From assembly GCA_947383215.1 (NCBI GenBank), contig CANDCP010000016.1, positions 1 through 58,980 on the forward strand: 58,980 nt of DNA. Reading direction: 5' to 3'. The stretch comes from an uncultured Roseburia sp. (GTDB lineage: Bacteria; Bacillota; Clostridia; Lachnospirales; Lachnospiraceae). The notes below the pieces were generated by a model that was given only the letters and a program-made list of their open reading frames with translations, searched no databases and was not told the origin of the DNA. Position numbers and translations under genes: made by a program. Within the stretch, counting starts at the first letter, position 1; each line of letters begins with the position of its first letter. This document shows, one piece after another, positions 1 through 58,980 of the stretch.

Positions 1-398
1 GTTCTTATCATCCGGTGGATTCGTCGGAGATGGCGTTTAAGGTCGCGGCTGCGCAGGCGTTTAAAAAGGGATTTATGGAGGCGTCGCCGGTGCTCTTAGA
101 GCCGATCGCAAGTATGAAGATTATCGTTGAGGATACATATACCGGCGATATCATGGGAGATTTAAATAAACGGCGCGCCAGAGTAATGGGGATGAATCCG
201 ATTGAAAATATGAGAACCGAGATTTTGGCGGAGATTCCTTATATGGAGTTATTCGGATATAATAATGTGCTTCGTTCCATGACGGGAGGAGGCGGAGACT
301 TTTCTTATGAATTTGCGCGGTATGAGCAGGCGCCGCCGGAGCTTGAGAAAAGCGAGATTGAGAGGAGGGCAGGAAAACTGACCGGGGATGAAATTTAA
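1..398 (+). CDS. Elongation factor G-like GTPase, C-terminal fragment
   Basis: This is the 3' end of a gene that begins upstream of the window; the open frame is already running at base 3. The visible 132 residues are the end of EF-G domain IV and domain V: a YHPVDSSEMAFKVAA stretch (EF-Gs have YHDVDSSEMAFKIA) and a domain V with EDTYTGDIMGDLNKRRA and AEIPYMELFGYNNVLRSMT. The GTPase domain is outside the window, so canonical EF-G cannot be separated from the EF-G2-like paralogue common in Clostridia. The divergent HPVD and the non-standard C-terminal tail (about 35 residues ending in TGDEI) favour a paralogue. It would act in the cytoplasm on the ribosome during translocation or a related step. 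No transcription terminator is evident before the next gene 44 bases away. Confidence 0.85.
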   Translation, partial: SYHPVDSSEMAFKVAAAQAFKKGFMEASPVLLEPIASMKIIVEDTYTGDIMGDLNKRRARVMGMNPIENMRTEILAEIPYMELFGYNNVLRSMTGGGGDFSYEFARYEQAPPELEKSEIERRAGKLTGDEI

Positions 399-442
399 TC
401 TCCCGAAATTAATACCTAAGAAAACGGAAAGGAGCTGATAGT

Positions 443-1750
443 ATGAAGAAGAGAAGAGCGTTGTCGGCAATCATTTTGGTTATTGCGTTATTGTTTGAAG
501 ATCCGCAGTTTGTAAAAGCCGAATTATCGTCGGATGCTTTCTCCTCTTTTGGCTGTCAGCTTTTTTATGACGACGGCTTTCGGCTGAGCAATGAAAAAAA
601 AGAGGTCTATACCGTTACGTATTTTTTAAACGGCGGAACGGAGGGCGCGCTTACATTTCACACATATACGGAGGATGAGCTGCCGGTCAGGCTGCCGATT
701 CCAAGCAAGCCGGGGTATAATTTTGCTGGCTGGTATATGGAGAGCAGCTATAAGAACAAGATCAGCGTCATTGAAGACGACCGATACGGCGATATCATTT
801 TGTATGCCAAATGGACCAGATGCATTGATTCATCCTATAACGTGCAGATGTATTCGTATCATACTTCGTCGATGTTAAGCGGCAGTGACAGAGAATTAAA
901 AAATTGCAGCTATGGATTTGTAAATAATATTGAGATCCCGGGAATGCCCTCGACCAGAGAGCAGGATTATATGGACAATTTGATTTCTACCTACGGACAG
1001 TGCCCGCAGGGAATCTGCCTGACAGACGATTATTTTCTGATTACGGCGTACTGTACGGACGACGAGGAGAGCCTTGGCTCCCTGTATGTATTTGATAAGC
1101 GGACAGGAGAATATCTCGCAACTCTTGGCATGAAAAAGAACAGCCATCTGGGAGGGCTTACTTACGACGGGACAAATGTCTGGATCTGCCATTCGGATTC
1201 CAGGGCGTTGGAACGGATTTCCTATGAGTATATAAAAAAAGTTGCAAAGAATAAGCCGAAAGCTTTTGTAGACGTCACAGGTCTGTTTGAAGAGTACAGG
1301 GTGTCAAATATGCCGTCTTGTGTGGCGGCATATGACGGCCTGCTCTGGGTGGCGACTCATAATTCTTACTTTAAATCGGTGATGATTTCTTATGAATACC
1401 GAGATAACAAATTAAAAAAGGTCGATCGTTATCGGATACCGGAAAAGGTACAGGGCATTGCGTTTGACGAGGGAGGAAACGTTTATCTCAGCACGTCTTA
1501 CGGGAGAGAAAAATCATCCTATTTAAAGGTTTATGACCATGTAGATGCATTGAACCGTTCACCGGGTAAGCCGATGGTGAAAGTGGAGATGCCGCCCTGT
1601 TCGGAAGAGATTTTCTGTTGGAATGAAAAGATATACGTATTGTTCGAATCGGCAAGCAGAAAATATTTTGAGGGGACGGACGGCAGGGGAAGGAGTATCG
1701 CCCCGATTGATAAGATCTTGACCATAGAAACGGATTCCATTGTGAAATAG
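443..1750 (+). CDS. Secreted protein with Listeria-Bacteroides repeat and propeller-like region
   Basis: 435 residues. The start at 443 follows AAAGGAGCTGATAGT, a good ribosome binding site. Residues 1-26 look like a signal peptide (basic MKKRR, hydrophobic core, cleavage after VKA). Residues about 55-128 carry a Listeria-Bacteroides (InlB B-type) repeat: VTYFLNGGTEG, then KPGYNFAGWY and LYAKW, a small surface beta-grasp module. The remaining 300 residues have recurring short motifs (GICLTDDYFLITAY, GLTYDGTNVWICH, GIAFDEGGNVYLSTS) spaced like blades of a beta-propeller. That is inference from repeat spacing, not a family match. No sortase motif or C-terminal membrane anchor is visible. It heads a run of three secreted-protein genes in the same direction, 35 bases before the next. 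Function unknown; probably extracellular and binding. Confidence 0.75.
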   Translation: MKKRRALSAIILVIALLFEDPQFVKAELSSDAFSSFGCQLFYDDGFRLSNEKKEVYTVTYFLNGGTEGALTFHTYTEDELPVRLPIPSKPGYNFAGWYMESSYKNKISVIEDDRYGDIILYAKWTRCIDSSYNVQMYSYHTSSMLSGSDRELKNCSYGFVNNIEIPGMPSTREQDYMDNLISTYGQCPQGICLTDDYFLITAYCTDDEESLGSLYVFDKRTGEYLATLGMKKNSHLGGLTYDGTNVWICHSDSRALERISYEYIKKVAKNKPKAFVDVTGLFEEYRVSNMPSCVAAYDGLLWVATHNSYFKSVMISYEYRDNKLKKVDRYRIPEKVQGIAFDEGGNVYLSTSYGREKSSYLKVYDHVDALNRSPGKPMVKVEMPPCSEEIFCWNEKIYVLFESASRKYFEGTDGRGRSIAPIDKILTIETDSIVK

Positions 1751-1785
1751 ACGCGGAAAGAGCAGCCGCAGGAAGGGAGATTGCT

Positions 1786-3036
1786 ATGGAAAAAATGAAA
1801 AAGCAGATTGTAAGGATCTGTATGCTTACAATGTTATTTGCGGGACTTTTAAGGCCGGTATGCGCGGAGGCAAAATTTGAGTATGAATATATTGACGGAT
1901 GGCTGGATTCGTCATTACAAATAGGTGATTCCAATACGATTCCGTTTACTCTGGAATACGACAGTACCGTAAAAATAGAATATGTTGGTTATGAAAGCGT
2001 AGATGACGGTTTTTATAGCGACGGTAAATTTCAATTGAAAATTGTAGATGGCGCCGGCAACGTTTATTATTCTGCCGAAACGGATGTGTTTTATCATGAC
2101 GTTGTTTATACGGTTGATTTAAAGAAGGGAACATATTATGCAAAGATCAGTTGTGTAGAATCATATTCGTATATAAATGTAAATTTATACTCGAAATATA
2201 TACCAAGTTACCAAAATCCGGAATATTCAATCAGCGCGGAAAAGTTAAAGTTGGAAAAGGGAGCAAAAGAGCAGCTGCGGATAACGTGCAATCCGACAGA
2301 TGTGAAATATTCTGTAAAATGGAAGTCGAAAAATCCCGCCGTCGCCTCCGTAAGTCAAAACGGAAAAATAACGGCGAAAAGAAGGGGAAACACAACGATT
2401 ACGGCCACCGTTGGAAAGAAGAAATTCACTTGCGCCGTTACCGTCTGGGGAAGGGATCCTACATACAAAGAAGTGGTCAAAAAAGGCAGAAAGTATGCGA
2501 AAAAGCATACAAAGTTTGCCAATATAAAAACAGGGAGTCATTCGAGGCTGAACGGGGTGGGAATTTTATATGAGGATCAATCTCATATTTATTCCGATTT
2601 ATATGGAACACTCGGTTATTTGTATCCTTCTATTGATATACAAAAAAAGGGAAAGACGGCAAATGTAAAACTGCAGATAATAGGCAAGCATTATTTGCTT
2701 TCATACAGTTTTGGGAGATATGGCGTAAGCGACATTCTGATATATACGAATAATCGCAGAATCTCATTTCCGCTTGATTACGGAAGAGAATCTTCAGAGA
2801 TCGGCAGCGACAATGTAATCAAGCGTACGGTAGACTGGAGAGTAACTTTTTCGGGAAATAAAAAAGTTAACAATAAAAAACTGGATAGACTGATTACGGT
2901 TTTAAAAAATAAGAATGTTTCGGTAAGGGTAAAAGGTTTGGGAGCATCGTATTTTGAAGTGACGTTGAATGAAAGTGAGAGAAAAAATTGGCTTAATGTT
3001 ATTAAGGATTATAAAAAATTATTGGATTTGTATTGA
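1786..3036 (+). CDS. Secreted protein with bacterial Ig-like (Big2) domain
   Basis: 416 residues; ATG 1786 lies after GGAAGGGAGATTGCT. Residues 1-29 form a signal peptide (MEKMKKQ, hydrophobic core, cleavage near CAEA). Residues about 30-145 contain a beta-rich region resembling pre-peptidase-type C-terminal modules (long polar beta strands, DLKKGTYYAKI). Residues about 147-221 are a Big2 immunoglobulin-like domain: LKLEKGAKEQL, VKWKSKNPAVASVSQNGKI and GNTTITATVGKK are the family's typical strands. The C-terminal 190 residues are Lys- and Tyr-rich and unrecognised. Big2 domains usually act as spacers or adhesins on the cell surface. No anchor motif is seen. The following 200 bases hold a new promoter, so the transcript probably ends here. 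Confidence 0.75.
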   Translation: MEKMKKQIVRICMLTMLFAGLLRPVCAEAKFEYEYIDGWLDSSLQIGDSNTIPFTLEYDSTVKIEYVGYESVDDGFYSDGKFQLKIVDGAGNVYYSAETDVFYHDVVYTVDLKKGTYYAKISCVESYSYINVNLYSKYIPSYQNPEYSISAEKLKLEKGAKEQLRITCNPTDVKYSVKWKSKNPAVASVSQNGKITAKRRGNTTITATVGKKKFTCAVTVWGRDPTYKEVVKKGRKYAKKHTKFANIKTGSHSRLNGVGILYEDQSHIYSDLYGTLGYLYPSIDIQKKGKTANVKLQIIGKHYLLSYSFGRYGVSDILIYTNNRRISFPLDYGRESSEIGSDNVIKRTVDWRVTFSGNKKVNNKKLDRLITVLKNKNVSVRVKGLGASYFEVTLNESERKNWLNVIKDYKKLLDLY

Positions 3037-3091
3037 TTGGTAATATTTTAGGCTCGATAGTTTCTTTTTTTTACAATTTATTATTTTTATA

Positions 3092-3120
3092 TTGCCATTC
3101 CTGGCCTGCTATGCTATTCT
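3092..3120 (+). promoter_or_regulatory. Putative sigma-A promoter for the 3235 gene
   Basis: TTGCCA (3092-3097) and TATTCT (3115-3120) are separated by 17 bases in an AT-rich intergenic stretch (3037-3234). The predicted leader of about 110 nucleotides contains TATCGGCTT twice (near 3143 and 3194) and a short inverted repeat TACG/CGTA, but no known riboswitch was recognised. Confidence 0.45.
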
Positions 3121-3234
3121 TTTTTCACGTGGAGATGCGTTATCGGCTTTTTTATGCTACGTTATAGCGTAAATCAAATGGGGGTTTTAAGCGGTATCGG
3201 CTTCTCAGAAAAAACATAGGGAGAGGGATATATA

Positions 3235-5142
3235 ATGAGGAAAAAAATTGTTGCAGCGGTACTCGCTGCGATCGTTGCGGTCGGAGAAATACCGGCGTCT
3301 ATGTATGCCGCGGAGACAGGCGCGTTCGAAACGCAGGCGGCGGGAAGCGACATTGCGCAGCTGTCGGAGGTGGACAGCGGAAGCTGCGGGAACGGCGTAA
3401 CGTATACGCTGGATGGCGAGGGGACATTGGTCTTGTCAGGAGACGGGGAAATTGCGGCACAGGCGTTTTTTGAGAGAAAAGACATCAAAAAAGTTGTGAT
3501 TGAAGACGGAATAACGGGCATCGGAGATCATGCATTTTGGGGATGCAGCGCCCTGACGGACGCAGACATTCCGTCGAGTGTGAAGAGCATCGGGTTTATG
3601 GCTTTTTTTCAGTGCAGTAATATGACGAGCGTAGGAAATCCGTCCGGATTAACGCGTATCGGGGATCAGGCATTTCAGAACTGCAGCAGCCTGACCGGCA
3701 TAGAGATTCCGTCAAGCGTGACGAGCATCGGTTCTCATGCGTTTAGCGGCTGTAGCGACCTGAAGGACTTAAAGATTTCGGAGGGAGTAACAGACTTCGG
3801 TCCTTCGTTATTTAGCGGTTGCAGCAGCTTGACAGAGATAAAGATTCCGTTTGGCGTTACGAGTATCGGGGAAAACACATTTAATGGTTGTATCAACCTG
3901 GCGAAGATAGAGATTCCGTCAAGTGTGACAAGCATCGGGGAATACGCGTTTTGGGGATGCAGCAGCCTGACGAAGATAGAGATTCCGTCAAGTGTGTTAA
4001 GTATCGGAGGAAGCGCATTTCTGGAATGCGTTGGCCTGAAGAACGTAAAGATTCCGTCAGGTGTGACGAGTATCGGGGATTATGCATTTGCTTATTGCAG
4101 CGATCTGACGGGTATAGAAATTCCGTCAAGTGTGACGAGTATCGGGAACGGGGCTTTTGAGGATTGTATCAATCTGAAAATTTACTGTGAAGAAAATTCT
4201 TATGCGTATACCTACGCGAATCAGAATAATATTCAGTCGGTGACCTCGGGCGAAATGCCGAGCGAGACGCCAAGTGAGACACCAAGCGAAACGCCGAGTG
4301 AAACACCGAGCGAGATACCAAGCGAAACGCCGAGTGAGACACCAAGCGAAACGCCGAGCGAGACGCCAAGTGAGACACCGAGCGAGATACCAAGTGAAAC
4401 ACCGAGCGAGATACCAAGCGAAACGCCGAGTGAGATACCAAGCGAAACGCCGAGTGAGAAGCCAAGCGAAACGCCAAGTGAAACACCGAGCGAGATACCA
4501 AGTGAAACACCAAGCGAAACGCCGAGTGAAACACCGAGCGAGATACCAAGCGAAACACCGAGCGAGATACCAAGCGAAACACCGAGTGAGATACCAAGCG
4601 AAAAGCCAAGTGAAACGCCGAGTGAGACGCCGAGCGAGATACCAAGCGAAACACCGAGTGAGAAGCCAAGCGAGACACCGAGCGAGAAGCCAAGCGAAAC
4701 GCCGAGTGAAAAACCAAGCGAGAAGCCGAGCGAAAAGCCGAGTGAAAAGCCAAGCGAGAAGCCGAGCGAAAAACCGTCGGCTCCGGCAGAAAATAAGACG
4801 GTGAAGGTTAAGAAGGCGCTGTATGAGATAATAGATGGAAATACTGTTGCTTATGCAGGAACGACTGACAGTAAAGCAAAACAAATAAAGATTCCGAAAA
4901 CGATCCGGGTTAACGGAAAACAATATAAGGTAACAAAGATTAAAAAAATTGCCGTTAAGAAATGCAAGAAACTGAAAACCATTATCATTCAGTCGACGAA
5001 TCTTAAATCCATCAGTAAGAACGCCTTTAAAGGAATTAAAGCTTCGGTTAAGATTAAGGTGCCGAAGAAGAAGCTTTCTGCATATAAGAAGAAGCTGCGA
5101 AAGAGCGGAGTGAGTAAGAAGGTCAAGATTGTCAAATATTAA
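3235..5142 (+). CDS. BspA-type leucine-rich repeat surface protein with PSE-x stalk
   Basis: 635 residues; GGGAGAGGGATATATA precedes ATG 3235. Layout: signal peptide (residues 1-26, cleavage after MYAA); an N-cap shared with clostridial LRR_5 proteins (SGSCGNGVTYTLDGEGTLVL); about ten 23-residue LRR_5 repeats (residues about 75-325, recurring IEIPSSVTSIGxxAFxxCSSL); 43 tetrapeptide repeats PSE-T/I/K (residues 342-513); and a Lys-rich C-terminal module of about 115 residues ending in KVKIVKY. The same N-cap and C-terminal module recur in the 13586 gene of this window. LRR_5/BspA proteins are usually adhesins. The repeat region resembles a rigid, wall-spanning stalk. There is no LPXTG motif; the basic C-terminal module may bind anionic wall polymers, which is inference. 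In the repeat region long open frames on other strands are artefacts of the 12-base period. Confidence 0.85.
   Translation: MRKKIVAAVLAAIVAVGEIPASMYAAETGAFETQAAGSDIAQLSEVDSGSCGNGVTYTLDGEGTLVLSGDGEIAAQAFFERKDIKKVVIEDGITGIGDHAFWGCSALTDADIPSSVKSIGFMAFFQCSNMTSVGNPSGLTRIGDQAFQNCSSLTGIEIPSSVTSIGSHAFSGCSDLKDLKISEGVTDFGPSLFSGCSSLTEIKIPFGVTSIGENTFNGCINLAKIEIPSSVTSIGEYAFWGCSSLTKIEIPSSVLSIGGSAFLECVGLKNVKIPSGVTSIGDYAFAYCSDLTGIEIPSSVTSIGNGAFEDCINLKIYCEENSYAYTYANQNNIQSVTSGEMPSETPSETPSETPSETPSEIPSETPSETPSETPSETPSETPSEIPSETPSEIPSETPSEIPSETPSEKPSETPSETPSEIPSETPSETPSETPSEIPSETPSEIPSETPSEIPSEKPSETPSETPSEIPSETPSEKPSETPSEKPSETPSEKPSEKPSEKPSEKPSEKPSEKPSAPAENKTVKVKKALYEIIDGNTVAYAGTTDSKAKQIKIPKTIRVNGKQYKVTKIKKIAVKKCKKLKTIIIQSTNLKSISKNAFKGIKASVKIKVPKKKLSAYKKKLRKSGVSKKVKIVKY
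4258..4773 (+). repeat. 12-bp tandem repeat encoding 43 PSE-x units
   Basis: 516 bases of near-perfect 12-base units of the form cc(a/g)-ag(c/t)-ga(a/g)-a(c/t/a)n, all in frame inside the LRR protein, giving exactly 43 Pro-Ser-Glu-x tetrapeptides. The fourth residue is mostly Thr in the first part, with Ile interspersed in the middle, and is only Lys in the last six units. Third-codon positions vary, so it is not a fresh expansion, but slippage or recombination between strains is likely. Confidence 0.95.
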
Positions 5143-5174
5143 AGACGGCAGTTTGATTAGAAATATAAATTTAA

Positions 5175-5420
5175 CCGATAAAGACAGAGAAGAGGAGCAG
5201 TAAGAATCGGAGTTTTTCAGAGAGCCGTCGGTTGGTGTGAGACGGCAGACAAAGATTCCCAACTCGCCTTGGAGTTTCATCTGCGAAGCTGGTTATGTGT
5301 GTAGCAGATGACGGGATATCCCGTTACAGATAATTGAGCGCCGGTAGAACCGGAAGTTGAGTGGTACCGCGGAAGTTTAGCCCTTTCGTCTCATTGTTTG
5401 AGACGGGAGGGCGTTTTTAT
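5175..5420 (+). promoter_or_regulatory. T-box leader (leucine, CUC specifier) with terminator
   Basis: A tRNA-sensing T-box element upstream of leuS. Seen directly: stem I with an apical CCGTC/GACGG hairpin holding GGTTGGTGTGAG; an AGTA on the 5' side and CCAACTC on the 3' side of the specifier loop, closed by GAATC/GATTC; the CTC leucine specifier at 5263-5265; a following CATCTGC/GCAGATG hairpin; the T-box core GAGTGGTACCGCGG at 5359-5372; and an intrinsic terminator at about 5380-5418 (GCCCTttcGTCTC paired with GAGACGGGAGGGC, then TTTTT). In the family, uncharged tRNA-Leu binding favours the antiterminator, raising leuS expression when leucine is short. Confidence 0.93.
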
Positions 5421-5441
5421 TAAGAAAAGGAGTTTTATATT

Positions 5442-7859
5442 ATGAGCAATACTTACAATCCAAAAGCAATCGAAAAAAAGTGGCAGAAGATCTGGGACGA
5501 TGAAAAGGCGTTCGCTGCGGGGACGGATTATTCCAAACCGAAGTTTTATGCGCTGGTAGAATTTCCGTATCCGTCCGGGCAGGGGCTTCATGTGGGGCAT
5601 CCAAGGCCGTATACGGCTCTGGATATTGTCGCGAGAAAGAGAAGAATGCAGGGATATAATGTTTTATATCCGATGGGGTGGGACGCGTTCGGCCTTCCGA
5701 CGGAAAATTATGCGATCAAGAATAAGATTCATCCGAAAATTGTGACAAACAATAACGTGCAGAGATTTAAAGAGCAGTTGAAGTCTCTTGGCTATTCGTT
5801 TGACTGGGACAGAGAAATTAATACGACGGATCCGAATTATTATAAATGGACGCAGTGGATTTTCCTGAAATTATTTAAGGCGGGACTGGCTTACAAAAAA
5901 GAGATGCCGATTAACTGGTGTACCTCCTGTAAGGTTGGACTTGCAAACGAAGAGGTGGTAAACGGAGTCTGTGAGCGCTGCGGAGCTCCGGTTGTCCGCA
6001 AGGTAAAGAGCGAGTGGATGTTAAAAATTACGGAGTATGCGGACAAATTAATTGAGGGTCTAAGCGGGGTGGATTATATTGAGCGCGTCAAGGTGTCGCA
6101 GAAGAACTGGATCGGAAAGTCCATGGGCGCTGAGGTTGACTTTTCAATTGCGGGGAAAGAAGATAAGCTGCGCGTCTATACGACGAGGTGCGACACCTTA
6201 TTTGGAGCCACATACATGGTAGTGTCTCCGGAACATCCGCTGATTGACAAATATCAGGATGAGTTAAAGAACTGGGATGAGATTGCGGCGTACCGCGAGG
6301 AGGCGTCTAAAAAGTCGGATTTTGAGCGCGCGGAACTGGCGAAGGAAAAGACTGGCGTTATGCTCGATGGCTTAAAGGCCGTGAATCCGGTAAACGGCAA
6401 GGAAATTCCAATCTGGATTTCGGATTATGTTCTGATGTCCTACGGTACGGGGGCGATTATGGCAGTTCCGGCGCACGACGACAGAGACTGGGAATTTGCC
6501 AAAAAGTTTCATCTGCCGATGGTTCAGGTCGTTGCGAAAAACGGGGAAGAAGTCGATATCAACGAGGCGGCGTTTACCGATGTCGCGACGGGGGTTCTGA
6601 TTCATTCGGACTTTTTGAACGGACTTGAGGTAAAAGACGCAAAGGCAAAGATGGTTGAATTTCTGGAAGAAAAAGGCATCGGTACGGCAAAGACGAATTA
6701 TAAGTTAAGAGATTGGGTATTTTCGCGTCAACGTTACTGGGGCGAGCCGATTCCGATTGTCTCCTGTGAAAAATGCGGCTTCGTTCCGTTGGATGAGAGC
6801 GAGCTTCCGCTGCTGCTGCCGGAGGTGGACAGCTATATGCCGACAGACAACGGGGAATCCCCGCTTGCGGCGATGACGGAGTGGGTGAATACGACGTGCC
6901 CTTGCTGCGGCGGGCCTGCGAAACGTGAGACGGATACAATGCCGCAGTGGGCCGGTTCTTCCTGGTACTTTTTAAGATACTGCGATCCGGCGAACGAGAA
7001 AGCGCTGGCCGGCGAGGAGGCGTTAAAATATTGGATGCCGGTCGATTGGTATAACGGCGGAATGGAGCACACGACGCTTCATCTTTTGTATTCCAGATTT
7101 TGGCATAAGTTCCTCTATGACAAGGGCGTTGTCCCTTGCGCGGAACCTTACCAGAAGAGAACCTCCCACGGCATGATCCTCGGAGAGAACGGCGAAAAAA
7201 TGTCGAAGTCCAGGGGGAACGTCGTAAATCCGGACGATATCGTAAGAGATTACGGCACCGATACTTTAAGGACGTATGAGATGTTTATCGGCGCGTTTGA
7301 TTTGAGCGCGTCCTGGTCCGAGGACGGGGTAAAAGGTTGCCGCCGTTTCTTGGAGCGCGTCTGGAAGCTTCAGGATATGATCGTGGATGGCGGGGAGTAT
7401 TCGAAAGAGCTGGAGACAAAAATGCATCAGACAATCAAAAAGGTGAGCAATGATTTTGAGGCGATGAAATTTAATACGGCAATTGCCCAGATGATGACGA
7501 TGGTAAACGAATTTTATCGTGTGAAAAAAGTGACGAAAAAGGAGCTGTCCACCTTGCTGATTCTTTTAAATCCGGTCGCTCCGCATATGACTGAGGAGAT
7601 GTGGGAGCTGATTGGGGAGCGCGGGCATATCTATGAAAATACATGGCCGGATTATGATGAGGCAAAGACCGTAGAAAACGAAGTCGAGATTGCGGTACAG
7701 ATCAACGGTAAAATCAAGGCGACCATTACGGTTGCCAAGGACATTGCAAAAGAGGAGGCCATCGCGCTCGGAAAAGAAGCGCTGGGCGATAAGCTGACCG
7801 GAAATATTGTAAAAGAAATATACGTGCCGGGCAGAATTATCAACATTGTTGTAAAATAA
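5442..7859 (+). CDS. leuS: Leucyl-tRNA synthetase
   Basis: 805 residues, the usual length for bacterial LeuRS. It charges tRNA-Leu with leucine using ATP in the cytoplasm. Visible: class I HIGH-type motif HVGH within [13 protein letters not shown] (residues 46-58); a zinc site CTSCK...CERCG (about residues 163-185); the CP1 editing domain (about 220-410, with [12 protein letters not shown] and [15 protein letters not shown]); a second Cys pair in the insertion before the catalytic core closes; the KMSKS loop EKMSKSRGN (about 585); and a C-terminal anticodon-binding and tail domain. The start follows AAAGGAGTTTTATATT. It is controlled by the T-box immediately upstream and appears to be monocistronic. 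Confidence 0.98.
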
Positions 7860-7880
7860 TAGAGATGGGAGATTGTATTT

Positions 7881-8050
7881 ATGAAAAAAATAAGGTAAAT
7901 CATATTTCATGTATCTTTTATTTTGATGTTACTCGCTGTGCCGGCGGCGGATTTTTCCGCCTCGAAGGCGCATGCGGAAGGATCCGTCTATATCACGCCG
8001 ACCGGGGCGGGATATCGCACATATAGGTGCGGAAACGGAAGATTATTATT
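7881..8050 (+). pseudogene. Relic of a small secreted-protein gene
   Basis: GGGAGATTGTATTT and ATG 7881 open a frame MKKIR that is stopped at codon 6 (TAA 7896-7898). The same frame then continues as a typical signal-peptide core and cleavage region (ILMLLAVPAADFSASKAHAEG) followed by VYITPTGAGYRTYRCGNG. VYITPTG-x-YHxxxCGNG-like motifs are common in small secreted Lachnospiraceae proteins. The gene is thus broken in its signal peptide and cut short by the start of the next gene, with which it remains in frame. The next gene has its own ribosome binding site, so the fused reading from 7923 is not the protein start. A sequencing error at the stop codon is the alternative. Confidence 0.55.
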
Positions 8051-8063
8051 AGGAGATGAAATT

Positions 8064-9248
8064 ATGGCAGAGATAGCGCAGATTATCAAATATGAAGGGG
8101 ATAACAGTACATTTGTCTGGAAGCATCCCATTGAGGATTTTAATACGTCAACACAGTTAATTGTACATGAGTCTCAGGAAGCGATTTTTTTTATGAACGG
8201 TCAGGCTTTGGATTTATTCGGGCCGGGGCGGCATACTTTGGAAACGCAGAACATTCCGCTGCTTAGAAGGATTATCAGTATTCCGACGGGATCTGGAACG
8301 CCGTTTCACTGCGAAGTTTATTTTATCAATAAGACAGAGCAGATGGCGGTAAAATGGGGGACGGACAGCAAGGTGCAGTTTATGGAGCCAAAACTGCAGT
8401 TTCCGCTGCAGATCGGCGCCAGCGGCGAGATGGCGCTGCGGGCGGATGATTCCCGCAAATTGCTGGTAAAGCTTGTCGGAACCGAAAAAGATCTCGGGCA
8501 GCAGGGATTGGTACAGAAATTCCGCGCGGTGTTAATGACAAAGGTGAAATCATATCTCGCAAAAGCAATCCGGGAAAATGAAATCAGTATTTTTGAGATC
8601 GACGAGTATCTGGACAAGATATCTGCGGATTTGCACAGCTGGCTGACGCCGGATTTTGGAGAGTACGGCGTGGCGCTGGAGCGTTTCTTTGTCACGACCA
8701 TTGTCCGCCCGGAGGGGGAGAGAGATTATGAGAAGTTTAAAGAGTTATACTTCAGACAGTATGGCGACGTGAAAGAAGCGCAGATCAGACAGCAGGTTGA
8801 AATTATCAATCAGCAGACCAGGGCGCAGCAGATGATGATCGAGTCGCAGGCGCTGGCGGCAAAGCGTGCTCAGGAGGGATATACATATCAGCAGGAGCGC
8901 GGGTTTGACGTTGCCGAGAAGGTCGCGTCGAATGAAGCGGCGGGACAGTTTACGAATATGGGCGTGGGTCTTGGGACAATGGTCGGCGTCGGGGGCGCGA
9001 TTGGCGGTATGGTCACAGGCGCGGTCACAGGCGCAATCGGCGGTGAGAATACGGCAGGCGCTTCTTTGGCTGCGGAGAAAAAATTCTGTGAGAACTGTGG
9101 GGCCCAGGTTACCCCGGGAGCGGCTTTTTGCGCGCAGTGCGGTCAAAAGCTGACCGATGAGAAAAGGTGTCTGCAGTGCGGATATTTATTTGAAAATCCG
9201 GGAAAATTCTGCCCGAAGTGCGGGGCAAAAAGGGAGGGAACCGTATGA
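8064..9248 (+). CDS. SPFH-domain protein with C-terminal double zinc ribbon
   Basis: 394 residues; ATG 8064 is chosen because AGGAGATGAAATT lies just before it, although the frame is open back to 7923. Residues about 1-260 are an SPFH/Band-7-like region of the 'virion core protein' (YdjI-like) group: MAEIAQIIKYEGDN, FVWKHPIEDFNTSTQLIVHESQEA and FGPGRHTLETQNIP are typical. A Gln/Ala-rich helix follows (about 265-320), then a glycine-rich stretch (GVGLGTMVGVGGAIGG), and two zinc-ribbon halves: CENCGAQV...CAQCGQ and CLQCGYLF...CPKCGAK. SPFH proteins assemble at membranes as scaffolds. The stop overlaps the next ATG (ATGA), so translation is coupled to the 4-TM protein, and the TIR protein follows. 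First gene of a three-gene operon. Confidence 0.85.
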   Translation: MAEIAQIIKYEGDNSTFVWKHPIEDFNTSTQLIVHESQEAIFFMNGQALDLFGPGRHTLETQNIPLLRRIISIPTGSGTPFHCEVYFINKTEQMAVKWGTDSKVQFMEPKLQFPLQIGASGEMALRADDSRKLLVKLVGTEKDLGQQGLVQKFRAVLMTKVKSYLAKAIRENEISIFEIDEYLDKISADLHSWLTPDFGEYGVALERFFVTTIVRPEGERDYEKFKELYFRQYGDVKEAQIRQQVEIINQQTRAQQMMIESQALAAKRAQEGYTYQQERGFDVAEKVASNEAAGQFTNMGVGLGTMVGVGGAIGGMVTGAVTGAIGGENTAGASLAAEKKFCENCGAQVTPGAAFCAQCGQKLTDEKRCLQCGYLFENPGKFCPKCGAKREGTV

Positions 9249-9931
9249 AAAGGAAACAATTTTATTTGTTAGCGGCGTCAGTAGTGTTTCTTATCGTTTT
9301 TCATGTGATTGCGTTTGCGTTTCCGTTTGAACGGACGAGAGGATTTTGGATAGAATATGTATGCTCCGCGCTTGCAATTATTCTGTTTCTGGGAGTGACG
9401 GCTGCCTTTTGTATCAGGGAAACGCCGATGAAAAGCAAGTTTTTGGACTGGCCGGTTTTGTATGTCAGCTATGTTCTGCTCATTGTACAGCTGTGCGTTG
9501 GTTTTGTGGTGATGGCGCTTCCGATGATTCCGTATTGGGCTGCGCTGATTGTCAGCGCGTTGATTTTGGGGGGTGGAGCAATCCTGATTTTGACCGTAAA
9601 GCCCTCGGCCGATGAGATTGAAAGAGTAGGTGAAAGCGTCTCTTCAAAAGTAAATTATATTCAAAGAATATATACGAAAACAGATGTCATGGCAAAAAAT
9701 GCCGGGGATAAGGCGCTGTCCGGTGAACTAAAGAAACTGGCGGAGGATATCCGTTTCAGCGATCCGATGTCGAACGGCGAATTATACGAGATGGAATGCG
9801 AAATTGAGAGAGAGGTCGATAAGCTGGGAGAAATCCTTGCGCGGGCGGATTATGGGGCTGCGCCGGAAAAGATACGTGAGATCCGGCAGGTTCTTCAGGA
9901 ACGAAATATAAAATGCAAAATGCTTAAATAG
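9245..9931 (+). CDS. Four-helix membrane protein of the SPFH-TIR operon
   Basis: 228 residues from ATG 9245, which overlaps the preceding stop by four bases; AAAGGGAGGGAACCGT lies before it. Four hydrophobic segments are visible: residues about 7-25, 36-56, 70-90 and 95-117. A cytosolic C-terminal domain of about 110 residues follows that is charged and helical (ADEIERVGESVSSKVNYIQRIY, REIRQVLQERNIKCKMLK). No family is recognised. Spacing and translational coupling indicate it works with the SPFH protein, perhaps as its membrane platform. The next gene begins 29 bases after its stop with its own strong ribosome binding site. Confidence 0.75.
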   Translation: MKRKQFYLLAASVVFLIVFHVIAFAFPFERTRGFWIEYVCSALAIILFLGVTAAFCIRETPMKSKFLDWPVLYVSYVLLIVQLCVGFVVMALPMIPYWAALIVSALILGGGAILILTVKPSADEIERVGESVSSKVNYIQRIYTKTDVMAKNAGDKALSGELKKLAEDIRFSDPMSNGELYEMECEIEREVDKLGEILARADYGAAPEKIREIRQVLQERNIKCKMLK

Positions 9932-9960
9932 TTTAGAGTACAAAGGAGGGTGGTGTGAAA

Positions 9961-11670
9961 ATGTTATTTAAATGTAAAATGTGCGGCGGTGATCTGGAGA
10001 TCATAGAGGATTCTACCGTTGCGGTCTGCGAATACTGCGGTTCCAAGCAGACGCTGCCGAGGCTGTCGGATGACAGGAAACGTAATATGTATGACCGGGC
10101 AAATCATTTCAGGAGAAATAATGCGTACGATAAGGCGATGTCTATCTATGAGAATATATTAAATGAGGACACAACGGACGCAGAAGCGTATTGGTCGCTG
10201 ATACTGTGTAAATACGGCATTGAATATGTGGAAGATCCCAGGACGAGCAGACGGTTTCCTACCTGTAACAGGACGCACTATACATCCGTGCTGGCGGACG
10301 AGGATTACAAGGCGGCTATCCGTTACGCGGACGATCGGCAAAAGGAAATATACGAGGCGGAGGCCAGAGAGATCGATGCGATTCAGAAAAATATCCTGGA
10401 GATATCAAGAAAAGAGGAGCCGTTTGATATTTTTATCTGTTATAAGGAATCGGACCGCAGCGGAAAGAGAACGCCGGACAGCGTGATTGCGCAGGATATG
10501 TATTACCAGCTTGTCCAGGAGGGATATAAAGTGTTTTTTTCGAGAATTACGCTGGAAAACAAGCTGGGTACGGCGTATGAACCGTATATTTTTGCGGCGT
10601 TAAATTCGGCGAAAGTCATGATTGTGGTTGCGACAAAACGTGAATATATAAACGCCGTGTGGGTGGAAAATGAATGGTCGCGGTTTTTAGGAATGGCGGC
10701 GGATAATCCGGATAAGATGCTGATTCCGGCTTATCGGGATATGGATCCGTATGATTTACCGGAGGAATTTTCCCATTTACAGGCTCTTGACATGTCAAAA
10801 ATCGGATTTATGCAGGATTTGATTCACGGCATAAAAAAGATCGTAAAAGAGGAAAGAGAGAGCGATTCTTCTGATGACGAGACGCCTGCAAGGAATGCCG
10901 CAGTTAACGTGGCTCCTCTGTTAGAGCGGGTATATCTTTTTCTTGAGGACGGCGACTGGGAGAATGCGAACATATATTGCGAAAAGGTGCTGGACGCGGA
11001 ACCTAAGAATGCACGGGCGTATCTGGGCAAGCTTATGGCAGAGCTTGAGGTGAGCAAAGCGGAAAAACTCATAGACTGTCCCGAGCCGTTTGACGGACGC
11101 AAGAATTATCAGAAAACAATCCGTTTTGCGGATGAGCGGTTGAGGCACACGCTCGAGCAATGTGTGGCAAGCATTAAAAGCCGCAATGAGCAGGAGCGTT
11201 CGGAGAGAATCTATGCGGACAGTGTCTCCAAGATGGAGCAGGCGCAAAATGAGGACGAGTATAGGGCGGCGGCAGGCGGTTTTGGAAGCATTTCGGGGTA
11301 CAGGGATGCGAATGTACTCATGGAACAGTGCCGGGAGCTGGCGGAAAGCGTGCGCAAGGATAACGTTCTGAAAAAAGCGAGGCTAAAAGAGGAAGACATA
11401 TCGATTCAGTCGTTGATAGGGGCATTGGCATCATTGGGAACCATACAGGGGTGGAAAGAGGCAGATCAAATCGCTTCGGAGTACAGGGTTAAATTGGAGA
11501 ACTTAAAGGCCCAAGAGGAGCGGAAACGGATCGAAAGGGAACAGCAGGAGGAACAGAGACGTCTTTTGCAAGAGAGGCGGGAACGCGGGAAAGAACTGGC
11601 TTTTCGCTTTATTGTCATTGCTGTTTTTGCGGGCGTGGCGTTTGCGTTTTTATGGAAAAATATAATTTGA
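9961..11670 (+). CDS. Zinc-ribbon TIR-domain protein with C-terminal membrane anchor
   Basis: 569 residues from ATG 9961 (GTG 9955 in the same frame is also possible; AAAGGAGGG lies at 9942-9950). Order: N-terminal zinc ribbon (C5xxC8, C23xxC26); a helical TPR-like region (about 40-150); a TIR domain (about 154-298) beginning PFDIFICYKESD; a second TPR-like region (about 315-470); a Glu/Arg-rich coiled coil (about 505-545); and a C-terminal hydrophobic helix FIVIAVFAGVAFAFLW that would tail-anchor it. In TIR enzymes the NAD-cleaving glutamate lies in a WCxxE-type motif; here WVENE places it at E238, so catalytic activity is plausible. Many bacterial TIR proteins act in antiphage defence or NAD signalling. 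With an SPFH scaffold and a 4-TM protein upstream, a membrane-localised TIR signalling complex is inferred. Ends before a strong hairpin at 11698-11749. Confidence 0.85.
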   Translation: MLFKCKMCGGDLEIIEDSTVAVCEYCGSKQTLPRLSDDRKRNMYDRANHFRRNNAYDKAMSIYENILNEDTTDAEAYWSLILCKYGIEYVEDPRTSRRFPTCNRTHYTSVLADEDYKAAIRYADDRQKEIYEAEAREIDAIQKNILEISRKEEPFDIFICYKESDRSGKRTPDSVIAQDMYYQLVQEGYKVFFSRITLENKLGTAYEPYIFAALNSAKVMIVVATKREYINAVWVENEWSRFLGMAADNPDKMLIPAYRDMDPYDLPEEFSHLQALDMSKIGFMQDLIHGIKKIVKEERESDSSDDETPARNAAVNVAPLLERVYLFLEDGDWENANIYCEKVLDAEPKNARAYLGKLMAELEVSKAEKLIDCPEPFDGRKNYQKTIRFADERLRHTLEQCVASIKSRNEQERSERIYADSVSKMEQAQNEDEYRAAAGGFGSISGYRDANVLMEQCRELAESVRKDNVLKKARLKEEDISIQSLIGALASLGTIQGWKEADQIASEYRVKLENLKAQEERKRIEREQQEEQRRLLQERRERGKELAFRFIVIAVFAGVAFAFLWKNII

Positions 11671-11697
11671 TCCGAAAATGAAATTCGAAAGCCGAGA

Positions 11698-11749
11698 GGG
11701 CACAAATATGTGTGTTTGCAAGCTTGCTTGCAAAACCACATATTGTGCC
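11698..11749. terminator. Long inverted repeat between convergent genes
   Basis: GGGCACAAATATGTGTGTTTGC pairs with GCAAAACCACATATTGTGCC around a short CTTGCTTG-containing apex, giving a stem of about 20 pairs with small imperfections. It lies 28 bases after the TIR gene and 45 bases before the end of the minus-strand 11794 gene. There is GGTTTTAG on the plus side but no long T-tract, so it is probably a two-way terminator or transcript-stabilising hairpin. Confidence 0.6.
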
Positions 11750-11793
11750 GGTTTTAGTTCAACGGGCTTTTGATACGCGAATCTTCAGGAAAG

Positions 11794-12075
11794 TTATCTT
11801 TTCCTCATATTCCGCATCAGCATCATAATCTGATCCGTTCTTTTTTGTTCCTCCGGCGACATATTTTGTTTTAAAAGTCCGACCAGAAGGTCCGTTTCGT
11901 TTGGCGTAAATTCCATGCCGTTTTGTTTTGCCTTAGAGGCTGCGCCCATCAGGACATTCGCCATGTCTTTTGTGTTGTCCGGCGGATTGTTTGAGGCGAG
12001 TTCCATTAAAAAATTCAGCTTTTGCGGGTTCATATTTTTCAGTTCAGGATTATTTGCTAAAAAATCAAGATTCAT
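11794..12075 (-). CDS. Small conserved-looking protein of unknown function
   Basis: 93 residues, begins MNLDFLANNPELKNMNPQKL and ends MRNMRKR. It is all-helical by composition, rich in Asn, Met, Leu and Lys, with no signal peptide or membrane segment. The frame is clean and codon use matches the neighbours. No ribosome binding site touches the ATG: the nearest purine stretch (AAAGGAAA) is about 34 bases upstream and is separated from the start by a perfect hairpin at 12089-12108. It lies downstream of, and in the same direction as, another small helical gene. No family recognised; probably a lineage-specific cytosolic protein. Confidence 0.6.
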   Translation of the reverse strand: MNLDFLANNPELKNMNPQKLNFLMELASNNPPDNTKDMANVLMGAASKAKQNGMEFTPNETDLLVGLLKQNMSPEEQKRTDQIMMLMRNMRKR

Positions 12076-12088
12076 TTTCGGATTTTGG

Positions 12089-12108
12089 CAGACGATACGC
12101 GTCGTCTG
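12089..12108 (-). other. Hairpin between ribosome binding site and start
   Basis: CAGACGA-TACGCG-TCGTCTG is a perfect 7-base inverted repeat with a six-base loop. On the minus strand it lies between AAAGGAAA and the ATG of the 11794-12075 gene. Looping it out would bring the purine stretch to about 14 bases from the ATG. Confidence 0.55.
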
Positions 12109-12137
12109 TTTCCTTTCTTTTTTATTATAGTATGAGA

Positions 12138-12467
12138 TCAGGAAAACAATGTTTCATACGTAGAGAACATCTGAAACATATTTAACAGCGAATCAATATT
12201 TTCTTTTTCTTTTTCCGTGCACATTTCACTTAAATCTTCTAACATCTGTAACATACGTTCTTTGCCGTCTGTGATTTCACACATCTGCAGGCAAGGCGTG
12301 GAAGCGGAAAAAATGCGTGCGGTATGCTGCAATTCCATATATTTGATCATGACGGCAAGAGTCTTTTGCTGTTTCCATTCCATGTAGGGAAGCATCGTTT
12401 TTAACATTTGTAGTTCGTGCGTGGAAACCTGTGTATCAAAGGCAGTTGGTTTAAATTCGTTGTCCAT
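12138..12467 (-). CDS. Small helical protein of unknown function
   Basis: 109 residues with a good site (AAAGGATTTTCC) before its ATG. The sequence is helical and Met/Leu/Glu-rich (STHELQMLKTMLPYMEW, LLNMFQMFSTYETLFS), without signal peptide, membrane segment or known motif. It is the upstream partner of the 11794-12075 gene, 62 bases away; the two are probably co-transcribed. In style both resemble small Met-rich proteins seen in Lachnospiraceae genomes, but I cannot name a family. Confidence 0.65.
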   Translation of the reverse strand: MDNEFKPTAFDTQVSTHELQMLKTMLPYMEWKQQKTLAVMIKYMELQHTARIFSASTPCLQMCEITDGKERMLQMLEDLSEMCTEKEKENIDSLLNMFQMFSTYETLFS

Positions 12468-12616
12468 GGAAAATCCTTTTTGTTTTAGCTTATGAAAGAG
12501 CGGGGGAAAGTATTACAGGAATCAGGGGTGGCAAGTTGCGGCAGGATGAAAAGGACATAGAATATATGGGGAGAAAATGTGATTTTGGAGTTGTCGGAGA
12601 AAAGAAAGGAAAGAAA

Positions 12617-12766
12617 ATGGGAAAGTTAATTATAAATGGAAACCAGGTTTATGAAATCGACGAGGAGTGTATGAAAAAGAAAAAACGCGCGGAGCCGGAA
12701 AGGCGGCAGAGAACGGCGGATGAGGAAGCGGTACAAAAAGGCGGGAGGAAAACAGCGCGAAGATAA
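12617..12766 (+). CDS. Small basic protein of unknown function
   Basis: 49 residues from ATG 12617, chosen because GAAAGGAAAGAAA lies just upstream; the frame is open to 12536 but nothing there looks like a start. The N-terminal MGKLIINGNQVYEIDEEC is well ordered and recalls a small-protein family in Lachnospiraceae that starts with GKLIINGN-x-VYEIDE. The second half is strongly basic (KKKKRAEPERRQR) and probably disordered, which suggests nucleic acid or ribosome contact. No partner gene is evident; the TetR gene begins 82 bases downstream. Confidence 0.5.
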   Translation: MGKLIINGNQVYEIDEECMKKKKRAEPERRQRTADEEAVQKGGRKTARR

Positions 12767-12848
12767 TCTTGAGCGGATTGCATTTTTTTCTTAAATTTAG
12801 TAATATTGATAATGTGACAATAACAGATTAATTTGAGGTAAGAATACA

Positions 12849-13412
12849 ATGCCACCGAAAATAAAGATAACGGATGAGATGATTGTTGAGACGGCCGCGA
12901 GACTGACGAGAGAAAAAGGATTTGACAAATTGAATGCCAGAGCGCTTGCAAAAGAACTGGGGTGTTCGGTGCAGCCTATTTTCAGGGCATTTGAATCGAT
13001 GGAGGAATTGAAAAAGGCGGTTGTGGCGTATGTCGCCAGGGACTATCAGAAGTTTCTTATGGAATCCATCTCAATGGAAGATCAGATGATTGGCCTTGGA
13101 TTTGCGTATGTTTCCTATGCAAAAAAGGAAAAGCATTTCTTTCAGCTTCTGCATATGTCTGACCGGTTATCATTAAAGAGTGCAGGCGAATTTGCGACGG
13201 TCGGCATTAACAGGGAAATTGCGCAGTCAATGGCGCAGATGACAGGACTTAATTTAGAAAAAGCGACGCTTTTGTATCAGGGAGTCTTTTTTACAGCGCA
13301 TGGAATCGCATCTATGGCGGCGACAAATCACTGCGATTTTTCTGACGAAGAAGTTCGTTCTGTCCTGAAAAGCGTATTTTGGGGGATGGTTGAAAATCTG
13401 AAACGGGATTAA
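12849..13412 (+). CDS. TetR-family transcriptional regulator
   Basis: 187 residues; TTTGAGGTAAGAATACA precedes ATG 12849. The N-terminal 50 residues form a TetR helix-turn-helix: ITDEMIVETAARLTREKGFDKLNARALAKELGCS, then VQPIFRAFESMEELKKAV. The remaining about 130 residues are helical and would bind a ligand and dimerise; they do not reveal the ligand. The gene faces the 13586 surface-protein gene, whose promoter carries an 8-base perfect inverted repeat (AATAACAT...ATGTTATT). AATAACA also occurs just before the tetR start (12819-12825), so both autoregulation and control of the surface protein are plausible. This is inference. Confidence 0.88.
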   Translation: MPPKIKITDEMIVETAARLTREKGFDKLNARALAKELGCSVQPIFRAFESMEELKKAVVAYVARDYQKFLMESISMEDQMIGLGFAYVSYAKKEKHFFQLLHMSDRLSLKSAGEFATVGINREIAQSMAQMTGLNLEKATLLYQGVFFTAHGIASMAATNHCDFSDEEVRSVLKSVFWGMVENLKRD

Positions 13413-13422
13413 AAAGAGAAGA

Positions 13423-13472
13423 TGCAGGAAATGAATCTGTATAAAAGCTTTAAGAAAGACTCATTTCCTGCA
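13423..13472 (+). terminator. 12-base inverted repeat after tetR
   Basis: TGCAGGAAATGA (13423-13434) and TCATTTCCTGCA (13461-13472) are perfect complements with a 26-base AT-rich loop. The position directly after the TetR stop suggests a terminator or mRNA-end structure, though no T-tract follows. A protein binding site is the alternative. Confidence 0.5.
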
Positions 13473-13513
13473 GAGATGTTTTGGAAAAGGGCATGACACG
13501 GAGAAGAATAGAA

Positions 13514-13570
13514 TTGACATTCTTTTTTTTTGTGTTATAAAATAACATTAGATATGTAACGTATGTTATT
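13514..13570 (+). promoter_or_regulatory. Sigma-A promoter with operator-like palindrome
   Basis: TTGACA (13514-13519) and TATAAA (13536-13541), spacer 16. Immediately downstream AATAACAT (13541-13548) and ATGTTATT (13563-13570) form a perfect 8-base inverted repeat spanning the expected transcription start, a repressor-operator arrangement. The TetR gene directly upstream is the obvious candidate regulator. Confidence 0.6.
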
Positions 13571-13585
13571 TAAAGGAGGAAAAGA

Positions 13586-16500
13586 ATGAGAAAAAAGTGG
13601 ATTGCAATGTTACTCGTCGTTATGGTGACAGCGGAGGGAGCGCCTGCTTTAACGTTGGCTGGCGAAACGGGAACAAATGTAGAACTGCCGGGTATGGAAG
13701 AGGAGGAATATGTAGCTGCGGAGAGCGGCTCATGCGGCGACAGCGTAACGTATGAACTGGACGGCGAGGGGACGCTTGTGATATCGGGAAACGGGGAGAT
13801 GTGGGAGAATAACTCTCCGTTTCAAGGGAGATACGATATCAAAAAAGCAGTGGTAGAAGAGGGTGTGACAAGCATCGGAAACAGTATGTTTTCAGGGTGT
13901 TATATGCTTACAGAGATTTCGCTTCCAAACAGTTTGACAAGCATCGGGAATTTTGCATTTTGCGAGTCTTCGATAAAGAGCCTGACGATCCCGGAGGAAG
14001 TGACAAGCATCGGACTTGGGGCTTTTGAGGACAGCGATCTGATCCGCATAAGTATTCCGGCGAAGGTGGCAAGCATGGATGCGCCATTCCGGATGTGTTG
14101 CGATTTATCGTTCATAGAAGTGGATAAAAACAATATGAATTACAGCTCTCAAGACGGGGTATTGTTTGATAAAAGCCAGAGTACGCTTTTCTGCTATCCG
14201 CCGAAGAAGGCGGGGGAATCGTATGGGATTGCCAAGAGTGTGAAAAAAATTGAGGACTGGGCATTTTTAGACTGTCGAAGCTTAAAAAATATAGATATTC
14301 CGGAAGGCTTAACAGAAATAGGAGAGGGGGCGTTTGCAGATTGTACGCATTTAAGGAATGTGAAACTTCCCAAAAATATGGAAAAAATCACAGACAGTAT
14401 ATTTAGCGGCTGTTCGAGCCTGGAAGATATTTCGATTCCGGAGCATGTGACAAGCATCGGAGACAGTTCCTTTTACGATTGCATCAGTTTAAAGAACATT
14501 GTCCTTCCGACCGGAGTGAAACAAATTGGAAGCTATGCGTTCAGCGATTGTATAAATTTAAAAGAAGTTATAATTCCGCAAAGTGTAACAAGAATCAGAG
14601 AGGATGCATTCTGCCGATGTCGTAGTCTGACGGATATTTTGCTTCCGCAAAAAATAGAGGAGCTGGAAGAAGAGATTTTTTATGAGTGTCGCAGTCTTTG
14701 TGGTATTGCGATTCCGGAGAATGTGAAATCGATTGGATACAATGCGTTCGCCGGCTGTGAAAATTTGGCGGACATTACTCTGCCGGAAAGTGTGACGAGC
14801 ATCGGTTCGGGAGCGTTTGGCGGATGTGTAAAACTGGAGAGCGCGGTTATTCCAAAGGGTGTCGGGAGGATTGAGACTGGAATATTTGCCAATTGCAGCA
14901 GTTTAAAAAAGATAGAGGTGGCAGAGGACAACCCGAATTACTGTTCGCCGGGCGGAGTGTTGTTAGACAAAGAAAAAGAGACGTTGATAAATTATCCGGC
15001 GGCAAAGAGCGGCAGTTATCAGATTCCGGAAAGTGTGAAAAATATTTCGGAATCGGCGTTTGCAGGCTGCTCCGGGCTGCAGGAGGTGATTTTGCCGGAA
15101 GGAGTGACGGAAATTAGTTGGAGCGCGTTTTTTAACTGCAGCAGTTTGAAAAATGTTTACATACCGGCAAGCCTGACCGTTCTTATGCCAAGAGCTTTCG
15201 ACGGCTGCAGCAGTCTTGAGGCATTTAACGTCAGCGAAGACAATATGGCGTATCGTTCGCAGGACGGTGTCCTGATTCAAAATGATACAGACAACTTGAT
15301 AAAATTTCCGGAGGGCAAGGGCGGCAGTTACCGGATTCCGGATAGCGTCAGATCTGTTTCGCCGGATGCTTTTTTTGGCTGTGTGAATTTGGAGAGCGTC
15401 GAAATACCGGAGCATCTGGAAGCGCAGCCATGGGCATTTATTCGTTTTGAAAACTGCGGCAGTCTATGCAGCATTTCTGTGGATGAGGGGAATATGTCTT
15501 ACAGTTCCGAGGACGGCGTCCTATTTGATAAGAAGAAAGAACAGTTATACAAGTATCCGGAGGGCAGGGATGGCGGCTATCGGATTCCGGACGGAGTAAA
15601 AACAATCGGAGCGGGGGCATTTGTAAACTGCGCGAAGCTTGACAGGCTGACAATTCCAAAGAGCGTGGTAAATACGCAGTATGGCGAGGGGAATTCATTT
15701 GGAGGGCGCGGTATCTTAAGCGCCATAGAGGTGGACGAAAAGAATTCCAAATACAGTTCTGATGAGGGAATTCTTTTTGATAAGGAGCAAAAAGCATTGC
15801 TGCGCTATCCGTCAGGCAGAAGCGGCGATTATTGGATCGGGGAGGGGACAGAGATGATTGGGGAAAAAGCATTCTCCGGCTGTGTGGGGATTGTGAATCT
15901 CTATATACCGGACAGTGTGACGCGTATCGGCAGCGATGCGTTTTCGGACTGCGGCAATCTTGTCATTCACTGCTCGAAATATTCTGAAGCGTATTTTACG
16001 GCGCTGAAAGAGCAGATTCCTTTCGTAATTGAGGGAGGGGAGGAAGAGAAGAGGTCTTACATCGTTACGTTTGATGTAAACGGCGGCGAAGAGCTTCGTT
16101 TGTCCATAAAAACAGTGGACGAGGGCGAGGTTCTCGGAGCGTTGCCGGCGCCAAAGCGGGACGGATATACGTTTAAAGGCTGGTTTACGGCGAAGACAGG
16201 CGGAAGCGCAGTGTCCGTCAATACTGTCGTCACATCGGAGCTTACGGTGTATGCACAGTGGGAAATCATTGCAAAAGAACCGGATAAAGGCGGTACGGAA
16301 GGTCCGCAGCCGATCGAGGCCGGGGCCAATAAATATGAGACGTCCGACGGCGAAACCTTGGTTTATACGGGAAGCATGGACAGGAAAAAGAAAAAAGTGA
16401 CGATTCCGTCGTCTGTCAAGGTTGGAGAGAAAACGTATAAGGTGACGGCAATTGCGGCGGGGGCATTTAAAAATTCGAAGGTAACGGGCGTTACAATCGG

Positions 16501-16717
16501 AAGCAATATCAGGAGTATCGGAAAAGATGCGTTTAGAAACTGTAAGAAATTAAAGACAATTGTTATCAAATCGACAAAATTAAAATCGGTTGGAAAAAAT
16601 GCGTTTAAAGGCGTCGGAGCAAAGGTAAAGATGAAGGTTCCGAAAAAGAAATTGTCCGCATATAAAAAGCTGTTCCGAAAACGCGGACTCAGCAAAAAAG
16701 TAAAATTTAAAAAATAG
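13586..16717 (+). CDS. Large BspA-type leucine-rich repeat surface protein
   Basis: 1043 residues; AAAGGAGGAAAAGA precedes ATG 13586. Signal peptide residues 1-26 (MRKKW, hydrophobic core, cleavage near LAGE). The N-cap SGSCGDSVTYELDGEGTLVI matches that of the 3235 protein. Residues about 90-810 are LRR_5 repeats, interrupted five times by a 45-50 residue unit of the form VDxxNxxYSSxDGVLFDK...LxxYPxxxxGxYxIP. Residues about 827-892 are a Listeria-Bacteroides repeat (VTFDVNGGEE, RDGYTFKGWF, VYAQWE). The C-terminal 130 residues repeat the Lys-rich module of the 3235 protein (KLKTIVIKSTKLKSVGKNAFKG, KVPKKKLSAYKK). No LPXTG or TM anchor. Probable adhesin or glycan-binding surface protein; the ligand is unknown. 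Transcription ends at a strong terminator at 16759. Confidence 0.88.
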   Translation: MRKKWIAMLLVVMVTAEGAPALTLAGETGTNVELPGMEEEEYVAAESGSCGDSVTYELDGEGTLVISGNGEMWENNSPFQGRYDIKKAVVEEGVTSIGNSMFSGCYMLTEISLPNSLTSIGNFAFCESSIKSLTIPEEVTSIGLGAFEDSDLIRISIPAKVASMDAPFRMCCDLSFIEVDKNNMNYSSQDGVLFDKSQSTLFCYPPKKAGESYGIAKSVKKIEDWAFLDCRSLKNIDIPEGLTEIGEGAFADCTHLRNVKLPKNMEKITDSIFSGCSSLEDISIPEHVTSIGDSSFYDCISLKNIVLPTGVKQIGSYAFSDCINLKEVIIPQSVTRIREDAFCRCRSLTDILLPQKIEELEEEIFYECRSLCGIAIPENVKSIGYNAFAGCENLADITLPESVTSIGSGAFGGCVKLESAVIPKGVGRIETGIFANCSSLKKIEVAEDNPNYCSPGGVLLDKEKETLINYPAAKSGSYQIPESVKNISESAFAGCSGLQEVILPEGVTEISWSAFFNCSSLKNVYIPASLTVLMPRAFDGCSSLEAFNVSEDNMAYRSQDGVLIQNDTDNLIKFPEGKGGSYRIPDSVRSVSPDAFFGCVNLESVEIPEHLEAQPWAFIRFENCGSLCSISVDEGNMSYSSEDGVLFDKKKEQLYKYPEGRDGGYRIPDGVKTIGAGAFVNCAKLDRLTIPKSVVNTQYGEGNSFGGRGILSAIEVDEKNSKYSSDEGILFDKEQKALLRYPSGRSGDYWIGEGTEMIGEKAFSGCVGIVNLYIPDSVTRIGSDAFSDCGNLVIHCSKYSEAYFTALKEQIPFVIEGGEEEKRSYIVTFDVNGGEELRLSIKTVDEGEVLGALPAPKRDGYTFKGWFTAKTGGSAVSVNTVVTSELTVYAQWEIIAKEPDKGGTEGPQPIEAGANKYETSDGETLVYTGSMDRKKKKVTIPSSVKVGEKTYKVTAIAAGAFKNSKVTGVTIGSNIRSIGKDAFRNCKKLKTIVIKSTKLKSVGKNAFKGVGAKVKMKVPKKKLSAYKKLFRKRGLSKKVKFKK

Positions 16718-16758
16718 TATGAGACAAAGTTTATGTAACAAAATTTTTCCAGGACGTA

Positions 16759-16793
16759 TAAAAGGGCCCCGGCAGTTGCCGGAGCCCTTTTCC
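16759..16793. terminator. Bidirectional intrinsic terminator
   Basis: AAAAGGGCcCCGGCAgttGCCGGaGCCCTTTT: a GC-rich stem of about 12 pairs, with A-tract and T-tract on either side, so it works on both strands. It separates the converging 13586 surface gene and the 16819 Cys-rich gene. Confidence 0.9.
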
Positions 16794-16818
16794 CCTTATC
16801 AGGAGAATATACGTATTA

Positions 16819-17049
16819 CTAGCATCCGCAGCCAAAGCCGCATCCGCCGTCATTTCCCCATCCGCCGCAGAAGAGCAGTAAGAGAATGATCCACATGCAA
16901 TTGTTGTCGCCGCATCCACCGCAGTTTCCGCCGCTAAAACCATTGCCGTTGCCGCAGCAGCATAACAGGATAAGAATCCAGATAAGAGAACTGCAACATC
17001 CGTTATTTCCTTCGTTACATCCACAATTTGTAGCCGCTAAATCACTCAT
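16819..17049 (-). CDS. Cys/Gly-rich small protein
   Basis: 76 residues with a strong site (CTGGAGGAAATTAAA before the ATG). Fourteen cysteines and many glycines; motifs include CGCNEG, NGCC, LLCCCGNGNG, CGGCGDNNC and the terminal CGFGCGC. Two short hydrophobic stretches (SLIWILILL and MWIILLLLF) could cross or touch the membrane. Proteins of this look are annotated in Lachnospiraceae as 'chorion class high-cysteine' proteins by composition only. Metal binding, disulfide cross-linking or a modified peptide precursor are possibilities. No modification enzyme, transporter or spore gene is adjacent, so none can be favoured. Confidence 0.75.
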   Translation of the reverse strand: MSDLAATNCGCNEGNNGCCSSLIWILILLCCCGNGNGFSGGNCGGCGDNNCMWIILLLLFCGGWGNDGGCGFGCGC

Positions 17050-17147
17050 TTTAATTTCCTCCAGGAATTTTTCTTACACTTCATATTATGTGGGAAGCTT
17101 GTAAGTGTTACCGGGGTTTAAAAAAATTTTTATTCTGATGGGAATCC

Positions 17148-17177
17148 TTGACAAACACCGGTATTATTGGATACAAT
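17148..17177 (+). promoter_or_regulatory. Sigma-A promoter for icd
   Basis: TTGACA (17148-17153) and TACAAT (17172-17177), spacer 18, about 55 bases before the icd start. The rest of the 17050-17237 gap contains a CTTACA/TGTAAG inverted repeat (about 17073-17105), possibly acting on the divergent Cys-rich gene. Confidence 0.7.
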
Positions 17178-17237
17178 CATTCAAGGTAAAGATTCATATT
17201 TTTTCAGGAAATACGGGAAAGAGAGGATATCATTTCA

Positions 17238-18446
17238 ATGAATAAAATTAAGATGAGCACGCCGTTAGTGGAGATGGACGGAGACGAGATGACGAGGATA
17301 CTCTGGCAGATGATAAAGGACGAGCTTTTGCTTCCTTTTATTGAGCTGAACACGGAGTATTATGATCTGGGATTAGAGCGCCGGAATGAGACCGACGATC
17401 AGGTGACCGTAGATTCTGCCGAGGCGACAAAGAAATATGGCGTGGCCGTAAAGTGCGCGACAATTACGCCGAACGCCGCGAGAATGACGGAATATAATTT
17501 GAAAGAAATGTGGAAAAGCCCGAATGGAACCATCCGTGCGATGCTGGACGGAACGGTGTTCCGTGCGCCGATAGTGGTAAAGGGAATTGAGCCGTGCGTA
17601 AAAAACTGGAAAAAACCGATTACGATCGCAAGGCATGCGTACGGAGACGTATATAAGGGAGTGGAGATGAAAATTCCGGGAGCCGGAAAGTGCGAGCTTG
17701 TCTATACGGCGGAGGACGGAAGCGAGATGAGAGAGCTGATCCATAACTTTGCAGGGGCGGGGATCGTGCAGGGACAGCATAATGTCGACGAGTCCATCGA
17801 GAGCTTTGCGAGAAGCTGCTTTACTTACGCGCTCGATACGAGACAGGATCTCTGGTTTGCGACAAAAGATACAATCTCTAAAAAATATGACCATACGTTT
17901 AAGGATATCTTCCAGGATATTTTTGACAGGGAATTTGAAGAAAAATTTAAAGAGGCCGGTATTACATATTTCTATACGCTGATTGACGACGCGGTGGCGC
18001 GGGTGATGAAGGCGGAGGGCGGCTTTATCTGGGCGTGCAAAAATTATGACGGGGACGTTATGAGCGATATGGTAAGCTCGGCTTTCGGCTCGCTGGCAAT
18101 GATGACTTCCGTTCTGGTTTCACCGCACGGATACTACGAATATGAGGCCGCGCATGGAACGGTACAGCGCCATTATTATAAGCATTTAAAGGGAGAGGAG
18201 ACTTCTACTAATTCCGTGGCGACGATTTTTGCGTGGACCGGCGCGTTGAGAAAGCGCGGAGAACTCGATGAGAACGAGGCGCTTATGGCATTTGCGGATA
18301 AGTTGGAGAAAGCCTGCGTGCAGACGATTGAGAGCGGAAAAATGACGAAGGATTTGGCGCTTATCACAACCATTCAAAATCCGACCGTGTTAAACAGCGG
18401 GGAATTTATCAGGGAGATCCGCAAAAGCTTAGAGGAGATGTTATAA
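17238..18446 (+). CDS. icd: Isocitrate dehydrogenase (NADP+), eukaryote-like subfamily
   Basis: 402 residues, matching homodimeric type II (eukaryote-like) IDH rather than the E. coli type. It converts isocitrate to 2-oxoglutarate and CO2, making NADPH in the cytoplasm. Visible: [13 protein letters not shown] at the N-terminus; substrate loop [16 protein letters not shown] (residues about 93-108); HAYGDVYK (about 134); [15 protein letters not shown]; metal-site aspartates in DDAVARVM and [11 protein letters not shown]; and the NADP-binding [22 protein letters not shown] (quoted in parts: [25 protein letters not shown]). No citrate synthase or aconitase gene lies alongside; in anaerobes it commonly serves glutamate synthesis. 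Its own promoter lies upstream; the ABC-F gene follows after 22 bases. Confidence 0.96.
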
Positions 18447-18468
18447 GGCATTTTATCAGGAGGGCGTT

Positions 18469-20382
18469 ATGATTCTGGCCTGTCAGAATATTGGTAAATC
18501 ATTTGGTACGGACGAAATTATAAAAAATGTATCTTTTCATATCGAGGAGAGGGAAAAGACAGCGATTGTCGGCGTCAATGGCGCCGGCAAATCTACGTTG
18601 CTTAAAATAATAGCGGGAGAGCTGACGCCGGATGAGGGCGAGGTGACTGTCGCTAAAAACAAAAGTCTCGGATATCTTGCGCAGTATCAGGATATCAGCG
18701 GGAACAAAACCATTTATGAGGAGGTTTTATCTTCCCAGACAGAGCTGCTTGCGATGGAGGAAAAGCTTCGTCAGATGGAAGAGGGGATGCAGAATACCGC
18801 TCCGGCCGATATGGAGGCATATTTAGAGCGGTATAACCGTTTGCATCATGAATTTGATCTGCGCGGCGGATACACATTCCGAAGCGAGATATCCGGCGTT
18901 TTAAAAGGGCTCGGATTCGAGGAGGAAGAGTTTGGAAAGCATATGGACGAGCTTTCCGGCGGACAGAAGACGAGAGTGGCGCTTGGCAGCCTGCTTGTGA
19001 CAAAGCCGGATATTATTTTGCTTGACGAGCCGACGAACCATCTCGATATGGAATCCATTACATGGCTGGAAAATTATCTGATGAATTATAAGGGGGCCGT
19101 GATTGTCGTAGCGCACGACCGGTATTTTTTGGACCGTATCGTGACAAAAGTCGTTGAGATATCGCTCCACACGGCGTTGGCGTTTGAGGGAAATTATACC
19201 GCGTATGCCGGAAAAAAACAGCTTTTGCGCGAAGCGCAGATCAAGAGGTATTATAACCAGCAGAAAGAGATTAAGCATCAGGAGGAAGTCATCGCGAAAC
19301 TCAAATCGTTTAACCGCGAAAAGTCGATTAAGCGCGCGGAGAGCCGTGAAAAAATGCTGGATAAAATGGAACGCCTGGAAAAGCCGGCGGAAGAAAACAC
19401 GGATATGCATATTACATTAGAGCCGGATATCGTAAGCGGGAACGATGTGCTGGAGATTACGGGACTAAAGAAATCATATGAGGAGATACTGTTTGAGGAG
19501 CTCGGATTTGAGATAAAGAGAGGGGAACGCGTCGCTTTAATCGGAAATAACGGGACCGGAAAGACGACAATTTTAAAAATTATAAACGGGCTGGTCGATG
19601 CCGACTGCGGAACGGTGAAATTAGGGACGAACGTTCATATCGGCTATTATGACCAGGAGCACCAGAATCTGCATCCGCAAAAAACGCTGTTTGAAGAGAT
19701 CTCGGACGCATGGCCGAATCTGACGCAGACAAGAATCCGCAATATTTTAGCGGCGTTTTTGTTTACGGAGGACGATGTATTTAAGAAAATTTCAGATCTG
19801 AGCGGAGGAGAAAGAGGCCGCGTGTCATTGGCAAAGCTTATGTTGTCTAACGCGAATTTTTTGATTCTCGACGAGCCGACGAATCATTTGGATATAACGT
19901 CGAAAGAGATCCTGGAGTCGGCTTTAAACAGTTATACGGGAACCGTTTTGTATGTCTCTCATGACCGTTATTTTATCAACCGCACGGCGACGCGGATACT
20001 GGAGCTGACAGGGCGCGCGCTTGTCAACTATATCGGCGATTACGATTACTATCTGGAAAAGCGGGAAGAATTAAACGCCCTGTCTTTAAAGGCGCGCGGG
20101 GAATGCGAACGGCCGCGGGAACAGGAAAAGAGCGAAAAGACAAGCTGGGAGGAGGCGAAGCGCAGGCAGGCCGAGGCAAGGAAGCTTGAAAATGCGATAA
20201 AGAGGACGGAGGAAGAAATTACTTCCTGGGAAGAAAAGCGCTCAAAGCTTGAGGCGGAGTGTTTAAAGCCCGAAAATGCTACGAATTCTGCAAAGCTCAA
20301 TGAACTGCATGAGGGGATGATGGAAGCGGACCGCCATTTGGAGGAATTGTATGAACAGTGGGAACAGTTGGAGTGTTCGTGA
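18469..20382 (+). CDS. ABC-F family ATPase (ribosome-associated)
   Basis: 637 residues with two ABC ATPase domains and no membrane segment. First Walker A GVNGAGKST (about residue 36), signature LSGGQKTR (about 162), Walker B with LLDEPTNHLD (about 184). Second Walker A GNNGTGKTT (about 362), signature LSGGERGR (about 444), LILDEPTNHLD (about 466). Between them is the charged PtIM linker (AKLKSFNREKSIKRAESREKM). The C-terminal 90 residues form a coiled coil (SWEEAKRRQAEARKLENAI). ABC-F proteins act on ribosomes; the layout resembles B. subtilis YdiF-type members rather than antibiotic-resistance ABC-Fs, but substrate-specific roles cannot be read. CAGGAGGGCGTT precedes the ATG. Possibly co-transcribed with icd. 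Confidence 0.92.
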   Translation: MILACQNIGKSFGTDEIIKNVSFHIEEREKTAIVGVNGAGKSTLLKIIAGELTPDEGEVTVAKNKSLGYLAQYQDISGNKTIYEEVLSSQTELLAMEEKLRQMEEGMQNTAPADMEAYLERYNRLHHEFDLRGGYTFRSEISGVLKGLGFEEEEFGKHMDELSGGQKTRVALGSLLVTKPDIILLDEPTNHLDMESITWLENYLMNYKGAVIVVAHDRYFLDRIVTKVVEISLHTALAFEGNYTAYAGKKQLLREAQIKRYYNQQKEIKHQEEVIAKLKSFNREKSIKRAESREKMLDKMERLEKPAEENTDMHITLEPDIVSGNDVLEITGLKKSYEEILFEELGFEIKRGERVALIGNNGTGKTTILKIINGLVDADCGTVKLGTNVHIGYYDQEHQNLHPQKTLFEEISDAWPNLTQTRIRNILAAFLFTEDDVFKKISDLSGGERGRVSLAKLMLSNANFLILDEPTNHLDITSKEILESALNSYTGTVLYVSHDRYFINRTATRILELTGRALVNYIGDYDYYLEKREELNALSLKARGECERPREQEKSEKTSWEEAKRRQAEARKLENAIKRTEEEITSWEEKRSKLEAECLKPENATNSAKLNELHEGMMEADRHLEELYEQWEQLECS

Positions 20383-20395
20383 AAGTTTTGATACA

Positions 20396-20424
20396 TTGAC
20401 AGATCTTACCGAAATTACTATAAT
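20396..20424 (+). promoter_or_regulatory. Consensus sigma-A promoter for rex
   Basis: TTGACA (20396-20401) and TATAAT (20419-20424) with a 17-base spacer, a perfect consensus. The spacer and nearby bases do not contain a full TTGTTAA-type Rex operator, so autoregulation is not evident. Confidence 0.9.
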
Positions 20425-20460
20425 ATTTTTAAGGCGTATTACTTGAGGAGGATTTGTATT

Positions 20461-21099
20461 TTGAGTAAGGAGATATCACAGGCCGTAATCAGGAGAATGC
20501 CGAGATATTACAGGTATCTGGGAGAACTGATTGATGAAGGCGTAGAGCGTATCTCATCGAATGAATTGAGCGCGCGGATGAAGGTGACCGCTTCGCAGAT
20601 CAGACAAGATTTGAACAATTTCGGTGGGTTTGGCCAGCAGGGGTACGGTTACAACGTGCAATACCTCTACGAAGAAATCGGTAAGATTATGGGACTGAAT
20701 GAGCAGCACAATATTATCGTGATCGGCGCCGGCAATCTGGGGCAGGCGATTGCCAACTATGTGAAATTTGAAAAGCTTGGTTTTGTGATTATCGGACTTT
20801 TCGATGTGAATCCGAAGATCTGCGGCAGAAAGATCCGGGGGAATCCGATCCTGATGCTGGATGAGATTGAAAGCTTTATGGACGGACATAAGGTGGACAT
20901 TGCGGCGCTTACCGTGCCGAAATCGGAGGCGGATGCGGTTGCGAACCGGCTTGTGAAGCTTGGCATTCATGCGATTTGGAATTTTGCCCATGTGGATCTG
21001 GAGCTTTTGGACGACAATGTGGTAGTGGAAAACGTTCATCTGTCGGACAGTCTGATGCAGCTCTCCTATAACATAGTAAAAAGCAAGAACGATAATTGA
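20461..21099 (+). CDS. rex: Redox-sensing transcriptional repressor Rex
   Basis: 212 residues. The start is TTG 20461: GAGGAGG at 20445-20451 is nine bases upstream, and the sequence SKEISQAVIRRMPRYYRYL is the usual Rex start. N-terminal winged helix (residues about 1-80, with RISSNELSARMKVTASQIRQDL and GGFGQQGYGYN), then a Rossmann fold with GAGNLGQAIANY (about 90) that binds NADH/NAD+, and a C-terminal swap helix (VHLSDSLMQLSYNIV). In this family a high NADH/NAD+ ratio releases Rex from DNA, turning on fermentation and NADH-oxidising genes. It heads a run with the 21139 gene and, after a weak terminator, nnr-alr. Confidence 0.96.
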   Translation: MSKEISQAVIRRMPRYYRYLGELIDEGVERISSNELSARMKVTASQIRQDLNNFGGFGQQGYGYNVQYLYEEIGKIMGLNEQHNIIVIGAGNLGQAIANYVKFEKLGFVIIGLFDVNPKICGRKIRGNPILMLDEIESFMDGHKVDIAALTVPKSEADAVANRLVKLGIHAIWNFAHVDLELLDDNVVVENVHLSDSLMQLSYNIVKSKNDN

Positions 21100-21138
21100 A
21101 AAAGCTTCCGGGGTGAAGTTAATTTCAGAGGTGTTTGT

Positions 21139-21801
21139 ATGCAGGAGAAAGATTTTGGAAAGGCATTAAAACAAAAAAAGGTACCCATCCTTGTTTTGGA
21201 TCAGAAATGGCATAGACTTTTCGCTTTGACGGGAAAGCCGGACGCGGTGCTTCGGGCGGAGCGCGAGTTGACCGATTTGCTCGAACGGCAGGGACAGATG
21301 AATAATGATTTGAGAGATATGAAAAAGCTGAAAAAAAAGCTGATGGGAGAGATTGTCGCCAATATGGAGGGTACGCACGCCGAAAAATTTGGCGCGGCGG
21401 AGTCAAAGCGTCTGGAAGAAAACCGCAGGATGATCGACGAACTGAACGACAAAATAGAGGAGGCGGAGGATTTGCTCTTGGAGCTGCCGCCCAGAATAAA
21501 AGAGAAAAACGAAGAGCTGATGGTTGAGAGTATGAACTACTGCTATACCAGGCTTAGGATAAACATGCAGGAGGCCGATGAGATTGCGGAGTGGATTGCG
21601 CGGATCCGCAAGGAGCTGAAGATCAACATTATTAAAAAGCAGAACAGAGAAATCAACAGCAGACAGATTTATTCTTATATGCACGATATTTTTGGAATGG
21701 AAGTTTTGAATTTATTTGACCTGAAGAATGAGGAAGTAGAAGAGCGTCTGGAAAAGAAAAAGAAGCCAAAGACAGAGGGAAAGAAAACGGAAAAGGAATA
21801 G
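21139..21801 (+). CDS. Coiled-coil protein of unknown function
   Basis: 220 residues; CAGAGGTGTTTGT precedes ATG 21139. The first 40 residues contain VPILVLDQKWHRLFALTGKPD, a motif repeated in Lachnospiraceae homologues as I recall them. Residues about 45-110 and 125-165 are coiled coil (DLRDMKKLKKKLMGEIVANM, RRMIDELNDKIEEAEDLLLE). The C-terminus is a Lys/Glu tail (KKKKPKTEGKKTEKE). No signal peptide, membrane segment or catalytic motif. It sits 39 bases after rex in the same direction, so it is probably co-expressed. Function unknown; a structural or scaffold role is the most that can be said. Confidence 0.75.
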   Translation: MQEKDFGKALKQKKVPILVLDQKWHRLFALTGKPDAVLRAERELTDLLERQGQMNNDLRDMKKLKKKLMGEIVANMEGTHAEKFGAAESKRLEENRRMIDELNDKIEEAEDLLLELPPRIKEKNEELMVESMNYCYTRLRINMQEADEIAEWIARIRKELKINIIKKQNREINSRQIYSYMHDIFGMEVLNLFDLKNEEVEERLEKKKKPKTEGKKTEKE

Positions 21802-21807
21802 AAGGGG

Positions 21808-21840
21808 ACGCTTTGCCGGACAGGGGGTGAGGCGTTTTTT
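21808..21840 (+). terminator. Weak intrinsic terminator
   Basis: ACGCTTT (21808-21814) pairs with GAGGCGT (21829-21835), using two G-T pairs, followed by six T. The loop is 14 bases. It would partially separate the rex unit from nnr. Confidence 0.4.
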
Positions 21841-21879
21841 CTGTTACAGGACTTCTATGCGGCGGAATGGAGTTGGAAG

Positions 21880-23451
21880 ATGGAATGGATTGTGGACGCA
21901 GAGGAAATGAAACGCTGCGATTTTAATACGACGAATCATTTTGGAATACCGTCTCTCGTTTTGATGGAGCGCGCGGCGTTAAAGACCGTGGAGCTGATCA
22001 GACGGAGGCGTTTGGACGCCGGGCCAATACTGATTGTCTGTGGAGTCGGAAATAACGGCGGAGACGGACTGGCTGTGGCAAGAATGCTCTATAACGGCGG
22101 TTGTCCGGCGGATATTCTTTTGGTTGGGGATAAGGATAAATTTACGGCCGAGGCAAAGGTACAGTATGAAATTTGTATGCGGTACGGGCTGTCGTTTATA
22201 AACCAGATTCAGAGGCCCTACGCGCTTATCGTCGACGCGCTGTTCGGCGTCGGCCTTTCAAGAAACTTGGAAGGCGCGTATGCCGCGGCAATAGAACAGA
22301 TAAACGGTATGGAGGGGGTAAAGCTTGCAGTTGATATCCCGTCGGGAATTTCGGCGGATACGGGCTGCGTGATGGGAATTGCGCTGAAGGCCGATCTCAC
22401 GGTCACGTTTGCCTACCGGAAGCTCGGGCATGTATTTTATCCAGGGAGCGCATATGCCGGCGAGCTTGTCATCGCCGATATCGGAGTCAATGAACATAGC
22501 TGGCTTTCTCAGCGGCCCAAGGTGGCTTCGTATGAAAGCGAAGATTTAAAAAAGCTGCTTTTGCGCGCGCCGGACGGAAATAAAGGCGTTTTTGGAAAGG
22601 CGCTTGTAGCGGGCGGTTCGCCAGGGATGGCGGGCGCTGCGTATTTTGCGGCAAAGGCGGCTTACAGGAGCGGATGCGGGCTTGTGAAAATTTATACTGC
22701 GGAAGAAAACAGGATTGTACTGCAGACTAAGCTGCCGGAGGCAATTCTTTGCACATATGCGGACAATCGCCCGGATATTTCCGGATTGCTGGCCGAAGTA
22801 GAGCGGGCGGACGTCATAATCGTGGGGCCGGGGCTTGGAACGGATCATCGGGCGCGCCTGATTGTGGAAAGCATTGTGAAAAATGCCAGGGTTCCGGTTG
22901 TGGCCGACGCCGATGCGCTGAACGTGCTTGCAAAGAATTTGCAGCCGTTGTCGGAGGCTAAAGCGGAAATGGTTATAACGCCCCATATGGGGGAGATGTC
23001 AAGGCTTACCGGGAAAGAGATTCCTTATCTGAAAGAGCATATTATCTCTGCGGCGGAGGAGTTTGCGAGAGCTTATCGGGCGACTTGCGTGTTAAAAGAC
23101 GCGCGAACCGTCACGGCGCTTTCGTCCGGGAAAATTTTTCTCAATCAGACGGGGAACGACGGCATGGCGACAGGGGGAAGCGGGGATGTATTAGCCGGCA
23201 TGATCGGCGGCATGATTGCGCAGGGAGTGCCCCCGGAGCTTGCCGCGCCGGCGGGGGTATACTGGCATGGGCTCTCCGGGGACGCCGCGGCGGACAGATG
23301 CGGTAGGCACGCAATGACGGCCTGCGATATTCTGGAAAATATTCGGGATGATGTGAAAGCGGAACATGCCCGTGAAACGGAATCAAAAGGAAAGTGGGAT
23401 GCGGAATGGAAGATATCACCAGAAAATACAAAAGGGTTTACGCGTCGATAG
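21880..23451 (+). CDS. nnr: Bifunctional NAD(P)H-hydrate epimerase/dehydratase
   Basis: 523 residues; GGAGTTGGAAG precedes ATG 21880. It repairs damaged NADH and NADPH: the N-terminal half epimerises NAD(P)HX, the C-terminal half dehydrates the S form with ADP or ATP. Visible: GVGNNGGDGLAVAR (about residue 52) and DALFGVGLSR in the YjeF_N domain (residues 1-215), then the ribokinase-like domain with VAGGSPGMAGAAY, VGPGLGTD, ADADALN, VITPHMGEMSRL and the catalytic GNDGMATGGSGDVLAG (about 425-440). Gene order nnr-alr-mazF is common in Firmicutes, usually with acpS before nnr; acpS is not present here. Overlaps the alr start by 46 bases, so the two are coupled. Confidence 0.95.
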   Translation: MEWIVDAEEMKRCDFNTTNHFGIPSLVLMERAALKTVELIRRRRLDAGPILIVCGVGNNGGDGLAVARMLYNGGCPADILLVGDKDKFTAEAKVQYEICMRYGLSFINQIQRPYALIVDALFGVGLSRNLEGAYAAAIEQINGMEGVKLAVDIPSGISADTGCVMGIALKADLTVTFAYRKLGHVFYPGSAYAGELVIADIGVNEHSWLSQRPKVASYESEDLKKLLLRAPDGNKGVFGKALVAGGSPGMAGAAYFAAKAAYRSGCGLVKIYTAEENRIVLQTKLPEAILCTYADNRPDISGLLAEVERADVIIVGPGLGTDHRARLIVESIVKNARVPVVADADALNVLAKNLQPLSEAKAEMVITPHMGEMSRLTGKEIPYLKEHIISAAEEFARAYRATCVLKDARTVTALSSGKIFLNQTGNDGMATGGSGDVLAGMIGGMIAQGVPPELAAPAGVYWHGLSGDAAADRCGRHAMTACDILENIRDDVKAEHARETESKGKWDAEWKISPENTKGFTRR

Positions 23452-24587
23452 ACTTAGACGCGGCGCTGCATAATATGGAGGCGATGCATGGACTTTTAAA
23501 CGCCGGTACAAACATCTATGCGGTGATCAAGACAGACGGTTATGGGCACGGAGCGGTAGAGATCGCGCATAAAATCGAAGGCCTGAATTATCTTTTGGGC
23601 TTCTGCGTCGCGACGGTCGAGGAAGGGGTCATCTTAAGACGGCATGGGATAAAGAAGCCGATTCTTATCCTGGGTTATACTTTTTTTGAGCAATACGAGG
23701 AGATAATTGCACATGATATTCGGCCGACGATTTTTTCGTATGAGGCGGCGAAACGGCTTTCCGATACTGCGCGGCGTCTTGGGAAAAATTGCAGCGTACA
23801 CATTAAAATTGACACGGGAATGAGCCGGATCGGATACCAGGTCGAGAGAAAATCCGCGGAGGAGATAGCACGAATCGGCGGGCTTGCGAATATAGTAATG
23901 GAGGGAATTTTTACTCATTTTGCGAGGGCGGACGAGGCGGATAAGATTCCGGCCGGGAAACAGTTTGCGTTGTTTAAGCGTATGATAGAGATGTGCGGGG
24001 AGAGAGGCGTTTCATTTCCGGTATGCCACTGCTCGAACAGCGCGGGAATTGTGGATTTACCGGAGTGTAATATGGATGCTGTGCGTGCCGGAATTACGCT
24101 CTATGGTTTGTGGCCTTCTGACGAAGTGAAAAAAGAGCGCATAGATTTGCGGCCGCTTATGGAGATAAAAAGCTGCGTTTCCCATGTGAAACGCCTTCCA
24201 GCGGGGAGGGAGGTCAGTTATGGGGGGACTTTTACAACGGATAGAGAGACGACCGTTGCCACAATTCCGGTGGGATACGGAGACGGATATCCAAGAGGGC
24301 TTACCAATCGGGGGTTTGTTTTGATTCATGGGAAAAAGGCTAAGATTCTCGGAAGAGTCTGTATGGATCAGTTTATGGTGGATGCGACGGGAATCGACGA
24401 CGTCGGCGTGGGAACCGTGGTTACGCTTCTCGGAAGAGACGGGGGAAGCGCGCTTGCCATGGAAGAGCTCGCCGCGCTGTCGGGCAGGTTTAATTATGAG
24501 TTTGCCTGCGATATCGGAAAGCGGGTTCCCCGCGTGTTTTTTGAGGATGGGAAACCGGTAGCGGCGAAAGATTATTTTGAAGAATAA
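23406..24587 (+). CDS. alr: Alanine racemase
   Basis: 393 residues from ATG 23406; the GTG at 23394 is too close to the AAAGGAAAG motif, so ATG is preferred. PLP enzyme interconverting L- and D-alanine for peptidoglycan. Lys in VIKTDGYGHGA (about residue 39) carries PLP; HIKIDTGMSRIGY and the HCSNSAGI segment line the site; the second catalytic Tyr lies in AGREVSYGGTFTTDRE (about 265), and VGYGDGYPRGL and GRVCMDQFMVD are standard. The Asp-rich ending is typical. It is translationally coupled to nnr and followed by mazF, the classical alr-ndoA order of Bacillus. A frameshift-free, full-length gene. Confidence 0.97.
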   Translation: MEDITRKYKRVYASIDLDAALHNMEAMHGLLNAGTNIYAVIKTDGYGHGAVEIAHKIEGLNYLLGFCVATVEEGVILRRHGIKKPILILGYTFFEQYEEIIAHDIRPTIFSYEAAKRLSDTARRLGKNCSVHIKIDTGMSRIGYQVERKSAEEIARIGGLANIVMEGIFTHFARADEADKIPAGKQFALFKRMIEMCGERGVSFPVCHCSNSAGIVDLPECNMDAVRAGITLYGLWPSDEVKKERIDLRPLMEIKSCVSHVKRLPAGREVSYGGTFTTDRETTVATIPVGYGDGYPRGLTNRGFVLIHGKKAKILGRVCMDQFMVDATGIDDVGVGTVVTLLGRDGGSALAMEELAALSGRFNYEFACDIGKRVPRVFFEDGKPVAAKDYFEE

Positions 24588-24667
24588 AAATTACGGTATG
24601 ATACTCGATAAAAATGGAAATACTGAAGGTGTGAACAGATATTACTGATTTTTATGGAGTGAGAATT

Positions 24668-25015
24668 ATGATTATCAGACGTGGAGACGTATACTATGCA
24701 GATTTAAGGCCGGTCGTCGGTTCCGAGCAGGGAGGCATCCGTCCGGTATTGATTGTACAAAACGACGTTGGAAATCGTCACAGTCCTACCGTAATCTGCG
24801 CGGCGATTACTTCGAGAATGAATAAAGCGAAGCTGCCGACGCATGTAGAGCTGGACAGCGGAAAATACGATATGGTGAAGGATTCCGTGATTTTGCTGGA
24901 GCAGCTGCGGACGATAGACAAGACGAGATTAAAGGACAGAGTCTGCCATTTAGACGGAGAGATTTTGGGAAAAGTTGATAAAGCGCTGGAAATTAGTCTG
25001 GAATTATTTACATAG
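24668..25015 (+). CDS. mazF: MazF/EndoA-family endoribonuclease toxin, without adjacent antitoxin
   Basis: 115 residues from ATG 24668; GGAGTGAGAATT gives a spacing of eight, whereas GTG 24659 has none. The core is typical PemK/Maz[31 protein letters not shown], the [11 protein letters not shown] strand, and [15 protein letters not shown]. Family members cut mRNA at short sequence motifs, slowing growth under stress. In Bacillus the antitoxin gene lies between alr and ndoA; here only 80 bases separate alr and mazF and hold no antitoxin ORF, and the following gene is a CorC-like protein. Either the antitoxin is encoded elsewhere or the protein has become chromosomally tolerated. Confidence 0.9.
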
Positions 25016-25016
25016 C

Positions 25017-25045
25017 TTGACTAATGTTTCCTGAGATGTTATATT
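25017..25045 (+). promoter_or_regulatory. Sigma-A promoter for the corC-like gene
   Basis: TTGACT (25017-25022) and TATATT (25040-25045), spacer 17, starting right after the mazF stop. It lets the CBS-domain gene be expressed apart from the alr-mazF unit. Confidence 0.75.
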
Positions 25046-25085
25046 TTATTTCAAAAAACATATAAAGGAGAGTTATAAGAAGCAT

Positions 25086-25994
25086 ATGGATGATGGTGGG
25101 AGTCCGAGCACAGGGACTGCGGAAAAAAAGAACCTTTTAAAAAAAATATTTGCAAGATTTCCGTTTGCAGGCACAGAGGACGTGACAGAGGAAGAAATTA
25201 TTTCCATGGTAAACGAGGGACACGAACAGGGCGTGCTCTTAGAGAGCGAAGCGGAGATGATTCATAATATCTTTGAGTTTGGCGATAAGGAGGCCAAAGA
25301 TATTATGACGCATCGAAAGAATATAATATCGCTGGACGGAAACTGTACCTTTGGGGAAGCCATTTCTTTTATGATTGAGAAAAAGAATTCCCGCTTCCCT
25401 GTGTATTTGGATAACATCGATAATATTATCGGTGTGCTACATATAAAAGAGGCGCTGGCGGACAGCCAGAAACCGGAATTAATGGAAGTTCCGATAAAAG
25501 ATATTGAAGGTCTGGTGCGCGATGTGGAGTTTATACCGGAGACCAGAAATATTAATATGCTGTTTAAAGATATGCAGTCGGCAAAAAGTCATATGGTCAT
25601 CGTTGTGGATGAATACGGACAGACGGCCGGACTTGTTGCCATGGAAGACATTCTGGAGGAGATTGTCGGAAATATTTTTGACGAGCATGACGAAGAACAT
25701 ATTCTGATCGAGGCGCAGCCGGACGGCACGTACCTGCTGAGCGGGATGGCGCCGTTAGACGAGGTGGCGAAAGAGTTGTCGGTGTCGTTTGATACGGAAG
25801 ATTACGATACCCTCAACGGTTTTTTGATCTCATTAATCGATAAGATCCCGAACGACGGGGAAGTGTTCGAGGTAAATTATCAGGAATATACGTTTCGCGT
25901 GCTGAAGGTGGAAAACAGGATGATTAAGTCTGTGTGCGCGGAAAAGACGTCCTGTCAGGAAGAAGCCGATATTTCTTGTCAGAAGGAAGAATAA
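25086..25994 (+). CDS. CBS-pair and CorC/HlyC-domain protein
   Basis: 302 residues. AAAGGAGAG lies 13 bases before ATG 25086, rather far. Residues about 40-75 are the CorC lead (TEEEIISMVNEGHEQGVLLE, AEMIHNIFEFGDKEAKDIMT); two CBS motifs follow (about 70-200: IISLDGNCTFGEAISFM, SRFPVYLDNIDNIIGVLHIK, then SHMVIVVDEYGQTAGLVAMEDILEEIVG), and a CorC_HlyC domain (about 210-290, DGTYLLSGMAPLDEVAKEL). Full-length transporters of this group (YrkA/YugS) carry an N-terminal DUF21 membrane domain; this one starts directly at the cytoplasmic part, like E. coli CorC. CBS domains bind adenosine nucleotides. Probable role: regulator or partner of a metal-ion exporter; the partner is not in the window. Confidence 0.9.
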   Translation: MDDGGSPSTGTAEKKNLLKKIFARFPFAGTEDVTEEEIISMVNEGHEQGVLLESEAEMIHNIFEFGDKEAKDIMTHRKNIISLDGNCTFGEAISFMIEKKNSRFPVYLDNIDNIIGVLHIKEALADSQKPELMEVPIKDIEGLVRDVEFIPETRNINMLFKDMQSAKSHMVIVVDEYGQTAGLVAMEDILEEIVGNIFDEHDEEHILIEAQPDGTYLLSGMAPLDEVAKELSVSFDTEDYDTLNGFLISLIDKIPNDGEVFEVNYQEYTFRVLKVENRMIKSVCAEKTSCQEEADISCQKEE

Positions 25995-26004
25995 ATGTTA
26001 TAAT
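25976..26004 (+). promoter_or_regulatory. Sigma-A promoter for yebC
   Basis: TTGTCA (25976-25981) and TATAAT (25999-26004), spacer 17, overlapping the end of the upstream gene. The leader includes the hairpin TGTGCCaCCG/CGGcGGCACA at 26036-26063, which may be a simple leader structure. Confidence 0.75.
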
Positions 26005-26093
26005 ATAAAAGTGTGTAAAAGAGCAGAATTGCGCATGTGCCACCGGCCATTGGCGGCGGCACAGAAGACTACATATAGAAGAGAGGATACATT

Positions 26094-26822
26094 ATGTCAG
26101 GACATTCCAAGTTTGCCAATATTAAACATAAAAAAGAAAAGAACGACGCGGCAAAAGGAAAAATCTTTACGATGATCGGAAGAGAGATTGCAGTGGCAGT
26201 GAAGGAAGGCGGTCCGGATCCTGCAAACAACAGCAGATTGAGAGATGTAATCGCGAAGGCGAAATCCAATAATATGCCGAACGATACGATCGACCGCGGC
26301 ATAAAAAAGGCGGCCGGGGATGCGGGGGCCGTCAATTACGAGACGGCCGTATACGAAGGATACGGACCCTGCGGAACGGCGATTATCGTGAAGGCGTTGA
26401 CAGACAATAAAAACCGTACGGCGGCGAACGTCCGCAATGCGTTTACAAAGGGCCAGGGAAGTATCGGCACGCAGGGCTGCGTTTCTTATATGTTTGATGA
26501 GAAGGGGCAGATTATCGTGGCGAAAGAGGACTGCGATATGGATGCTGACGACCTGATGATGCTTGTATTGGATGCGGGAGCGGAGGATTTTTCGGAGGAA
26601 GCGGACAGCTTTGAGATTATTACGGAGCCTGCGGCGTTTTCCGCGGTGCGCGAGGCCATGGAAAATGAGCGTATCGCGATGGCGAGCGCGGAGGTTACGA
26701 TGATTCCGCAGAATTATGTGGAACTGTCCGAGGAAGCGGATATTGTAAATATTCAGAGAATTCTTGATTTTCTGGAGGATGACGACGACGTTCAGGAAGT
26801 ATATCACAATTGGGATGAGTAA
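26094..26822 (+). CDS. yebC: YebC/PmpR-family protein
   Basis: 242 residues, the family's usual length. Starts MSGHSKFANIKHKKEKNDAAKGK, the YebC signature; RGIKKAAGDAGAVNYETAVYEGYGP and GSIGTQGCVSYMFDEKG are conserved blocks, with the acidic C-terminal DDDDVQEVYHNW. Members are reported either as DNA-binding regulators or, more recently, as helpers of translation at difficult peptide stretches; the window cannot tell which. GAAGAGAGGATACATT precedes the ATG. It has its own promoter and a hairpin in the leader. Confidence 0.95.
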   Translation: MSGHSKFANIKHKKEKNDAAKGKIFTMIGREIAVAVKEGGPDPANNSRLRDVIAKAKSNNMPNDTIDRGIKKAAGDAGAVNYETAVYEGYGPCGTAIIVKALTDNKNRTAANVRNAFTKGQGSIGTQGCVSYMFDEKGQIIVAKEDCDMDADDLMMLVLDAGAEDFSEEADSFEIITEPAAFSAVREAMENERIAMASAEVTMIPQNYVELSEEADIVNIQRILDFLEDDDDVQEVYHNWDE

Positions 26823-26866
26823 AGGTTCCCGCATTCCTGTATTTTTTGTTCAAAGGAGAAGACGAT

Positions 26867-28150
26867 ATGAGTAACGGCTATGGGATAGAGACAAAATGCG
26901 TTCAGTCCGGCTGGCAGCCGGAGTGCGGCGAGCCGAGGGTGCTTCCGATTTATCAGAGTACGACCTTTAAATACGATACGAGCGATCAGATGGGGCGCCT
27001 GTTTGATTTAGAGGACAGCGGCTATTTTTATACGAGGCTTCAGAATCCGACGAATGATGCGGTCGCATCTAAAATAGCGGAACTGGAGGGCGGCGTTGCG
27101 GCAATGCTCACCTCCTCGGGACAGGCTGCCAATTATTTTGCGGTGTTTAATATTTGCGAGGCCGGAGATCACATCGTCGTATCGAATTCAGTCTATGGGG
27201 GCACGTTTAATCTCTATGGAACGACGTTGAAAAAGCAGGGGATTGACTGTACATTTGTAGATCCGGACGCGTCATACGAAGAGATCAGCGCGGCTTTCAG
27301 AGCAAATACAAAGGCGCTTGTCGCCGAGACGGTAGCCAATCCGTCGCTGGTCGTTTTGGATATCGAAAAGATGGCAAAGGTTGCGCACGACCACGGGACG
27401 CCGCTGATTGTGGACAACACATTTCCGACGCCGATTAACTGCAGGCCGTTTGAGTGGGGCGCGGATATTGTGACGCACTCCACGACAAAATATATGGACG
27501 GACATGCCATGAGCGTCGGGGGCTGTATTGTGGACAGCGGCAATTTTGACTGGGCGGCGCATGCGGATAAATATCCTGGTCTGACAAGGCCGGACGAATC
27601 ATATCATGGTATTATCTATACGGAAAAGTTTGGGAAACTTGCCTATATCACGAAGGCGACGTCGCAGCTTATGCGCGACCTCGGTTCCATTCAGTCTCCG
27701 CAGAATGCGTTTTTGTTGAATGTGGGATTGGAGACGCTTCATTTGAGGGTGCCGCGTCACTGTGAGAATGCGCGCAAGGTCGCGGAGTATCTGAGGGGGC
27801 ATGAGAAGGTTGCGTGGGTAAATTATCCGGGATTAGAGAACAATAAATATTATGCGCTTGCAAAGAAATACATGCCGGACGGTACCTGCGGAGTGATCTC
27901 ATTCGGGTTAAAGGGCGGAAGGGAGGTCTCCGTCGGATTTATGGATAAATTAAAGCTTGCGGCGATTGTAACGCATGTCGCGGACGCGAGGACTTGCGTG
28001 CTGCACCCGGCGAGCCATACGCATCGTCAGATGACGGACGAGCAGCTTAGGGAGGCCGGAATTGCGCCGGATCTGATCCGGTTTTCGGTGGGAATTGAAA
28101 ATGTCAGGGACATTATTGCCGATTTAGAACAGGCATTGGAGACAGTTTAA
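26867..28150 (+). CDS. metY: O-acetylhomoserine sulfhydrylase-type PLP enzyme
   Basis: 427 residues from ATG 26867 (AAAGGAGAAGACGAT upstream; the earlier in-frame start has no site). Cys/Met-metabolism PLP family: YTRLQNPTNDAVASKIAELEGG, SSGQAANYFAVF and YGGTFNLYGTTL are core blocks; the PLP lysine is in HSTTKYMDGHA (about residue 216); SVGIENVRDIIADLEQAL closes the fold. The length and the substrate loop favour O-acetylhomoserine aminocarboxypropyltransferase, which makes homocysteine from O-acetylhomoserine and sulfide; cystathionine-type activities cannot be fully excluded. No SAM riboswitch or T-box is seen upstream. It is followed after 25 bases by glgA. Confidence 0.9.
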   Translation: MSNGYGIETKCVQSGWQPECGEPRVLPIYQSTTFKYDTSDQMGRLFDLEDSGYFYTRLQNPTNDAVASKIAELEGGVAAMLTSSGQAANYFAVFNICEAGDHIVVSNSVYGGTFNLYGTTLKKQGIDCTFVDPDASYEEISAAFRANTKALVAETVANPSLVVLDIEKMAKVAHDHGTPLIVDNTFPTPINCRPFEWGADIVTHSTTKYMDGHAMSVGGCIVDSGNFDWAAHADKYPGLTRPDESYHGIIYTEKFGKLAYITKATSQLMRDLGSIQSPQNAFLLNVGLETLHLRVPRHCENARKVAEYLRGHEKVAWVNYPGLENNKYYALAKKYMPDGTCGVISFGLKGGREVSVGFMDKLKLAAIVTHVADARTCVLHPASHTHRQMTDEQLREAGIAPDLIRFSVGIENVRDIIADLEQALETV

Positions 28151-28175
28151 CAAATACATATGGGAGGGAAATTGC

Positions 28176-29624
28176 ATGAAAAAAATACTTTTTGCAGCTT
28201 CAGAATGTGTGCCATTTATTAAAACGGGAGGGCTCGCCGATGTGTGCGGGGCGCTGCCGAAAGAATTTGACAAAAAGGACTGGGACGTGCGGGTAGTGCT
28301 GCCGAATTATACATGCATACCGGAGCATTTCAGAAATCAGTTCGAATATGTTACTCATTTTTATATGAACGCGGGTCCGTATATTCAGAATAAATATGTG
28401 GGCGTGCTGAAGTATGAGATGGATGGCGTGACATATTACTTTATTGATAACAGAGAGTATTTTGAGTGCTTTCTGCCATATGGGGATATCCGTTATGATG
28501 TGGAAAAGTTCATTTTCTTCGATAAAGCGGTATTGTCTATGCTTCCTCTGATCGGATTTCAGCCGCAGCTGATTCACTGCCACGACTGGCAGACCGGATT
28601 TATTCCGGTGTATCTGAAAAATGAGTTTCAGGGAGATCCGTTTTTCTGGGGGATGAAGTCGATTATGACGATTCACAACCTGAAGTTCCAGGGGGTGTGG
28701 GATGTCAAAACGGTAAAAGCGCTTTCCGGTCTTCCGGCGGATTTGTTCACGCCTGACAAGCTGGAATTTAAAAAGGATTCCAATATGTTAAAGGGCGGCC
28801 TTGTATACGCGGACTATATTACGACGGTAAGCGATACTTATGCGAATGAGATACAGACGGACTTCTATGGGGAAGGCTTAAACGGCCTGCTCGCCGCAAG
28901 GCATTATGATATGCAGGGAATTGTAAACGGTATTGATTACAATGAATACAATCCGCAGACGGATAACAAGATTTATGTCAATTACGGCGCGGAGGATTTC
29001 CGCAAAAAGAAGTTCCAGAATAAGACGAGGCTTCAGGAGGAGCTTGGGCTTGCGGTTGATAAGAAGAAATATATGATAGGCCTGATTTCGAGATTGACGG
29101 ATCAGAAGGGCCTTGATTTGATTAACTTTGTAATCGATCGTCTGGTGGATAATTATACGCAGCTCGTGGTGATTGGGACGGGAGAACCGCAGTATGAGAA
29201 TATGTTCCGGCATTATGCGTGGAAGTACGGCGATAGGATCTCTGCGAATATCTGTTACTCCGATGATTTGGCGCATAAGCTCTATGCGGCCGCCGACGCG
29301 TTTTTAATGCCGTCGCGGTTTGAACCTTGCGGTTTGACGCAGCTGATTTCTTTCCGTTACGGAACGATACCGATTGTGCGCGAGACCGGCGGTTTGAAGG
29401 ATACGGTAGTGCCGTACAATGAGTATGATAATACTGGAGACGGATTCTCCTTTAGCAATTATAACGGGGAAGAGATGCTCAATACGATTAATTATTCCAA
29501 GCAGATTTTCTTTGACAAGAAAAAGCAGTGGAATCAGATGATAGATCGCGGAATGGCGAAGGATTTCTCATGGAACGCATCGAAATTCCGCTATGAGGGG
29601 CTTTATAATTATCTGATCGGCTGA
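28176..29624 (+). CDS. glgA: Glycogen synthase (GT5)
   Basis: 482 residues; GGGAGGGAAATTGC precedes ATG 28176. It adds glucose from ADP-glucose to the growing alpha-1,4-glucan. The KxGGL motif is KTGGLADVCGALPKEF (residues about 16-31); further blocks: CHDWQTGFIPVYL, TIHNLKFQGVW, YADYITTVSDTYANEI, GIVNGIDYNEYNP, and a C-terminal MPSRFEPCGLTQLISFRYGT with VRETGGLKDTV. Glycogen branching and ADP-glucose pyrophosphorylase genes are not in the window. Gene is close behind metY but unrelated in function; a terminator follows at 29652. Confidence 0.97.
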   Translation: MKKILFAASECVPFIKTGGLADVCGALPKEFDKKDWDVRVVLPNYTCIPEHFRNQFEYVTHFYMNAGPYIQNKYVGVLKYEMDGVTYYFIDNREYFECFLPYGDIRYDVEKFIFFDKAVLSMLPLIGFQPQLIHCHDWQTGFIPVYLKNEFQGDPFFWGMKSIMTIHNLKFQGVWDVKTVKALSGLPADLFTPDKLEFKKDSNMLKGGLVYADYITTVSDTYANEIQTDFYGEGLNGLLAARHYDMQGIVNGIDYNEYNPQTDNKIYVNYGAEDFRKKKFQNKTRLQEELGLAVDKKKYMIGLISRLTDQKGLDLINFVIDRLVDNYTQLVVIGTGEPQYENMFRHYAWKYGDRISANICYSDDLAHKLYAAADAFLMPSRFEPCGLTQLISFRYGTIPIVRETGGLKDTVVPYNEYDNTGDGFSFSNYNGEEMLNTINYSKQIFFDKKKQWNQMIDRGMAKDFSWNASKFRYEGLYNYLIG

Positions 29625-29651
29625 ATAGAATAGGGGAAAACACATATAATA

Positions 29652-29679
29652 AGCAGGCGGAAACGCCTGCTTTTTTGCT
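29652..29679 (+). terminator. Intrinsic terminator after glgA
   Basis: GCAGGCG-GAAA-CGCCTGC followed by TTTTTTGC. A seven-pair GC-rich stem on a GAAA loop with T-tract, 30 bases after the glgA stop. Confidence 0.93.
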
Positions 29680-29714
29680 TTTGAATACACGTATAGAGAA
29701 AAGGGGTTGACGAG

Positions 29715-30509
29715 ATGAAGAGAAAGATGAATGAGATAGAAATGGCCAGAAATAGCGTGATGGAGGAGTTGCCAAAAACAATGTCAGGGAAAAACGAGAA
29801 ATGTAATCAGACTGAGGAAAAGAAAACACAGGCAGAGGAGAAGAATCAAAAGACAGATGAAAATATAAGAGAGAGCGGACAGATCTCACTTTTGGAAAGC
29901 CGGTATGACCATCGGATTCACTTGCTGTCAGTAATCGGGGAGATCGAGGGGCACGAGTGCCTGTCATCAAATACGAAGACCACAAAATACGAGCATGTTC
30001 TGCCGCGCCTGGCAGAGATTGAAGATTCCAAGGATGTAGACGGTGTTTTGGTGCTTTTAAATACGGTTGGAGGAGATGTGGAGTCAGGGCTGGCAATTGC
30101 CGAAATGCTGGCTTCCCTAAGCAAGCCTACCGTGTCGCTCGTCCTTGGCGGAAGTCATTCCATCGGAGTGCCGTTAGCCGTCTCTACGGATTATTCATTT
30201 ATCGTTCCCACAGGGACAATGGTGATTCATCCGGTCAGAATGAGCGGGACGGTGATCGGAGCGCCGTCGACTTACGACTACTTTAAGCAGATGCAGGACA
30301 GGATTTTAAGCTTTGTAGAAAATCACTGTCATGCGAAAATGGCAAGGCTGGAAGAAATGATGATGAATACGGGGATGCTCACGAAGGATCTCGGAACGAT
30401 TCTCGTCGGCGCGCAGGCGGTAGAGGAAGGGCTTATTGATGCGGTTGGGGGGATCGACGAGGCGTTAAAGCGGCTCCATGATATGATCGACGCATTAAAG
30501 AAATCTTAA
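29715..30509 (+). CDS. tepA: ClpP-like serine protease (TepA/YlfI type)
   Basis: 264 residues; AAAAGGGGTTGACGAG precedes ATG 29715. The first about 55 residues are a charged, disordered region (MSGKNEKCNQTEEKKTQAEE) not found in ClpP. Then a ClpP fold: VDGVLVLLNTVGGDVESGLAIAEML, the nucleophile region VLGGSHSIGVPLAVS, and the histidine segment PTGTMVIHPVRM; the acidic partner is expected near the C-terminal third. TepA of Bacillus is linked to translocation and spore proteins. In Clostridia this gene usually stands next to ftsK/spoIIIE; here uppP lies between them. Cytoplasmic; substrate unknown. Confidence 0.88.
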   Translation: MKRKMNEIEMARNSVMEELPKTMSGKNEKCNQTEEKKTQAEEKNQKTDENIRESGQISLLESRYDHRIHLLSVIGEIEGHECLSSNTKTTKYEHVLPRLAEIEDSKDVDGVLVLLNTVGGDVESGLAIAEMLASLSKPTVSLVLGGSHSIGVPLAVSTDYSFIVPTGTMVIHPVRMSGTVIGAPSTYDYFKQMQDRILSFVENHCHAKMARLEEMMMNTGMLTKDLGTILVGAQAVEEGLIDAVGGIDEALKRLHDMIDALKKS

Positions 30510-30552
30510 GAAATAAATATGCCGGAAAAAAGAGAAGATAAGAAACCTTCTA

Positions 30553-30581
30553 ATGACAAAAGTTTCAAAATATGGTATCAT
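30553..30581 (+). promoter_or_regulatory. Putative promoter for uppP
   Basis: ATGACA (30553-30558) and TATCAT (30576-30581), spacer 17. The predicted transcript leader is about 115 bases and contains paired segments at 30609-30650. Confidence 0.5.
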
Positions 30582-30608
30582 TTAGAAAGCGTACAGGCGT
30601 GTGTATTC

Positions 30609-30650
30609 GCACAAATTCGAAGCGGTTTGATGTATCGTGCGGATTTGTGC
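30609..30650 (+). promoter_or_regulatory. Structured leader of uppP
   Basis: GCACAAATTCG (30609-30619) and CGGATTTGTGC (30640-30650) pair over 11 positions with one G-T pair, 20-base loop. Farther out GTACA (30590-30594) and TGTAC (near 30686) also match, just before the AAGGAGG of uppP. No known RNA family recognised. Confidence 0.4.
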
Positions 30651-30703
30651 AGGAGATAAATGAGCGTGCATTTTGGCGTTTTCGGTGTACCAAGGAGGCA
30701 ATT

Positions 30704-31576
30704 ATGTCATTATTACAATCGATTTTTATGGGGTTTATCCAGGGAATTACGGAGTTTCTTCCGGTCAGCAGCTCCGGTCATCTGGCAATTTTCAAACAGT
30801 TGTTTCAAGTCGAAGAGCCGGGGATGTTTTTTGATATTCTTCTTCATATCGGAACATTAATTGCGGTTTTTGCCGTATATTACAAAGACATTGGAAGGTT
30901 AATTGTGGAAGGCTGTTGTATCATAAGAGACGCCTGCGCGAATATAGGGATTTTTTTCGGCAATTCGGGGAAAAGAGAAAAGCCTTACCGCCGTGTGATA
31001 AACAGTAATTACCGCAAATTTGTGATGCTCATAATTGTCTCTACGATACCGACCGGCATCATTGGAATTGCGGCGAAGGATTTGGTTGAAATGGCGGGCC
31101 AGATTTTAATTGTTCCGGGGATCTGTCTGATAGTGACGTCCATTCTTCTGTTTATCGCGGATCATGTGCAGGATGGGGGCAAGGTTCCGAAAAATGTGAC
31201 ATATACCAATGCGTTTATCATAGGTATCTGCCAGGGAATTGCCACGCTGCCGGGAATTTCCAGGTCGGGGATGACGATAACGGCATGTCTGCTGGCGGGA
31301 TTTAACCGCAGATTTGCCGTTAAGTATTCATTTATTATGTCTATTCCCGCAATACTCGGCGCGCTGGTTCTTGAGATTAAGGATGTAGACTTTTCGCTTA
31401 TAGAGGGAAGCGACGTTTTCAATTATATAGCGGGTACGGTCGTTGCGGCTGTCGTCGGATATATCTGCATTAAGACGATGCTGGTAGTCGTGCGGAATAA
31501 AAAGTTTGTGATATTTTCAATATATTGTCTGATTGCCGGGGCGGTGTGCATCGGTTCCTATTTTTATCTGGCTTAA
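30704..31576 (+). CDS. uppP: Undecaprenyl-diphosphatase
   Basis: 290 residues from ATG 30704 with AAGGAGGCAATT; the frame is open upstream to 30572 but has no start signal there. Recycles undecaprenyl diphosphate to the monophosphate carrier for cell wall synthesis, and confers bacitracin tolerance. Family blocks: FIQGITEFLPVSSSGHLAIF (active-site region, residues about 11-30) and GICQGIATLPGISRSGMTI (about 170-190); at least six membrane-spanning stretches. Located between tepA and ftsK, with its own promoter and structured leader. The N-terminal cytoplasmic insert is short (GNSGKREKPYRR). Confidence 0.95.
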   Translation: MSLLQSIFMGFIQGITEFLPVSSSGHLAIFKQLFQVEEPGMFFDILLHIGTLIAVFAVYYKDIGRLIVEGCCIIRDACANIGIFFGNSGKREKPYRRVINSNYRKFVMLIIVSTIPTGIIGIAAKDLVEMAGQILIVPGICLIVTSILLFIADHVQDGGKVPKNVTYTNAFIIGICQGIATLPGISRSGMTITACLLAGFNRRFAVKYSFIMSIPAILGALVLEIKDVDFSLIEGSDVFNYIAGTVVAAVVGYICIKTMLVVVRNKKFVIFSIYCLIAGAVCIGSYFYLA

Positions 31577-31614
31577 GGGCCCGATAAAATGCGCAGTCAG
31601 TTCAGGAGGTAGTT

Positions 31615-34164
31615 ATGGCAGCGGGTAATACTGGAAAGAAAAGTTTAAAAAAGCAGACTCCGAAAAAAAAGTCCGGCGCAAGCCAGGAGAAATCTTTTCG
31701 CAATGAAATCATTCTGTGGATACTGCTTGCAGTCTGCATCATTTTATTTTTTTCAAACTTTGGACTCGGAGGGAATGCGGGGAATCACCTGAGCGCCTTC
31801 TTTTTTGGGCTGTTTGGATTTATGGCGTATATTTTCCCGGTGTGTTTTTTTGTAGGCACGGTTTTTGTCCTTTCAAACAGAGAGAATCGGATTGCGACAG
31901 TGAAGGTGGTCGCCGCGGTTTTGTTTATCGTATTTTTGTGTCTGTTCGGTCAGCTTGTCACGGATACCGCAAAGAGCCAGACGGCGTTTGAGGCGTTTCA
32001 CAGCAGCATGGATACGAAGGGCGGCGGCGGATTCATCGGAGGAGCGTTAGAGAGGCTGCTCTATCCTAATTTTGGCGCGGTCGGTACATATGTGATAGAT
32101 ATTATTGTGCTGATAATTTCGCTTGTTTTGATTACGGAGCGTTCCGCCCTGCGCGGGCTGCAAAAGGGCGGAAAGGTAATTTATGATTCGGCAAAGGATA
32201 ACAGGCGGCGCAGGGAAGCGTACGCGAGTCAAAAGAAAGAGCGCGAGCGGGCGGCGGAGCAGAAGAGAGTGGATAAAAAGGTCAGCGGTGTTGCGCTTGA
32301 CACGAAGCTTGCGCCGCATTCGGATTCTTCAAAGATTCCGTTAGATTCGGATAAGATTGGCGAGATTAAAATCGAAGATATCCCTGAAATTCCGACGGTG
32401 GAAAGCGAGGAGCATATCAAGCTTACAAGCGGCTGCGCACAGTCTGAGACGGACAGCGCAAAGATAGCGGAGGCTTCAAACCCGGATACGGAGACGAATT
32501 TTCATACATTGTTTGACGGGCCGAAGGAAGAGGATTTGCCGGGAGAGGGGAAGGACTCTGTCTGTGAAGATGAACCTGTGCGGACAAAAAAGCGGCCGGC
32601 AAAGCAGACAAAAGAGGAAATTGAGGCGGATATTTCAAAGATTGAGGAGGCGGCGGAGCAGGCAGTCCAAAAGAGCGAGGGGGCGGATTCCTATGAGTTC
32701 CCGCCGATTCGCCTTCTAAAATCCGGGGACAGAAATGCCGTTGGAGATTCCAAAGGGTATTTGCAGGAAACCGCGATGAAATTGCAGCAGACTTTAAAGA
32801 ATTTTAATGTAAATGTTACGATAACGAATGTCAGCTGCGGCCCGGCGGTTACGCGTTACGAAATTCAGCCGGAGATGGGGGTAAAGGTCAGCAAAATTGT
32901 GGGTCTTTCTGATGATATCAAGCTGAATCTGGCCGCTGCGGATATCCGAATTGAGGCGCCGATCCCCGGAAAAGCGGCAATCGGAATTGAGGTGCCGAAC
33001 AAAGAGAGCGTGCCTGTGATGTTTCGGGGGCTCGTGGAATCAAAGGAATTTCAAAATCATCCGTCTCCGATTGCGTTTGCGGCCGGAAAGGATATTGCGG
33101 GGAACGTCGTAGTTACGGATATCGCCAAAATGCCGCATTTGCTGATTGCGGGCGCGACCGGCTCCGGGAAATCAGTCTGCATCAACACGATTATTATGAG
33201 TATTTTGTATAAAGCCCACCCGGACGATGTAAAATTGATTATGATTGACCCGAAAGTGGTAGAGCTAAGCGTCTATAACGGGATACCGCATCTGTTTATC
33301 CCTGTCGTCACTGACCCGAAAAAAGCGGCCGGGGCTTTGCACTGGGCCGTGTCGGAGATGACGGACCGTTATAACAAATTTGCAGAATACGGCGTGCGCG
33401 ATTTAAAAGGGTATAATCAGAAGGTAGAGGCGGTTACGGCGCAGGAGGATCCGACAAAGCCGCAGAAGATGCCGCAGATTGTCATAATTGTGGATGAGCT
33501 TGCGGATCTTATGATGGTGGCTCCCGGCGACGTGGAGGATGCGATTTGCCGTCTGGCGCAGCTTGCAAGGGCGGCGGGCATTCATTTGATTATTGCGACG
33601 CAGCGTCCGTCCGTCAATGTTATTACGGGGTTAATTAAGGCAAATATGCCCTCAAGAATTGCGTTTTCCGTGACTTCCGGCGTGGATTCGCGGACAATTC
33701 TCGATATGAACGGAGCGGAGAAGCTGCTTGGGAAGGGCGATATGCTGTTTTATCCGCAGGGGCTGCAAAAACCGCAGCGCGTCCAGGGAGCGTTTGTTTC
33801 CGATAAAGAAGTTTCCGATGTCGTGGAGTTTATAAAGAATCAGCACGGCGAAGTTTCGTACAGTGAAGAGATTGAGGCAAAAGTAAGCACAATCAGCGCG
33901 GCGTCCGCGTCCGCAGAAAATGCGGGGGCGTCCGGCGATGAGCGGGATGTATATTTTTTAGATGCCGCAAAGCTTTTGATTGATAAGGATAAGGGTTCTA
34001 TCGGTATGCTGCAGCGTTATTTTAAGATTGGGTTTAACCGTGCGGCGCGCATTATGGACCAGCTGGAGGAGGCCGGGGTAGTGGGGCCGGATGAGGGGAC
34101 GAAACCGAGGCAGATTATGATGTCGCCCGAACAGCTGGAGATTTATGTGGAAGAGAATCTTTAG
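31615..34164 (+). CDS. ftsK: DNA translocase FtsK/SpoIIIE
   Basis: 849 residues; TCAGGAGGTAGTT precedes ATG 31615. An ATP-driven hexameric pump that clears chromosomal DNA from the division or sporulation septum. Residues about 28-175 carry four membrane segments. A charged linker (about 190-370) is rich in Asp, Glu and Lys. The motor follows: [19 protein letters not shown] (alpha domain), Walker [10 protein letters not shown] (about 517), [20 protein letters not shown] (Walker B), and [16 protein letters not shown]. The C-terminal winged-helix gamma domain (about 775-849, [20 protein letters not shown]) reads polarity sequences. Full length. Confidence 0.96.
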
Positions 34165-34208
34165 ACGGCTGCAGATAGAAAAGAGAGGAAGAGCTTAAGG
34201 AGGATAAA

Positions 34209-35879
34209 ATGAAGAGTGATATTGAGATTGCACAGGAAGCCAAAATGGATCACATCACAAAGGTTGCGGCCCAGCTTGATATTTCGGCCGACGAATTGGA
34301 GCTGTACGGAAAATACAAAGCGAAGCTTTCGGATGAGCTGTGGGAGCGGATAAAGGACCGCGAAGACGGCAAGCTTGTGCTGGTGACCGCGATCAATCCG
34401 ACGCCGGCGGGCGAGGGAAAGACAACGACGAGCATCGGGCTTGGCGAGGCGTTTGGAAGGCTCGGCAAGAAAGCGGCGCTTGCCCTCAGAGAGCCTTCTT
34501 TGGGACCGTGTTTTGGAATTAAGGGCGGCGCGGCCGGAGGAGGGTACGCGCAGGTTGTGCCGATGGAGGATTTAAATCTGCATTTCACGGGAGATTTCCA
34601 TGCGATTACTTCCGCCAATAATCTTCTCGCGGCTCTCCTGGATAACCATATTCAGCAGGGAAACGAGCTTGGGATCGACCCGAGGCAGGTAGTGTGGAAG
34701 CGCTGTCTGGATATGAATGACCGTTCGCTGCGCAATATTGTGGTTGGCCTTGGAAGCAAAATGGACGGAATGGTGAGGGAGGACCACTTTATTATCACCG
34801 TGGCTTCAGAAATTATGGCCGTGCTCTGTCTTGCCGACAATATGGAAGATTTAAAGAAGCGGTTGGGAAGGATGATTGTCGCGTATACGTTTGCGAACAA
34901 GCCTGTGACGGCGGATGATCTGCATGCCACGGGGGCGATGGCGGCGCTGCTGAAGGACGCGCTCAAGCCGAATTTAATCCAGACGCTCGAGCACAACCCG
35001 GCGATCGTACACGGAGGGCCGTTTGCAAATATTGCGCACGGCTGTAACAGTGTGCGCGCGACGAAGACGGCGTTAAAGCTTGCCGATATTGTGATTACGG
35101 AAGCGGGGTTCGGCGCGGATCTTGGCGCGGAGAAGTTTTTTGATATTAAATGCCGTATGGCGGGATTGAAACCGGATGCGGTTGTATTGGTTGCGACGAT
35201 TCGGGCGCTGAAATATAATGGAGGCGTTCTGAAGGAAAATTTATCGCAGGAGAATCTTGACGCGCTGAAAAAGGGGATTGTCAATCTCGAGAAGCATATT
35301 GAAAATCTCCAGAAATATCGTGTTCCTGTCGTAGTTACGCTGAATTCTTTCGTTACGGATACGGATGGTGAGATTGCGTTTGTGGAGCAGTTTTGCAGGG
35401 AGCGCAACTGCGAGTTTGCGCTGTCGCGCGTGTGGGAGCGCGGCGGAGAGGGCGGCGTCGCCCTTGCCGAAAAGGTTCTTAAAACGCTGGAGACGAAGAC
35501 GTCTGATTTTACGCCGCTGTATGAGGATTCTTTATCGTTGACAGAAAAAATAGGGACGGTTGCGAAGGAAATATACGGTGCGAAAGAGGTGACGTATTCT
35601 CCGGCGGCGCAAAAGGAATTAAAACGTATTGAAGAGCTGGGAATGGGGGATTTCCCGGTATGTATGGCAAAGACGCAATATTCCCTGTCGGATGATCAGA
35701 CGAAGCTCGGACGTCCCGAGGGCTTTACATTGAATGTGCGCGAAGTCTATGTATCCGCGGGCGCCGGTTTTGTGGTTGCCATAACGGGGGCGATTATGAC
35801 GATGCCGGGACTTCCGAAGATTCCGGCGGCAAACGGTATCGATGTAGACGATAAAGGCAAGATTACAGGTTTATTTTAA
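34209..35879 (+). CDS. fhs: Formate-tetrahydrofolate ligase
   Basis: 556 residues, family length. ATP-dependent joining of formate to tetrahydrofolate, giving 10-formyl-THF. P-loop [17 protein letters not shown] (about residues 64-80); [53 protein letters not shown]; and [32 protein letters not shown] precedes ATG 34209. It sits 15 bases before folD, so the two act together to feed the one-carbon pool for purine, formyl-methionine and serine-linked chemistry, or in acetogens the Wood-Ljungdahl methyl branch; no CO-dehydrogenase genes are visible. Confidence 0.98.
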
Positions 35880-35894
35880 ACGGAGGAATGGCAG

Positions 35895-36734
35895 ATGGCG
35901 AAATTGATAGACGGTAAGCGGATTTCAGCCCAGATCAAGGAGGAGCTGAAAGCTAAGGTAGCGGATTTAAAGGAAAAAGGGATAACGGGAGCGCTTGCGG
36001 TAATTCAGGTTGGGGATGATCCGGCTTCCAGCGTTTACGTCCGAAATAAAAAGAGGGCGTGCGAGTATATAGGAATAGATTCCCTTTCTTATGAGCTGCC
36101 GGAAAAGACAACGCAGGAAGAGCTGTTAGAGCTGATTGCGCGTCTGAATCAGGACAAAAAGGTAAAGGGAATCCTTGTACAGCTTCCGGTTCCGGCACAT
36201 ATCGATGAAAATACGATTATAAAAGCGATCTCGCCCCAAAAAGACGTGGACGGATTTCATCCTCAGAGCGTAGGGGCGCTGACAATCGGACAGAAAGGCT
36301 TCGTGTCCTGTACGCCGGCCGGGATTATTCAGCTTTTAAAGCGTTCCGGGATAGAAATAGAGGGAAAAAATTGTGTTGTTGTGGGGAGAAGCAACATTGT
36401 CGGGAAGCCGATGGCGCTTTTGATGCTGCGCGAAAATGCGACGGTTACGATCACGCATTCAAAAACCGAAAATCTAAAAGAAGTCTGCAGGGGGGCTGAC
36501 ATTTTAATTGTTGCAATCGGGAAAAAAGAATTTATAGATGCGTCTTATGTTAAGGAAGGCGCGGTAGTAATTGATGTGGGCATTCACCGCGATGAAAATA
36601 ATAAATTGTCCGGGGATGTGAAGTTTGACGAGGTGGAGCCGCTTTGCGAAGCAATTACGCCCGTTCCGGGCGGCGTGGGGCCGATGACGATCGCAATGCT
36701 GATGAATAACTGCGTACAGGCAATGACAGATTAG
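35895..36734 (+). CDS. folD: Methylenetetrahydrofolate dehydrogenase/cyclohydrolase
   Basis: 279 residues; AACGGAGGAATGGCAG precedes ATG 35895. Bifunctional: oxidises 5,10-methylene-THF to methenyl-THF and hydrolyses it to 10-formyl-THF. Active-site block DDPASSVYVRNKKRACEYIG (Tyr and Lys residues, about 42-60), VQLPVPAHIDENTII, KDVDGFHPQSVGAL, the dinucleotide fold GRSNIVGKPMALLML, and ITPVPGGVGPMTIAML near the end. Forms an operon with fhs; the downstream zinc-ribbon gene starts 12 bases later. Confidence 0.97.
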   Translation: MAKLIDGKRISAQIKEELKAKVADLKEKGITGALAVIQVGDDPASSVYVRNKKRACEYIGIDSLSYELPEKTTQEELLELIARLNQDKKVKGILVQLPVPAHIDENTIIKAISPQKDVDGFHPQSVGALTIGQKGFVSCTPAGIIQLLKRSGIEIEGKNCVVVGRSNIVGKPMALLMLRENATVTITHSKTENLKEVCRGADILIVAIGKKEFIDASYVKEGAVVIDVGIHRDENNKLSGDVKFDEVEPLCEAITPVPGGVGPMTIAMLMNNCVQAMTD

Positions 36735-36745
36735 GAGAGATGTCG

Positions 36746-37876
36746 ATGAAGTGTGCAAATTGTGGTGCAAAGATTAAGGTTGGGTGCGTATATTGTTCCG
36801 TCTGCGGCCATGAAGCGCAGATCGTACCGGATTATAACGTGTTGGAGGACGACTGGCTGAAATCCATGCTAGACGCGGACACTGAGAAAACAACCCAGCC
36901 GAGAGAGAATGCCGGACAAAAAGGCTCTCCCAGACAAAAGAAAAAAAAGAAGAATTATGCTCCGCTTGTCGCCGGTATTGCGGTTCTTTGCGTTCTTCTC
37001 GGACTTACGATATTTCTTGCAGTGAGGGAACAGCGGAAAAATTCTTTTGATTACCAGTATGCACAGGGACTTATCGCGAAAAAAAATAAAGATTACACAA
37101 AAGCGATTTCATTTTTGCAGAGGGCGTTGGAGCTGGAGGAAGATAATACGGAGGTTATGATGGAGCTTGCAGGGCTTTACGATCTTCAGGAGAGTGACGA
37201 CGCCAAAGAGCGGATGCTGTTACGTGTGCTGAAAAGTGAGCCGCAGCATGAAGAGGCGTATGAGATGCTGCTTGAGCTGTACGATTCACAGAAAAAGTAC
37301 GCAAAGATCGCGGATTATTATGAGGAATTAAAGGATACGGATTTGGCGAAGCTCTTTGAAGATTATCTGGTTTCACCGCCGGAATTCTCAAAGGAGGAAG
37401 GCGTTTATCACGAAGAAGTGGAAATTAAGCTGTCGGCGCAGCCGGGATGTACCATCTATTATGCCGTAAACGGCGTAGATCCGGTCGCAAGCGGCAGAGT
37501 TTATGACGAGGCGATTCCGTTAAAGGAAGGGAAGGTTGAAGTAAGGGCCGTTGCGAAGGATGAGCGTGGAATATACAGTGAGGTTGCGGTGGCGGAGTAT
37601 GAGATCGAATTTAAGTCGCCGGACGTACCGTATGTGTTCCCGTCAAGCGGAACGTATACGGACGCGCAGCAGATAACCATAACGATTCCGGACAAATGCA
37701 GTGTTTATTATACTTGGGACGGAACGGCGCCGGATCCGTCGAGCGCAAAATATTCGGCTCCGCTTGAGATGCCGGAGGGCAACAATGTTTTGTCGGTGAT
37801 TGCCTACGATGAACGCGGGCTGTTCAGCCGGGTGATACGGTATAATTATATTTATCAGCCGGAAGTGGAGGAGTAA
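36746..37876 (+). CDS. Zinc-ribbon/TM/TPR protein with two chitobiase-C-like domains
   Basis: 376 residues from ATG 36746; AGGAGA is seven bases before it but only one base before ATG 36740. N-terminal zinc ribbon (CANCGAKI...CSVCGHE, residues 2-23); a charged linker with a KKKKK run; one membrane segment (about 73-93, PLVAGIAVLCVLLGLTIFLAV); a TPR-like helical part (about 100-205); and two beta-sandwich modules resembling the C-terminal domain of chitobiase (about 212-290: GCTIYYAVNGVDPVASGRVY; about 295-370: KCSVYYTWDGTAPDPSSAKY). The zinc ribbon would be cytoplasmic and the rest outside. Located directly after folD. Function unknown; perhaps a wall-facing sensor or scaffold. Confidence 0.75.
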   Translation: MKCANCGAKIKVGCVYCSVCGHEAQIVPDYNVLEDDWLKSMLDADTEKTTQPRENAGQKGSPRQKKKKKNYAPLVAGIAVLCVLLGLTIFLAVREQRKNSFDYQYAQGLIAKKNKDYTKAISFLQRALELEEDNTEVMMELAGLYDLQESDDAKERMLLRVLKSEPQHEEAYEMLLELYDSQKKYAKIADYYEELKDTDLAKLFEDYLVSPPEFSKEEGVYHEEVEIKLSAQPGCTIYYAVNGVDPVASGRVYDEAIPLKEGKVEVRAVAKDERGIYSEVAVAEYEIEFKSPDVPYVFPSSGTYTDAQQITITIPDKCSVYYTWDGTAPDPSSAKYSAPLEMPEGNNVLSVIAYDERGLFSRVIRYNYIYQPEVEE

Positions 37877-37904
37877 AGTTTCAGAAAATCTTAAAAATAA
37901 TTAC

Positions 37905-37934
37905 TGTAAAAATAAACATATAATGCGGTATAAT
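37905..37934 (+). promoter_or_regulatory. Putative promoter for the 37970 gene
   Basis: TGTAAA (37905-37910) and TATAAT (37929-37934), spacer 18; the -10 element is strong, the -35 weak. Confidence 0.4.
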
Positions 37935-37969
37935 ATGAAGCAGAAAAAATTAACAGGAGGGGTAACTTT

Positions 37970-38923
37970 ATGAAGAAATGGAAGCAAAAAATTGCAGCTG
38001 TGTTAGTGCCTGTTATTTTCGCGACATTAATACCGGCAGGAAATGTGCAGGCGAAAAGCAAAGATCCGGCGAAGCTTGGGGCAAAGGATTTTGTTTACGC
38101 TGAAAATGGGAAGAAAAGAGATTTTTTAGAGCAGTCAAAAGACGGAGAGACGTGGTGGGTTTTTTGTTGCGTTGATGCAGATATCAGGCACGATAAAAAG
38201 CATAAAGCGGAAAAGTGGACGACGAACCGTAAAGTAAAACTTGGAAGTACGGGATCTTACGTGAAAAGACAGTATGGAAAAACTGCCAGGAAAAAAGTCA
38301 AAAAAACAGAAGATTTCTATAAAGCGGTAAAATATGAGGTTTTAACTGCGGATATTTCTGTCTGGAAAAGTTATCTGGAATATAATTATAAAGATGGCAG
38401 CGATAGATATATGATGCGTTTTTATCTGGATAAGAAAAACAAGGTGACTGCGATTGCTTTTATAAAGAATCTGAATAAATATAAAAATTATCCGAATAAG
38501 GAAGTAGATCCCGGACTGACATTTCAGCCTCCGAAAGGAGAGAAAGTGACCACTGAAATAATTAACGGTAAGAAAGTATTTATGATACCGAGGGGAAGCA
38601 AAGTTAAGCTAAAAAGGATGGAAACGTCAGCGCAATTAACGATGTATGACGTATATGGAAAAATAAAAAGGCAAACTTTTGTGACTTCCCTTCGCTGCGG
38701 CAACGTAAATGGGAATGATTCTGTTCAAAACGGAAAGAGTTATGACTTTGAAGAGGTGGTAAATGCGACGATTGCCAGCTATGGTCAAAAATTAAATTTT
38801 AATAAACTGGGAAAATATCTTTACTTTACTCTGTGGATGAATGGAAAAGAAAGTTATAATTCAAAAACCGGGCAGTATGAATATAAGACAGCCCCAATCG
38901 TCTATTATTTTAAATTCAAATAA
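37970..38923 (+). CDS. Secreted Lys/Tyr-rich protein, unknown
   Basis: 317 residues; AACAGGAGGGGTAACTTT precedes ATG 37970. Signal peptide residues 1-27 (MKKWKQK, hydrophobic core, cleavage after VQA). The mature protein is basic and rich in Lys, Tyr and Asn, with predicted strands (WWVFCCVDADIRHDKKHKAE, DRYMMRFYLDKKNKVTAIAF). No repeat, anchor or catalytic motif; no family recognised. Codon use is more AT-rich than its neighbours, a weak hint of transfer. It is flanked by its own promoter and terminator, so it is a single-gene unit. Confidence 0.7.
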   Translation: MKKWKQKIAAVLVPVIFATLIPAGNVQAKSKDPAKLGAKDFVYAENGKKRDFLEQSKDGETWWVFCCVDADIRHDKKHKAEKWTTNRKVKLGSTGSYVKRQYGKTARKKVKKTEDFYKAVKYEVLTADISVWKSYLEYNYKDGSDRYMMRFYLDKKNKVTAIAFIKNLNKYKNYPNKEVDPGLTFQPPKGEKVTTEIINGKKVFMIPRGSKVKLKRMETSAQLTMYDVYGKIKRQTFVTSLRCGNVNGNDSVQNGKSYDFEEVVNATIASYGQKLNFNKLGKYLYFTLWMNGKESYNSKTGQYEYKTAPIVYYFKFK

Positions 38924-38933
38924 TATAAAATTA

Positions 38934-38978
38934 GACAGACAGCGCTTCCGCGTTCAGGCGGGAATGCTGTCTGTGTTT
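38934..38978. terminator. Intrinsic terminator between convergent genes
   Basis: ACAGACAGC...GCTGTCTGT flanking a smaller TTCCgC/GcGGGAA-type pairing, then GTTTT. It closes the 37970 transcript; the xpt gene ends 30 bases beyond on the opposite strand. Confidence 0.75.
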
Positions 38979-39010
38979 TATTGTCTCTTGAGAATGAGAT
39001 AGCGTTTGTA

Positions 39011-39595
39011 TTATTCATTTTCTTCCGAAAGAAATTCAATCACATTTTCCGCCAGCTTAGAAATTCTGACCAGAGCATAGATAGGAATTCCCTGCTTTTC
39101 CAGTTTTTCGCGTCCGGGCTGAAATGATTTTTCAATCAGCACGCCCAGTCCGGCGATTGTGGCGTGCGCTTTTCGAATCAGGCGGATTGCCCCCGTTGCG
39201 GTTTCGCCGTTGGCCAGGAAATCGTCAATGATCAGAACGTGATCGTCCGGTGAAATATAATTTTGAGACATTGTCAGTTCATAGCTGATCCCTTTCGTAT
39301 AGGAAGTGACGACAGTCTGATAAAGGTTCTGATTTAATGTTTTGGAGGGTTCTTTTTTCAATATAATCATCGGAAGATTCATAGCGTGCGCAGTCATAAG
39401 CGCAGGCGCAATACCGGAGCTTTCCACGGTCACGATTTTTGTGATACCCTGGTTTGCAAAATATGTTCCGAATTCTTCTCCGATTTTTGCCATAAGAGCC
39501 GGGTCTACCAGATGGTTAATAAATCCGTCGACTTTTAAAATGTTTTCATTCAAGGCCTTTCCTTCGGAGAGAATTTTTTCTTTTAATAATTTCAT
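39011..39595 (-). CDS. xpt: Xanthine phosphoribosyltransferase
   Basis: 194 residues; the ATG at 39595 follows GAGGTGATACAT, whereas the GTG three codons earlier is inside that site. Converts xanthine and PRPP to XMP for purine salvage. The PRPP loop is HVLIIDDFLANGETATG (about residues 122-138); KIVTVESSGIAPALMTAHAMN and KKEPSKTLNQNLYQTVVTSYTKG are typical of Xpt. Upstream is the 39615 gene, 19 bases away on the same strand; no purine riboswitch or PurBox is visible between them, so regulation must come from the shared promoter. Confidence 0.96.
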   Translation of the reverse strand: MKLLKEKILSEGKALNENILKVDGFINHLVDPALMAKIGEEFGTYFANQGITKIVTVESSGIAPALMTAHAMNLPMIILKKEPSKTLNQNLYQTVVTSYTKGISYELTMSQNYISPDDHVLIIDDFLANGETATGAIRLIRKAHATIAGLGVLIEKSFQPGREKLEKQGIPIYALVRISKLAENVIEFLSEENE

Positions 39596-39614
39596 ATGTA
39601 TCACCTCATGTCGT

Positions 39615-40277
39615 TTATTGATTTATAAATAATTTTTCATAGATTTCTTCAATCATATGGTCCGCAAAGCTTTCTTCCAAAGAGGGAAACTGCCGGCGTA
39701 ATTCCTGTATCATCACCTCATAGCGGGCAAAATAAAGCTGTTCCTCTTCCGAGGGTTTATCGGTAATTTCGCTGTCGATAGACGTTGCCGAATGGTTTGC
39801 CAAAAACCAGTCGAGGATATCCTTTGAAGCGTTCTCTTCTTCTGCAATTTCGTCCTTCAGGGAAGAAAGTTTTTTGAAATACCGGATACCAATAACCAGA
39901 AATATGAGAAACAACGCGCCCATCACAAAAAGCATCAGCGTTCTCATATAAGAAGCCATGGAAAGAGAGATGACGTCGAGTCCGATTAGTATCAAGAACG
40001 CAATGCCGACGATGCCGACGATGATAAAGGTGTAGGCAGTCGATTTCACATCTTCATATTTCAAATCTTTTTTGACGTATACCTTTGGCTTCGGAGCGGA
40101 AGACGGATTGCCGTTTTCCTCTTCAAAATCTTCCGGAAAGAAATCGGAGAGCGGTATAGACGCGTCTTCATACGCTTTGGTATTTTCTTCTGTCAGTTCT
40201 TCTACCAGAGGAATGTTGCAGTCCGAACACGTTGTAATACCTGCAATATATTCGTTTTTACATTTTGGACACCACAT
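39615..40277 (-). CDS. Zinc-ribbon membrane protein
   Basis: 220 residues; AAAAGGAGGACTTACC precedes the ATG. N-terminal zinc ribbon (MWCPKCKNEY...CSDCNIPL), an acidic linker (PEDFEEENGNPSSAP), two membrane segments (about 80-101 and 108-130, YTFIIVGIVGIAFLILIGL and LMLFVMGALFLIFLVIG), and an acidic helical C-terminal region (about 140-220). This Zn-ribbon plus DUF-type membrane layout is widespread in Lachnospiraceae without an assigned role. Transcribed with xpt from the promoter at 40309-40337. Function unknown. Confidence 0.75.
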   Translation of the reverse strand: MWCPKCKNEYIAGITTCSDCNIPLVEELTEENTKAYEDASIPLSDFFPEDFEEENGNPSSAPKPKVYVKKDLKYEDVKSTAYTFIIVGIVGIAFLILIGLDVISLSMASYMRTLMLFVMGALFLIFLVIGIRYFKKLSSLKDEIAEEENASKDILDWFLANHSATSIDSEITDKPSEEEQLYFARYEVMIQELRRQFPSLEESFADHMIEEIYEKLFINQ

Positions 40278-40308
40278 GGTAAGTCCTCCTTTTTATAAGA
40301 TTGATTTT

Positions 40309-40337
40309 ATTATATCGGATTTTGGAGGACAGTACAA
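40309..40337 (-). promoter_or_regulatory. Promoter for 39615 gene and xpt
   Basis: On the minus strand TTGTAC (40332-40337) and TATAAT (40309-40314), spacer 17. The predicted leader to the 40277 start is about 25 bases. Confidence 0.85.
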
Positions 40338-40362
40338 GTTATTCTGTTTTATCAAAAAATAT

Positions 40363-40845
40363 TCACTTGTGGTATGGCTCGTGGTTTAAGATTCGGTAGC
40401 TCCGATATACTTGTTCAAGCAAAATTACCCGCATAAGCTGATGCGGGAATGTCATTTTTGAAAAACTAAGCTTGTAATCCGCGCGCGCTAAAACTTGTCT
40501 GTCAAGCCCCAGGGATCCGCCGATCACAAAAATGATATGACTGTTTCCGGACACGAAGAGATCTGCAAGCCGCTGCGACAATTCAATGGAGCTTGGCATC
40601 TGTCCCTCGATGGCAAGCGCTATAATATAGCCGGCATTTGCGTCCAGATACTTTAAGAGACGGGCGCCTTCTTTTTCTTTTATCTTTTCCTCCGTAAGCG
40701 CGCCTGCGTTGTCCGGCGTTTTTTCATCCGCGACTTCCACGATATTGAGTTTACAGTAGCGGCTTAAACGTTTTTTGTATTCTTCTACGGCCTGTGTGTA
40801 AAATTTTTCTTTTATTTTTCCAACGGTTAATATCGTAATCTTCAT
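40363..40845 (-). CDS. rlmH: 23S rRNA (pseudouridine1915-N3)-methyltransferase
   Basis: 160 residues, family length. SAM-dependent SPOUT enzyme that methylates pseudouridine 1915 in helix 69. Starts MKITILTVGKIKEKF; SAM-knot blocks HIIFVIGGSLGLD (about 103-115) and FSKMTFPHQLMRVILLEQVYRSYRI, ending EPYHK. No ribosome binding site is visible before the ATG: the sequence is TATAATAAATTTT-ATG, so the promoter's -10 box sits seven bases from the start codon and the message is expected to begin at or near the ATG (leaderless). Divergent from ackA. Confidence 0.96.
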   Translation of the reverse strand: MKITILTVGKIKEKFYTQAVEEYKKRLSRYCKLNIVEVADEKTPDNAGALTEEKIKEKEGARLLKYLDANAGYIIALAIEGQMPSSIELSQRLADLFVSGNSHIIFVIGGSLGLDRQVLARADYKLSFSKMTFPHQLMRVILLEQVYRSYRILNHEPYHK

Positions 40846-40852
40846 AAAATTT

Positions 40853-40881
40853 ATTATAAGGCCGGTTTGCGTTTATTTCAA
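40853..40881 (-). promoter_or_regulatory. Promoter for rlmH (leaderless transcript)
   Basis: Minus strand TTGAAA (40876-40881), 17 bases, TATAAT (40853-40858). The first transcribed base is expected near 40845-40847, that is at the A of the ATG. Confidence 0.75.
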
Positions 40882-40952
40882 GTGACGGTTGGGGCGGGGC
40901 TTTGTATTTATCCGGGCGAACGGAAACGTACAGGAAATTTCAGGAATAATTC

Positions 40953-40981
40953 TTGTACCATTATGGGAAAAGGGGTATAAT
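40953..40981 (+). promoter_or_regulatory. Promoter for ackA
   Basis: TTGTAC (40953-40958) and TATAAT (40976-40981), spacer 17. About 80 bases of leader follow before the ackA ATG. Confidence 0.85.
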
Positions 40982-41065
40982 ATAAATAATTATGCGGATC
41001 CCAAAGCGGGAACGATACCAATAACTATTATGAAAAACCGAGAGGCAGGAGAAAAGGAGACAGGC

Positions 41066-42259
41066 ATGAATGTATTAGTTGTTAATTGCGGAAGCTCTTC
41101 GCTCAAATATCAGTTGATTCATTCCGAGAGTGAAGAAGTGCTGGCGAAAGGAATTTGTGAGAGAATCGGAATTGACGGAAGGCTGGTTTACCAGAGAGAA
41201 GGGATGGAAAAAGAAATTACAGAGGCGCCGATGCCGACGCATAAAGAGGCGATACAATTGGTATTGGACGCTCTTGTCAATGAAAAGAGCGGAGCTGTGA
41301 AAGATCTTTCAGAGATAGATGCGGTGGGGCACAGAGTGGTGCACGGAGGAGAAAAATTCTCAGGTTCCGTCGTGCTGGACGACGAGGTGCTGGCAAAGGT
41401 GGAGGAGTGCAATGAGCTTGCGCCGCTCCACAATCCGGCAAATTTAATCGGGATTCGCGCATGCCGGGAAATTATGCCGAAAGTGCCGATGGTGGGTGTG
41501 TTCGATACGGCGTTTCATCAGACTATGCCGAAAAAGGCGTATCTCTATGGCCTTCCGTATGAATACTATGAGAAATATAAGGTCAGACGTTACGGATTTC
41601 ACGGAACAAGCCACAGTTTTGTGTCAAAGCATACGGCCGATTTTCTTGGACTTGACTATGAGAATTCCAAGATTATTGTTGCGCACCTGGGGGGCGGAGC
41701 GTCCATCAGCGCCGTTTGGAATGGAAAATGCGTAGATACTTCCATGGGTCTGACGCCGTTAGAGGGACTTGTGATGGGGACGCGTTCGGGAGATATTGAC
41801 CCGGCGATCATGGAATTTATTGCAAAGAAGGAAAATCTGACAATAGACGATATGATGGACGTTTTAAATAAAAAGTCGGGGGTACAGGGGATTTCCGGGC
41901 TCTCCAGCGATTTCCGTGATTTGGAGAAGGCATATTACGAGGGAAATCAGAGGGCGATCGACGCGTGCGAGGTATTTGCTTACCGCGTTGCAAAATATAT
42001 CGGTTCCTATATCGCTGCGATGAACGGAGTGGACGCGATTGCATTTACGGCGGGAATCGGGGAGAATACGTCGTTTATCCGTGAGAAAATACTTGCGTAT
42101 TTTGGTTATCTCGGAATCAGGATGGATCAGGAAGCCAATAAGGCTCGCGGTGTGGATACCGTTATCTCCACGAAAGATTCCAAGATTCCGGTCTGTATCA
42201 TTCCGACGAATGAGGAACTTAAAATCGCGCGGGAGACCGTCGCGCTCGTAGAAAAATAA
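41066..42259 (+). CDS. ackA: Acetate kinase
   Basis: 397 residues from ATG 41066 (AAAAGGAGACAGGC upstream); the frame is open to 40889 but that reading spans the promoter. Converts acetyl phosphate and ADP to acetate and ATP, the main energy-yielding step of acetate formation. Blocks: MNVLVVNCGSSSLKYQL, VGHRVVHGGEKF, FDTAFHQTMP, RRYGFHGTSHSFV, HLGGGASISAV, MGTRSGDIDPAI and FTAGIGENTSFIRE. In many Firmicutes pta lies directly upstream; here rlmH is divergent and pta is not in the window. Strong own promoter. Confidence 0.98.
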   Translation: MNVLVVNCGSSSLKYQLIHSESEEVLAKGICERIGIDGRLVYQREGMEKEITEAPMPTHKEAIQLVLDALVNEKSGAVKDLSEIDAVGHRVVHGGEKFSGSVVLDDEVLAKVEECNELAPLHNPANLIGIRACREIMPKVPMVGVFDTAFHQTMPKKAYLYGLPYEYYEKYKVRRYGFHGTSHSFVSKHTADFLGLDYENSKIIVAHLGGGASISAVWNGKCVDTSMGLTPLEGLVMGTRSGDIDPAIMEFIAKKENLTIDDMMDVLNKKSGVQGISGLSSDFRDLEKAYYEGNQRAIDACEVFAYRVAKYIGSYIAAMNGVDAIAFTAGIGENTSFIREKILAYFGYLGIRMDQEANKARGVDTVISTKDSKIPVCIIPTNEELKIARETVALVEK

Positions 42260-42282
42260 AGGAAAAATCATGCAGATTTTTA

Positions 42283-42311
42283 TTGACAAAAATATACAGG
42301 GTATGTATAAT
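42283..42311 (+). promoter_or_regulatory. Consensus promoter for the DUF177-rpmF unit
   Basis: TTGACA (42283-42288) and TATAAT (42306-42311), spacer 17, a perfect sigma-A consensus. Confidence 0.93.
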
Positions 42312-42337
42312 TGACTAAGTGTGAATAGGAGACGGAC

Positions 42338-42862
42338 ATGAATTTAGAATTGACAGAGCTATATACGTGTGAAAACAAAGAGGCGCGCTTTCAGGCTGTG
42401 ATGGAATTGTCATCCTTTGATTCCAAATTAGGAAGTTTCCCGTTCCTGGCAAAAAAGCCATTCGAGTTGCATATCGTGAACCAGGAGAATAAGCGGCTGC
42501 TTATAAAGGGCGAGACCGATGTGACAATCGCAATACCGTGTGACCGTTGTCTGAGAGAAGTTCCGGTAGGGATTCATCTCGTATTTGATAAAAAGTTTCC
42601 TTTAAAGGAAACGGAAGAGACGAGAGAAGAGAGAGAAGAAGCGGATTACATGAAGGGTTTTCATCTGGATGTTGACAGGCTTGTCTATGATGAAATCTTG
42701 GTTAACTGGCCAATGAAAGTTCTGTGCAAAGAGGATTGCAAGGGGATTTGCAGGAAATGCGGTGCGGATCTGAATTCGCAGGATTGTAGTTGCGGGGAAG
42801 ATGGATTAGACCCGAGAATGGCGGCTATCCAAGATATTTTCAATAAATTTAAGGAGGTGTAA
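42338..42862 (+). CDS. DUF177 (YceD-like) protein
   Basis: 174 residues. DUF177/YceD proteins are found immediately before rpmF in most bacteria and are linked to 23S rRNA levels or ribosome assembly. Seen here: IPCDRCLREV and a C-terminal zinc-type cluster CKEDCKGICRKCGADLN with DCSC, plus the LDPRMAAIQDIFNKF ending. TAGGAGACGGAC precedes the ATG at 42338. Its stop is five bases before the rpmF start, and rpmF's strong ribosome binding site lies inside its last codons, so the two are co-expressed. Confidence 0.9.
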   Translation: MNLELTELYTCENKEARFQAVMELSSFDSKLGSFPFLAKKPFELHIVNQENKRLLIKGETDVTIAIPCDRCLREVPVGIHLVFDKKFPLKETEETREEREEADYMKGFHLDVDRLVYDEILVNWPMKVLCKEDCKGICRKCGADLNSQDCSCGEDGLDPRMAAIQDIFNKFKEV

Positions 42863-42866
42863 TCAG

Positions 42867-43046
42867 ATGTCGATTTGTCCAAAGAACAAATCTTCCAAGG
42901 GAAGAAGAGATAAAAGAAGAGCAAACTGGAAAATGACTGCTCCGGCTTTGGTAAAGTGCAGCAAATGCGGTGCTTTGATGATGCCACACAGAGTATGTAA
43001 GAACTGTGGTTCCTACAATAAAAAAGAGATTATTCCTCAGGATTAA
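42867..43046 (+). CDS. rpmF: 50S ribosomal protein L32
   Basis: 59 residues: starts MSICPKNKSSKGRRDKRRAN and has the zinc ribbon CSKCGALMMPHRVCKNCG with all four cysteines, so it is the zinc-containing form; ends KKEIIPQD. Ribosome binding site AAGGAGGTGTAATCAG. A small basic component of the large subunit near the peptidyl transferase region. Partner gene of DUF177; a terminator follows. Confidence 0.97.
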   Translation: MSICPKNKSSKGRRDKRRANWKMTAPALVKCSKCGALMMPHRVCKNCGSYNKKEIIPQD

Positions 43047-43052
43047 TGAACA

Positions 43053-43084
43053 GGGAGTGTTTGAATAAAACACTCCTTTTTTCT
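43053..43084 (+). terminator. Intrinsic terminator after rpmF
   Basis: GGGAGTGTTT-gaat-AAAACACTCC then TTTTTT. Seven to nine pairs with a short loop, immediately after the rpmF stop. Confidence 0.93.
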
Positions 43085-43107
43085 ATTAAAGAAAAGAAAG
43101 GATTGCA

Positions 43108-43764
43108 ATGAATTCATTTTTTAATTACAATAATAAATTTTTTCATGCTGTAAATAAAATTTTGAATGTCTGTTTTATCAGCATTCTTTGGATTGTCTGC
43201 TGTATTCCGATATTTACGGTCGGCGCTTCGACAACCGCGATGTATTATACGGTAAATAAGGTGGTACATCACAACCGCAGCTATGTGTTTACGGAATTCT
43301 TTCCGGCCTTTAAGAGAAATTTTAAACAGTCGACTTGTATCTGGCTGATCGTATTTTTCAGCGGCTTGATTTTCCGGCTGGACGCGTATATTATGAAAAA
43401 TTATTTTCTGAAGGCCGGAAGCATGATTGGAAATCTGTATATATTTTTCAATGTATTACTGGTATTTGAGTTTATCTGGTGTATGTATATTTTCCCGAAC
43501 ATAGCCAAGTTTGAAAATTCAAACAGGCAGATTATGAAAAATGCGGCGCTGATGGCAGTTGCGCATCTTCCGTGGACGCTTCTGATTGTCGTTATTCTGG
43601 TCTTGTTTTTGTTTTTGCTTCTGTTAGTGCCGGTATTAATTATCTTTTTGCCCGGCGCATATATGTGGATTTGGAGCGTGATTATGGAGAAGAATTTCCG
43701 CAGATATATGTCGGAGGAGGAGCTTTTAAAAGAAGATGAACAAAACCGGGAATATTATAATTAG
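43108..43764 (+). CDS. YesL-like DUF624 membrane protein
   Basis: 218 residues; AAAGAAAGGATTGCA precedes ATG 43108. Five membrane segments, starting FFHAVNKILNVCFISILWIVCCIPIFTVGAST (seen in parts: FISILWIVCCIPIFTVGAS), with TTAMYYTVNKVV and a C-terminal ILVLFLFLLLLVPVLIIFL segment. The early GASTTAMYY motif is the hallmark of the DUF624 family (YesL), often beside carbohydrate ABC transporters. Here it stands alone between rpmF and plsX, interrupting the usual rpmF-plsX block. Function unknown. Confidence 0.88.
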   Translation: MNSFFNYNNKFFHAVNKILNVCFISILWIVCCIPIFTVGASTTAMYYTVNKVVHHNRSYVFTEFFPAFKRNFKQSTCIWLIVFFSGLIFRLDAYIMKNYFLKAGSMIGNLYIFFNVLLVFEFIWCMYIFPNIAKFENSNRQIMKNAALMAVAHLPWTLLIVVILVLFLFLLLLVPVLIIFLPGAYMWIWSVIMEKNFRRYMSEEELLKEDEQNREYYN

Positions 43765-43771
43765 ATTTCTG

Positions 43772-43800
43772 TTGATTTATGGAAAAAGTTATAGTATATT
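43772..43800 (+). promoter_or_regulatory. Promoter for plsX
   Basis: TTGATT (43772-43777) and TATATT (43795-43800), spacer 17. Transcription should begin about 43807, exactly where the structured leader begins. Confidence 0.8.
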
Positions 43801-43807
43801 TCAGTAG

Positions 43808-43900
43808 AGGGCAGGATTGCCGTACGGCGGATGGGCAAGCTGCCGCATATGCGGCCTGCCGAAGGCGGGGAATCCAAAGGAGCCGGATTCTTTGTTCCGC
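43808..43900 (+). promoter_or_regulatory. Structured leader of plsX, unknown class
   Basis: GGCAGG (43809-43815) pairs with CCTGCC (43855-43860), enclosing GCCGTACGGC and the palindrome GCCGCATATGCGGC. A second stem follows: GCGG-AA-CAAAG (43865-43879) with CTTTG-TT-CCGC (43890-43900). The element begins at the predicted transcript start and ends about 30 bases before the plsX ATG. It does not match the T-box, purine, SAM, TPP, cobalamin, glycine or c-di-GMP consensus I know. A role in controlling plsX-acpP is inferred from position. Confidence 0.5.
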
Positions 43901-43932
43901 GAACCAAAGTGTAAAATGCAGGAGGTAGTTAC

Positions 43933-44940
43933 ATGCAGGACAGAATTAAAGTGGCGGTAGACGCCATGGGCGGCGATCATGCGCCGGGCGAGATTGTAAG
44001 AGGCGTTGTCGATGCGGTCGCCCTGAGAAATGATATTCAGGTTTTGCTTGTAGGCCAGCAGGATATTGTGAAAGAGGAGTTGGAAAAGTATTCCTGGCCG
44101 CGAGAACAGATAACGGTAGTGAATGCCGAGGAAGTGATTGAGACGGCCGAGCCTCCGGTGATGGCAATCCGCAAGAAAAAGGATTCATCAATTGTGGTTG
44201 GAATGAATATGGTAAAGCATACGGAGGCCGATGCGTTTGTTTCCGCAGGAAGTTCAGGGGCGATACTTGTAGGCGGACAGGTTATTGTCGGGAGAATCAA
44301 AGGGATCGAGCGGCCGCCGCTGGCTCCGTTGATTCCGACGGAAAAAGGCGTTTCTCTTTTGATTGACTGCGGCGCGAATGTAGACGCGCGGCCGCCGCAT
44401 CTTTTACAGTTTGCCAAGATGGGCTCCCTTTATATGGAGCATGTTGTCGGAATTAAAAATCCAAGAGTGGCGATTGTGAATATCGGCGCGGAGGAGGAGA
44501 AGGGCAACGCGCTCGTAAAGGAGACATTTCCGCTGTTAAAGGAATGCGGGGATCTTAATTTTGTCGGAAGTATTGAGGCAAGGGAGATTCCGCACGGCGA
44601 AGCGGATGTGATTGTCTGCGAGGCGTTTGTGGGAAACGTAATCCTTAAGCTCTATGAAGGGTTAAGTTCCACGCTCGTTGGAGCCATAAAGCAGGGAATG
44701 ATGAGCTCGTTGAAGAGTAAAATCGGCGCGGCGCTGGCATTGCCGGCTCTGAAAAAAACGCTGAAGGCGTTTGACGCAAGCGAATATGGCGGAGCGCCGC
44801 TTTTGGGCTTGAACGGCCTTGTCGTAAAAACGCACGGGAGTGCAAAGGCAAATGAAGTGAAGAATTCGATTATTCAGTGCGTAACATTTAAGCAGCAGGA
44901 TATCAACGGTAAGATCAAAAAAAATATTGCAGAAATCTAA
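43933..44940 (+). CDS. plsX: Phosphate acyltransferase PlsX
   Basis: 335 residues; GCAGGAGGTAGTTAC precedes ATG 43933. Makes acyl phosphate from acyl-ACP, the first step of phospholipid synthesis in the PlsX/PlsY route. Blocks: VAVDAMGGDHAPGEIVRG (start), ADAFVSAGSSGAILVGG, LLIDCGANVDARPPHLLQFA, GAEEEKGNALVKE and EADVIVCEAFVGNVILK. Runs with acpP, which starts 18 bases on. It has its own promoter and structured leader. Confidence 0.97.
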   Translation: MQDRIKVAVDAMGGDHAPGEIVRGVVDAVALRNDIQVLLVGQQDIVKEELEKYSWPREQITVVNAEEVIETAEPPVMAIRKKKDSSIVVGMNMVKHTEADAFVSAGSSGAILVGGQVIVGRIKGIERPPLAPLIPTEKGVSLLIDCGANVDARPPHLLQFAKMGSLYMEHVVGIKNPRVAIVNIGAEEEKGNALVKETFPLLKECGDLNFVGSIEAREIPHGEADVIVCEAFVGNVILKLYEGLSSTLVGAIKQGMMSSLKSKIGAALALPALKKTLKAFDASEYGGAPLLGLNGLVVKTHGSAKANEVKNSIIQCVTFKQQDINGKIKKNIAEI

Positions 44941-44958
44941 AAAGAAAGGAAATGTGTT

Positions 44959-45189
44959 ATGGAGTTTGAAAAATTAAAGAAAATCATTGCAGAGGTTTTA
45001 AACGTGGATGAAAATGAGATGACAATGGATACTACGTTTGTAGACGATTTGGGTGCAGATTCTCTGGATGTATTTCAGATTATCATGGGAATTGAAGAAG
45101 AATTTGATATTGAGATCGCAAACGAAGAAGCGGAGAAGATTGTCACGGTCGGGGATGCGGTAGAACAGATTAAAAGTGCACTGAATTAG
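44959..45189 (+). CDS. acpP: Acyl carrier protein
   Basis: 76 residues, acidic and helical. The phosphopantetheine site DLGADSLDVFQIIM contains the modified serine (about residue 37). Carries growing acyl chains for fatty acid synthesis and PlsX. AAAGAAAGGAAATGTGTT precedes the ATG. Ends just before an intrinsic terminator. Confidence 0.97.
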   Translation: MEFEKLKKIIAEVLNVDENEMTMDTTFVDDLGADSLDVFQIIMGIEEEFDIEIANEEAEKIVTVGDAVEQIKSALN

Positions 45190-45190
45190 G

Positions 45191-45218
45191 AAAAAGCCCT
45201 TGAAAAGAGGGCTTTTTC
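45191..45218 (+). terminator. Intrinsic terminator after acpP
   Basis: AAAAAGCCC-ttgaaaaga-GGGCTTTTT: nine pairs and a T-tract two bases after the acpP stop. It separates the lipid genes from rnc-smc-ftsY or acts as an attenuator. Confidence 0.9.
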
Positions 45219-45229
45219 TATCATAAAGG

Positions 45230-45267
45230 TTCGGATGGCGGAGGGGGCAAGATTAGTCCGAATCTTG
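45230..45267 (+). other. Competing hairpins before rnc
   Basis: Two exclusive pairings share bases: TTCGGA (45230-45235) with TCCGAA (45257-45262), or CAAGATT (45248-45254) with AATCTTG (45261-45267) on an AGTCCG loop. A possible -10 box TATAAT (45290-45295) lies just downstream, so the hairpins may instead precede the rnc transcript. Confidence 0.4.
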
Positions 45268-45316
45268 TAAGAAAAGCGGCGGTGAAGATTATAATAATCC
45301 GGGAAAGAGGACAAGT

Positions 45317-46006
45317 ATGAGCAGACTAACAGAGTTTCAGGAAATTATCGGATATCGGTTCCAAAACGAGGGATTGCTGCGCCAGGCGTTGACGCACAGC
45401 TCCTATGCGCATGAAAAACGTATGAAAAAGCATTCCGACAATGAAAGGCTCGAGTTTTTGGGAGACGCGGTTTTGGAGCTTATATCGAGCGAATTTTTAT
45501 TTTTAAATTATCCGGACGATCCGGAAGGCGATTTGACGAAGATGAGGGCGAGCGTTGTCTGTGAGCCGTCTTTGGCGCTGTGTACAAAATCGCTTCGTTT
45601 AGGGGAATATCTTTACCTTGGAAAGGGCGAAAATATGACGGGCGGCAGGGCAAGGAAATCTATTTTGTCGGACGCTCTAGAGGCGGTGTTAGGGGCGATT
45701 TATTTAGACGGTGGTTTTGCTAGTGCAAAAGAGTTTGTGCTGAGATTTATTTTGACGGATATCGAGCATAAACAGCTCTTTTATGATAGCAAGACTATTC
45801 TTCAGGAAGTGGTGCAGGCGGACTATACGGAGACGCTCTCCTATCATCTGGTAGGCGAGGAGGGGCCGGATCACGATAAACGTTTTATTGTGGAAGCAAA
45901 AATCGGCGGCGAGACCGTAGGGGAGGGGGAAGGACATACCAAGAAAGCCGCGGAGCAGGAAGCCGCGTATCAGGCGCTTCTGGCTTTAAAAAAGAGCGAA
46001 AAGTAG
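45317..46006 (+). CDS. rnc: Ribonuclease III
   Basis: 229 residues; AAAGAGGACAAGT precedes ATG 45317. Cuts double-stranded RNA in rRNA processing and mRNA turnover. The RNase III signature is NERLEFLGDAVLELISSEFLF (about residues 41-61, quoted in full minus one), with the second acidic patch ILSDALEAVLGAIYLDGG (about 116-133), and a C-terminal dsRNA-binding domain (TKKAAEQEAAYQALL). The order rnc-smc-ftsY is classical for Firmicutes. smc follows after 17 bases. Confidence 0.97.
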   Translation: MSRLTEFQEIIGYRFQNEGLLRQALTHSSYAHEKRMKKHSDNERLEFLGDAVLELISSEFLFLNYPDDPEGDLTKMRASVVCEPSLALCTKSLRLGEYLYLGKGENMTGGRARKSILSDALEAVLGAIYLDGGFASAKEFVLRFILTDIEHKQLFYDSKTILQEVVQADYTETLSYHLVGEEGPDHDKRFIVEAKIGGETVGEGEGHTKKAAEQEAAYQALLALKKSEK

Positions 46007-46023
46007 GTCCACAGGAGGAATAT

Positions 46024-49000
46024 ATGTATTTAAAGAGTATCGAGGTACACGGTTTTAAATCTTTTGCAAATAAAATCGTGTTTGATTTCCACAATGGGAT
46101 TACAGGGATTGTGGGCCCGAACGGGAGCGGAAAGAGCAACGTCGCGGACGCCGTGCGCTGGGTATTGGGGGAGCAGAGCGCTAAGCAGCTCAGAGGGGCG
46201 AGTATGCAGGACGTTATCTTTTCGGGAACCGAAAACAGAAAGCCTTTAAGCTATGCCTACGTGGCGATTACGATGGATAATGCCGATCATGAGCTTGCGA
46301 TTGATTACGCGGAAGTGACCGTGGCGAGGCGCGTTTACCGCTCCGGGGAAAGCGAGTATTTGATCAATGGCAGTCCCTGCCGTCTGAAAGATGTGCAGGA
46401 ACTTTTTTATGATACGGGAATCGGAAAGGAAGGCTATTCGATCATCGGCCAGGGGCAGATCGAAAAAATTATCAGCGGGAAGCCAGAGGAGAGGAGAGAA
46501 CTCTTCGATGAGGCGGCCGGGATTGTAAAGTACAAAAGACGTAAAGTGACGGCACAGAAAAAGCTTGCAAACGAGAGAGAAAATCTGGTGCGTGTGAATG
46601 ATATTTTGTCTGAACTGGAGCTTCAGATCGGCCCGCTTGAGAGGCAGTCGGAGAAGGCAAAAATATATCTGAAAAAGAAAGAAGAGCTAAGAACGCTGGA
46701 CGTCAATATGTTTTTGATGGAGATGGAGCAGATTACATTCCAGTTAAAAGAGACGGATGAAAAGTATAAAATTGCCGACGATAATTTAAAAGAAAAAAAT
46801 GAGGCTTACGAAAATATCCGGGGCGAGTACGCGAAAATGGAACGGGATTTGGAAATTATGGACGGGGTGATCACAAAAAACCGGGAAGATTTGAACAGTA
46901 CGAGCATGATGAAAGAGAAGCTGGACGGGCAGATTAACGTGTTAAACGAGCAGATTAAGGCAGCCAGGACGACGGATGAAAATTTAAGGCTTCGGATCGA
47001 GAGCGCCGGATGTGAGCGAGAGGAAAAAAACAGACAGAGGGCAGAATATGAAAAACAAGGGCAGGAGCTGGCTCAGGGAATCGCGCGGATAGAGGAACAG
47101 CAGAAAGCTGCCAGGGGAGAGCTTTCCAAAATTCAGGAAGAGATCGGAAGATGCAATGAAGGAATGGAGGGGGGGAAAAATGAAATCATTGACCTGCTGA
47201 ACGCGAAAGCCTCCCTCAAGGCAAAGCAGCAGCGGTTTGACACAATGGCGGAGCAGGTTAATATCCGAAAGGCGCAGTTGACGCAGCGGCTGTTAAAGCG
47301 CAAGAGCGAGGAAGCGGATCTTGAGAATCTTCTGAAAGAGTATGAGGGGCAGTTGTCGGAGAGCGGCCGGGTAATCGGGGAGCTGGAGAGAAAAAAGGGC
47401 GAGCTCGAGGAAAAGCAGGCGGAGTGGAAGGAAAAGCTTGCGGCCTGCGGTATTGAGCTTGAGAGCAATACGGCGTCGTATCATAAGAAGAAATCCCGGC
47501 TAGAATCTATGAGAAACATTGCGGAGCGCTATGAAGGTTACGGGGGAAGTATCCGCCGCGTTATGGAAAATAAAGAAAAAGAGCCGGGGCTTCTCGGCGT
47601 GGTCGCCGATTTGATTAAGGTGGACAAGAAGTACGAGACGGCTATTGAGACGGCGCTTGGGGGGAATATCCAAAATATCGTGACCGCCGACGAGCAGACG
47701 GCGAAAAAGATGATACGGTTTTTAAAGCAGAACCGTTTCGGCCGGGCCACCTTTTTGCCGTTGACAAGCGTCCGGGGGAGAGACCAGGGAAGAAACAAAG
47801 ATTTTTTACTGGAAGAGGGCGTGATTGGATTTGCAAACACGCTTGTAAAGAATGAGAAAAAATTTGACGGCGTTATGTCGTATCTTCTGGGAAGGGTGGT
47901 TGTGGCAGATACGATAGACCATGCGCTGGCGCTTGCAAAGAGGAGCGGGTATGCGCTGCATATTGTTACGCTGGAAGGGGAGCATTTAAGTCCGGGCGGC
48001 TCTATGGCGGGCGGCGCGTTTAAGAATAACAGTAATCTGCTCGGCAGAAAGCGCGAGATGGAGGAGCTAAAAAAGGAGGTTGCAGGGCTTGAGGCCGCGA
48101 TCGTTCAGATTCGCGAAAGACAGGATGAGATCAAAACGGCGAGGGGCCTTTTGGCCGACGAGCTTGAGCAGATCGGCCCGGCGCTTCAGGAAGAATACAT
48201 AGCGCAGAATACGGCCAGACTGAATCTCGAACGGGCAAGACAGCAGCGCGAGGAGAGCGAGAGCGTATATGAGCGCTTAAAGTGTGAAAGCCGTGAGATG
48301 GAAGAGCAGCTGAAAGAAATTAAACAGGAGAAGGAGAAGACGCTGGAAGAAATTGAGAGGACGTTAAAACGGGAATCGGAGATTCAGCGGGAAAACGAGG
48401 AATTTCAGCGCGTTTTGGATGCGCAGATTGCATTGGAGGAGAGCGCGCAGGCGAAGGTGTCAAAGATTCGCCTCGAGTCGGCAGAATTTGCCCAGAAAGC
48501 AGAGTTCGCAAAGGAGAATCTCAGCCGTGTGATCGCGGAGGAAAAGAAGCTGTCGGACGAAATTGCGGCATTAGAGCGGCAGGCCAAGGAATCAAAGGAG
48601 AACGCCGGCAGGCGCGAGCATGATATTGAGGAAATCAGAAAGACAATCCTGGAGTCTGACGAGCGGTATCTCAGTCTGAAGAGGCGGCTTGCCGAAAACC
48701 TGGACAAAAAAGAAGCGATGTCGGCCGAGCAGAAAGGATTTTTTCAGAAGAGGGAAGAGATCTCGAATATCATTGCCGGGCTCGATAAGGAAATCTTTCG
48801 CCTCAATAATCAGAGAGAGAAATTGGAGGAGGCGCGGGAGAATCAGACAAATTATATGTGGGAAGAATACGAGATCACCCCGCACAGCGCGGCAGAACTT
48901 CGGGACGACAGTTATCAGAATCTGACCGAAATCAAAAAGCTGATATCGTCGTTAAAAGATGAGATACGTAAACTGGGGGATGTCAACGTCAATGCGATTG

Positions 49001-49584
49001 AAGATTACAAGACGCTTTCCGAGAGATATCATTTTTTAAAAACGCAGCATGACGATCTGGTGGAGGCGGAGAGAACGCTGATCGGCATTATTGAGGATCT
49101 CGATACCGGAATGCGCAGACAATTTTCGGAGAAATTCGCAGAGATTCAAAGGGAGTTCGATCAGGCGTTTAAGCAGTTGTTCGGCGGCGGAAAGGGCACG
49201 TTAGAGCTCGTGGAGGACGAAGATATCCTGGAATGCGGAATTCGTATTGTCGCACAGCCGCCCGGCAAGAAGCTTCAAAATATGATGCAGCTCTCCGGCG
49301 GAGAAAAATCGCTGACGGCGATCGCGCTGCTGTTCGCCATACAGAATTTAAAGCCGTCTCCGTTTTGTCTTCTGGACGAGATCGAGGCGGCGCTGGATGA
49401 TTCCAACGTGGGACGTTTTGCGCAGTATCTGCACAGGCTGACAAAGAATACGCAGTTTATTATTATCACGCACCGGCGGGGCACAATGAACGCAGCCGAC
49501 CGCCTGTATGGTATTACGATGCAGGAGAAGGGCGTTTCTACGCTTGTGAGCGTAAATCTGATAGAGAATGATCTGGATAAGTGA
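46024..49584 (+). CDS. smc: Chromosome segregation protein SMC
   Basis: 1186 residues, family length. Condensin ATPase that loops and organises the chromosome with ScpA and ScpB. N-terminal head with Walker A GPNGSGKSN (about residue 32); DTGIGKEGYSIIGQGQIEKI; coiled coil (about 165-500); hinge (about 515-670, LGVVADLIKVDKKYETAIET, HIVTLEGEHLSPGGSMAGGA); second coiled coil (about 675-1020); C-terminal head with signature LSGGEKSLTAIALLFA (about 1098) and Walker B FCLLDEIEAALDDSNV. CACAGGAGGAATAT precedes ATG 46024. No truncation. Confidence 0.98.
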   Translation: MYLKSIEVHGFKSFANKIVFDFHNGITGIVGPNGSGKSNVADAVRWVLGEQSAKQLRGASMQDVIFSGTENRKPLSYAYVAITMDNADHELAIDYAEVTVARRVYRSGESEYLINGSPCRLKDVQELFYDTGIGKEGYSIIGQGQIEKIISGKPEERRELFDEAAGIVKYKRRKVTAQKKLANERENLVRVNDILSELELQIGPLERQSEKAKIYLKKKEELRTLDVNMFLMEMEQITFQLKETDEKYKIADDNLKEKNEAYENIRGEYAKMERDLEIMDGVITKNREDLNSTSMMKEKLDGQINVLNEQIKAARTTDENLRLRIESAGCEREEKNRQRAEYEKQGQELAQGIARIEEQQKAARGELSKIQEEIGRCNEGMEGGKNEIIDLLNAKASLKAKQQRFDTMAEQVNIRKAQLTQRLLKRKSEEADLENLLKEYEGQLSESGRVIGELERKKGELEEKQAEWKEKLAACGIELESNTASYHKKKSRLESMRNIAERYEGYGGSIRRVMENKEKEPGLLGVVADLIKVDKKYETAIETALGGNIQNIVTADEQTAKKMIRFLKQNRFGRATFLPLTSVRGRDQGRNKDFLLEEGVIGFANTLVKNEKKFDGVMSYLLGRVVVADTIDHALALAKRSGYALHIVTLEGEHLSPGGSMAGGAFKNNSNLLGRKREMEELKKEVAGLEAAIVQIRERQDEIKTARGLLADELEQIGPALQEEYIAQNTARLNLERARQQREESESVYERLKCESREMEEQLKEIKQEKEKTLEEIERTLKRESEIQRENEEFQRVLDAQIALEESAQAKVSKIRLESAEFAQKAEFAKENLSRVIAEEKKLSDEIAALERQAKESKENAGRREHDIEEIRKTILESDERYLSLKRRLAENLDKKEAMSAEQKGFFQKREEISNIIAGLDKEIFRLNNQREKLEEARENQTNYMWEEYEITPHSAAELRDDSYQNLTEIKKLISSLKDEIRKLGDVNVNAIEDYKTLSERYHFLKTQHDDLVEAERTLIGIIEDLDTGMRRQFSEKFAEIQREFDQAFKQLFGGGKGTLELVEDEDILECGIRIVAQPPGKKLQNMMQLSGGEKSLTAIALLFAIQNLKPSPFCLLDEIEAALDDSNVGRFAQYLHRLTKNTQFIIITHRRGTMNAADRLYGITMQEKGVSTLVSVNLIENDLDK

Positions 49585-49617
49585 TCCTAAGAAAAATGAT
49601 AAAAGGAAGTGAAGGGA

Positions 49618-50568
49618 ATGGGTGAAGAGAAAAGAGGTTTTTTTAGCAGGCTTGTCGCAGGACTTGCAAAGACGAGAGACAATATTGTGTCGGGGATTGA
49701 CGCGATATTTTCCGGTTTTTCCAGTATCGACGACGATTTCTATGAGGAAATCGAAGAGCTGTTGATTATGGGGGATATCGGAGTACACGCTACGGAGAAA
49801 ATTATCGAAAAACTGAAGGCAGATGTGAAAGAGAGGAAGATTAAAGAGCCGGCTGCCTGTAAGGAGCTTTTAATTCAGGGAATTAAAGAACAGATGGCGG
49901 CGAAAGAGGCGGATTACCGCTTTGAGCAGGAGAAGTCCGTGGTGCTTGTAGTCGGCGTAAACGGCGTGGGGAAAACAACCACGATCGGAAAGCTTGCGGG
50001 CAAGTTGAAATCTCAGGGGAAAAAGGTCGTTCTTGCGGCGGCGGACACGTTCCGCGCAGCGGCGGGGGAGCAGCTCGCCGAGTGGGCGAACCGGGCCGGT
50101 GTGGATATCGTCGGCGGTCAGGAGGGCAGCGATCCGGGGGCGGTCGTTTATGACGCGGTAGCGGCGGCAAAAGCCAGAAACGCCGACGTTCTTCTGTGTG
50201 ATACGGCGGGAAGGCTTCACAATAAAAAAAATCTGATGGAGGAATTAAAAAAGATCAATCGGATTTTGGAGAAGGAATATCCGGAAGCTTACCGGGAGAC
50301 GCTTGTTGTGCTGGACGCGACGACGGGGCAGAACGCGCTTGCGCAGGCGAAGCAATTTTCGGAGGCGGCCGGTATTTCCGGGATTGTGCTTACAAAAATG
50401 GACGGAACCGCGAAGGGCGGTATTGCGGTTGCAATACAGTCGGAGCTTTCGATACCGGTGAAATATATCGGCGTGGGCGAGACGATAGACGATTTGCAGA
50501 AATTTGATTCGAATCAGTTTGTAAACGCGCTGTTTCAGACGGAAAATGACGGGAAGGGAGAGGCGTAG
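49618..50568 (+). CDS. ftsY: Signal recognition particle receptor FtsY
   Basis: 316 residues from ATG 49618 (AAGGAAG at 49603-49609; the GTG at 49609 is inside it). SRP receptor GTPase that delivers membrane-protein ribosomes to the translocon. Very short N-terminal tail before the N domain; G motifs: GVNGVGKTTTIGKLAG (about 113), ADTFRAAAGEQLAEWA, LLCDTAGRLHNKKNLM, and TKMDGTAKGGIAVAI. The usual neighbours ylxM-ffh are absent; the next gene is ilvA, beginning two bases after the stop. Confidence 0.97.
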   Translation: MGEEKRGFFSRLVAGLAKTRDNIVSGIDAIFSGFSSIDDDFYEEIEELLIMGDIGVHATEKIIEKLKADVKERKIKEPAACKELLIQGIKEQMAAKEADYRFEQEKSVVLVVGVNGVGKTTTIGKLAGKLKSQGKKVVLAAADTFRAAAGEQLAEWANRAGVDIVGGQEGSDPGAVVYDAVAAAKARNADVLLCDTAGRLHNKKNLMEELKKINRILEKEYPEAYRETLVVLDATTGQNALAQAKQFSEAAGISGIVLTKMDGTAKGGIAVAIQSELSIPVKYIGVGETIDDLQKFDSNQFVNALFQTENDGKGEA

Positions 50569-50569
50569 C

Positions 50570-51781
50570 ATGTTAACGTTAGAGAAATTTGAGGAGGCAA
50601 GCGAAAAAGTAAAAGAGGTGACGCTGGAGACAAAGCTGGTGTACAGCAATTACCTAAGCGAGCAGACGGGAAATAAGGTTTATCTGAAGCCGGAGAATAT
50701 GCAGTTTACCGGCGCGTATAAGGTGCGCGGCTCGTACTATAAAATCAGTACCTTAAGCGAGGAGGAGCGGGCGAAGGGGTTGATCACGGCGTCGGCCGGA
50801 AATCACGCGCAGGGGGTTGCGTATGCGGCGAAGTGTTACGGCTGCAAGGCGACGATTGTCATGCCAACGACAACGCCTCTGATCAAGGTAAACCGGACAA
50901 AGGGCTACGGCGCGTCGGTGGTCTTGTACGGGGACGTTTATGACGAGGCGTGCGCGTATGCCTATGAGCTTGCGGAAAAAAACGGATATACGTTTATTCA
51001 CCCGTTTGATGATTTGACAGTGGCGACGGGGCAGGGAAGCATTGCGATGGAAATATTTAAGGAGCTTCCGCTTGTCGAATACATCCTTGTCCCGATTGGC
51101 GGAGGAGGCCTTGCGACGGGGGTGGCGACGCTTGCGAAGCTGCTGAATCCGAATATAAAAGTAATCGGCGTCGAGCCGGCGGGCGCGAGCTGTATGAAAG
51201 CGTCTTTTGCGGCCGGAAAGATTACGACGATTCCGAACGTCAATACGATTGCGGACGGTACGGCGGTAAAGACGCCGGGAGAGAAAATTTTCCCGTATCT
51301 TTGTAAAAATCTGGATGAGGTTCTTACGGTGGAAGACGACGAGTTGATTGTATCTTTTCTGGATATGGTAGAGAATCACAAGATGATCGTGGAGAATTCC
51401 GGGCTGTTAACGGTCGCGGCGTTGAAGCATCTGAAGGTAAAGGACAAACGAATTGTTTCTATTTTAAGCGGCGGGAATATGGACGTTATCACGATGTCCT
51501 CGGTTGTGCAGCAGGGTCTTATTTTCCGCGACAGAATCTTTACGGTCTCCGTGCTTCTTCCGGATAAGCCCGGAGAGCTGTGCAAGGTATCGGAAACGAT
51601 TGCCGCGGAGCAGGGAAACGTTATCAAGCTGGAGCACAATCAGTTTGTGTCAACCAACCGGAATGCGGCGGTGGAGCTTCGGATTACGTTGGAGTGTTTT
51701 GGAACGGAGCATAAGAGACAGATTATGGAAGCGTTAGAGAGAAAGGGATATAAACCGAAGGTTGTGCGCGCAAATTTGTAG
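50570..51781 (+). CDS. ilvA: Threonine ammonia-lyase with ACT-type C-terminus
   Basis: 403 residues from ATG 50570 (AAGGGAGAGGCGTAGC upstream). PLP enzyme deaminating threonine to 2-oxobutanoate and ammonia. PLP lysine in FTGAYKVRGSYYKI (about residue 50), ASAGNHAQGVAYAA, the phosphate loop IGGGGLATG (about 182), and SGGNMDV near 307. The final about 75 residues (FTVSVLLPDKPGELCKV...) are an ACT-like domain, as in the short single-ACT form common in Clostridia, used in either isoleucine synthesis or threonine fermentation. Position behind ftsY is unusual. A terminator follows. Confidence 0.95.
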   Translation: MLTLEKFEEASEKVKEVTLETKLVYSNYLSEQTGNKVYLKPENMQFTGAYKVRGSYYKISTLSEEERAKGLITASAGNHAQGVAYAAKCYGCKATIVMPTTTPLIKVNRTKGYGASVVLYGDVYDEACAYAYELAEKNGYTFIHPFDDLTVATGQGSIAMEIFKELPLVEYILVPIGGGGLATGVATLAKLLNPNIKVIGVEPAGASCMKASFAAGKITTIPNVNTIADGTAVKTPGEKIFPYLCKNLDEVLTVEDDELIVSFLDMVENHKMIVENSGLLTVAALKHLKVKDKRIVSILSGGNMDVITMSSVVQQGLIFRDRIFTVSVLLPDKPGELCKVSETIAAEQGNVIKLEHNQFVSTNRNAAVELRITLECFGTEHKRQIMEALERKGYKPKVVRANL

Positions 51782-51798
51782 TTTGGCGCCGGCGACGT

Positions 51799-51845
51799 AA
51801 AAAACGTCCGGTTTCCTCAATTTTGGGGAAATCGGACGTTTTTTC
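51799..51845. terminator. Bidirectional terminator
   Basis: AAAAACGTCCGgTTTCCtcaattttGGGGAAAtCGGACGTTTTTT: stem of about 13 pairs with A-tract and T-tract on either side. It serves both ilvA and the converging chemoreceptor gene, whose last codon overlaps its edge. Confidence 0.93.
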
Positions 51846-53212
51846 TAAGTATCCATAAGCTTTTGTATTTTCTCCAGATCCGCGATCAGCTCGGTGGAGT
51901 AATCCCTCGCCTGCGCGCAGATTTGCTCGGCTGTGAGATAATCTTCCCTCTTAATTGCGTCTATGACTTCTTCTCCGAATTTGTGGAACCGCTCGTGCTT
52001 GGCGTTAAGCGTCTTCCAAATTGGGCGGATTGCCGGTACGGGAGGGTTCACTGCGTGATAGAAATGTCCAAACCCGCATTTCGTGGAATCGAGCTGTAAG
52101 GGAATCAGCGTCCGCTGCGCCACCATTTTTTCAAGATTAGAAAGCCAGGTATGGTGTGCGGCGATGGCATTCCCCACATGCTTGACAAATTCTTCCTTCT
52201 CCAGATGGTAGAAGCTGTCCTCTGACATAACGCCCATCTGTTTAACCGTATCGTCCAGCGTCTTCTCGATGTCGACAACCGGTTCGGCCGCGGTCATCAA
52301 ATCCTGGCTGACATTTTGCATAAATTCCGTACTGTCTTTTAACTGGTTTTCCATCTCTGCCATCGAGCTGCTGAGCTCTTCGCTGACAGCGGCGATCGAG
52401 CTGATGGACTCGCTGACTTTTGACACATGCTTCTGGTTTTCGCTGTTTAGTTTCCATATGTTTTCGATTTTTTCTGTCATGGAGTCGAGCGAACTGATGG
52501 TGCTTGTGGCGCTTTTCGTGCTTTTTTGGGAGGCGGTCCGGATACGCTCGATGAAATCCCCCATGCTTCCGGTCAGCTTTTGCGTCTCCTCGGCAAGCGT
52601 GCGGATCTCGGTTGCGACGACCGCGAATCCCTTTCCGGCGGCTCCGGCTCTGGCTGCCTCAATCGATGCGTTTAATGCCAAAAGGTTCGTTTCCAAAGAT
52701 ATCGTCTCAATCCCCGAAATTACGTCGTTCATGTGATTGATTACTTCAAACAGTTCATTCATATCCTGTTGCATTTGGCGGGAGATATCAATGGTCTGGT
52801 TGGAGAGATCTTTGATGCCGGTCAGCTCGTTTTGTCCGGTTTCTATTTTCCGATAGACCTCCTCTGTCTCCTCGGAAACTTTGATAATGGTATTGGTCAG
52901 TTCTTCGTGCTGATTATTTGCTCTTCCCGTCATAAGAGAATGGTCCGCAGAGGTTCCGAAAATATTCTCCGTGGCTTTGGTTATCTGGCGGGAGATATTG
53001 ATGATTTTTTCGGTCTGGTGCTGCAGTGTCAGGTCGAGAGAGCTGATTTGCATTACCGCTTTGATATTCTTCTCAAATATTTCCGCGAATTGCTTTCTTC
53101 CGTTTAACAGTCTTTGATAGATGCTGTTCAGCTGTGGGTGCTTTGAATAATCAGCCGCTTTTAGTTCCGAAATTGCTCTTATGAGCCGGTTTGTTGTTTT
53201 TCCAATTCCCAT
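51845..53212 (-). CDS. Soluble chemoreceptor with C-terminal CZB domain
   Basis: 455 residues from the ATG at 53212, which follows GAGGTTACCAG; the frame is open to 53299 but without a start signal. No membrane segment. A helical N-terminal part (about 1-130), then the MCP signalling hairpin with [20 protein letters not shown] and [21 protein letters not shown] (about 190-235), a long coiled coil, and a CZB domain (about 335-440) with zinc ligands in [20 protein letters not shown] and [12 protein letters not shown] receptors sense zinc or hypochlorite-type chemistry. It should control a CheA-type kinase; none is in the window. Own sigma-A-type promoter, no sigma-28 motif seen. Confidence 0.92.
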
Positions 53213-53257
53213 CTGGTAACCTCTTTTTTCTGTGGTTGATATCGCTACATATAAACA

Positions 53258-53286
53258 ATAATAAGAAATTTTGTCGCTCTTTGCAA
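53258..53286 (-). promoter_or_regulatory. Promoter for the chemoreceptor gene
   Basis: Minus strand TTGCAA (53281-53286), 17 bases, TATTAT (53258-53263), with a leader of about 40 bases. It is a sigma-A, not a sigma-28, arrangement. Confidence 0.75.
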
Positions 53287-53551
53287 CCTTTTTTCGCAAA
53301 CTTTTTTATTCTTTCCGGGCCGGTGGATATCGGGGCAAGCGGTCATAGAAAATTTCTACGAAAAACGATAAAAAATAACGTAAATTCAAAAAAAACACAT
53401 GTAATTGAAAAAAGTTATATGTTAGGCGCGCGGGCATTCTTTATACTGGATGATAAGAAAGTGTAACGTGTTTCGTCCCCTTAAGTATGGAGGGGGAGGG
53501 GATAGGCGACGCGTACTTTGTCTACAAAATCAGAAAGTGGAGGAAGGAAAA
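53287..53551. other. Intergenic region between chemoreceptor and glucanase
   Basis: AT-rich region with the palindrome TAGAAAATTTCTA (53346-53358). A possible -10 box TATACT lies at about 53442, but no convincing -35 is found at 17 bases, so the glucanase promoter may need an activator. Otherwise no gene or RNA is seen. GTGGAGGAAGGAAAA before 53552 is the glucanase ribosome binding site. Confidence 0.5.
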
Positions 53552-56500
53552 ATGGGGAAGTTTAAAAAGCTGGGAAAACGTTGTCTGGCGGCTGCGCTCG
53601 TATTTACGGTGGCGTGCACAACGGTATTTCCGGGGGCAGCGACGGCAAAAGCGGCCGTGAATGAAGAAGAACCTTATATTGTGTCTATGAACAGACCGTC
53701 CTATGCCAGCTCGCAAAATGGCGGGGATACGGCAAGTAAGGCGTTCGACGGAGACGAGAATACGCGTTGGCAGGCGGCGCAGGACGATAAGGATGAGTGG
53801 ATTTATGTGGATTTGGGAAAGGTCACCCAGATTACAGGCGTACATGTGAGCTGGGAAGCGGCGGCCGCGTCAAAGTATACCGTTCAGTTTTCCGATGATG
53901 AGGCGACATGGGAGGACGTATTAAAGGTTGAGGACGGCAAGGGACCTCAGGAGCGGGATCTGGATGTTGCGGGGAATGCGCGCTATGTCCGAATACAGTG
54001 CAGAGAGAGAGTCATGAATTACGGATGTTCTCTCTATGAATTTCAGGTATACGGCCTGAACGGTTTGGCGCCAAGGCCGGTGGATTACGGCGTCAATCTT
54101 GCGATAAACAAGCCTGTCGCAGCTTCCTCCATACAGACGGAATGGTGGATGCGAAAGGCTGCGAACGACAGGCGCGTAAGGGTCGTGAACGAGGCTGATT
54201 TTGAGAATGAGGTAAATAAACTGCTTGAAGGCGGGGAACCGGTAAATGAGAACGGCGAACCTCTGAAGAAAGACCAGATGAAATGGTCAGACGGTTATAT
54301 CTGTGATTTGAACGGGAAGCCGGTTTTCAACCAGGCGATTTTTAAGGCGCAGGTAAAGGATATTATCGAGAATCGCTATCCGGTGGACGAGAACGGGAAT
54401 CATCTGACGGACGGGACGAACTGGTTCGTAAACGGCGATGGCTATATCTGTTATGCGGAGGGAAAAACGGTTCTCGATCAGATGGATCAATGTCCTCAAA
54501 ACGCGGTGGACGGGGTGATCGACGGAAAGGTCTGGCATCCTTCTACGGCGAACGCCAATAAGCGCGTGGACGATCAGTGGATGTATGTGGATTTGGAAAA
54601 ATCGTCAAAAATCGGACGCATTATCCTTGACTGGTCGGCGCCGGCGCGGGCATACCAGCTCCAGGTATCGTCCGATGCCAAAAACTGGGAAACAATTTAT
54701 TCGAAAATGAACGATTATGCGACCAGAAGAAATATTCCGATTTATGCGGAAGGAAGATATGTGAGAATTTACTGTCTGGCAGGCTGGTCATTTAACGACA
54801 GCGTCGGTCTCAAAGAGATTCAGATTTTTGAGTACCGCGAGGGGGATGAGAAGAAAACGTATGAGCCGGAGGAGATACCGACGATTCAGACGGTTCCCGT
54901 TTCGGGAAGCGAAGCGACCTATGCGACGGACGACGTGAGATTTCCGATGGCAAAGCCGCCCGCATATCTGGCGGAGGAGCTTCAGATGCCAAATAAGCCG
55001 GTTGCTTCGAACGACTGGTGGCAGACAATTACCATCACGGCGCTCGGGAACGGTTTGGTTGCTCTGCCTCTTAGAACCAAGTACAGCGCAAGCGGTCTTG
55101 GCGTGACAGGGGTAAACGACTGCTGGTATGCGGATGAGTCGAGAGAGGGCGCGTTGGGCTCCGCGGTTATTAATTCAAAGACAGATTTTTATTTGACGCC
55201 TGAGGGCATGGACGTCACGGAGATCTATGACAAAGTTGTCGATTACAGCGATTACTCGGTATCGGCACAGTTGTGCGACGCAAACGGTCCCGTTATGACG
55301 AATACAATTGTAAAAGGCAGCCCGTATCTGTTCGCAGAGTTTGGGGATCGGCAGGACGTTGTGATTTATTCCAATAATATTACAGGGATTTTTGACGACA
55401 ACGGACAGGAGCTTTTAAAAGAGGAAAACGCGGAAATTACGATCGATCATTTTGGGTTTGAGATAACGGATGATGATAACAAGACGAAAACAAAAACCGC
55501 GAAAAGCTATTTCAGCGTGAATTTGCCGGCGCAGACAAAGGTAAGGAGGATCGGCGGCAAAATTAGGATTCGTTTTTCGGAGACTGACGGATATCTGTCT
55601 ATTGGCGAGATGACGAAGAGGGCGGATTTAAAGACGTTTTATCAGCACGGATATGCGTTTGTCAGGGATACTTCGGTTACTTATGAGTTTGATGAGAATA
55701 CTTCCAAGGTGACGACGTACTATAACGTAACTACCGATCTGAAGAGAGAAGGATTTAGCGCGGACACTATGCAGTGCCTGTTTCCGCATCAGTATAAAAA
55801 ATCAGATGCAAGTGTTTCGGACGAGCTGACCTATGTATCCTCGAGGGGGACGATGAAAACATTGATATCCAACCGGTTTGAGACTGTGGATACGTTCTAC
55901 GGGATGGTGCCGCAGTTTACGACGCCTCAGAATGAAGAGTACAGCGGGGAACTCGTCCAGAAATATCTTTCACAGATTGAAGAACAGACCAGAAACGAGA
56001 AGGCAAACGGAGACGCGTACTGGGAGGGGAAGGCGTTTCACCCGCTGGCGCTCGCGACGTTAGTTGCGGATCAGACCGGAAATATGGAGTATCGGGGACT
56101 GTTTTTAGAGCGCCTTCGCTATCTTTTTGAGGATTGGTTTACATATTCGGGCGAAGATGACGACGCGTACTTCTATTACGATAAAAACTGGGGAACTTTG
56201 TATTACAGGTTCAGTGAATTTGGCGCAAACTGGGGAATCTGCGATCATCATTTTACATACGGGTATTTTCTGTTTGCGGCCGCTGTGCTGGCGACATACG
56301 ACGATGCCTTTTATGAAGAATATAAGGAAATGCTGGATCTGATTGTAAGGGATTTTGCGAGCCCGTATGAGGACGACGAGTTATTCTGCCGATTCAGAAG
56401 CTACGATTTGTACGAGGGGCATTCCTGGGCGGGCGGCTATGCCGATAATGACAACGGAAACAACCAGGAGGCCGGCGGCGAGTCGCTTTTTGGATGGGTC

Positions 56501-58980
56501 GGTATGTATCTGTGGGCGATCAGAAGCCAGAATAAAGATTTCCGTGACGCGGCTATCTTTGGATTTACCACGGAGTTAAATGATGTGGAGCAGTATTGGT
56601 TTAATTATGACGGCGATAATTGGCCGAAGGACTATCCGCATTACATTGTCGGACAGAATTACGGCGCGACGATCTTTATGGGAACATTTTTTGACGGCAA
56701 TATGACCAGTGTGTACGGGATCCACTGGCTGCCGGTTGCCGAGTGGATTACGCATTATGCTATGGGGGATAACAAAGAAAAGCTGCAAAAGATGTATGAG
56801 GGTCTTTTGAAAGAGATTGAGGGGCAGCAGCAGATTGAGGTTGAAAACGGCAATTCGGCCGATATTGTCAAGACGACGCTGACTGCATGGCAGCACATTT
56901 TTGTTCCGCTTCGTTCGCAGTACGATCCGGACAAGGCGCTGGAGGATTACTGGAAGGTCGTAAACGGCGAGGTGACAAATGCCGACGGGGCGGTGGTTAA
57001 GTTTGATAACAATGAGCAGTTCAATGCCTATTGGTTTGCAAACAGCATGAAAGATCTCGGAAGTAAGACGGATGAAATCTATGCGTTGGACGGTGTAGCT
57101 GCGTCTGTCTACAAGAACGGGAAAGGGGAATATCAGGCGCTTGTATGGAATCCGACGCAGGAGGATATGAAAGTGCGGTTTACGGATGGAAGCACGATTG
57201 TCGGGAGCGCGACGGTCGGCGCGTCGTCTCTGGTGCGTTTCAATCCGCTTGAGAAGGAGCTTATTCAGGTGTCCACGCCGGAATTTTCGCTGACGTCGGA
57301 TACGTACGACGATACGCAGTATGTAGAGATTTCAACGGCGACGCAGGGCGCGGCGATCCATTACACAACGGACGGGAGCAATCCGACGGCAAATTCTCCT
57401 GTATATTCCGGTCCGATTGCGGTTTCAAGCACAACGACGCTCAAGGCAATCGGCGTGAAGGACGGTTATATCGACTCCAAGATGGAGTCTGTGAATATCC
57501 GGATAAATGGAAGCCCTATTACGACGGGTAAAAATATTGCGCTTGGAAAGACAGTGACGGCTTCTTCCGGGGAGGCGTCGGCTGCAAATATTGTGGACGG
57601 AAGCGCCAAGACGCGTTGGGAGACCGCCAAGACAGGGGATACATACAATGCCGACGACTGGTGTACGATAGATTTGGGACAGGAGTATACGATCAATAAA
57701 GTTAAAATCAGCTGGGAAGCGGCTTACGCCACCAAATATAAGATTCAGGTTTCGAGCGATAATGCGACATGGGAGAATGTCTATACAGAAAATGCCGGAA
57801 ACGGCGGGTTTGACGAACTCATTTTTGAGTCGACGCCGGCAAGGTATGTCAGAATGCAGGGCGTGGAGCGCGGCAGCGCGTATGGATATTCCATTTATGA
57901 GATGGGAGTGTATGAGGCAAGGCAGATCACAAAACCGGAATTTAGCATTGCGTCCGGAGAATACGGAAAAGGGCAGAAATTAACGATTGCAAGCGGTACG
58001 AAGGCGGTTGAAATCCGTTATACGTTAGACGGGACGCAGCCGACGGCGCAGTCGCCGCTCTATGTAGGACCGCTTACGCTTGGGGAGAGCGTATCCGTAA
58101 AGGCAAAAGCCTTTAAGCTTGGAATGCTTTCATCGGAGACTGCGGAGGCTTCTTATACGATTACAGACAACGGCAACATTGTGGACGAGAGCAAATGGAG
58201 GCCGACGCCGGATCCGGATATCGAAGAAGAGTTGCTTGACGGAGAGTCGGGGGAGACGACGGACGATCCTCTTTTAAAGACGTGCCTGTCCTACCAGAAG
58301 GCAGTGACAGTAAGCTCCTCAGAAAATGAGGGGAGCGCAAAAAATGTCACGGACGGCAGTATGGACACCGGATGGTCGTCTGCGTTTGCGGAGAACGGGA
58401 CGAATTTTGCGGACGAGAAGCGATTCAATCAGTGGTGTTATATTGATTTGGGAGAATCGGTTGAATTTAATGAAGTAAAGATTAAATGGATTACCAGCAA
58501 TAATGAATATAAAATTCAGGTATCCGACGATGCGCAGAACTGGACGGACGTCTTTGTGCGCACGCAGCCGACGGCCGGGGATAAGACGGATATCTGCCGC
58601 TTTGACAATGTAAAGGCAAGATATGTAAAAATGCAGGGAGTGAAAGTCGGGCAGGCGTGGGGATATTCTCTCGCAGAAATGATGGTTTATCGGTCGGAGG
58701 CAGAACAGCCGCTGGGAGAAAATGTAGCTCAAAATGCCAATATAACGGATGTTTCCGCGGACGCGAGCCGGACGGTGACGCTCGATCTGTTTAAAAAGTA
58801 CCGGATTGACAAGGTTGTGTTGAACGGCGCGCAGGAGTTTACCGGAAATATTACCATTCGCGTATCCGCTACCGGAAGGGATGGAGAATGGGTAGACGTT
58901 AAAAAGGACGCGGAAGCTTCTTCGGACGGTATTTATAAGTTTGAAGAGCAGGAAGCGCGGTATGTGCAGGTAGAGTTTTC
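53552..58980 (+). CDS. Secreted multimodular GH81 endo-beta-1,3-glucanase (partial)
   Basis: Starts at ATG 53552 after GTGGAGGAAGG and stays open to the window end (over 1809 residues). Signal peptide residues 1-34 (cleavage near TAKA; a TVAC stretch within is probably not a lipobox). Modules: CBM32/F5-8C (about 45-170); a second CBM32-like module (about 180-425) with a long insert; GH81 catalytic region (about 445-1180); chitobiase-C-like Ig module (1241-1318); CBM32 (1327-1455); second Ig-like module (1459-1538); CBM32 (1577-1715); a further CBM32-like module beginning at 1723. GH81 acid Asp is expected at D898 (ICDHHFTYGYF) and the two conserved glutamates at E973 and E977 (NNQEAGGES). It would cut 1,3-linked beta-glucans such as laminarin, callose or fungal wall glucan. 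Confidence 0.9.
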   Translation, partial: MGKFKKLGKRCLAAALVFTVACTTVFPGAATAKAAVNEEEPYIVSMNRPSYASSQNGGDTASKAFDGDENTRWQAAQDDKDEWIYVDLGKVTQITGVHVSWEAAAASKYTVQFSDDEATWEDVLKVEDGKGPQERDLDVAGNARYVRIQCRERVMNYGCSLYEFQVYGLNGLAPRPVDYGVNLAINKPVAASSIQTEWWMRKAANDRRVRVVNEADFENEVNKLLEGGEPVNENGEPLKKDQMKWSDGYICDLNGKPVFNQAIFKAQVKDIIENRYPVDENGNHLTDGTNWFVNGDGYICYAEGKTVLDQMDQCPQNAVDGVIDGKVWHPSTANANKRVDDQWMYVDLEKSSKIGRIILDWSAPARAYQLQVSSDAKNWETIYSKMNDYATRRNIPIYAEGRYVRIYCLAGWSFNDSVGLKEIQIFEYREGDEKKTYEPEEIPTIQTVPVSGSEATYATDDVRFPMAKPPAYLAEELQMPNKPVASNDWWQTITITALGNGLVALPLRTKYSASGLGVTGVNDCWYADESREGALGSAVINSKTDFYLTPEGMDVTEIYDKVVDYSDYSVSAQLCDANGPVMTNTIVKGSPYLFAEFGDRQDVVIYSNNITGIFDDNGQELLKEENAEITIDHFGFEITDDDNKTKTKTAKSYFSVNLPAQTKVRRIGGKIRIRFSETDGYLSIGEMTKRADLKTFYQHGYAFVRDTSVTYEFDENTSKVTTYYNVTTDLKREGFSADTMQCLFPHQYKKSDASVSDELTYVSSRGTMKTLISNRFETVDTFYGMVPQFTTPQNEEYSGELVQKYLSQIEEQTRNEKANGDAYWEGKAFHPLALATLVADQTGNMEYRGLFLERLRYLFEDWFTYSGEDDDAYFYYDKNWGTLYYRFSEFGANWGICDHHFTYGYFLFAAAVLATYDDAFYEEYKEMLDLIVRDFASPYEDDELFCRFRSYDLYEGHSWAGGYADNDNGNNQEAGGESLFGWVGMYLWAIRSQNKDFRDAAIFGFTTELNDVEQYWFNYDGDNWPKDYPHYIVGQNYGATIFMGTFFDGNMTSVYGIHWLPVAEWITHYAMGDNKEKLQKMYEGLLKEIEGQQQIEVENGNSADIVKTTLTAWQHIFVPLRSQYDPDKALEDYWKVVNGEVTNADGAVVKFDNNEQFNAYWFANSMKDLGSKTDEIYALDGVAASVYKNGKGEYQALVWNPTQEDMKVRFTDGSTIVGSATVGASSLVRFNPLEKELIQVSTPEFSLTSDTYDDTQYVEISTATQGAAIHYTTDGSNPTANSPVYSGPIAVSSTTTLKAIGVKDGYIDSKMESVNIRINGSPITTGKNIALGKTVTASSGEASAANIVDGSAKTRWETAKTGDTYNADDWCTIDLGQEYTINKVKISWEAAYATKYKIQVSSDNATWENVYTENAGNGGFDELIFESTPARYVRMQGVERGSAYGYSIYEMGVYEARQITKPEFSIASGEYGKGQKLTIASGTKAVEIRYTLDGTQPTAQSPLYVGPLTLGESVSVKAKAFKLGMLSSETAEASYTITDNGNIVDESKWRPTPDPDIEEELLDGESGETTDDPLLKTCLSYQKAVTVSSSENEGSAKNVTDGSMDTGWSSAFAENGTNFADEKRFNQWCYIDLGESVEFNEVKIKWITSNNEYKIQVSDDAQNWTDVFVRTQPTAGDKTDICRFDNVKARYVKMQGVKVGQAWGYSLAEMMVYRSEAEQPLGENVAQNANITDVSADASRTVTLDLFKKYRIDKVVLNGAQEFTGNITIRVSATGRDGEWVDVKKDAEASSDGIYKFEEQEARYVQVEF

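Follow-up and report, generated by a model that had tools for sequence, protein, structure and literature searches.

A patchy SPFH/four-TM/TIR module of Clostridia whose relatives point to a possible surface receptor of bacteria with a putative NAD-based defence output

To our knowledge, the prokaryotic TIR immune proteins (Thoeris, the TIR effectors of CBASS, SpbK) are intracellular. In the Toll-like receptors of animals, one membrane helix joins the cytosolic TIR domain to an outward ligand domain. In Bacillus subtilis, the pspA-ydjGHI operon encodes a membrane protein, a transmembrane (TM) protein that bears a zinc ribbon, and an SPFH protein that ends in one; at the membrane, YdjI, YdjG and YdjH are described as organising PspA, a protein of the envelope-stress response (PMC8581546), with a TPM domain reported in YdjH and an NTF2-like domain in YdjG (PMC11237479). 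Furthermore, C-lectin-type variable sensors diversified by retroelements (DGR) are reported to be tied to TIR and other conflict effectors (Dore 2024, PMC10907252), and in phage tentaclins retroelements are reported to hypermutate DUF6273, which resembles the C-type lectin fold (PMC10743442). We found no published description of a receptor system built from SPFH, four-TM and TIR proteins.

Such a trio is present in the window, i.e. the whole stretch of 58,980 nucleotides that was analysed, from a contig of an uncultured Roseburia sp. (Table 1). The three genes and their domains, proposed earlier from the letters of the DNA, were confirmed, together with the ATGA overlap of the SPFH and four-TM genes and the 29 bases from the latter to the TIR gene. 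TM segments were called with a Kyte-Doolittle window; none was called in the SPFH protein, which ends in a double zinc ribbon and may act as a membrane-complex scaffold. It matches PF13421 (128.7 bits), as does a protein of B. subtilis, presumably YdjI. For the four-TM protein, the Pfam scan gave no family above cut-off and no match to the TPM domain; its AlphaFold2 model (mean pLDDT 91.9) shows the TM part as four long helices and, after it, a helical bundle, in agreement with the helical domain expected there by the earlier note. That this bundle resembles MLKL and plant CC domains serves as a lead only. A SLATT-type pore, for which there was a weak match, was rejected (1 of 40 members matched, E 0.012, below cut-off).

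Table 1. Features of the trio and of the leuS site in the window
Feature	Position	Strand	Basis or remark
leuS, left flank of site	5442..7859	+	
Remnant of start of Big_2 surface-protein gene	7865..8040	+	79.5% over 176 bases
SPFH/Band-7 protein, 394 aa	8064..9248	+	Pfam Band_7_1 128.7 bits, DZR 42.9 bits
Band_7_1 domain of SPFH gene	8139..8714	+	Pfam
Four-TM protein, 228 aa, helical bundle after TMs	9245..9931	+	TM calls, AlphaFold2
Zinc ribbon - TPR - TIR - TPR - TM protein, 569 aa	9961..11670	+	
N-terminal zinc ribbon of TIR protein	9970..10050	+	Two CxxC, invariant, 14 aligned relatives
TIR_2 domain	10429..10800	+	Pfam 47.8 bits, cut-off 28
Codon of E238, candidate NAD-cleaving glutamate (WVENEW)	10672..10674	+	Invariant in 14/14 relatives
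Single TM segment of TIR protein	11596..11652	+	N-terminal side strongly basic (positive-inside)
Two small genes, right flank	11794..12467	-	Directly beside leuS in L192 and L193 (empty site)

The trio is a conserved, patchy module of Clostridia. The TIR protein was found in 21 of 391 genomes of the class, and the trio-type SPFH protein in 18 of these 21 vs 21 of the 370 TIR-negative genomes (Fisher 1.5e-17), a comparison that favours trio-type SPFH because the profile was built from trio members and at least one source genome (G559, matching L134) was also among those counted. The SPFH gene lay on the same contig within ~3 kb of the TIR gene in 17 of the 21, the window genome included. At family level, where the single window protein served as query and strong matches were picked by eye, the partner was present in 7/10 vs 9/140 genomes (Fisher 3.9e-6). 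Among 79 genome-contig loci, 49 contained SPFH, all of them on one strand, and 45 of the 49 the four-TM gene too; at the remaining 30, SPFH was not found within the stored flank, which reached at least 7 kb on both sides in four (L116, L120, L153, L181). SPFH and four-TM genes were found without TIR too. The TIR module occurs in 14 of 150 family genomes and 3 of 8 congeners, and in two congeners (L192, L193) the whole module is absent at the same leuS site. Co-occurrence of the trio, one of the checks named in the earlier note, is far above chance; as to the patterns that it held against its idea (TIR homologues mostly lacking partners, E238 not conserved, universal core genes), the partners co-occur, the glutamate is conserved and the distribution is patchy.

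Conservation of E238, put forward earlier as an NADase-type residue, extends well beyond the aligned relatives of Table 1. The motif W-[VI]-x-N-E-W was present in all 115 TIR proteins above 300 bits, a count that is partly selected, since WV[KR]NEWxR[FY] was one of two seeds in the scan that added L105-L183, and that includes duplicate genomes twice (L103/L105, L081/L151). It was also kept in 39/39 copies not picked by the motif seed (20 found without it, plus 19 more from arrays). The 115 do not include five matches of 100-300 bits: two fragments close to contig ends (L122, L155), the two pieces of a broken frame (L170) and L097:7827-9377, a paralogue with the zinc ribbon and without recognisable TIR; among these five, the motif was seen in one L170 piece only. 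The conserved glutamate and the WxxxE-type motif of catalytic TIRs are therefore present by sequence. Values of dN/dS against the congener L103 were 0.042 for TIR, 0.026 for the zinc-ribbon part and 0.078 for SPFH. We infer that the trio may possess NADase activity and an immune function. It appears improbable that the TIR serves assembly without enzymatic activity, in the manner of animal Toll-like receptors, with the output coming from a partner, e.g. the four-TM protein as a pore or a four-helix death-type domain. In the PDB, the trio TIR is closest in sequence to the TIR of TLR15/TLR2; the trio is unlike animal Toll-like receptors in its conserved NADase-type glutamate.

What the earlier note took for a C-terminal tail anchor proved to be the TM segment of a receptor that is longer elsewhere: an orthologue with 80% identity in a congener (L103:8807-11347) continues for ~285 residues beyond it, and in TIR proteins of this family the segment is usually predicted to lead to a C-terminal sensor. 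Among 74 post-TM regions (of 77; L105 and L151, which duplicate L103 and L081, were omitted, as was L144 for its doubtful TM call), 43 had DUF6273 (lectin-like), 10 RCC1_2 and 6 LRR_5. Full-length TIR together with LRR_5, i.e. BspA-type leucine-rich repeats, was present in L120, L128 and L160; in two of these three (L120; L128, near a contig end) SPFH was not in view. The sensors are placed outside because of charge bias (positive-inside): in 73 single-TM proteins, with the same duplicate genomes (L103/L105, L081/L151) entered twice, the N side was the richer in K+R in 69 and the poorer in none (7.4 vs 2.4). The sensor is not always outside, since a TM is missing from 17 of the 102 TIR proteins that are complete, and 7 of these 17 carry a DUF6273-type motif. 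In tandem-array copies, the cytosolic parts are 89-98% alike, whereas the sensors share 41-79%, or match over a short length or not at all. Of the stretches measured, the loop between WWLRSP and VRPALW varied most (2.41 bits vs 0.42 for TIR). Exchangeable, mostly outward sensors, tandem arrays and the truncation of the window copy had not been foreseen.

In the window, homology of the TIR gene to L103 stops at about 11682 and the sensor is missing, so that the gene is a sensor-less copy of the predicted transmembrane TIR receptor family. With its sensor lost, it could at most be a partner, a constitutive or regulatory form, or decaying. The last option, a relic, concerns the window copy alone and is compatible with the other readings; we consider it possible, if only tentatively. 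Neither outward part survives: no sensor follows the TM, and ~176 bases are left of the Big_2 gene that L103 has in full upstream of its trio (5562-6857). Yet the three frames are open and under purifying selection vs L103, an average over the whole divergence with which recent decay would be compatible, and copies ending right after the TM, with no contig end, exist also in L148, L162 and L176, one of them adjoining a complete receptor.

The search for defence genes nearby, likewise proposed in the earlier note, gave no support for a defence-island setting. A defence-island location was rejected: no such islands were seen among 140 neighbour proteins from 31 loci, which were mostly ordinary metabolic genes (carrier neighbourhoods alone; 52 loci qualified and 31 gave proteins; two of 142 listed proteins, L103 leuS and L143:1922-2353, were omitted). 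Neighbour families were tallied for the 25 commonest of 53 and of 167; PADLOC matches among the 25 of 53 were scattered (AbiE, type III methyltransferase, DEDDh, PDC-S48). The sole PADLOC match of the TIR protein itself was the candidate PDC-S66, a weak one (E 1.1e-5). HEPN- and SIR2-like genes lie inside some operons, with weak Pfam matches below curated cut-offs. Phage or plasmid carriage was rejected, the module having zero matches in the two phage and plasmid collections; viral contigs gave two loci (L196, L197), of which L196, the one that was read, bears the trio beside phage-type genes. A diversity-generating retroelement nearby was also rejected: a rough regex over the called genes of 102 sources found no reverse transcriptase, and RVT_1, present in 3 of 10 genomes, was never on the TIR contig and was absent from the window genome and G155.

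These metabolic neighbourhoods and the near-absence from phages, plasmids and viral contigs speak for environmental or envelope sensing, not immunity, whereby a YdjGHI-like platform would respond to gut glycans, peptidoglycan or neighbours and NAD metabolites made by the TIR would tune metabolism or adhesion. The organisation of PspA reported for YdjI, YdjG and YdjH (PMC8581546) and the gut or rumen origin that record titles give for many carriers point the same way. However, sensors that are swapped fast, copies in tandem arrays and a module that is present or absent at a single site are more like conflict genes, and some operons hold HEPN-, SIR2- and PDC-type genes; we regard sensing without immunity as somewhat unlikely. 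A conflict or defence role is plausible because of the patchiness and the weak HEPN/SIR2-like genes in some operons. The relatives of the module suggest a receptor on the bacterial surface, possibly a trigger of NAD-based defence, and the proposal that the trio belongs, as one copy, to a bacterial SPFH/4TM/TIR membrane receptor system, with conflict as its likeliest purpose, is in our judgement evenly poised.

In this receptor system, the third gene would usually encode a type II receptor: the zinc ribbon, the TPR and the TIR would be cytosolic, and a single membrane helix would link them to an outer sensor that changes fast, be it the lectin-like DUF6273, an RCC1 propeller or leucine-rich repeats of BspA type. 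The four-TM and zinc-ribbon SPFH proteins would form a platform in the membrane on which receptors are held and clustered, comparable to what YdjH/YdjG and YdjI do for PspA in B. subtilis. Ligand binding would cluster the TIR domains and lead to NAD+ cleavage, by which the cell would be killed or arrested, or an ADP-ribose-type signal produced; the purpose would be recognition of phage, competitor or surface breach. We hold it unlikely that all of the following applies together, i.e. that this is a new immune-receptor family of rapidly diversifying surface Toll-like receptors (TIR-TM-LRR, lectin-like, RCC1) on an SPFH/four-TM platform, which senses structures of phages or competitors as they enter or even earlier, answers by TIR NAD+ cleavage and a four-TM protein with a death-type-like four-helix bundle, and employs sensor-less copies, the window's among them, as MyD88-like adaptors. 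If the receptor system is real, an outward bacterial TIR receptor with interchangeable sensors would be analogous in structure to Toll-like receptors, the origin of TIR receptors and surface immunity would become testable in bacteria, and SPFH membrane platforms would be tied to TIR signalling in gut Clostridia.

Compared with known systems, the trio family shares with the DGR-diversified antigen sensors lectin-like variable sensors linked to TIR and differs in that no reverse transcriptase was found near trios. With Thoeris (ThsB/ThcB) it has in common a bacterial TIR with candidate NAD chemistry, the match to ThcB4 being weak (E 3.4e-4, 19.6 bits, cut-off 220); unlike Thoeris, it has a membrane receptor layout and no ThsA-type effector among the three genes of the trio. 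The likeness to pspA-ydjGHI lies in the operon of zinc-ribbon SPFH, membrane and zinc-ribbon TM proteins; the trio has four TMs plus a bundle and a TIR vs TPM and NTF2-like domains, and PspA was not seen among the genes adjoining the window trio (leuS, two small genes). With Toll-like receptors, the family shares the single helix between cytosolic TIR and outward domain, and a few members (L120, L128, L160), the window copy not among them, combine TIR inside, single TM and leucine-rich repeats outside in one chain. Unlike these receptors, it has SPFH and four-TM partners, a zinc ribbon and TPRs inside, DUF6273 or RCC1 as the usual sensor, and a reversed chain order with the TIR N-terminal (proteins aligned and mapped). 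The TIR receptor therefore "works like", not "is", a Toll-like receptor: its predicted TIR-TM-sensor layout is Toll-receptor-like, and the SPFH/4TM module that carries it recalls YdjGHI of B. subtilis.

The trio of SPFH, four-TM (4TM) and TIR genes, which lies downstream of leuS on contig 16 of a 2.86-Mb genome, is real and makes up a conserved, patchily distributed membrane module whose layout resembles that of a Toll receptor. The three coupled genes are present as the earlier note had described them, the first and third with domains recognised by Pfam.

Genes of the trio in the window
Gene	Position	Strand	Features
SPFH protein	8064-9248	same strand as the other two	Band_7_1, 128.7 bits, and double zinc ribbon (Pfam)
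Four-TM protein	9245-9931	same strand	ATGA overlap with the SPFH gene; no Pfam match above cut-off
Zinc-ribbon/TPR/TIR protein with one terminal TM	9961-11670	same strand	TIR_2, 47.8 bits (Pfam); preceded by a 29-base gap

The TIR protein showed a patchy distribution rather than that of a universal core gene. At family level it was found in 14 of 150 genomes (E up to 1e-10, a few as partial matches only), at genus level in 3 of 8, at class level in 21 of 391, across 12 families, and at phylum level in 2 of 398. Trio-type SPFH occurred in 39/391 genomes of the same class sample, and its co-occurrence with TIR, which the earlier note had left to a neighbourhood search, was borne out: 18 of the 21 TIR-positive genomes (the window's own among them) possessed it, in 17 cases no more than about 3 kb away on one contig, vs 21 of 370 TIR-negative ones (Fisher 1.5e-17). 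Since the SPFH profile A7 was itself derived from trios, and the tested sample includes at least one of its members (locus L134, by coordinates contig C44 of genome G559), this test concerns trio-type SPFH and not SPFH in general.

Gene content was analysed in 79 loci of named genomes, taken from the best 80 of at least 569 matches: 45 comprised all three genes, 4 TIR and SPFH, 2 TIR and 4TM, 27 TIR only, and in one none was called. Among these best matches all 49 SPFH-bearing loci had their genes on one strand, and SPFH-4TM-TIR was the commonest order (29/79). Where the contig extended 5 kb or more to each side, SPFH was present in 22/26 loci and both partners in 19/26 (16/20 and 13/20 under the strictest flank cut); SPFH and 4TM are thus usual, but not obligatory, partners of the TIR gene. 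Trio-type SPFH was also recorded without a full TIR neighbour, at L087 and L089-L096, with 4TM present except in L089 (own gene calls). The genes beside it encode zinc-ribbon proteins in L087 and L093, a HerA-like ATPase in L091 and, at L096:7459-8259, an ADP-ribosylglycohydrolase, which suggests a reusable platform.

In two congeners, G151 and G154, the trio is absent and leuS, 89% identical at the protein level, lies immediately upstream of the orthologues of window genes 11794-12075 and 12138-12467. Congener G155, whose TIR protein is 80% identical, carries the trio where the window does, next to leuS, and the third congener with a trio, G056, has it on contig C4 and leuS on C37. As these comparisons are cross-species, gain and loss of the trio are indistinguishable.

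The TIR glutamate E238, proposed earlier as the NAD-cleaving residue, proved conserved, with the motif W-[VI]-x-N-E-W found in 115/115 homologues above 300 bits. One of the two genome-scan seeds contained this motif, and therefore the copies not selected by it weigh most: 20/20 from genome searches without the motif seed and 19/19 array copies once the seed match is set aside. The motif was also kept in 29/29 proteins at class- and phylum-level loci, picked by box-1 motif. Between the window and G155, with synonymous sites close to saturation, dN/dS of the zinc-ribbon part (0.026) and of TIR (0.042) was close to that of leuS (0.026), against 0.148 in the TPR part and 0.121 in the 4TM protein. 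This pattern would be expected for a conserved, active-site-bearing output domain amid fast-changing surroundings. Judged from sequence, TIR chemistry of the module is likely. The window's genome encodes a second TIR domain in a different protein (178-aa open frame, TIR_2 45.7 bits; L002, and L259 at G000:C25:9000-19000).

Of 102 complete TIR proteins, 69 had a single TM, 16 several and 17 none. The 'tail anchor' reading of the terminal TM does not hold for most relatives: the single-TM proteins mostly extend far beyond it, up to 1371 residues. Pfam analysis of 74 post-TM regions revealed lectin-like DUF6273 in 43, RCC1_2 in 10, LRR_5 in 6 and Flg_new in 5. TIR_2 and LRR_5 share one chain, with the TM between, in full-length L120, L128 and L160; SPFH and 4TM are in view at L160 only, L120 having none within its flanks and L128 beginning 2 kb from a contig end. 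In the 20 residues flanking the TM of 73 single-TM proteins, K+R averaged 7.4 on the N side and 2.4 on the C side, with N-side excess in 69/73 and the reverse in none, which places the C-terminal domain of the biased proteins, by prediction, outside the cell. DUF6273-type motifs in 7/17 TM-less proteins indicate that a cytosolic version exists as well.

Some 4TM relatives reach 391-512 aa; in four (L082, L083, L158, L178) the TM1-TM2 loop measures some 210-300 residues and is perhaps a second outward sensor, and a 510-aa relative in L179 has other TM spacing. The window itself encodes two leucine-rich-repeat proteins of the BspA type, each with a hydrophobic stretch at its N terminus, 3 kb upstream (3235-5142, LRR_5 264.6 bits, with a long SETPSE-type repeat) and 2 kb downstream (13586-16717, 487.5 bits) of the trio; LRR_5 also serves as a sensor in some TIR receptors of other loci.

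Copies in the same array could share 91-98% of their first 300 residues, yet be unlike past the TM: 95.5% vs no match in L159, 98% vs 42% in L082, 91% vs 41% in L158 and 98% vs 69-79% in L126; in further pairs both halves differed. Across 23 DUF6273 receptors, a comparison covering DUF6273 domains of TIR receptors only, entropy per column was 0.42 bits in TIR, 1.53 in the DUF6273 core and 2.41 in the WWLRSP-VRPALW loop, the highest of eight stretches measured. According to PMC10743442, the fold of DUF6273-like domains is similar to that of C-type lectins, and in phage tentaclins a surface hairpin of such a domain is retroelement-mutated; we infer that the variable loop is this hairpin. A rough regex on the called genes of 102 sources gave no reverse transcriptase near the trios, and in 10 genomes no TIR contig carried RVT_1.

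Homology of the window TIR protein to its 846-aa G155 orthologue stops at about 11682, just past the TM, and 7865-8040 is a 176-base remnant of an upstream Big_2 gene; intact copies exist in G155. Copies ending right after the TM, away from contig ends, occur at three more loci (L148:4532-6172, L162:7022-8692, L176:1612-3054), that of L162 adjoining a complete paralogue whose cytosolic part is 95% identical, so the sensor-less form may either function or represent decay.

An immune purpose is plausible from these comparisons. Patchiness and the empty site speak for it, as do the arrays, the swapped sensors and additional genes in the operons. Out of 30 such additional genes, 11 were scanned singly, most of them chosen because they had an RX4H motif or were suspected to resemble SIR2, and one gene of L196 was scanned as well. 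Below curated cut-offs, Pfam matched HEPN-like domains in L196 and L138 (pEK499_p136, E 3.6e-5 and 6e-4) and in L178 (Apea-like, E 0.01) and SIR2_2 in L082 (E 1.2e-4), and PADLOC matched SIR2 (6.1e-5) and defence candidate PDC-S31 (2.3e-33) in L159 and PDC-S21 (3.4e-7) in L140. The L162 gene is a short-chain dehydrogenase; single-gene scans gave no HEPN match for the RX4H-bearing genes of L107 and L158 and no match at all for those of L131 and L141. In one virus-collection contig, L196 (1827-10454), genes read from their translations as a lysozyme of GH25 type, a phage-type gene and a serine recombinase precede SPFH-4TM-HEPN-like-TIR receptor; it is possible that this trio is carried by a prophage or sits at a prophage edge. 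Against a defence role, the suggested location near defence genes was not found, 140 neighbour proteins at 31 loci being mostly metabolic with scattered defence matches, and phage and plasmid records contained no match. The sole PADLOC match of the window TIR protein was the weak candidate PDC-S66 (E 1.1e-5, 23 bits).

Searches of open-licence full texts, a set without most subscription journals, gave no recognisable description of the trio or of a bacterial TIR-TM-LRR or TIR-TM-DUF6273 receptor. By sequence, the closest solved TIR to that of the window type was TLR15/TLR2 (7ylf, E 7.5e-5), from the animal Toll-like receptors.
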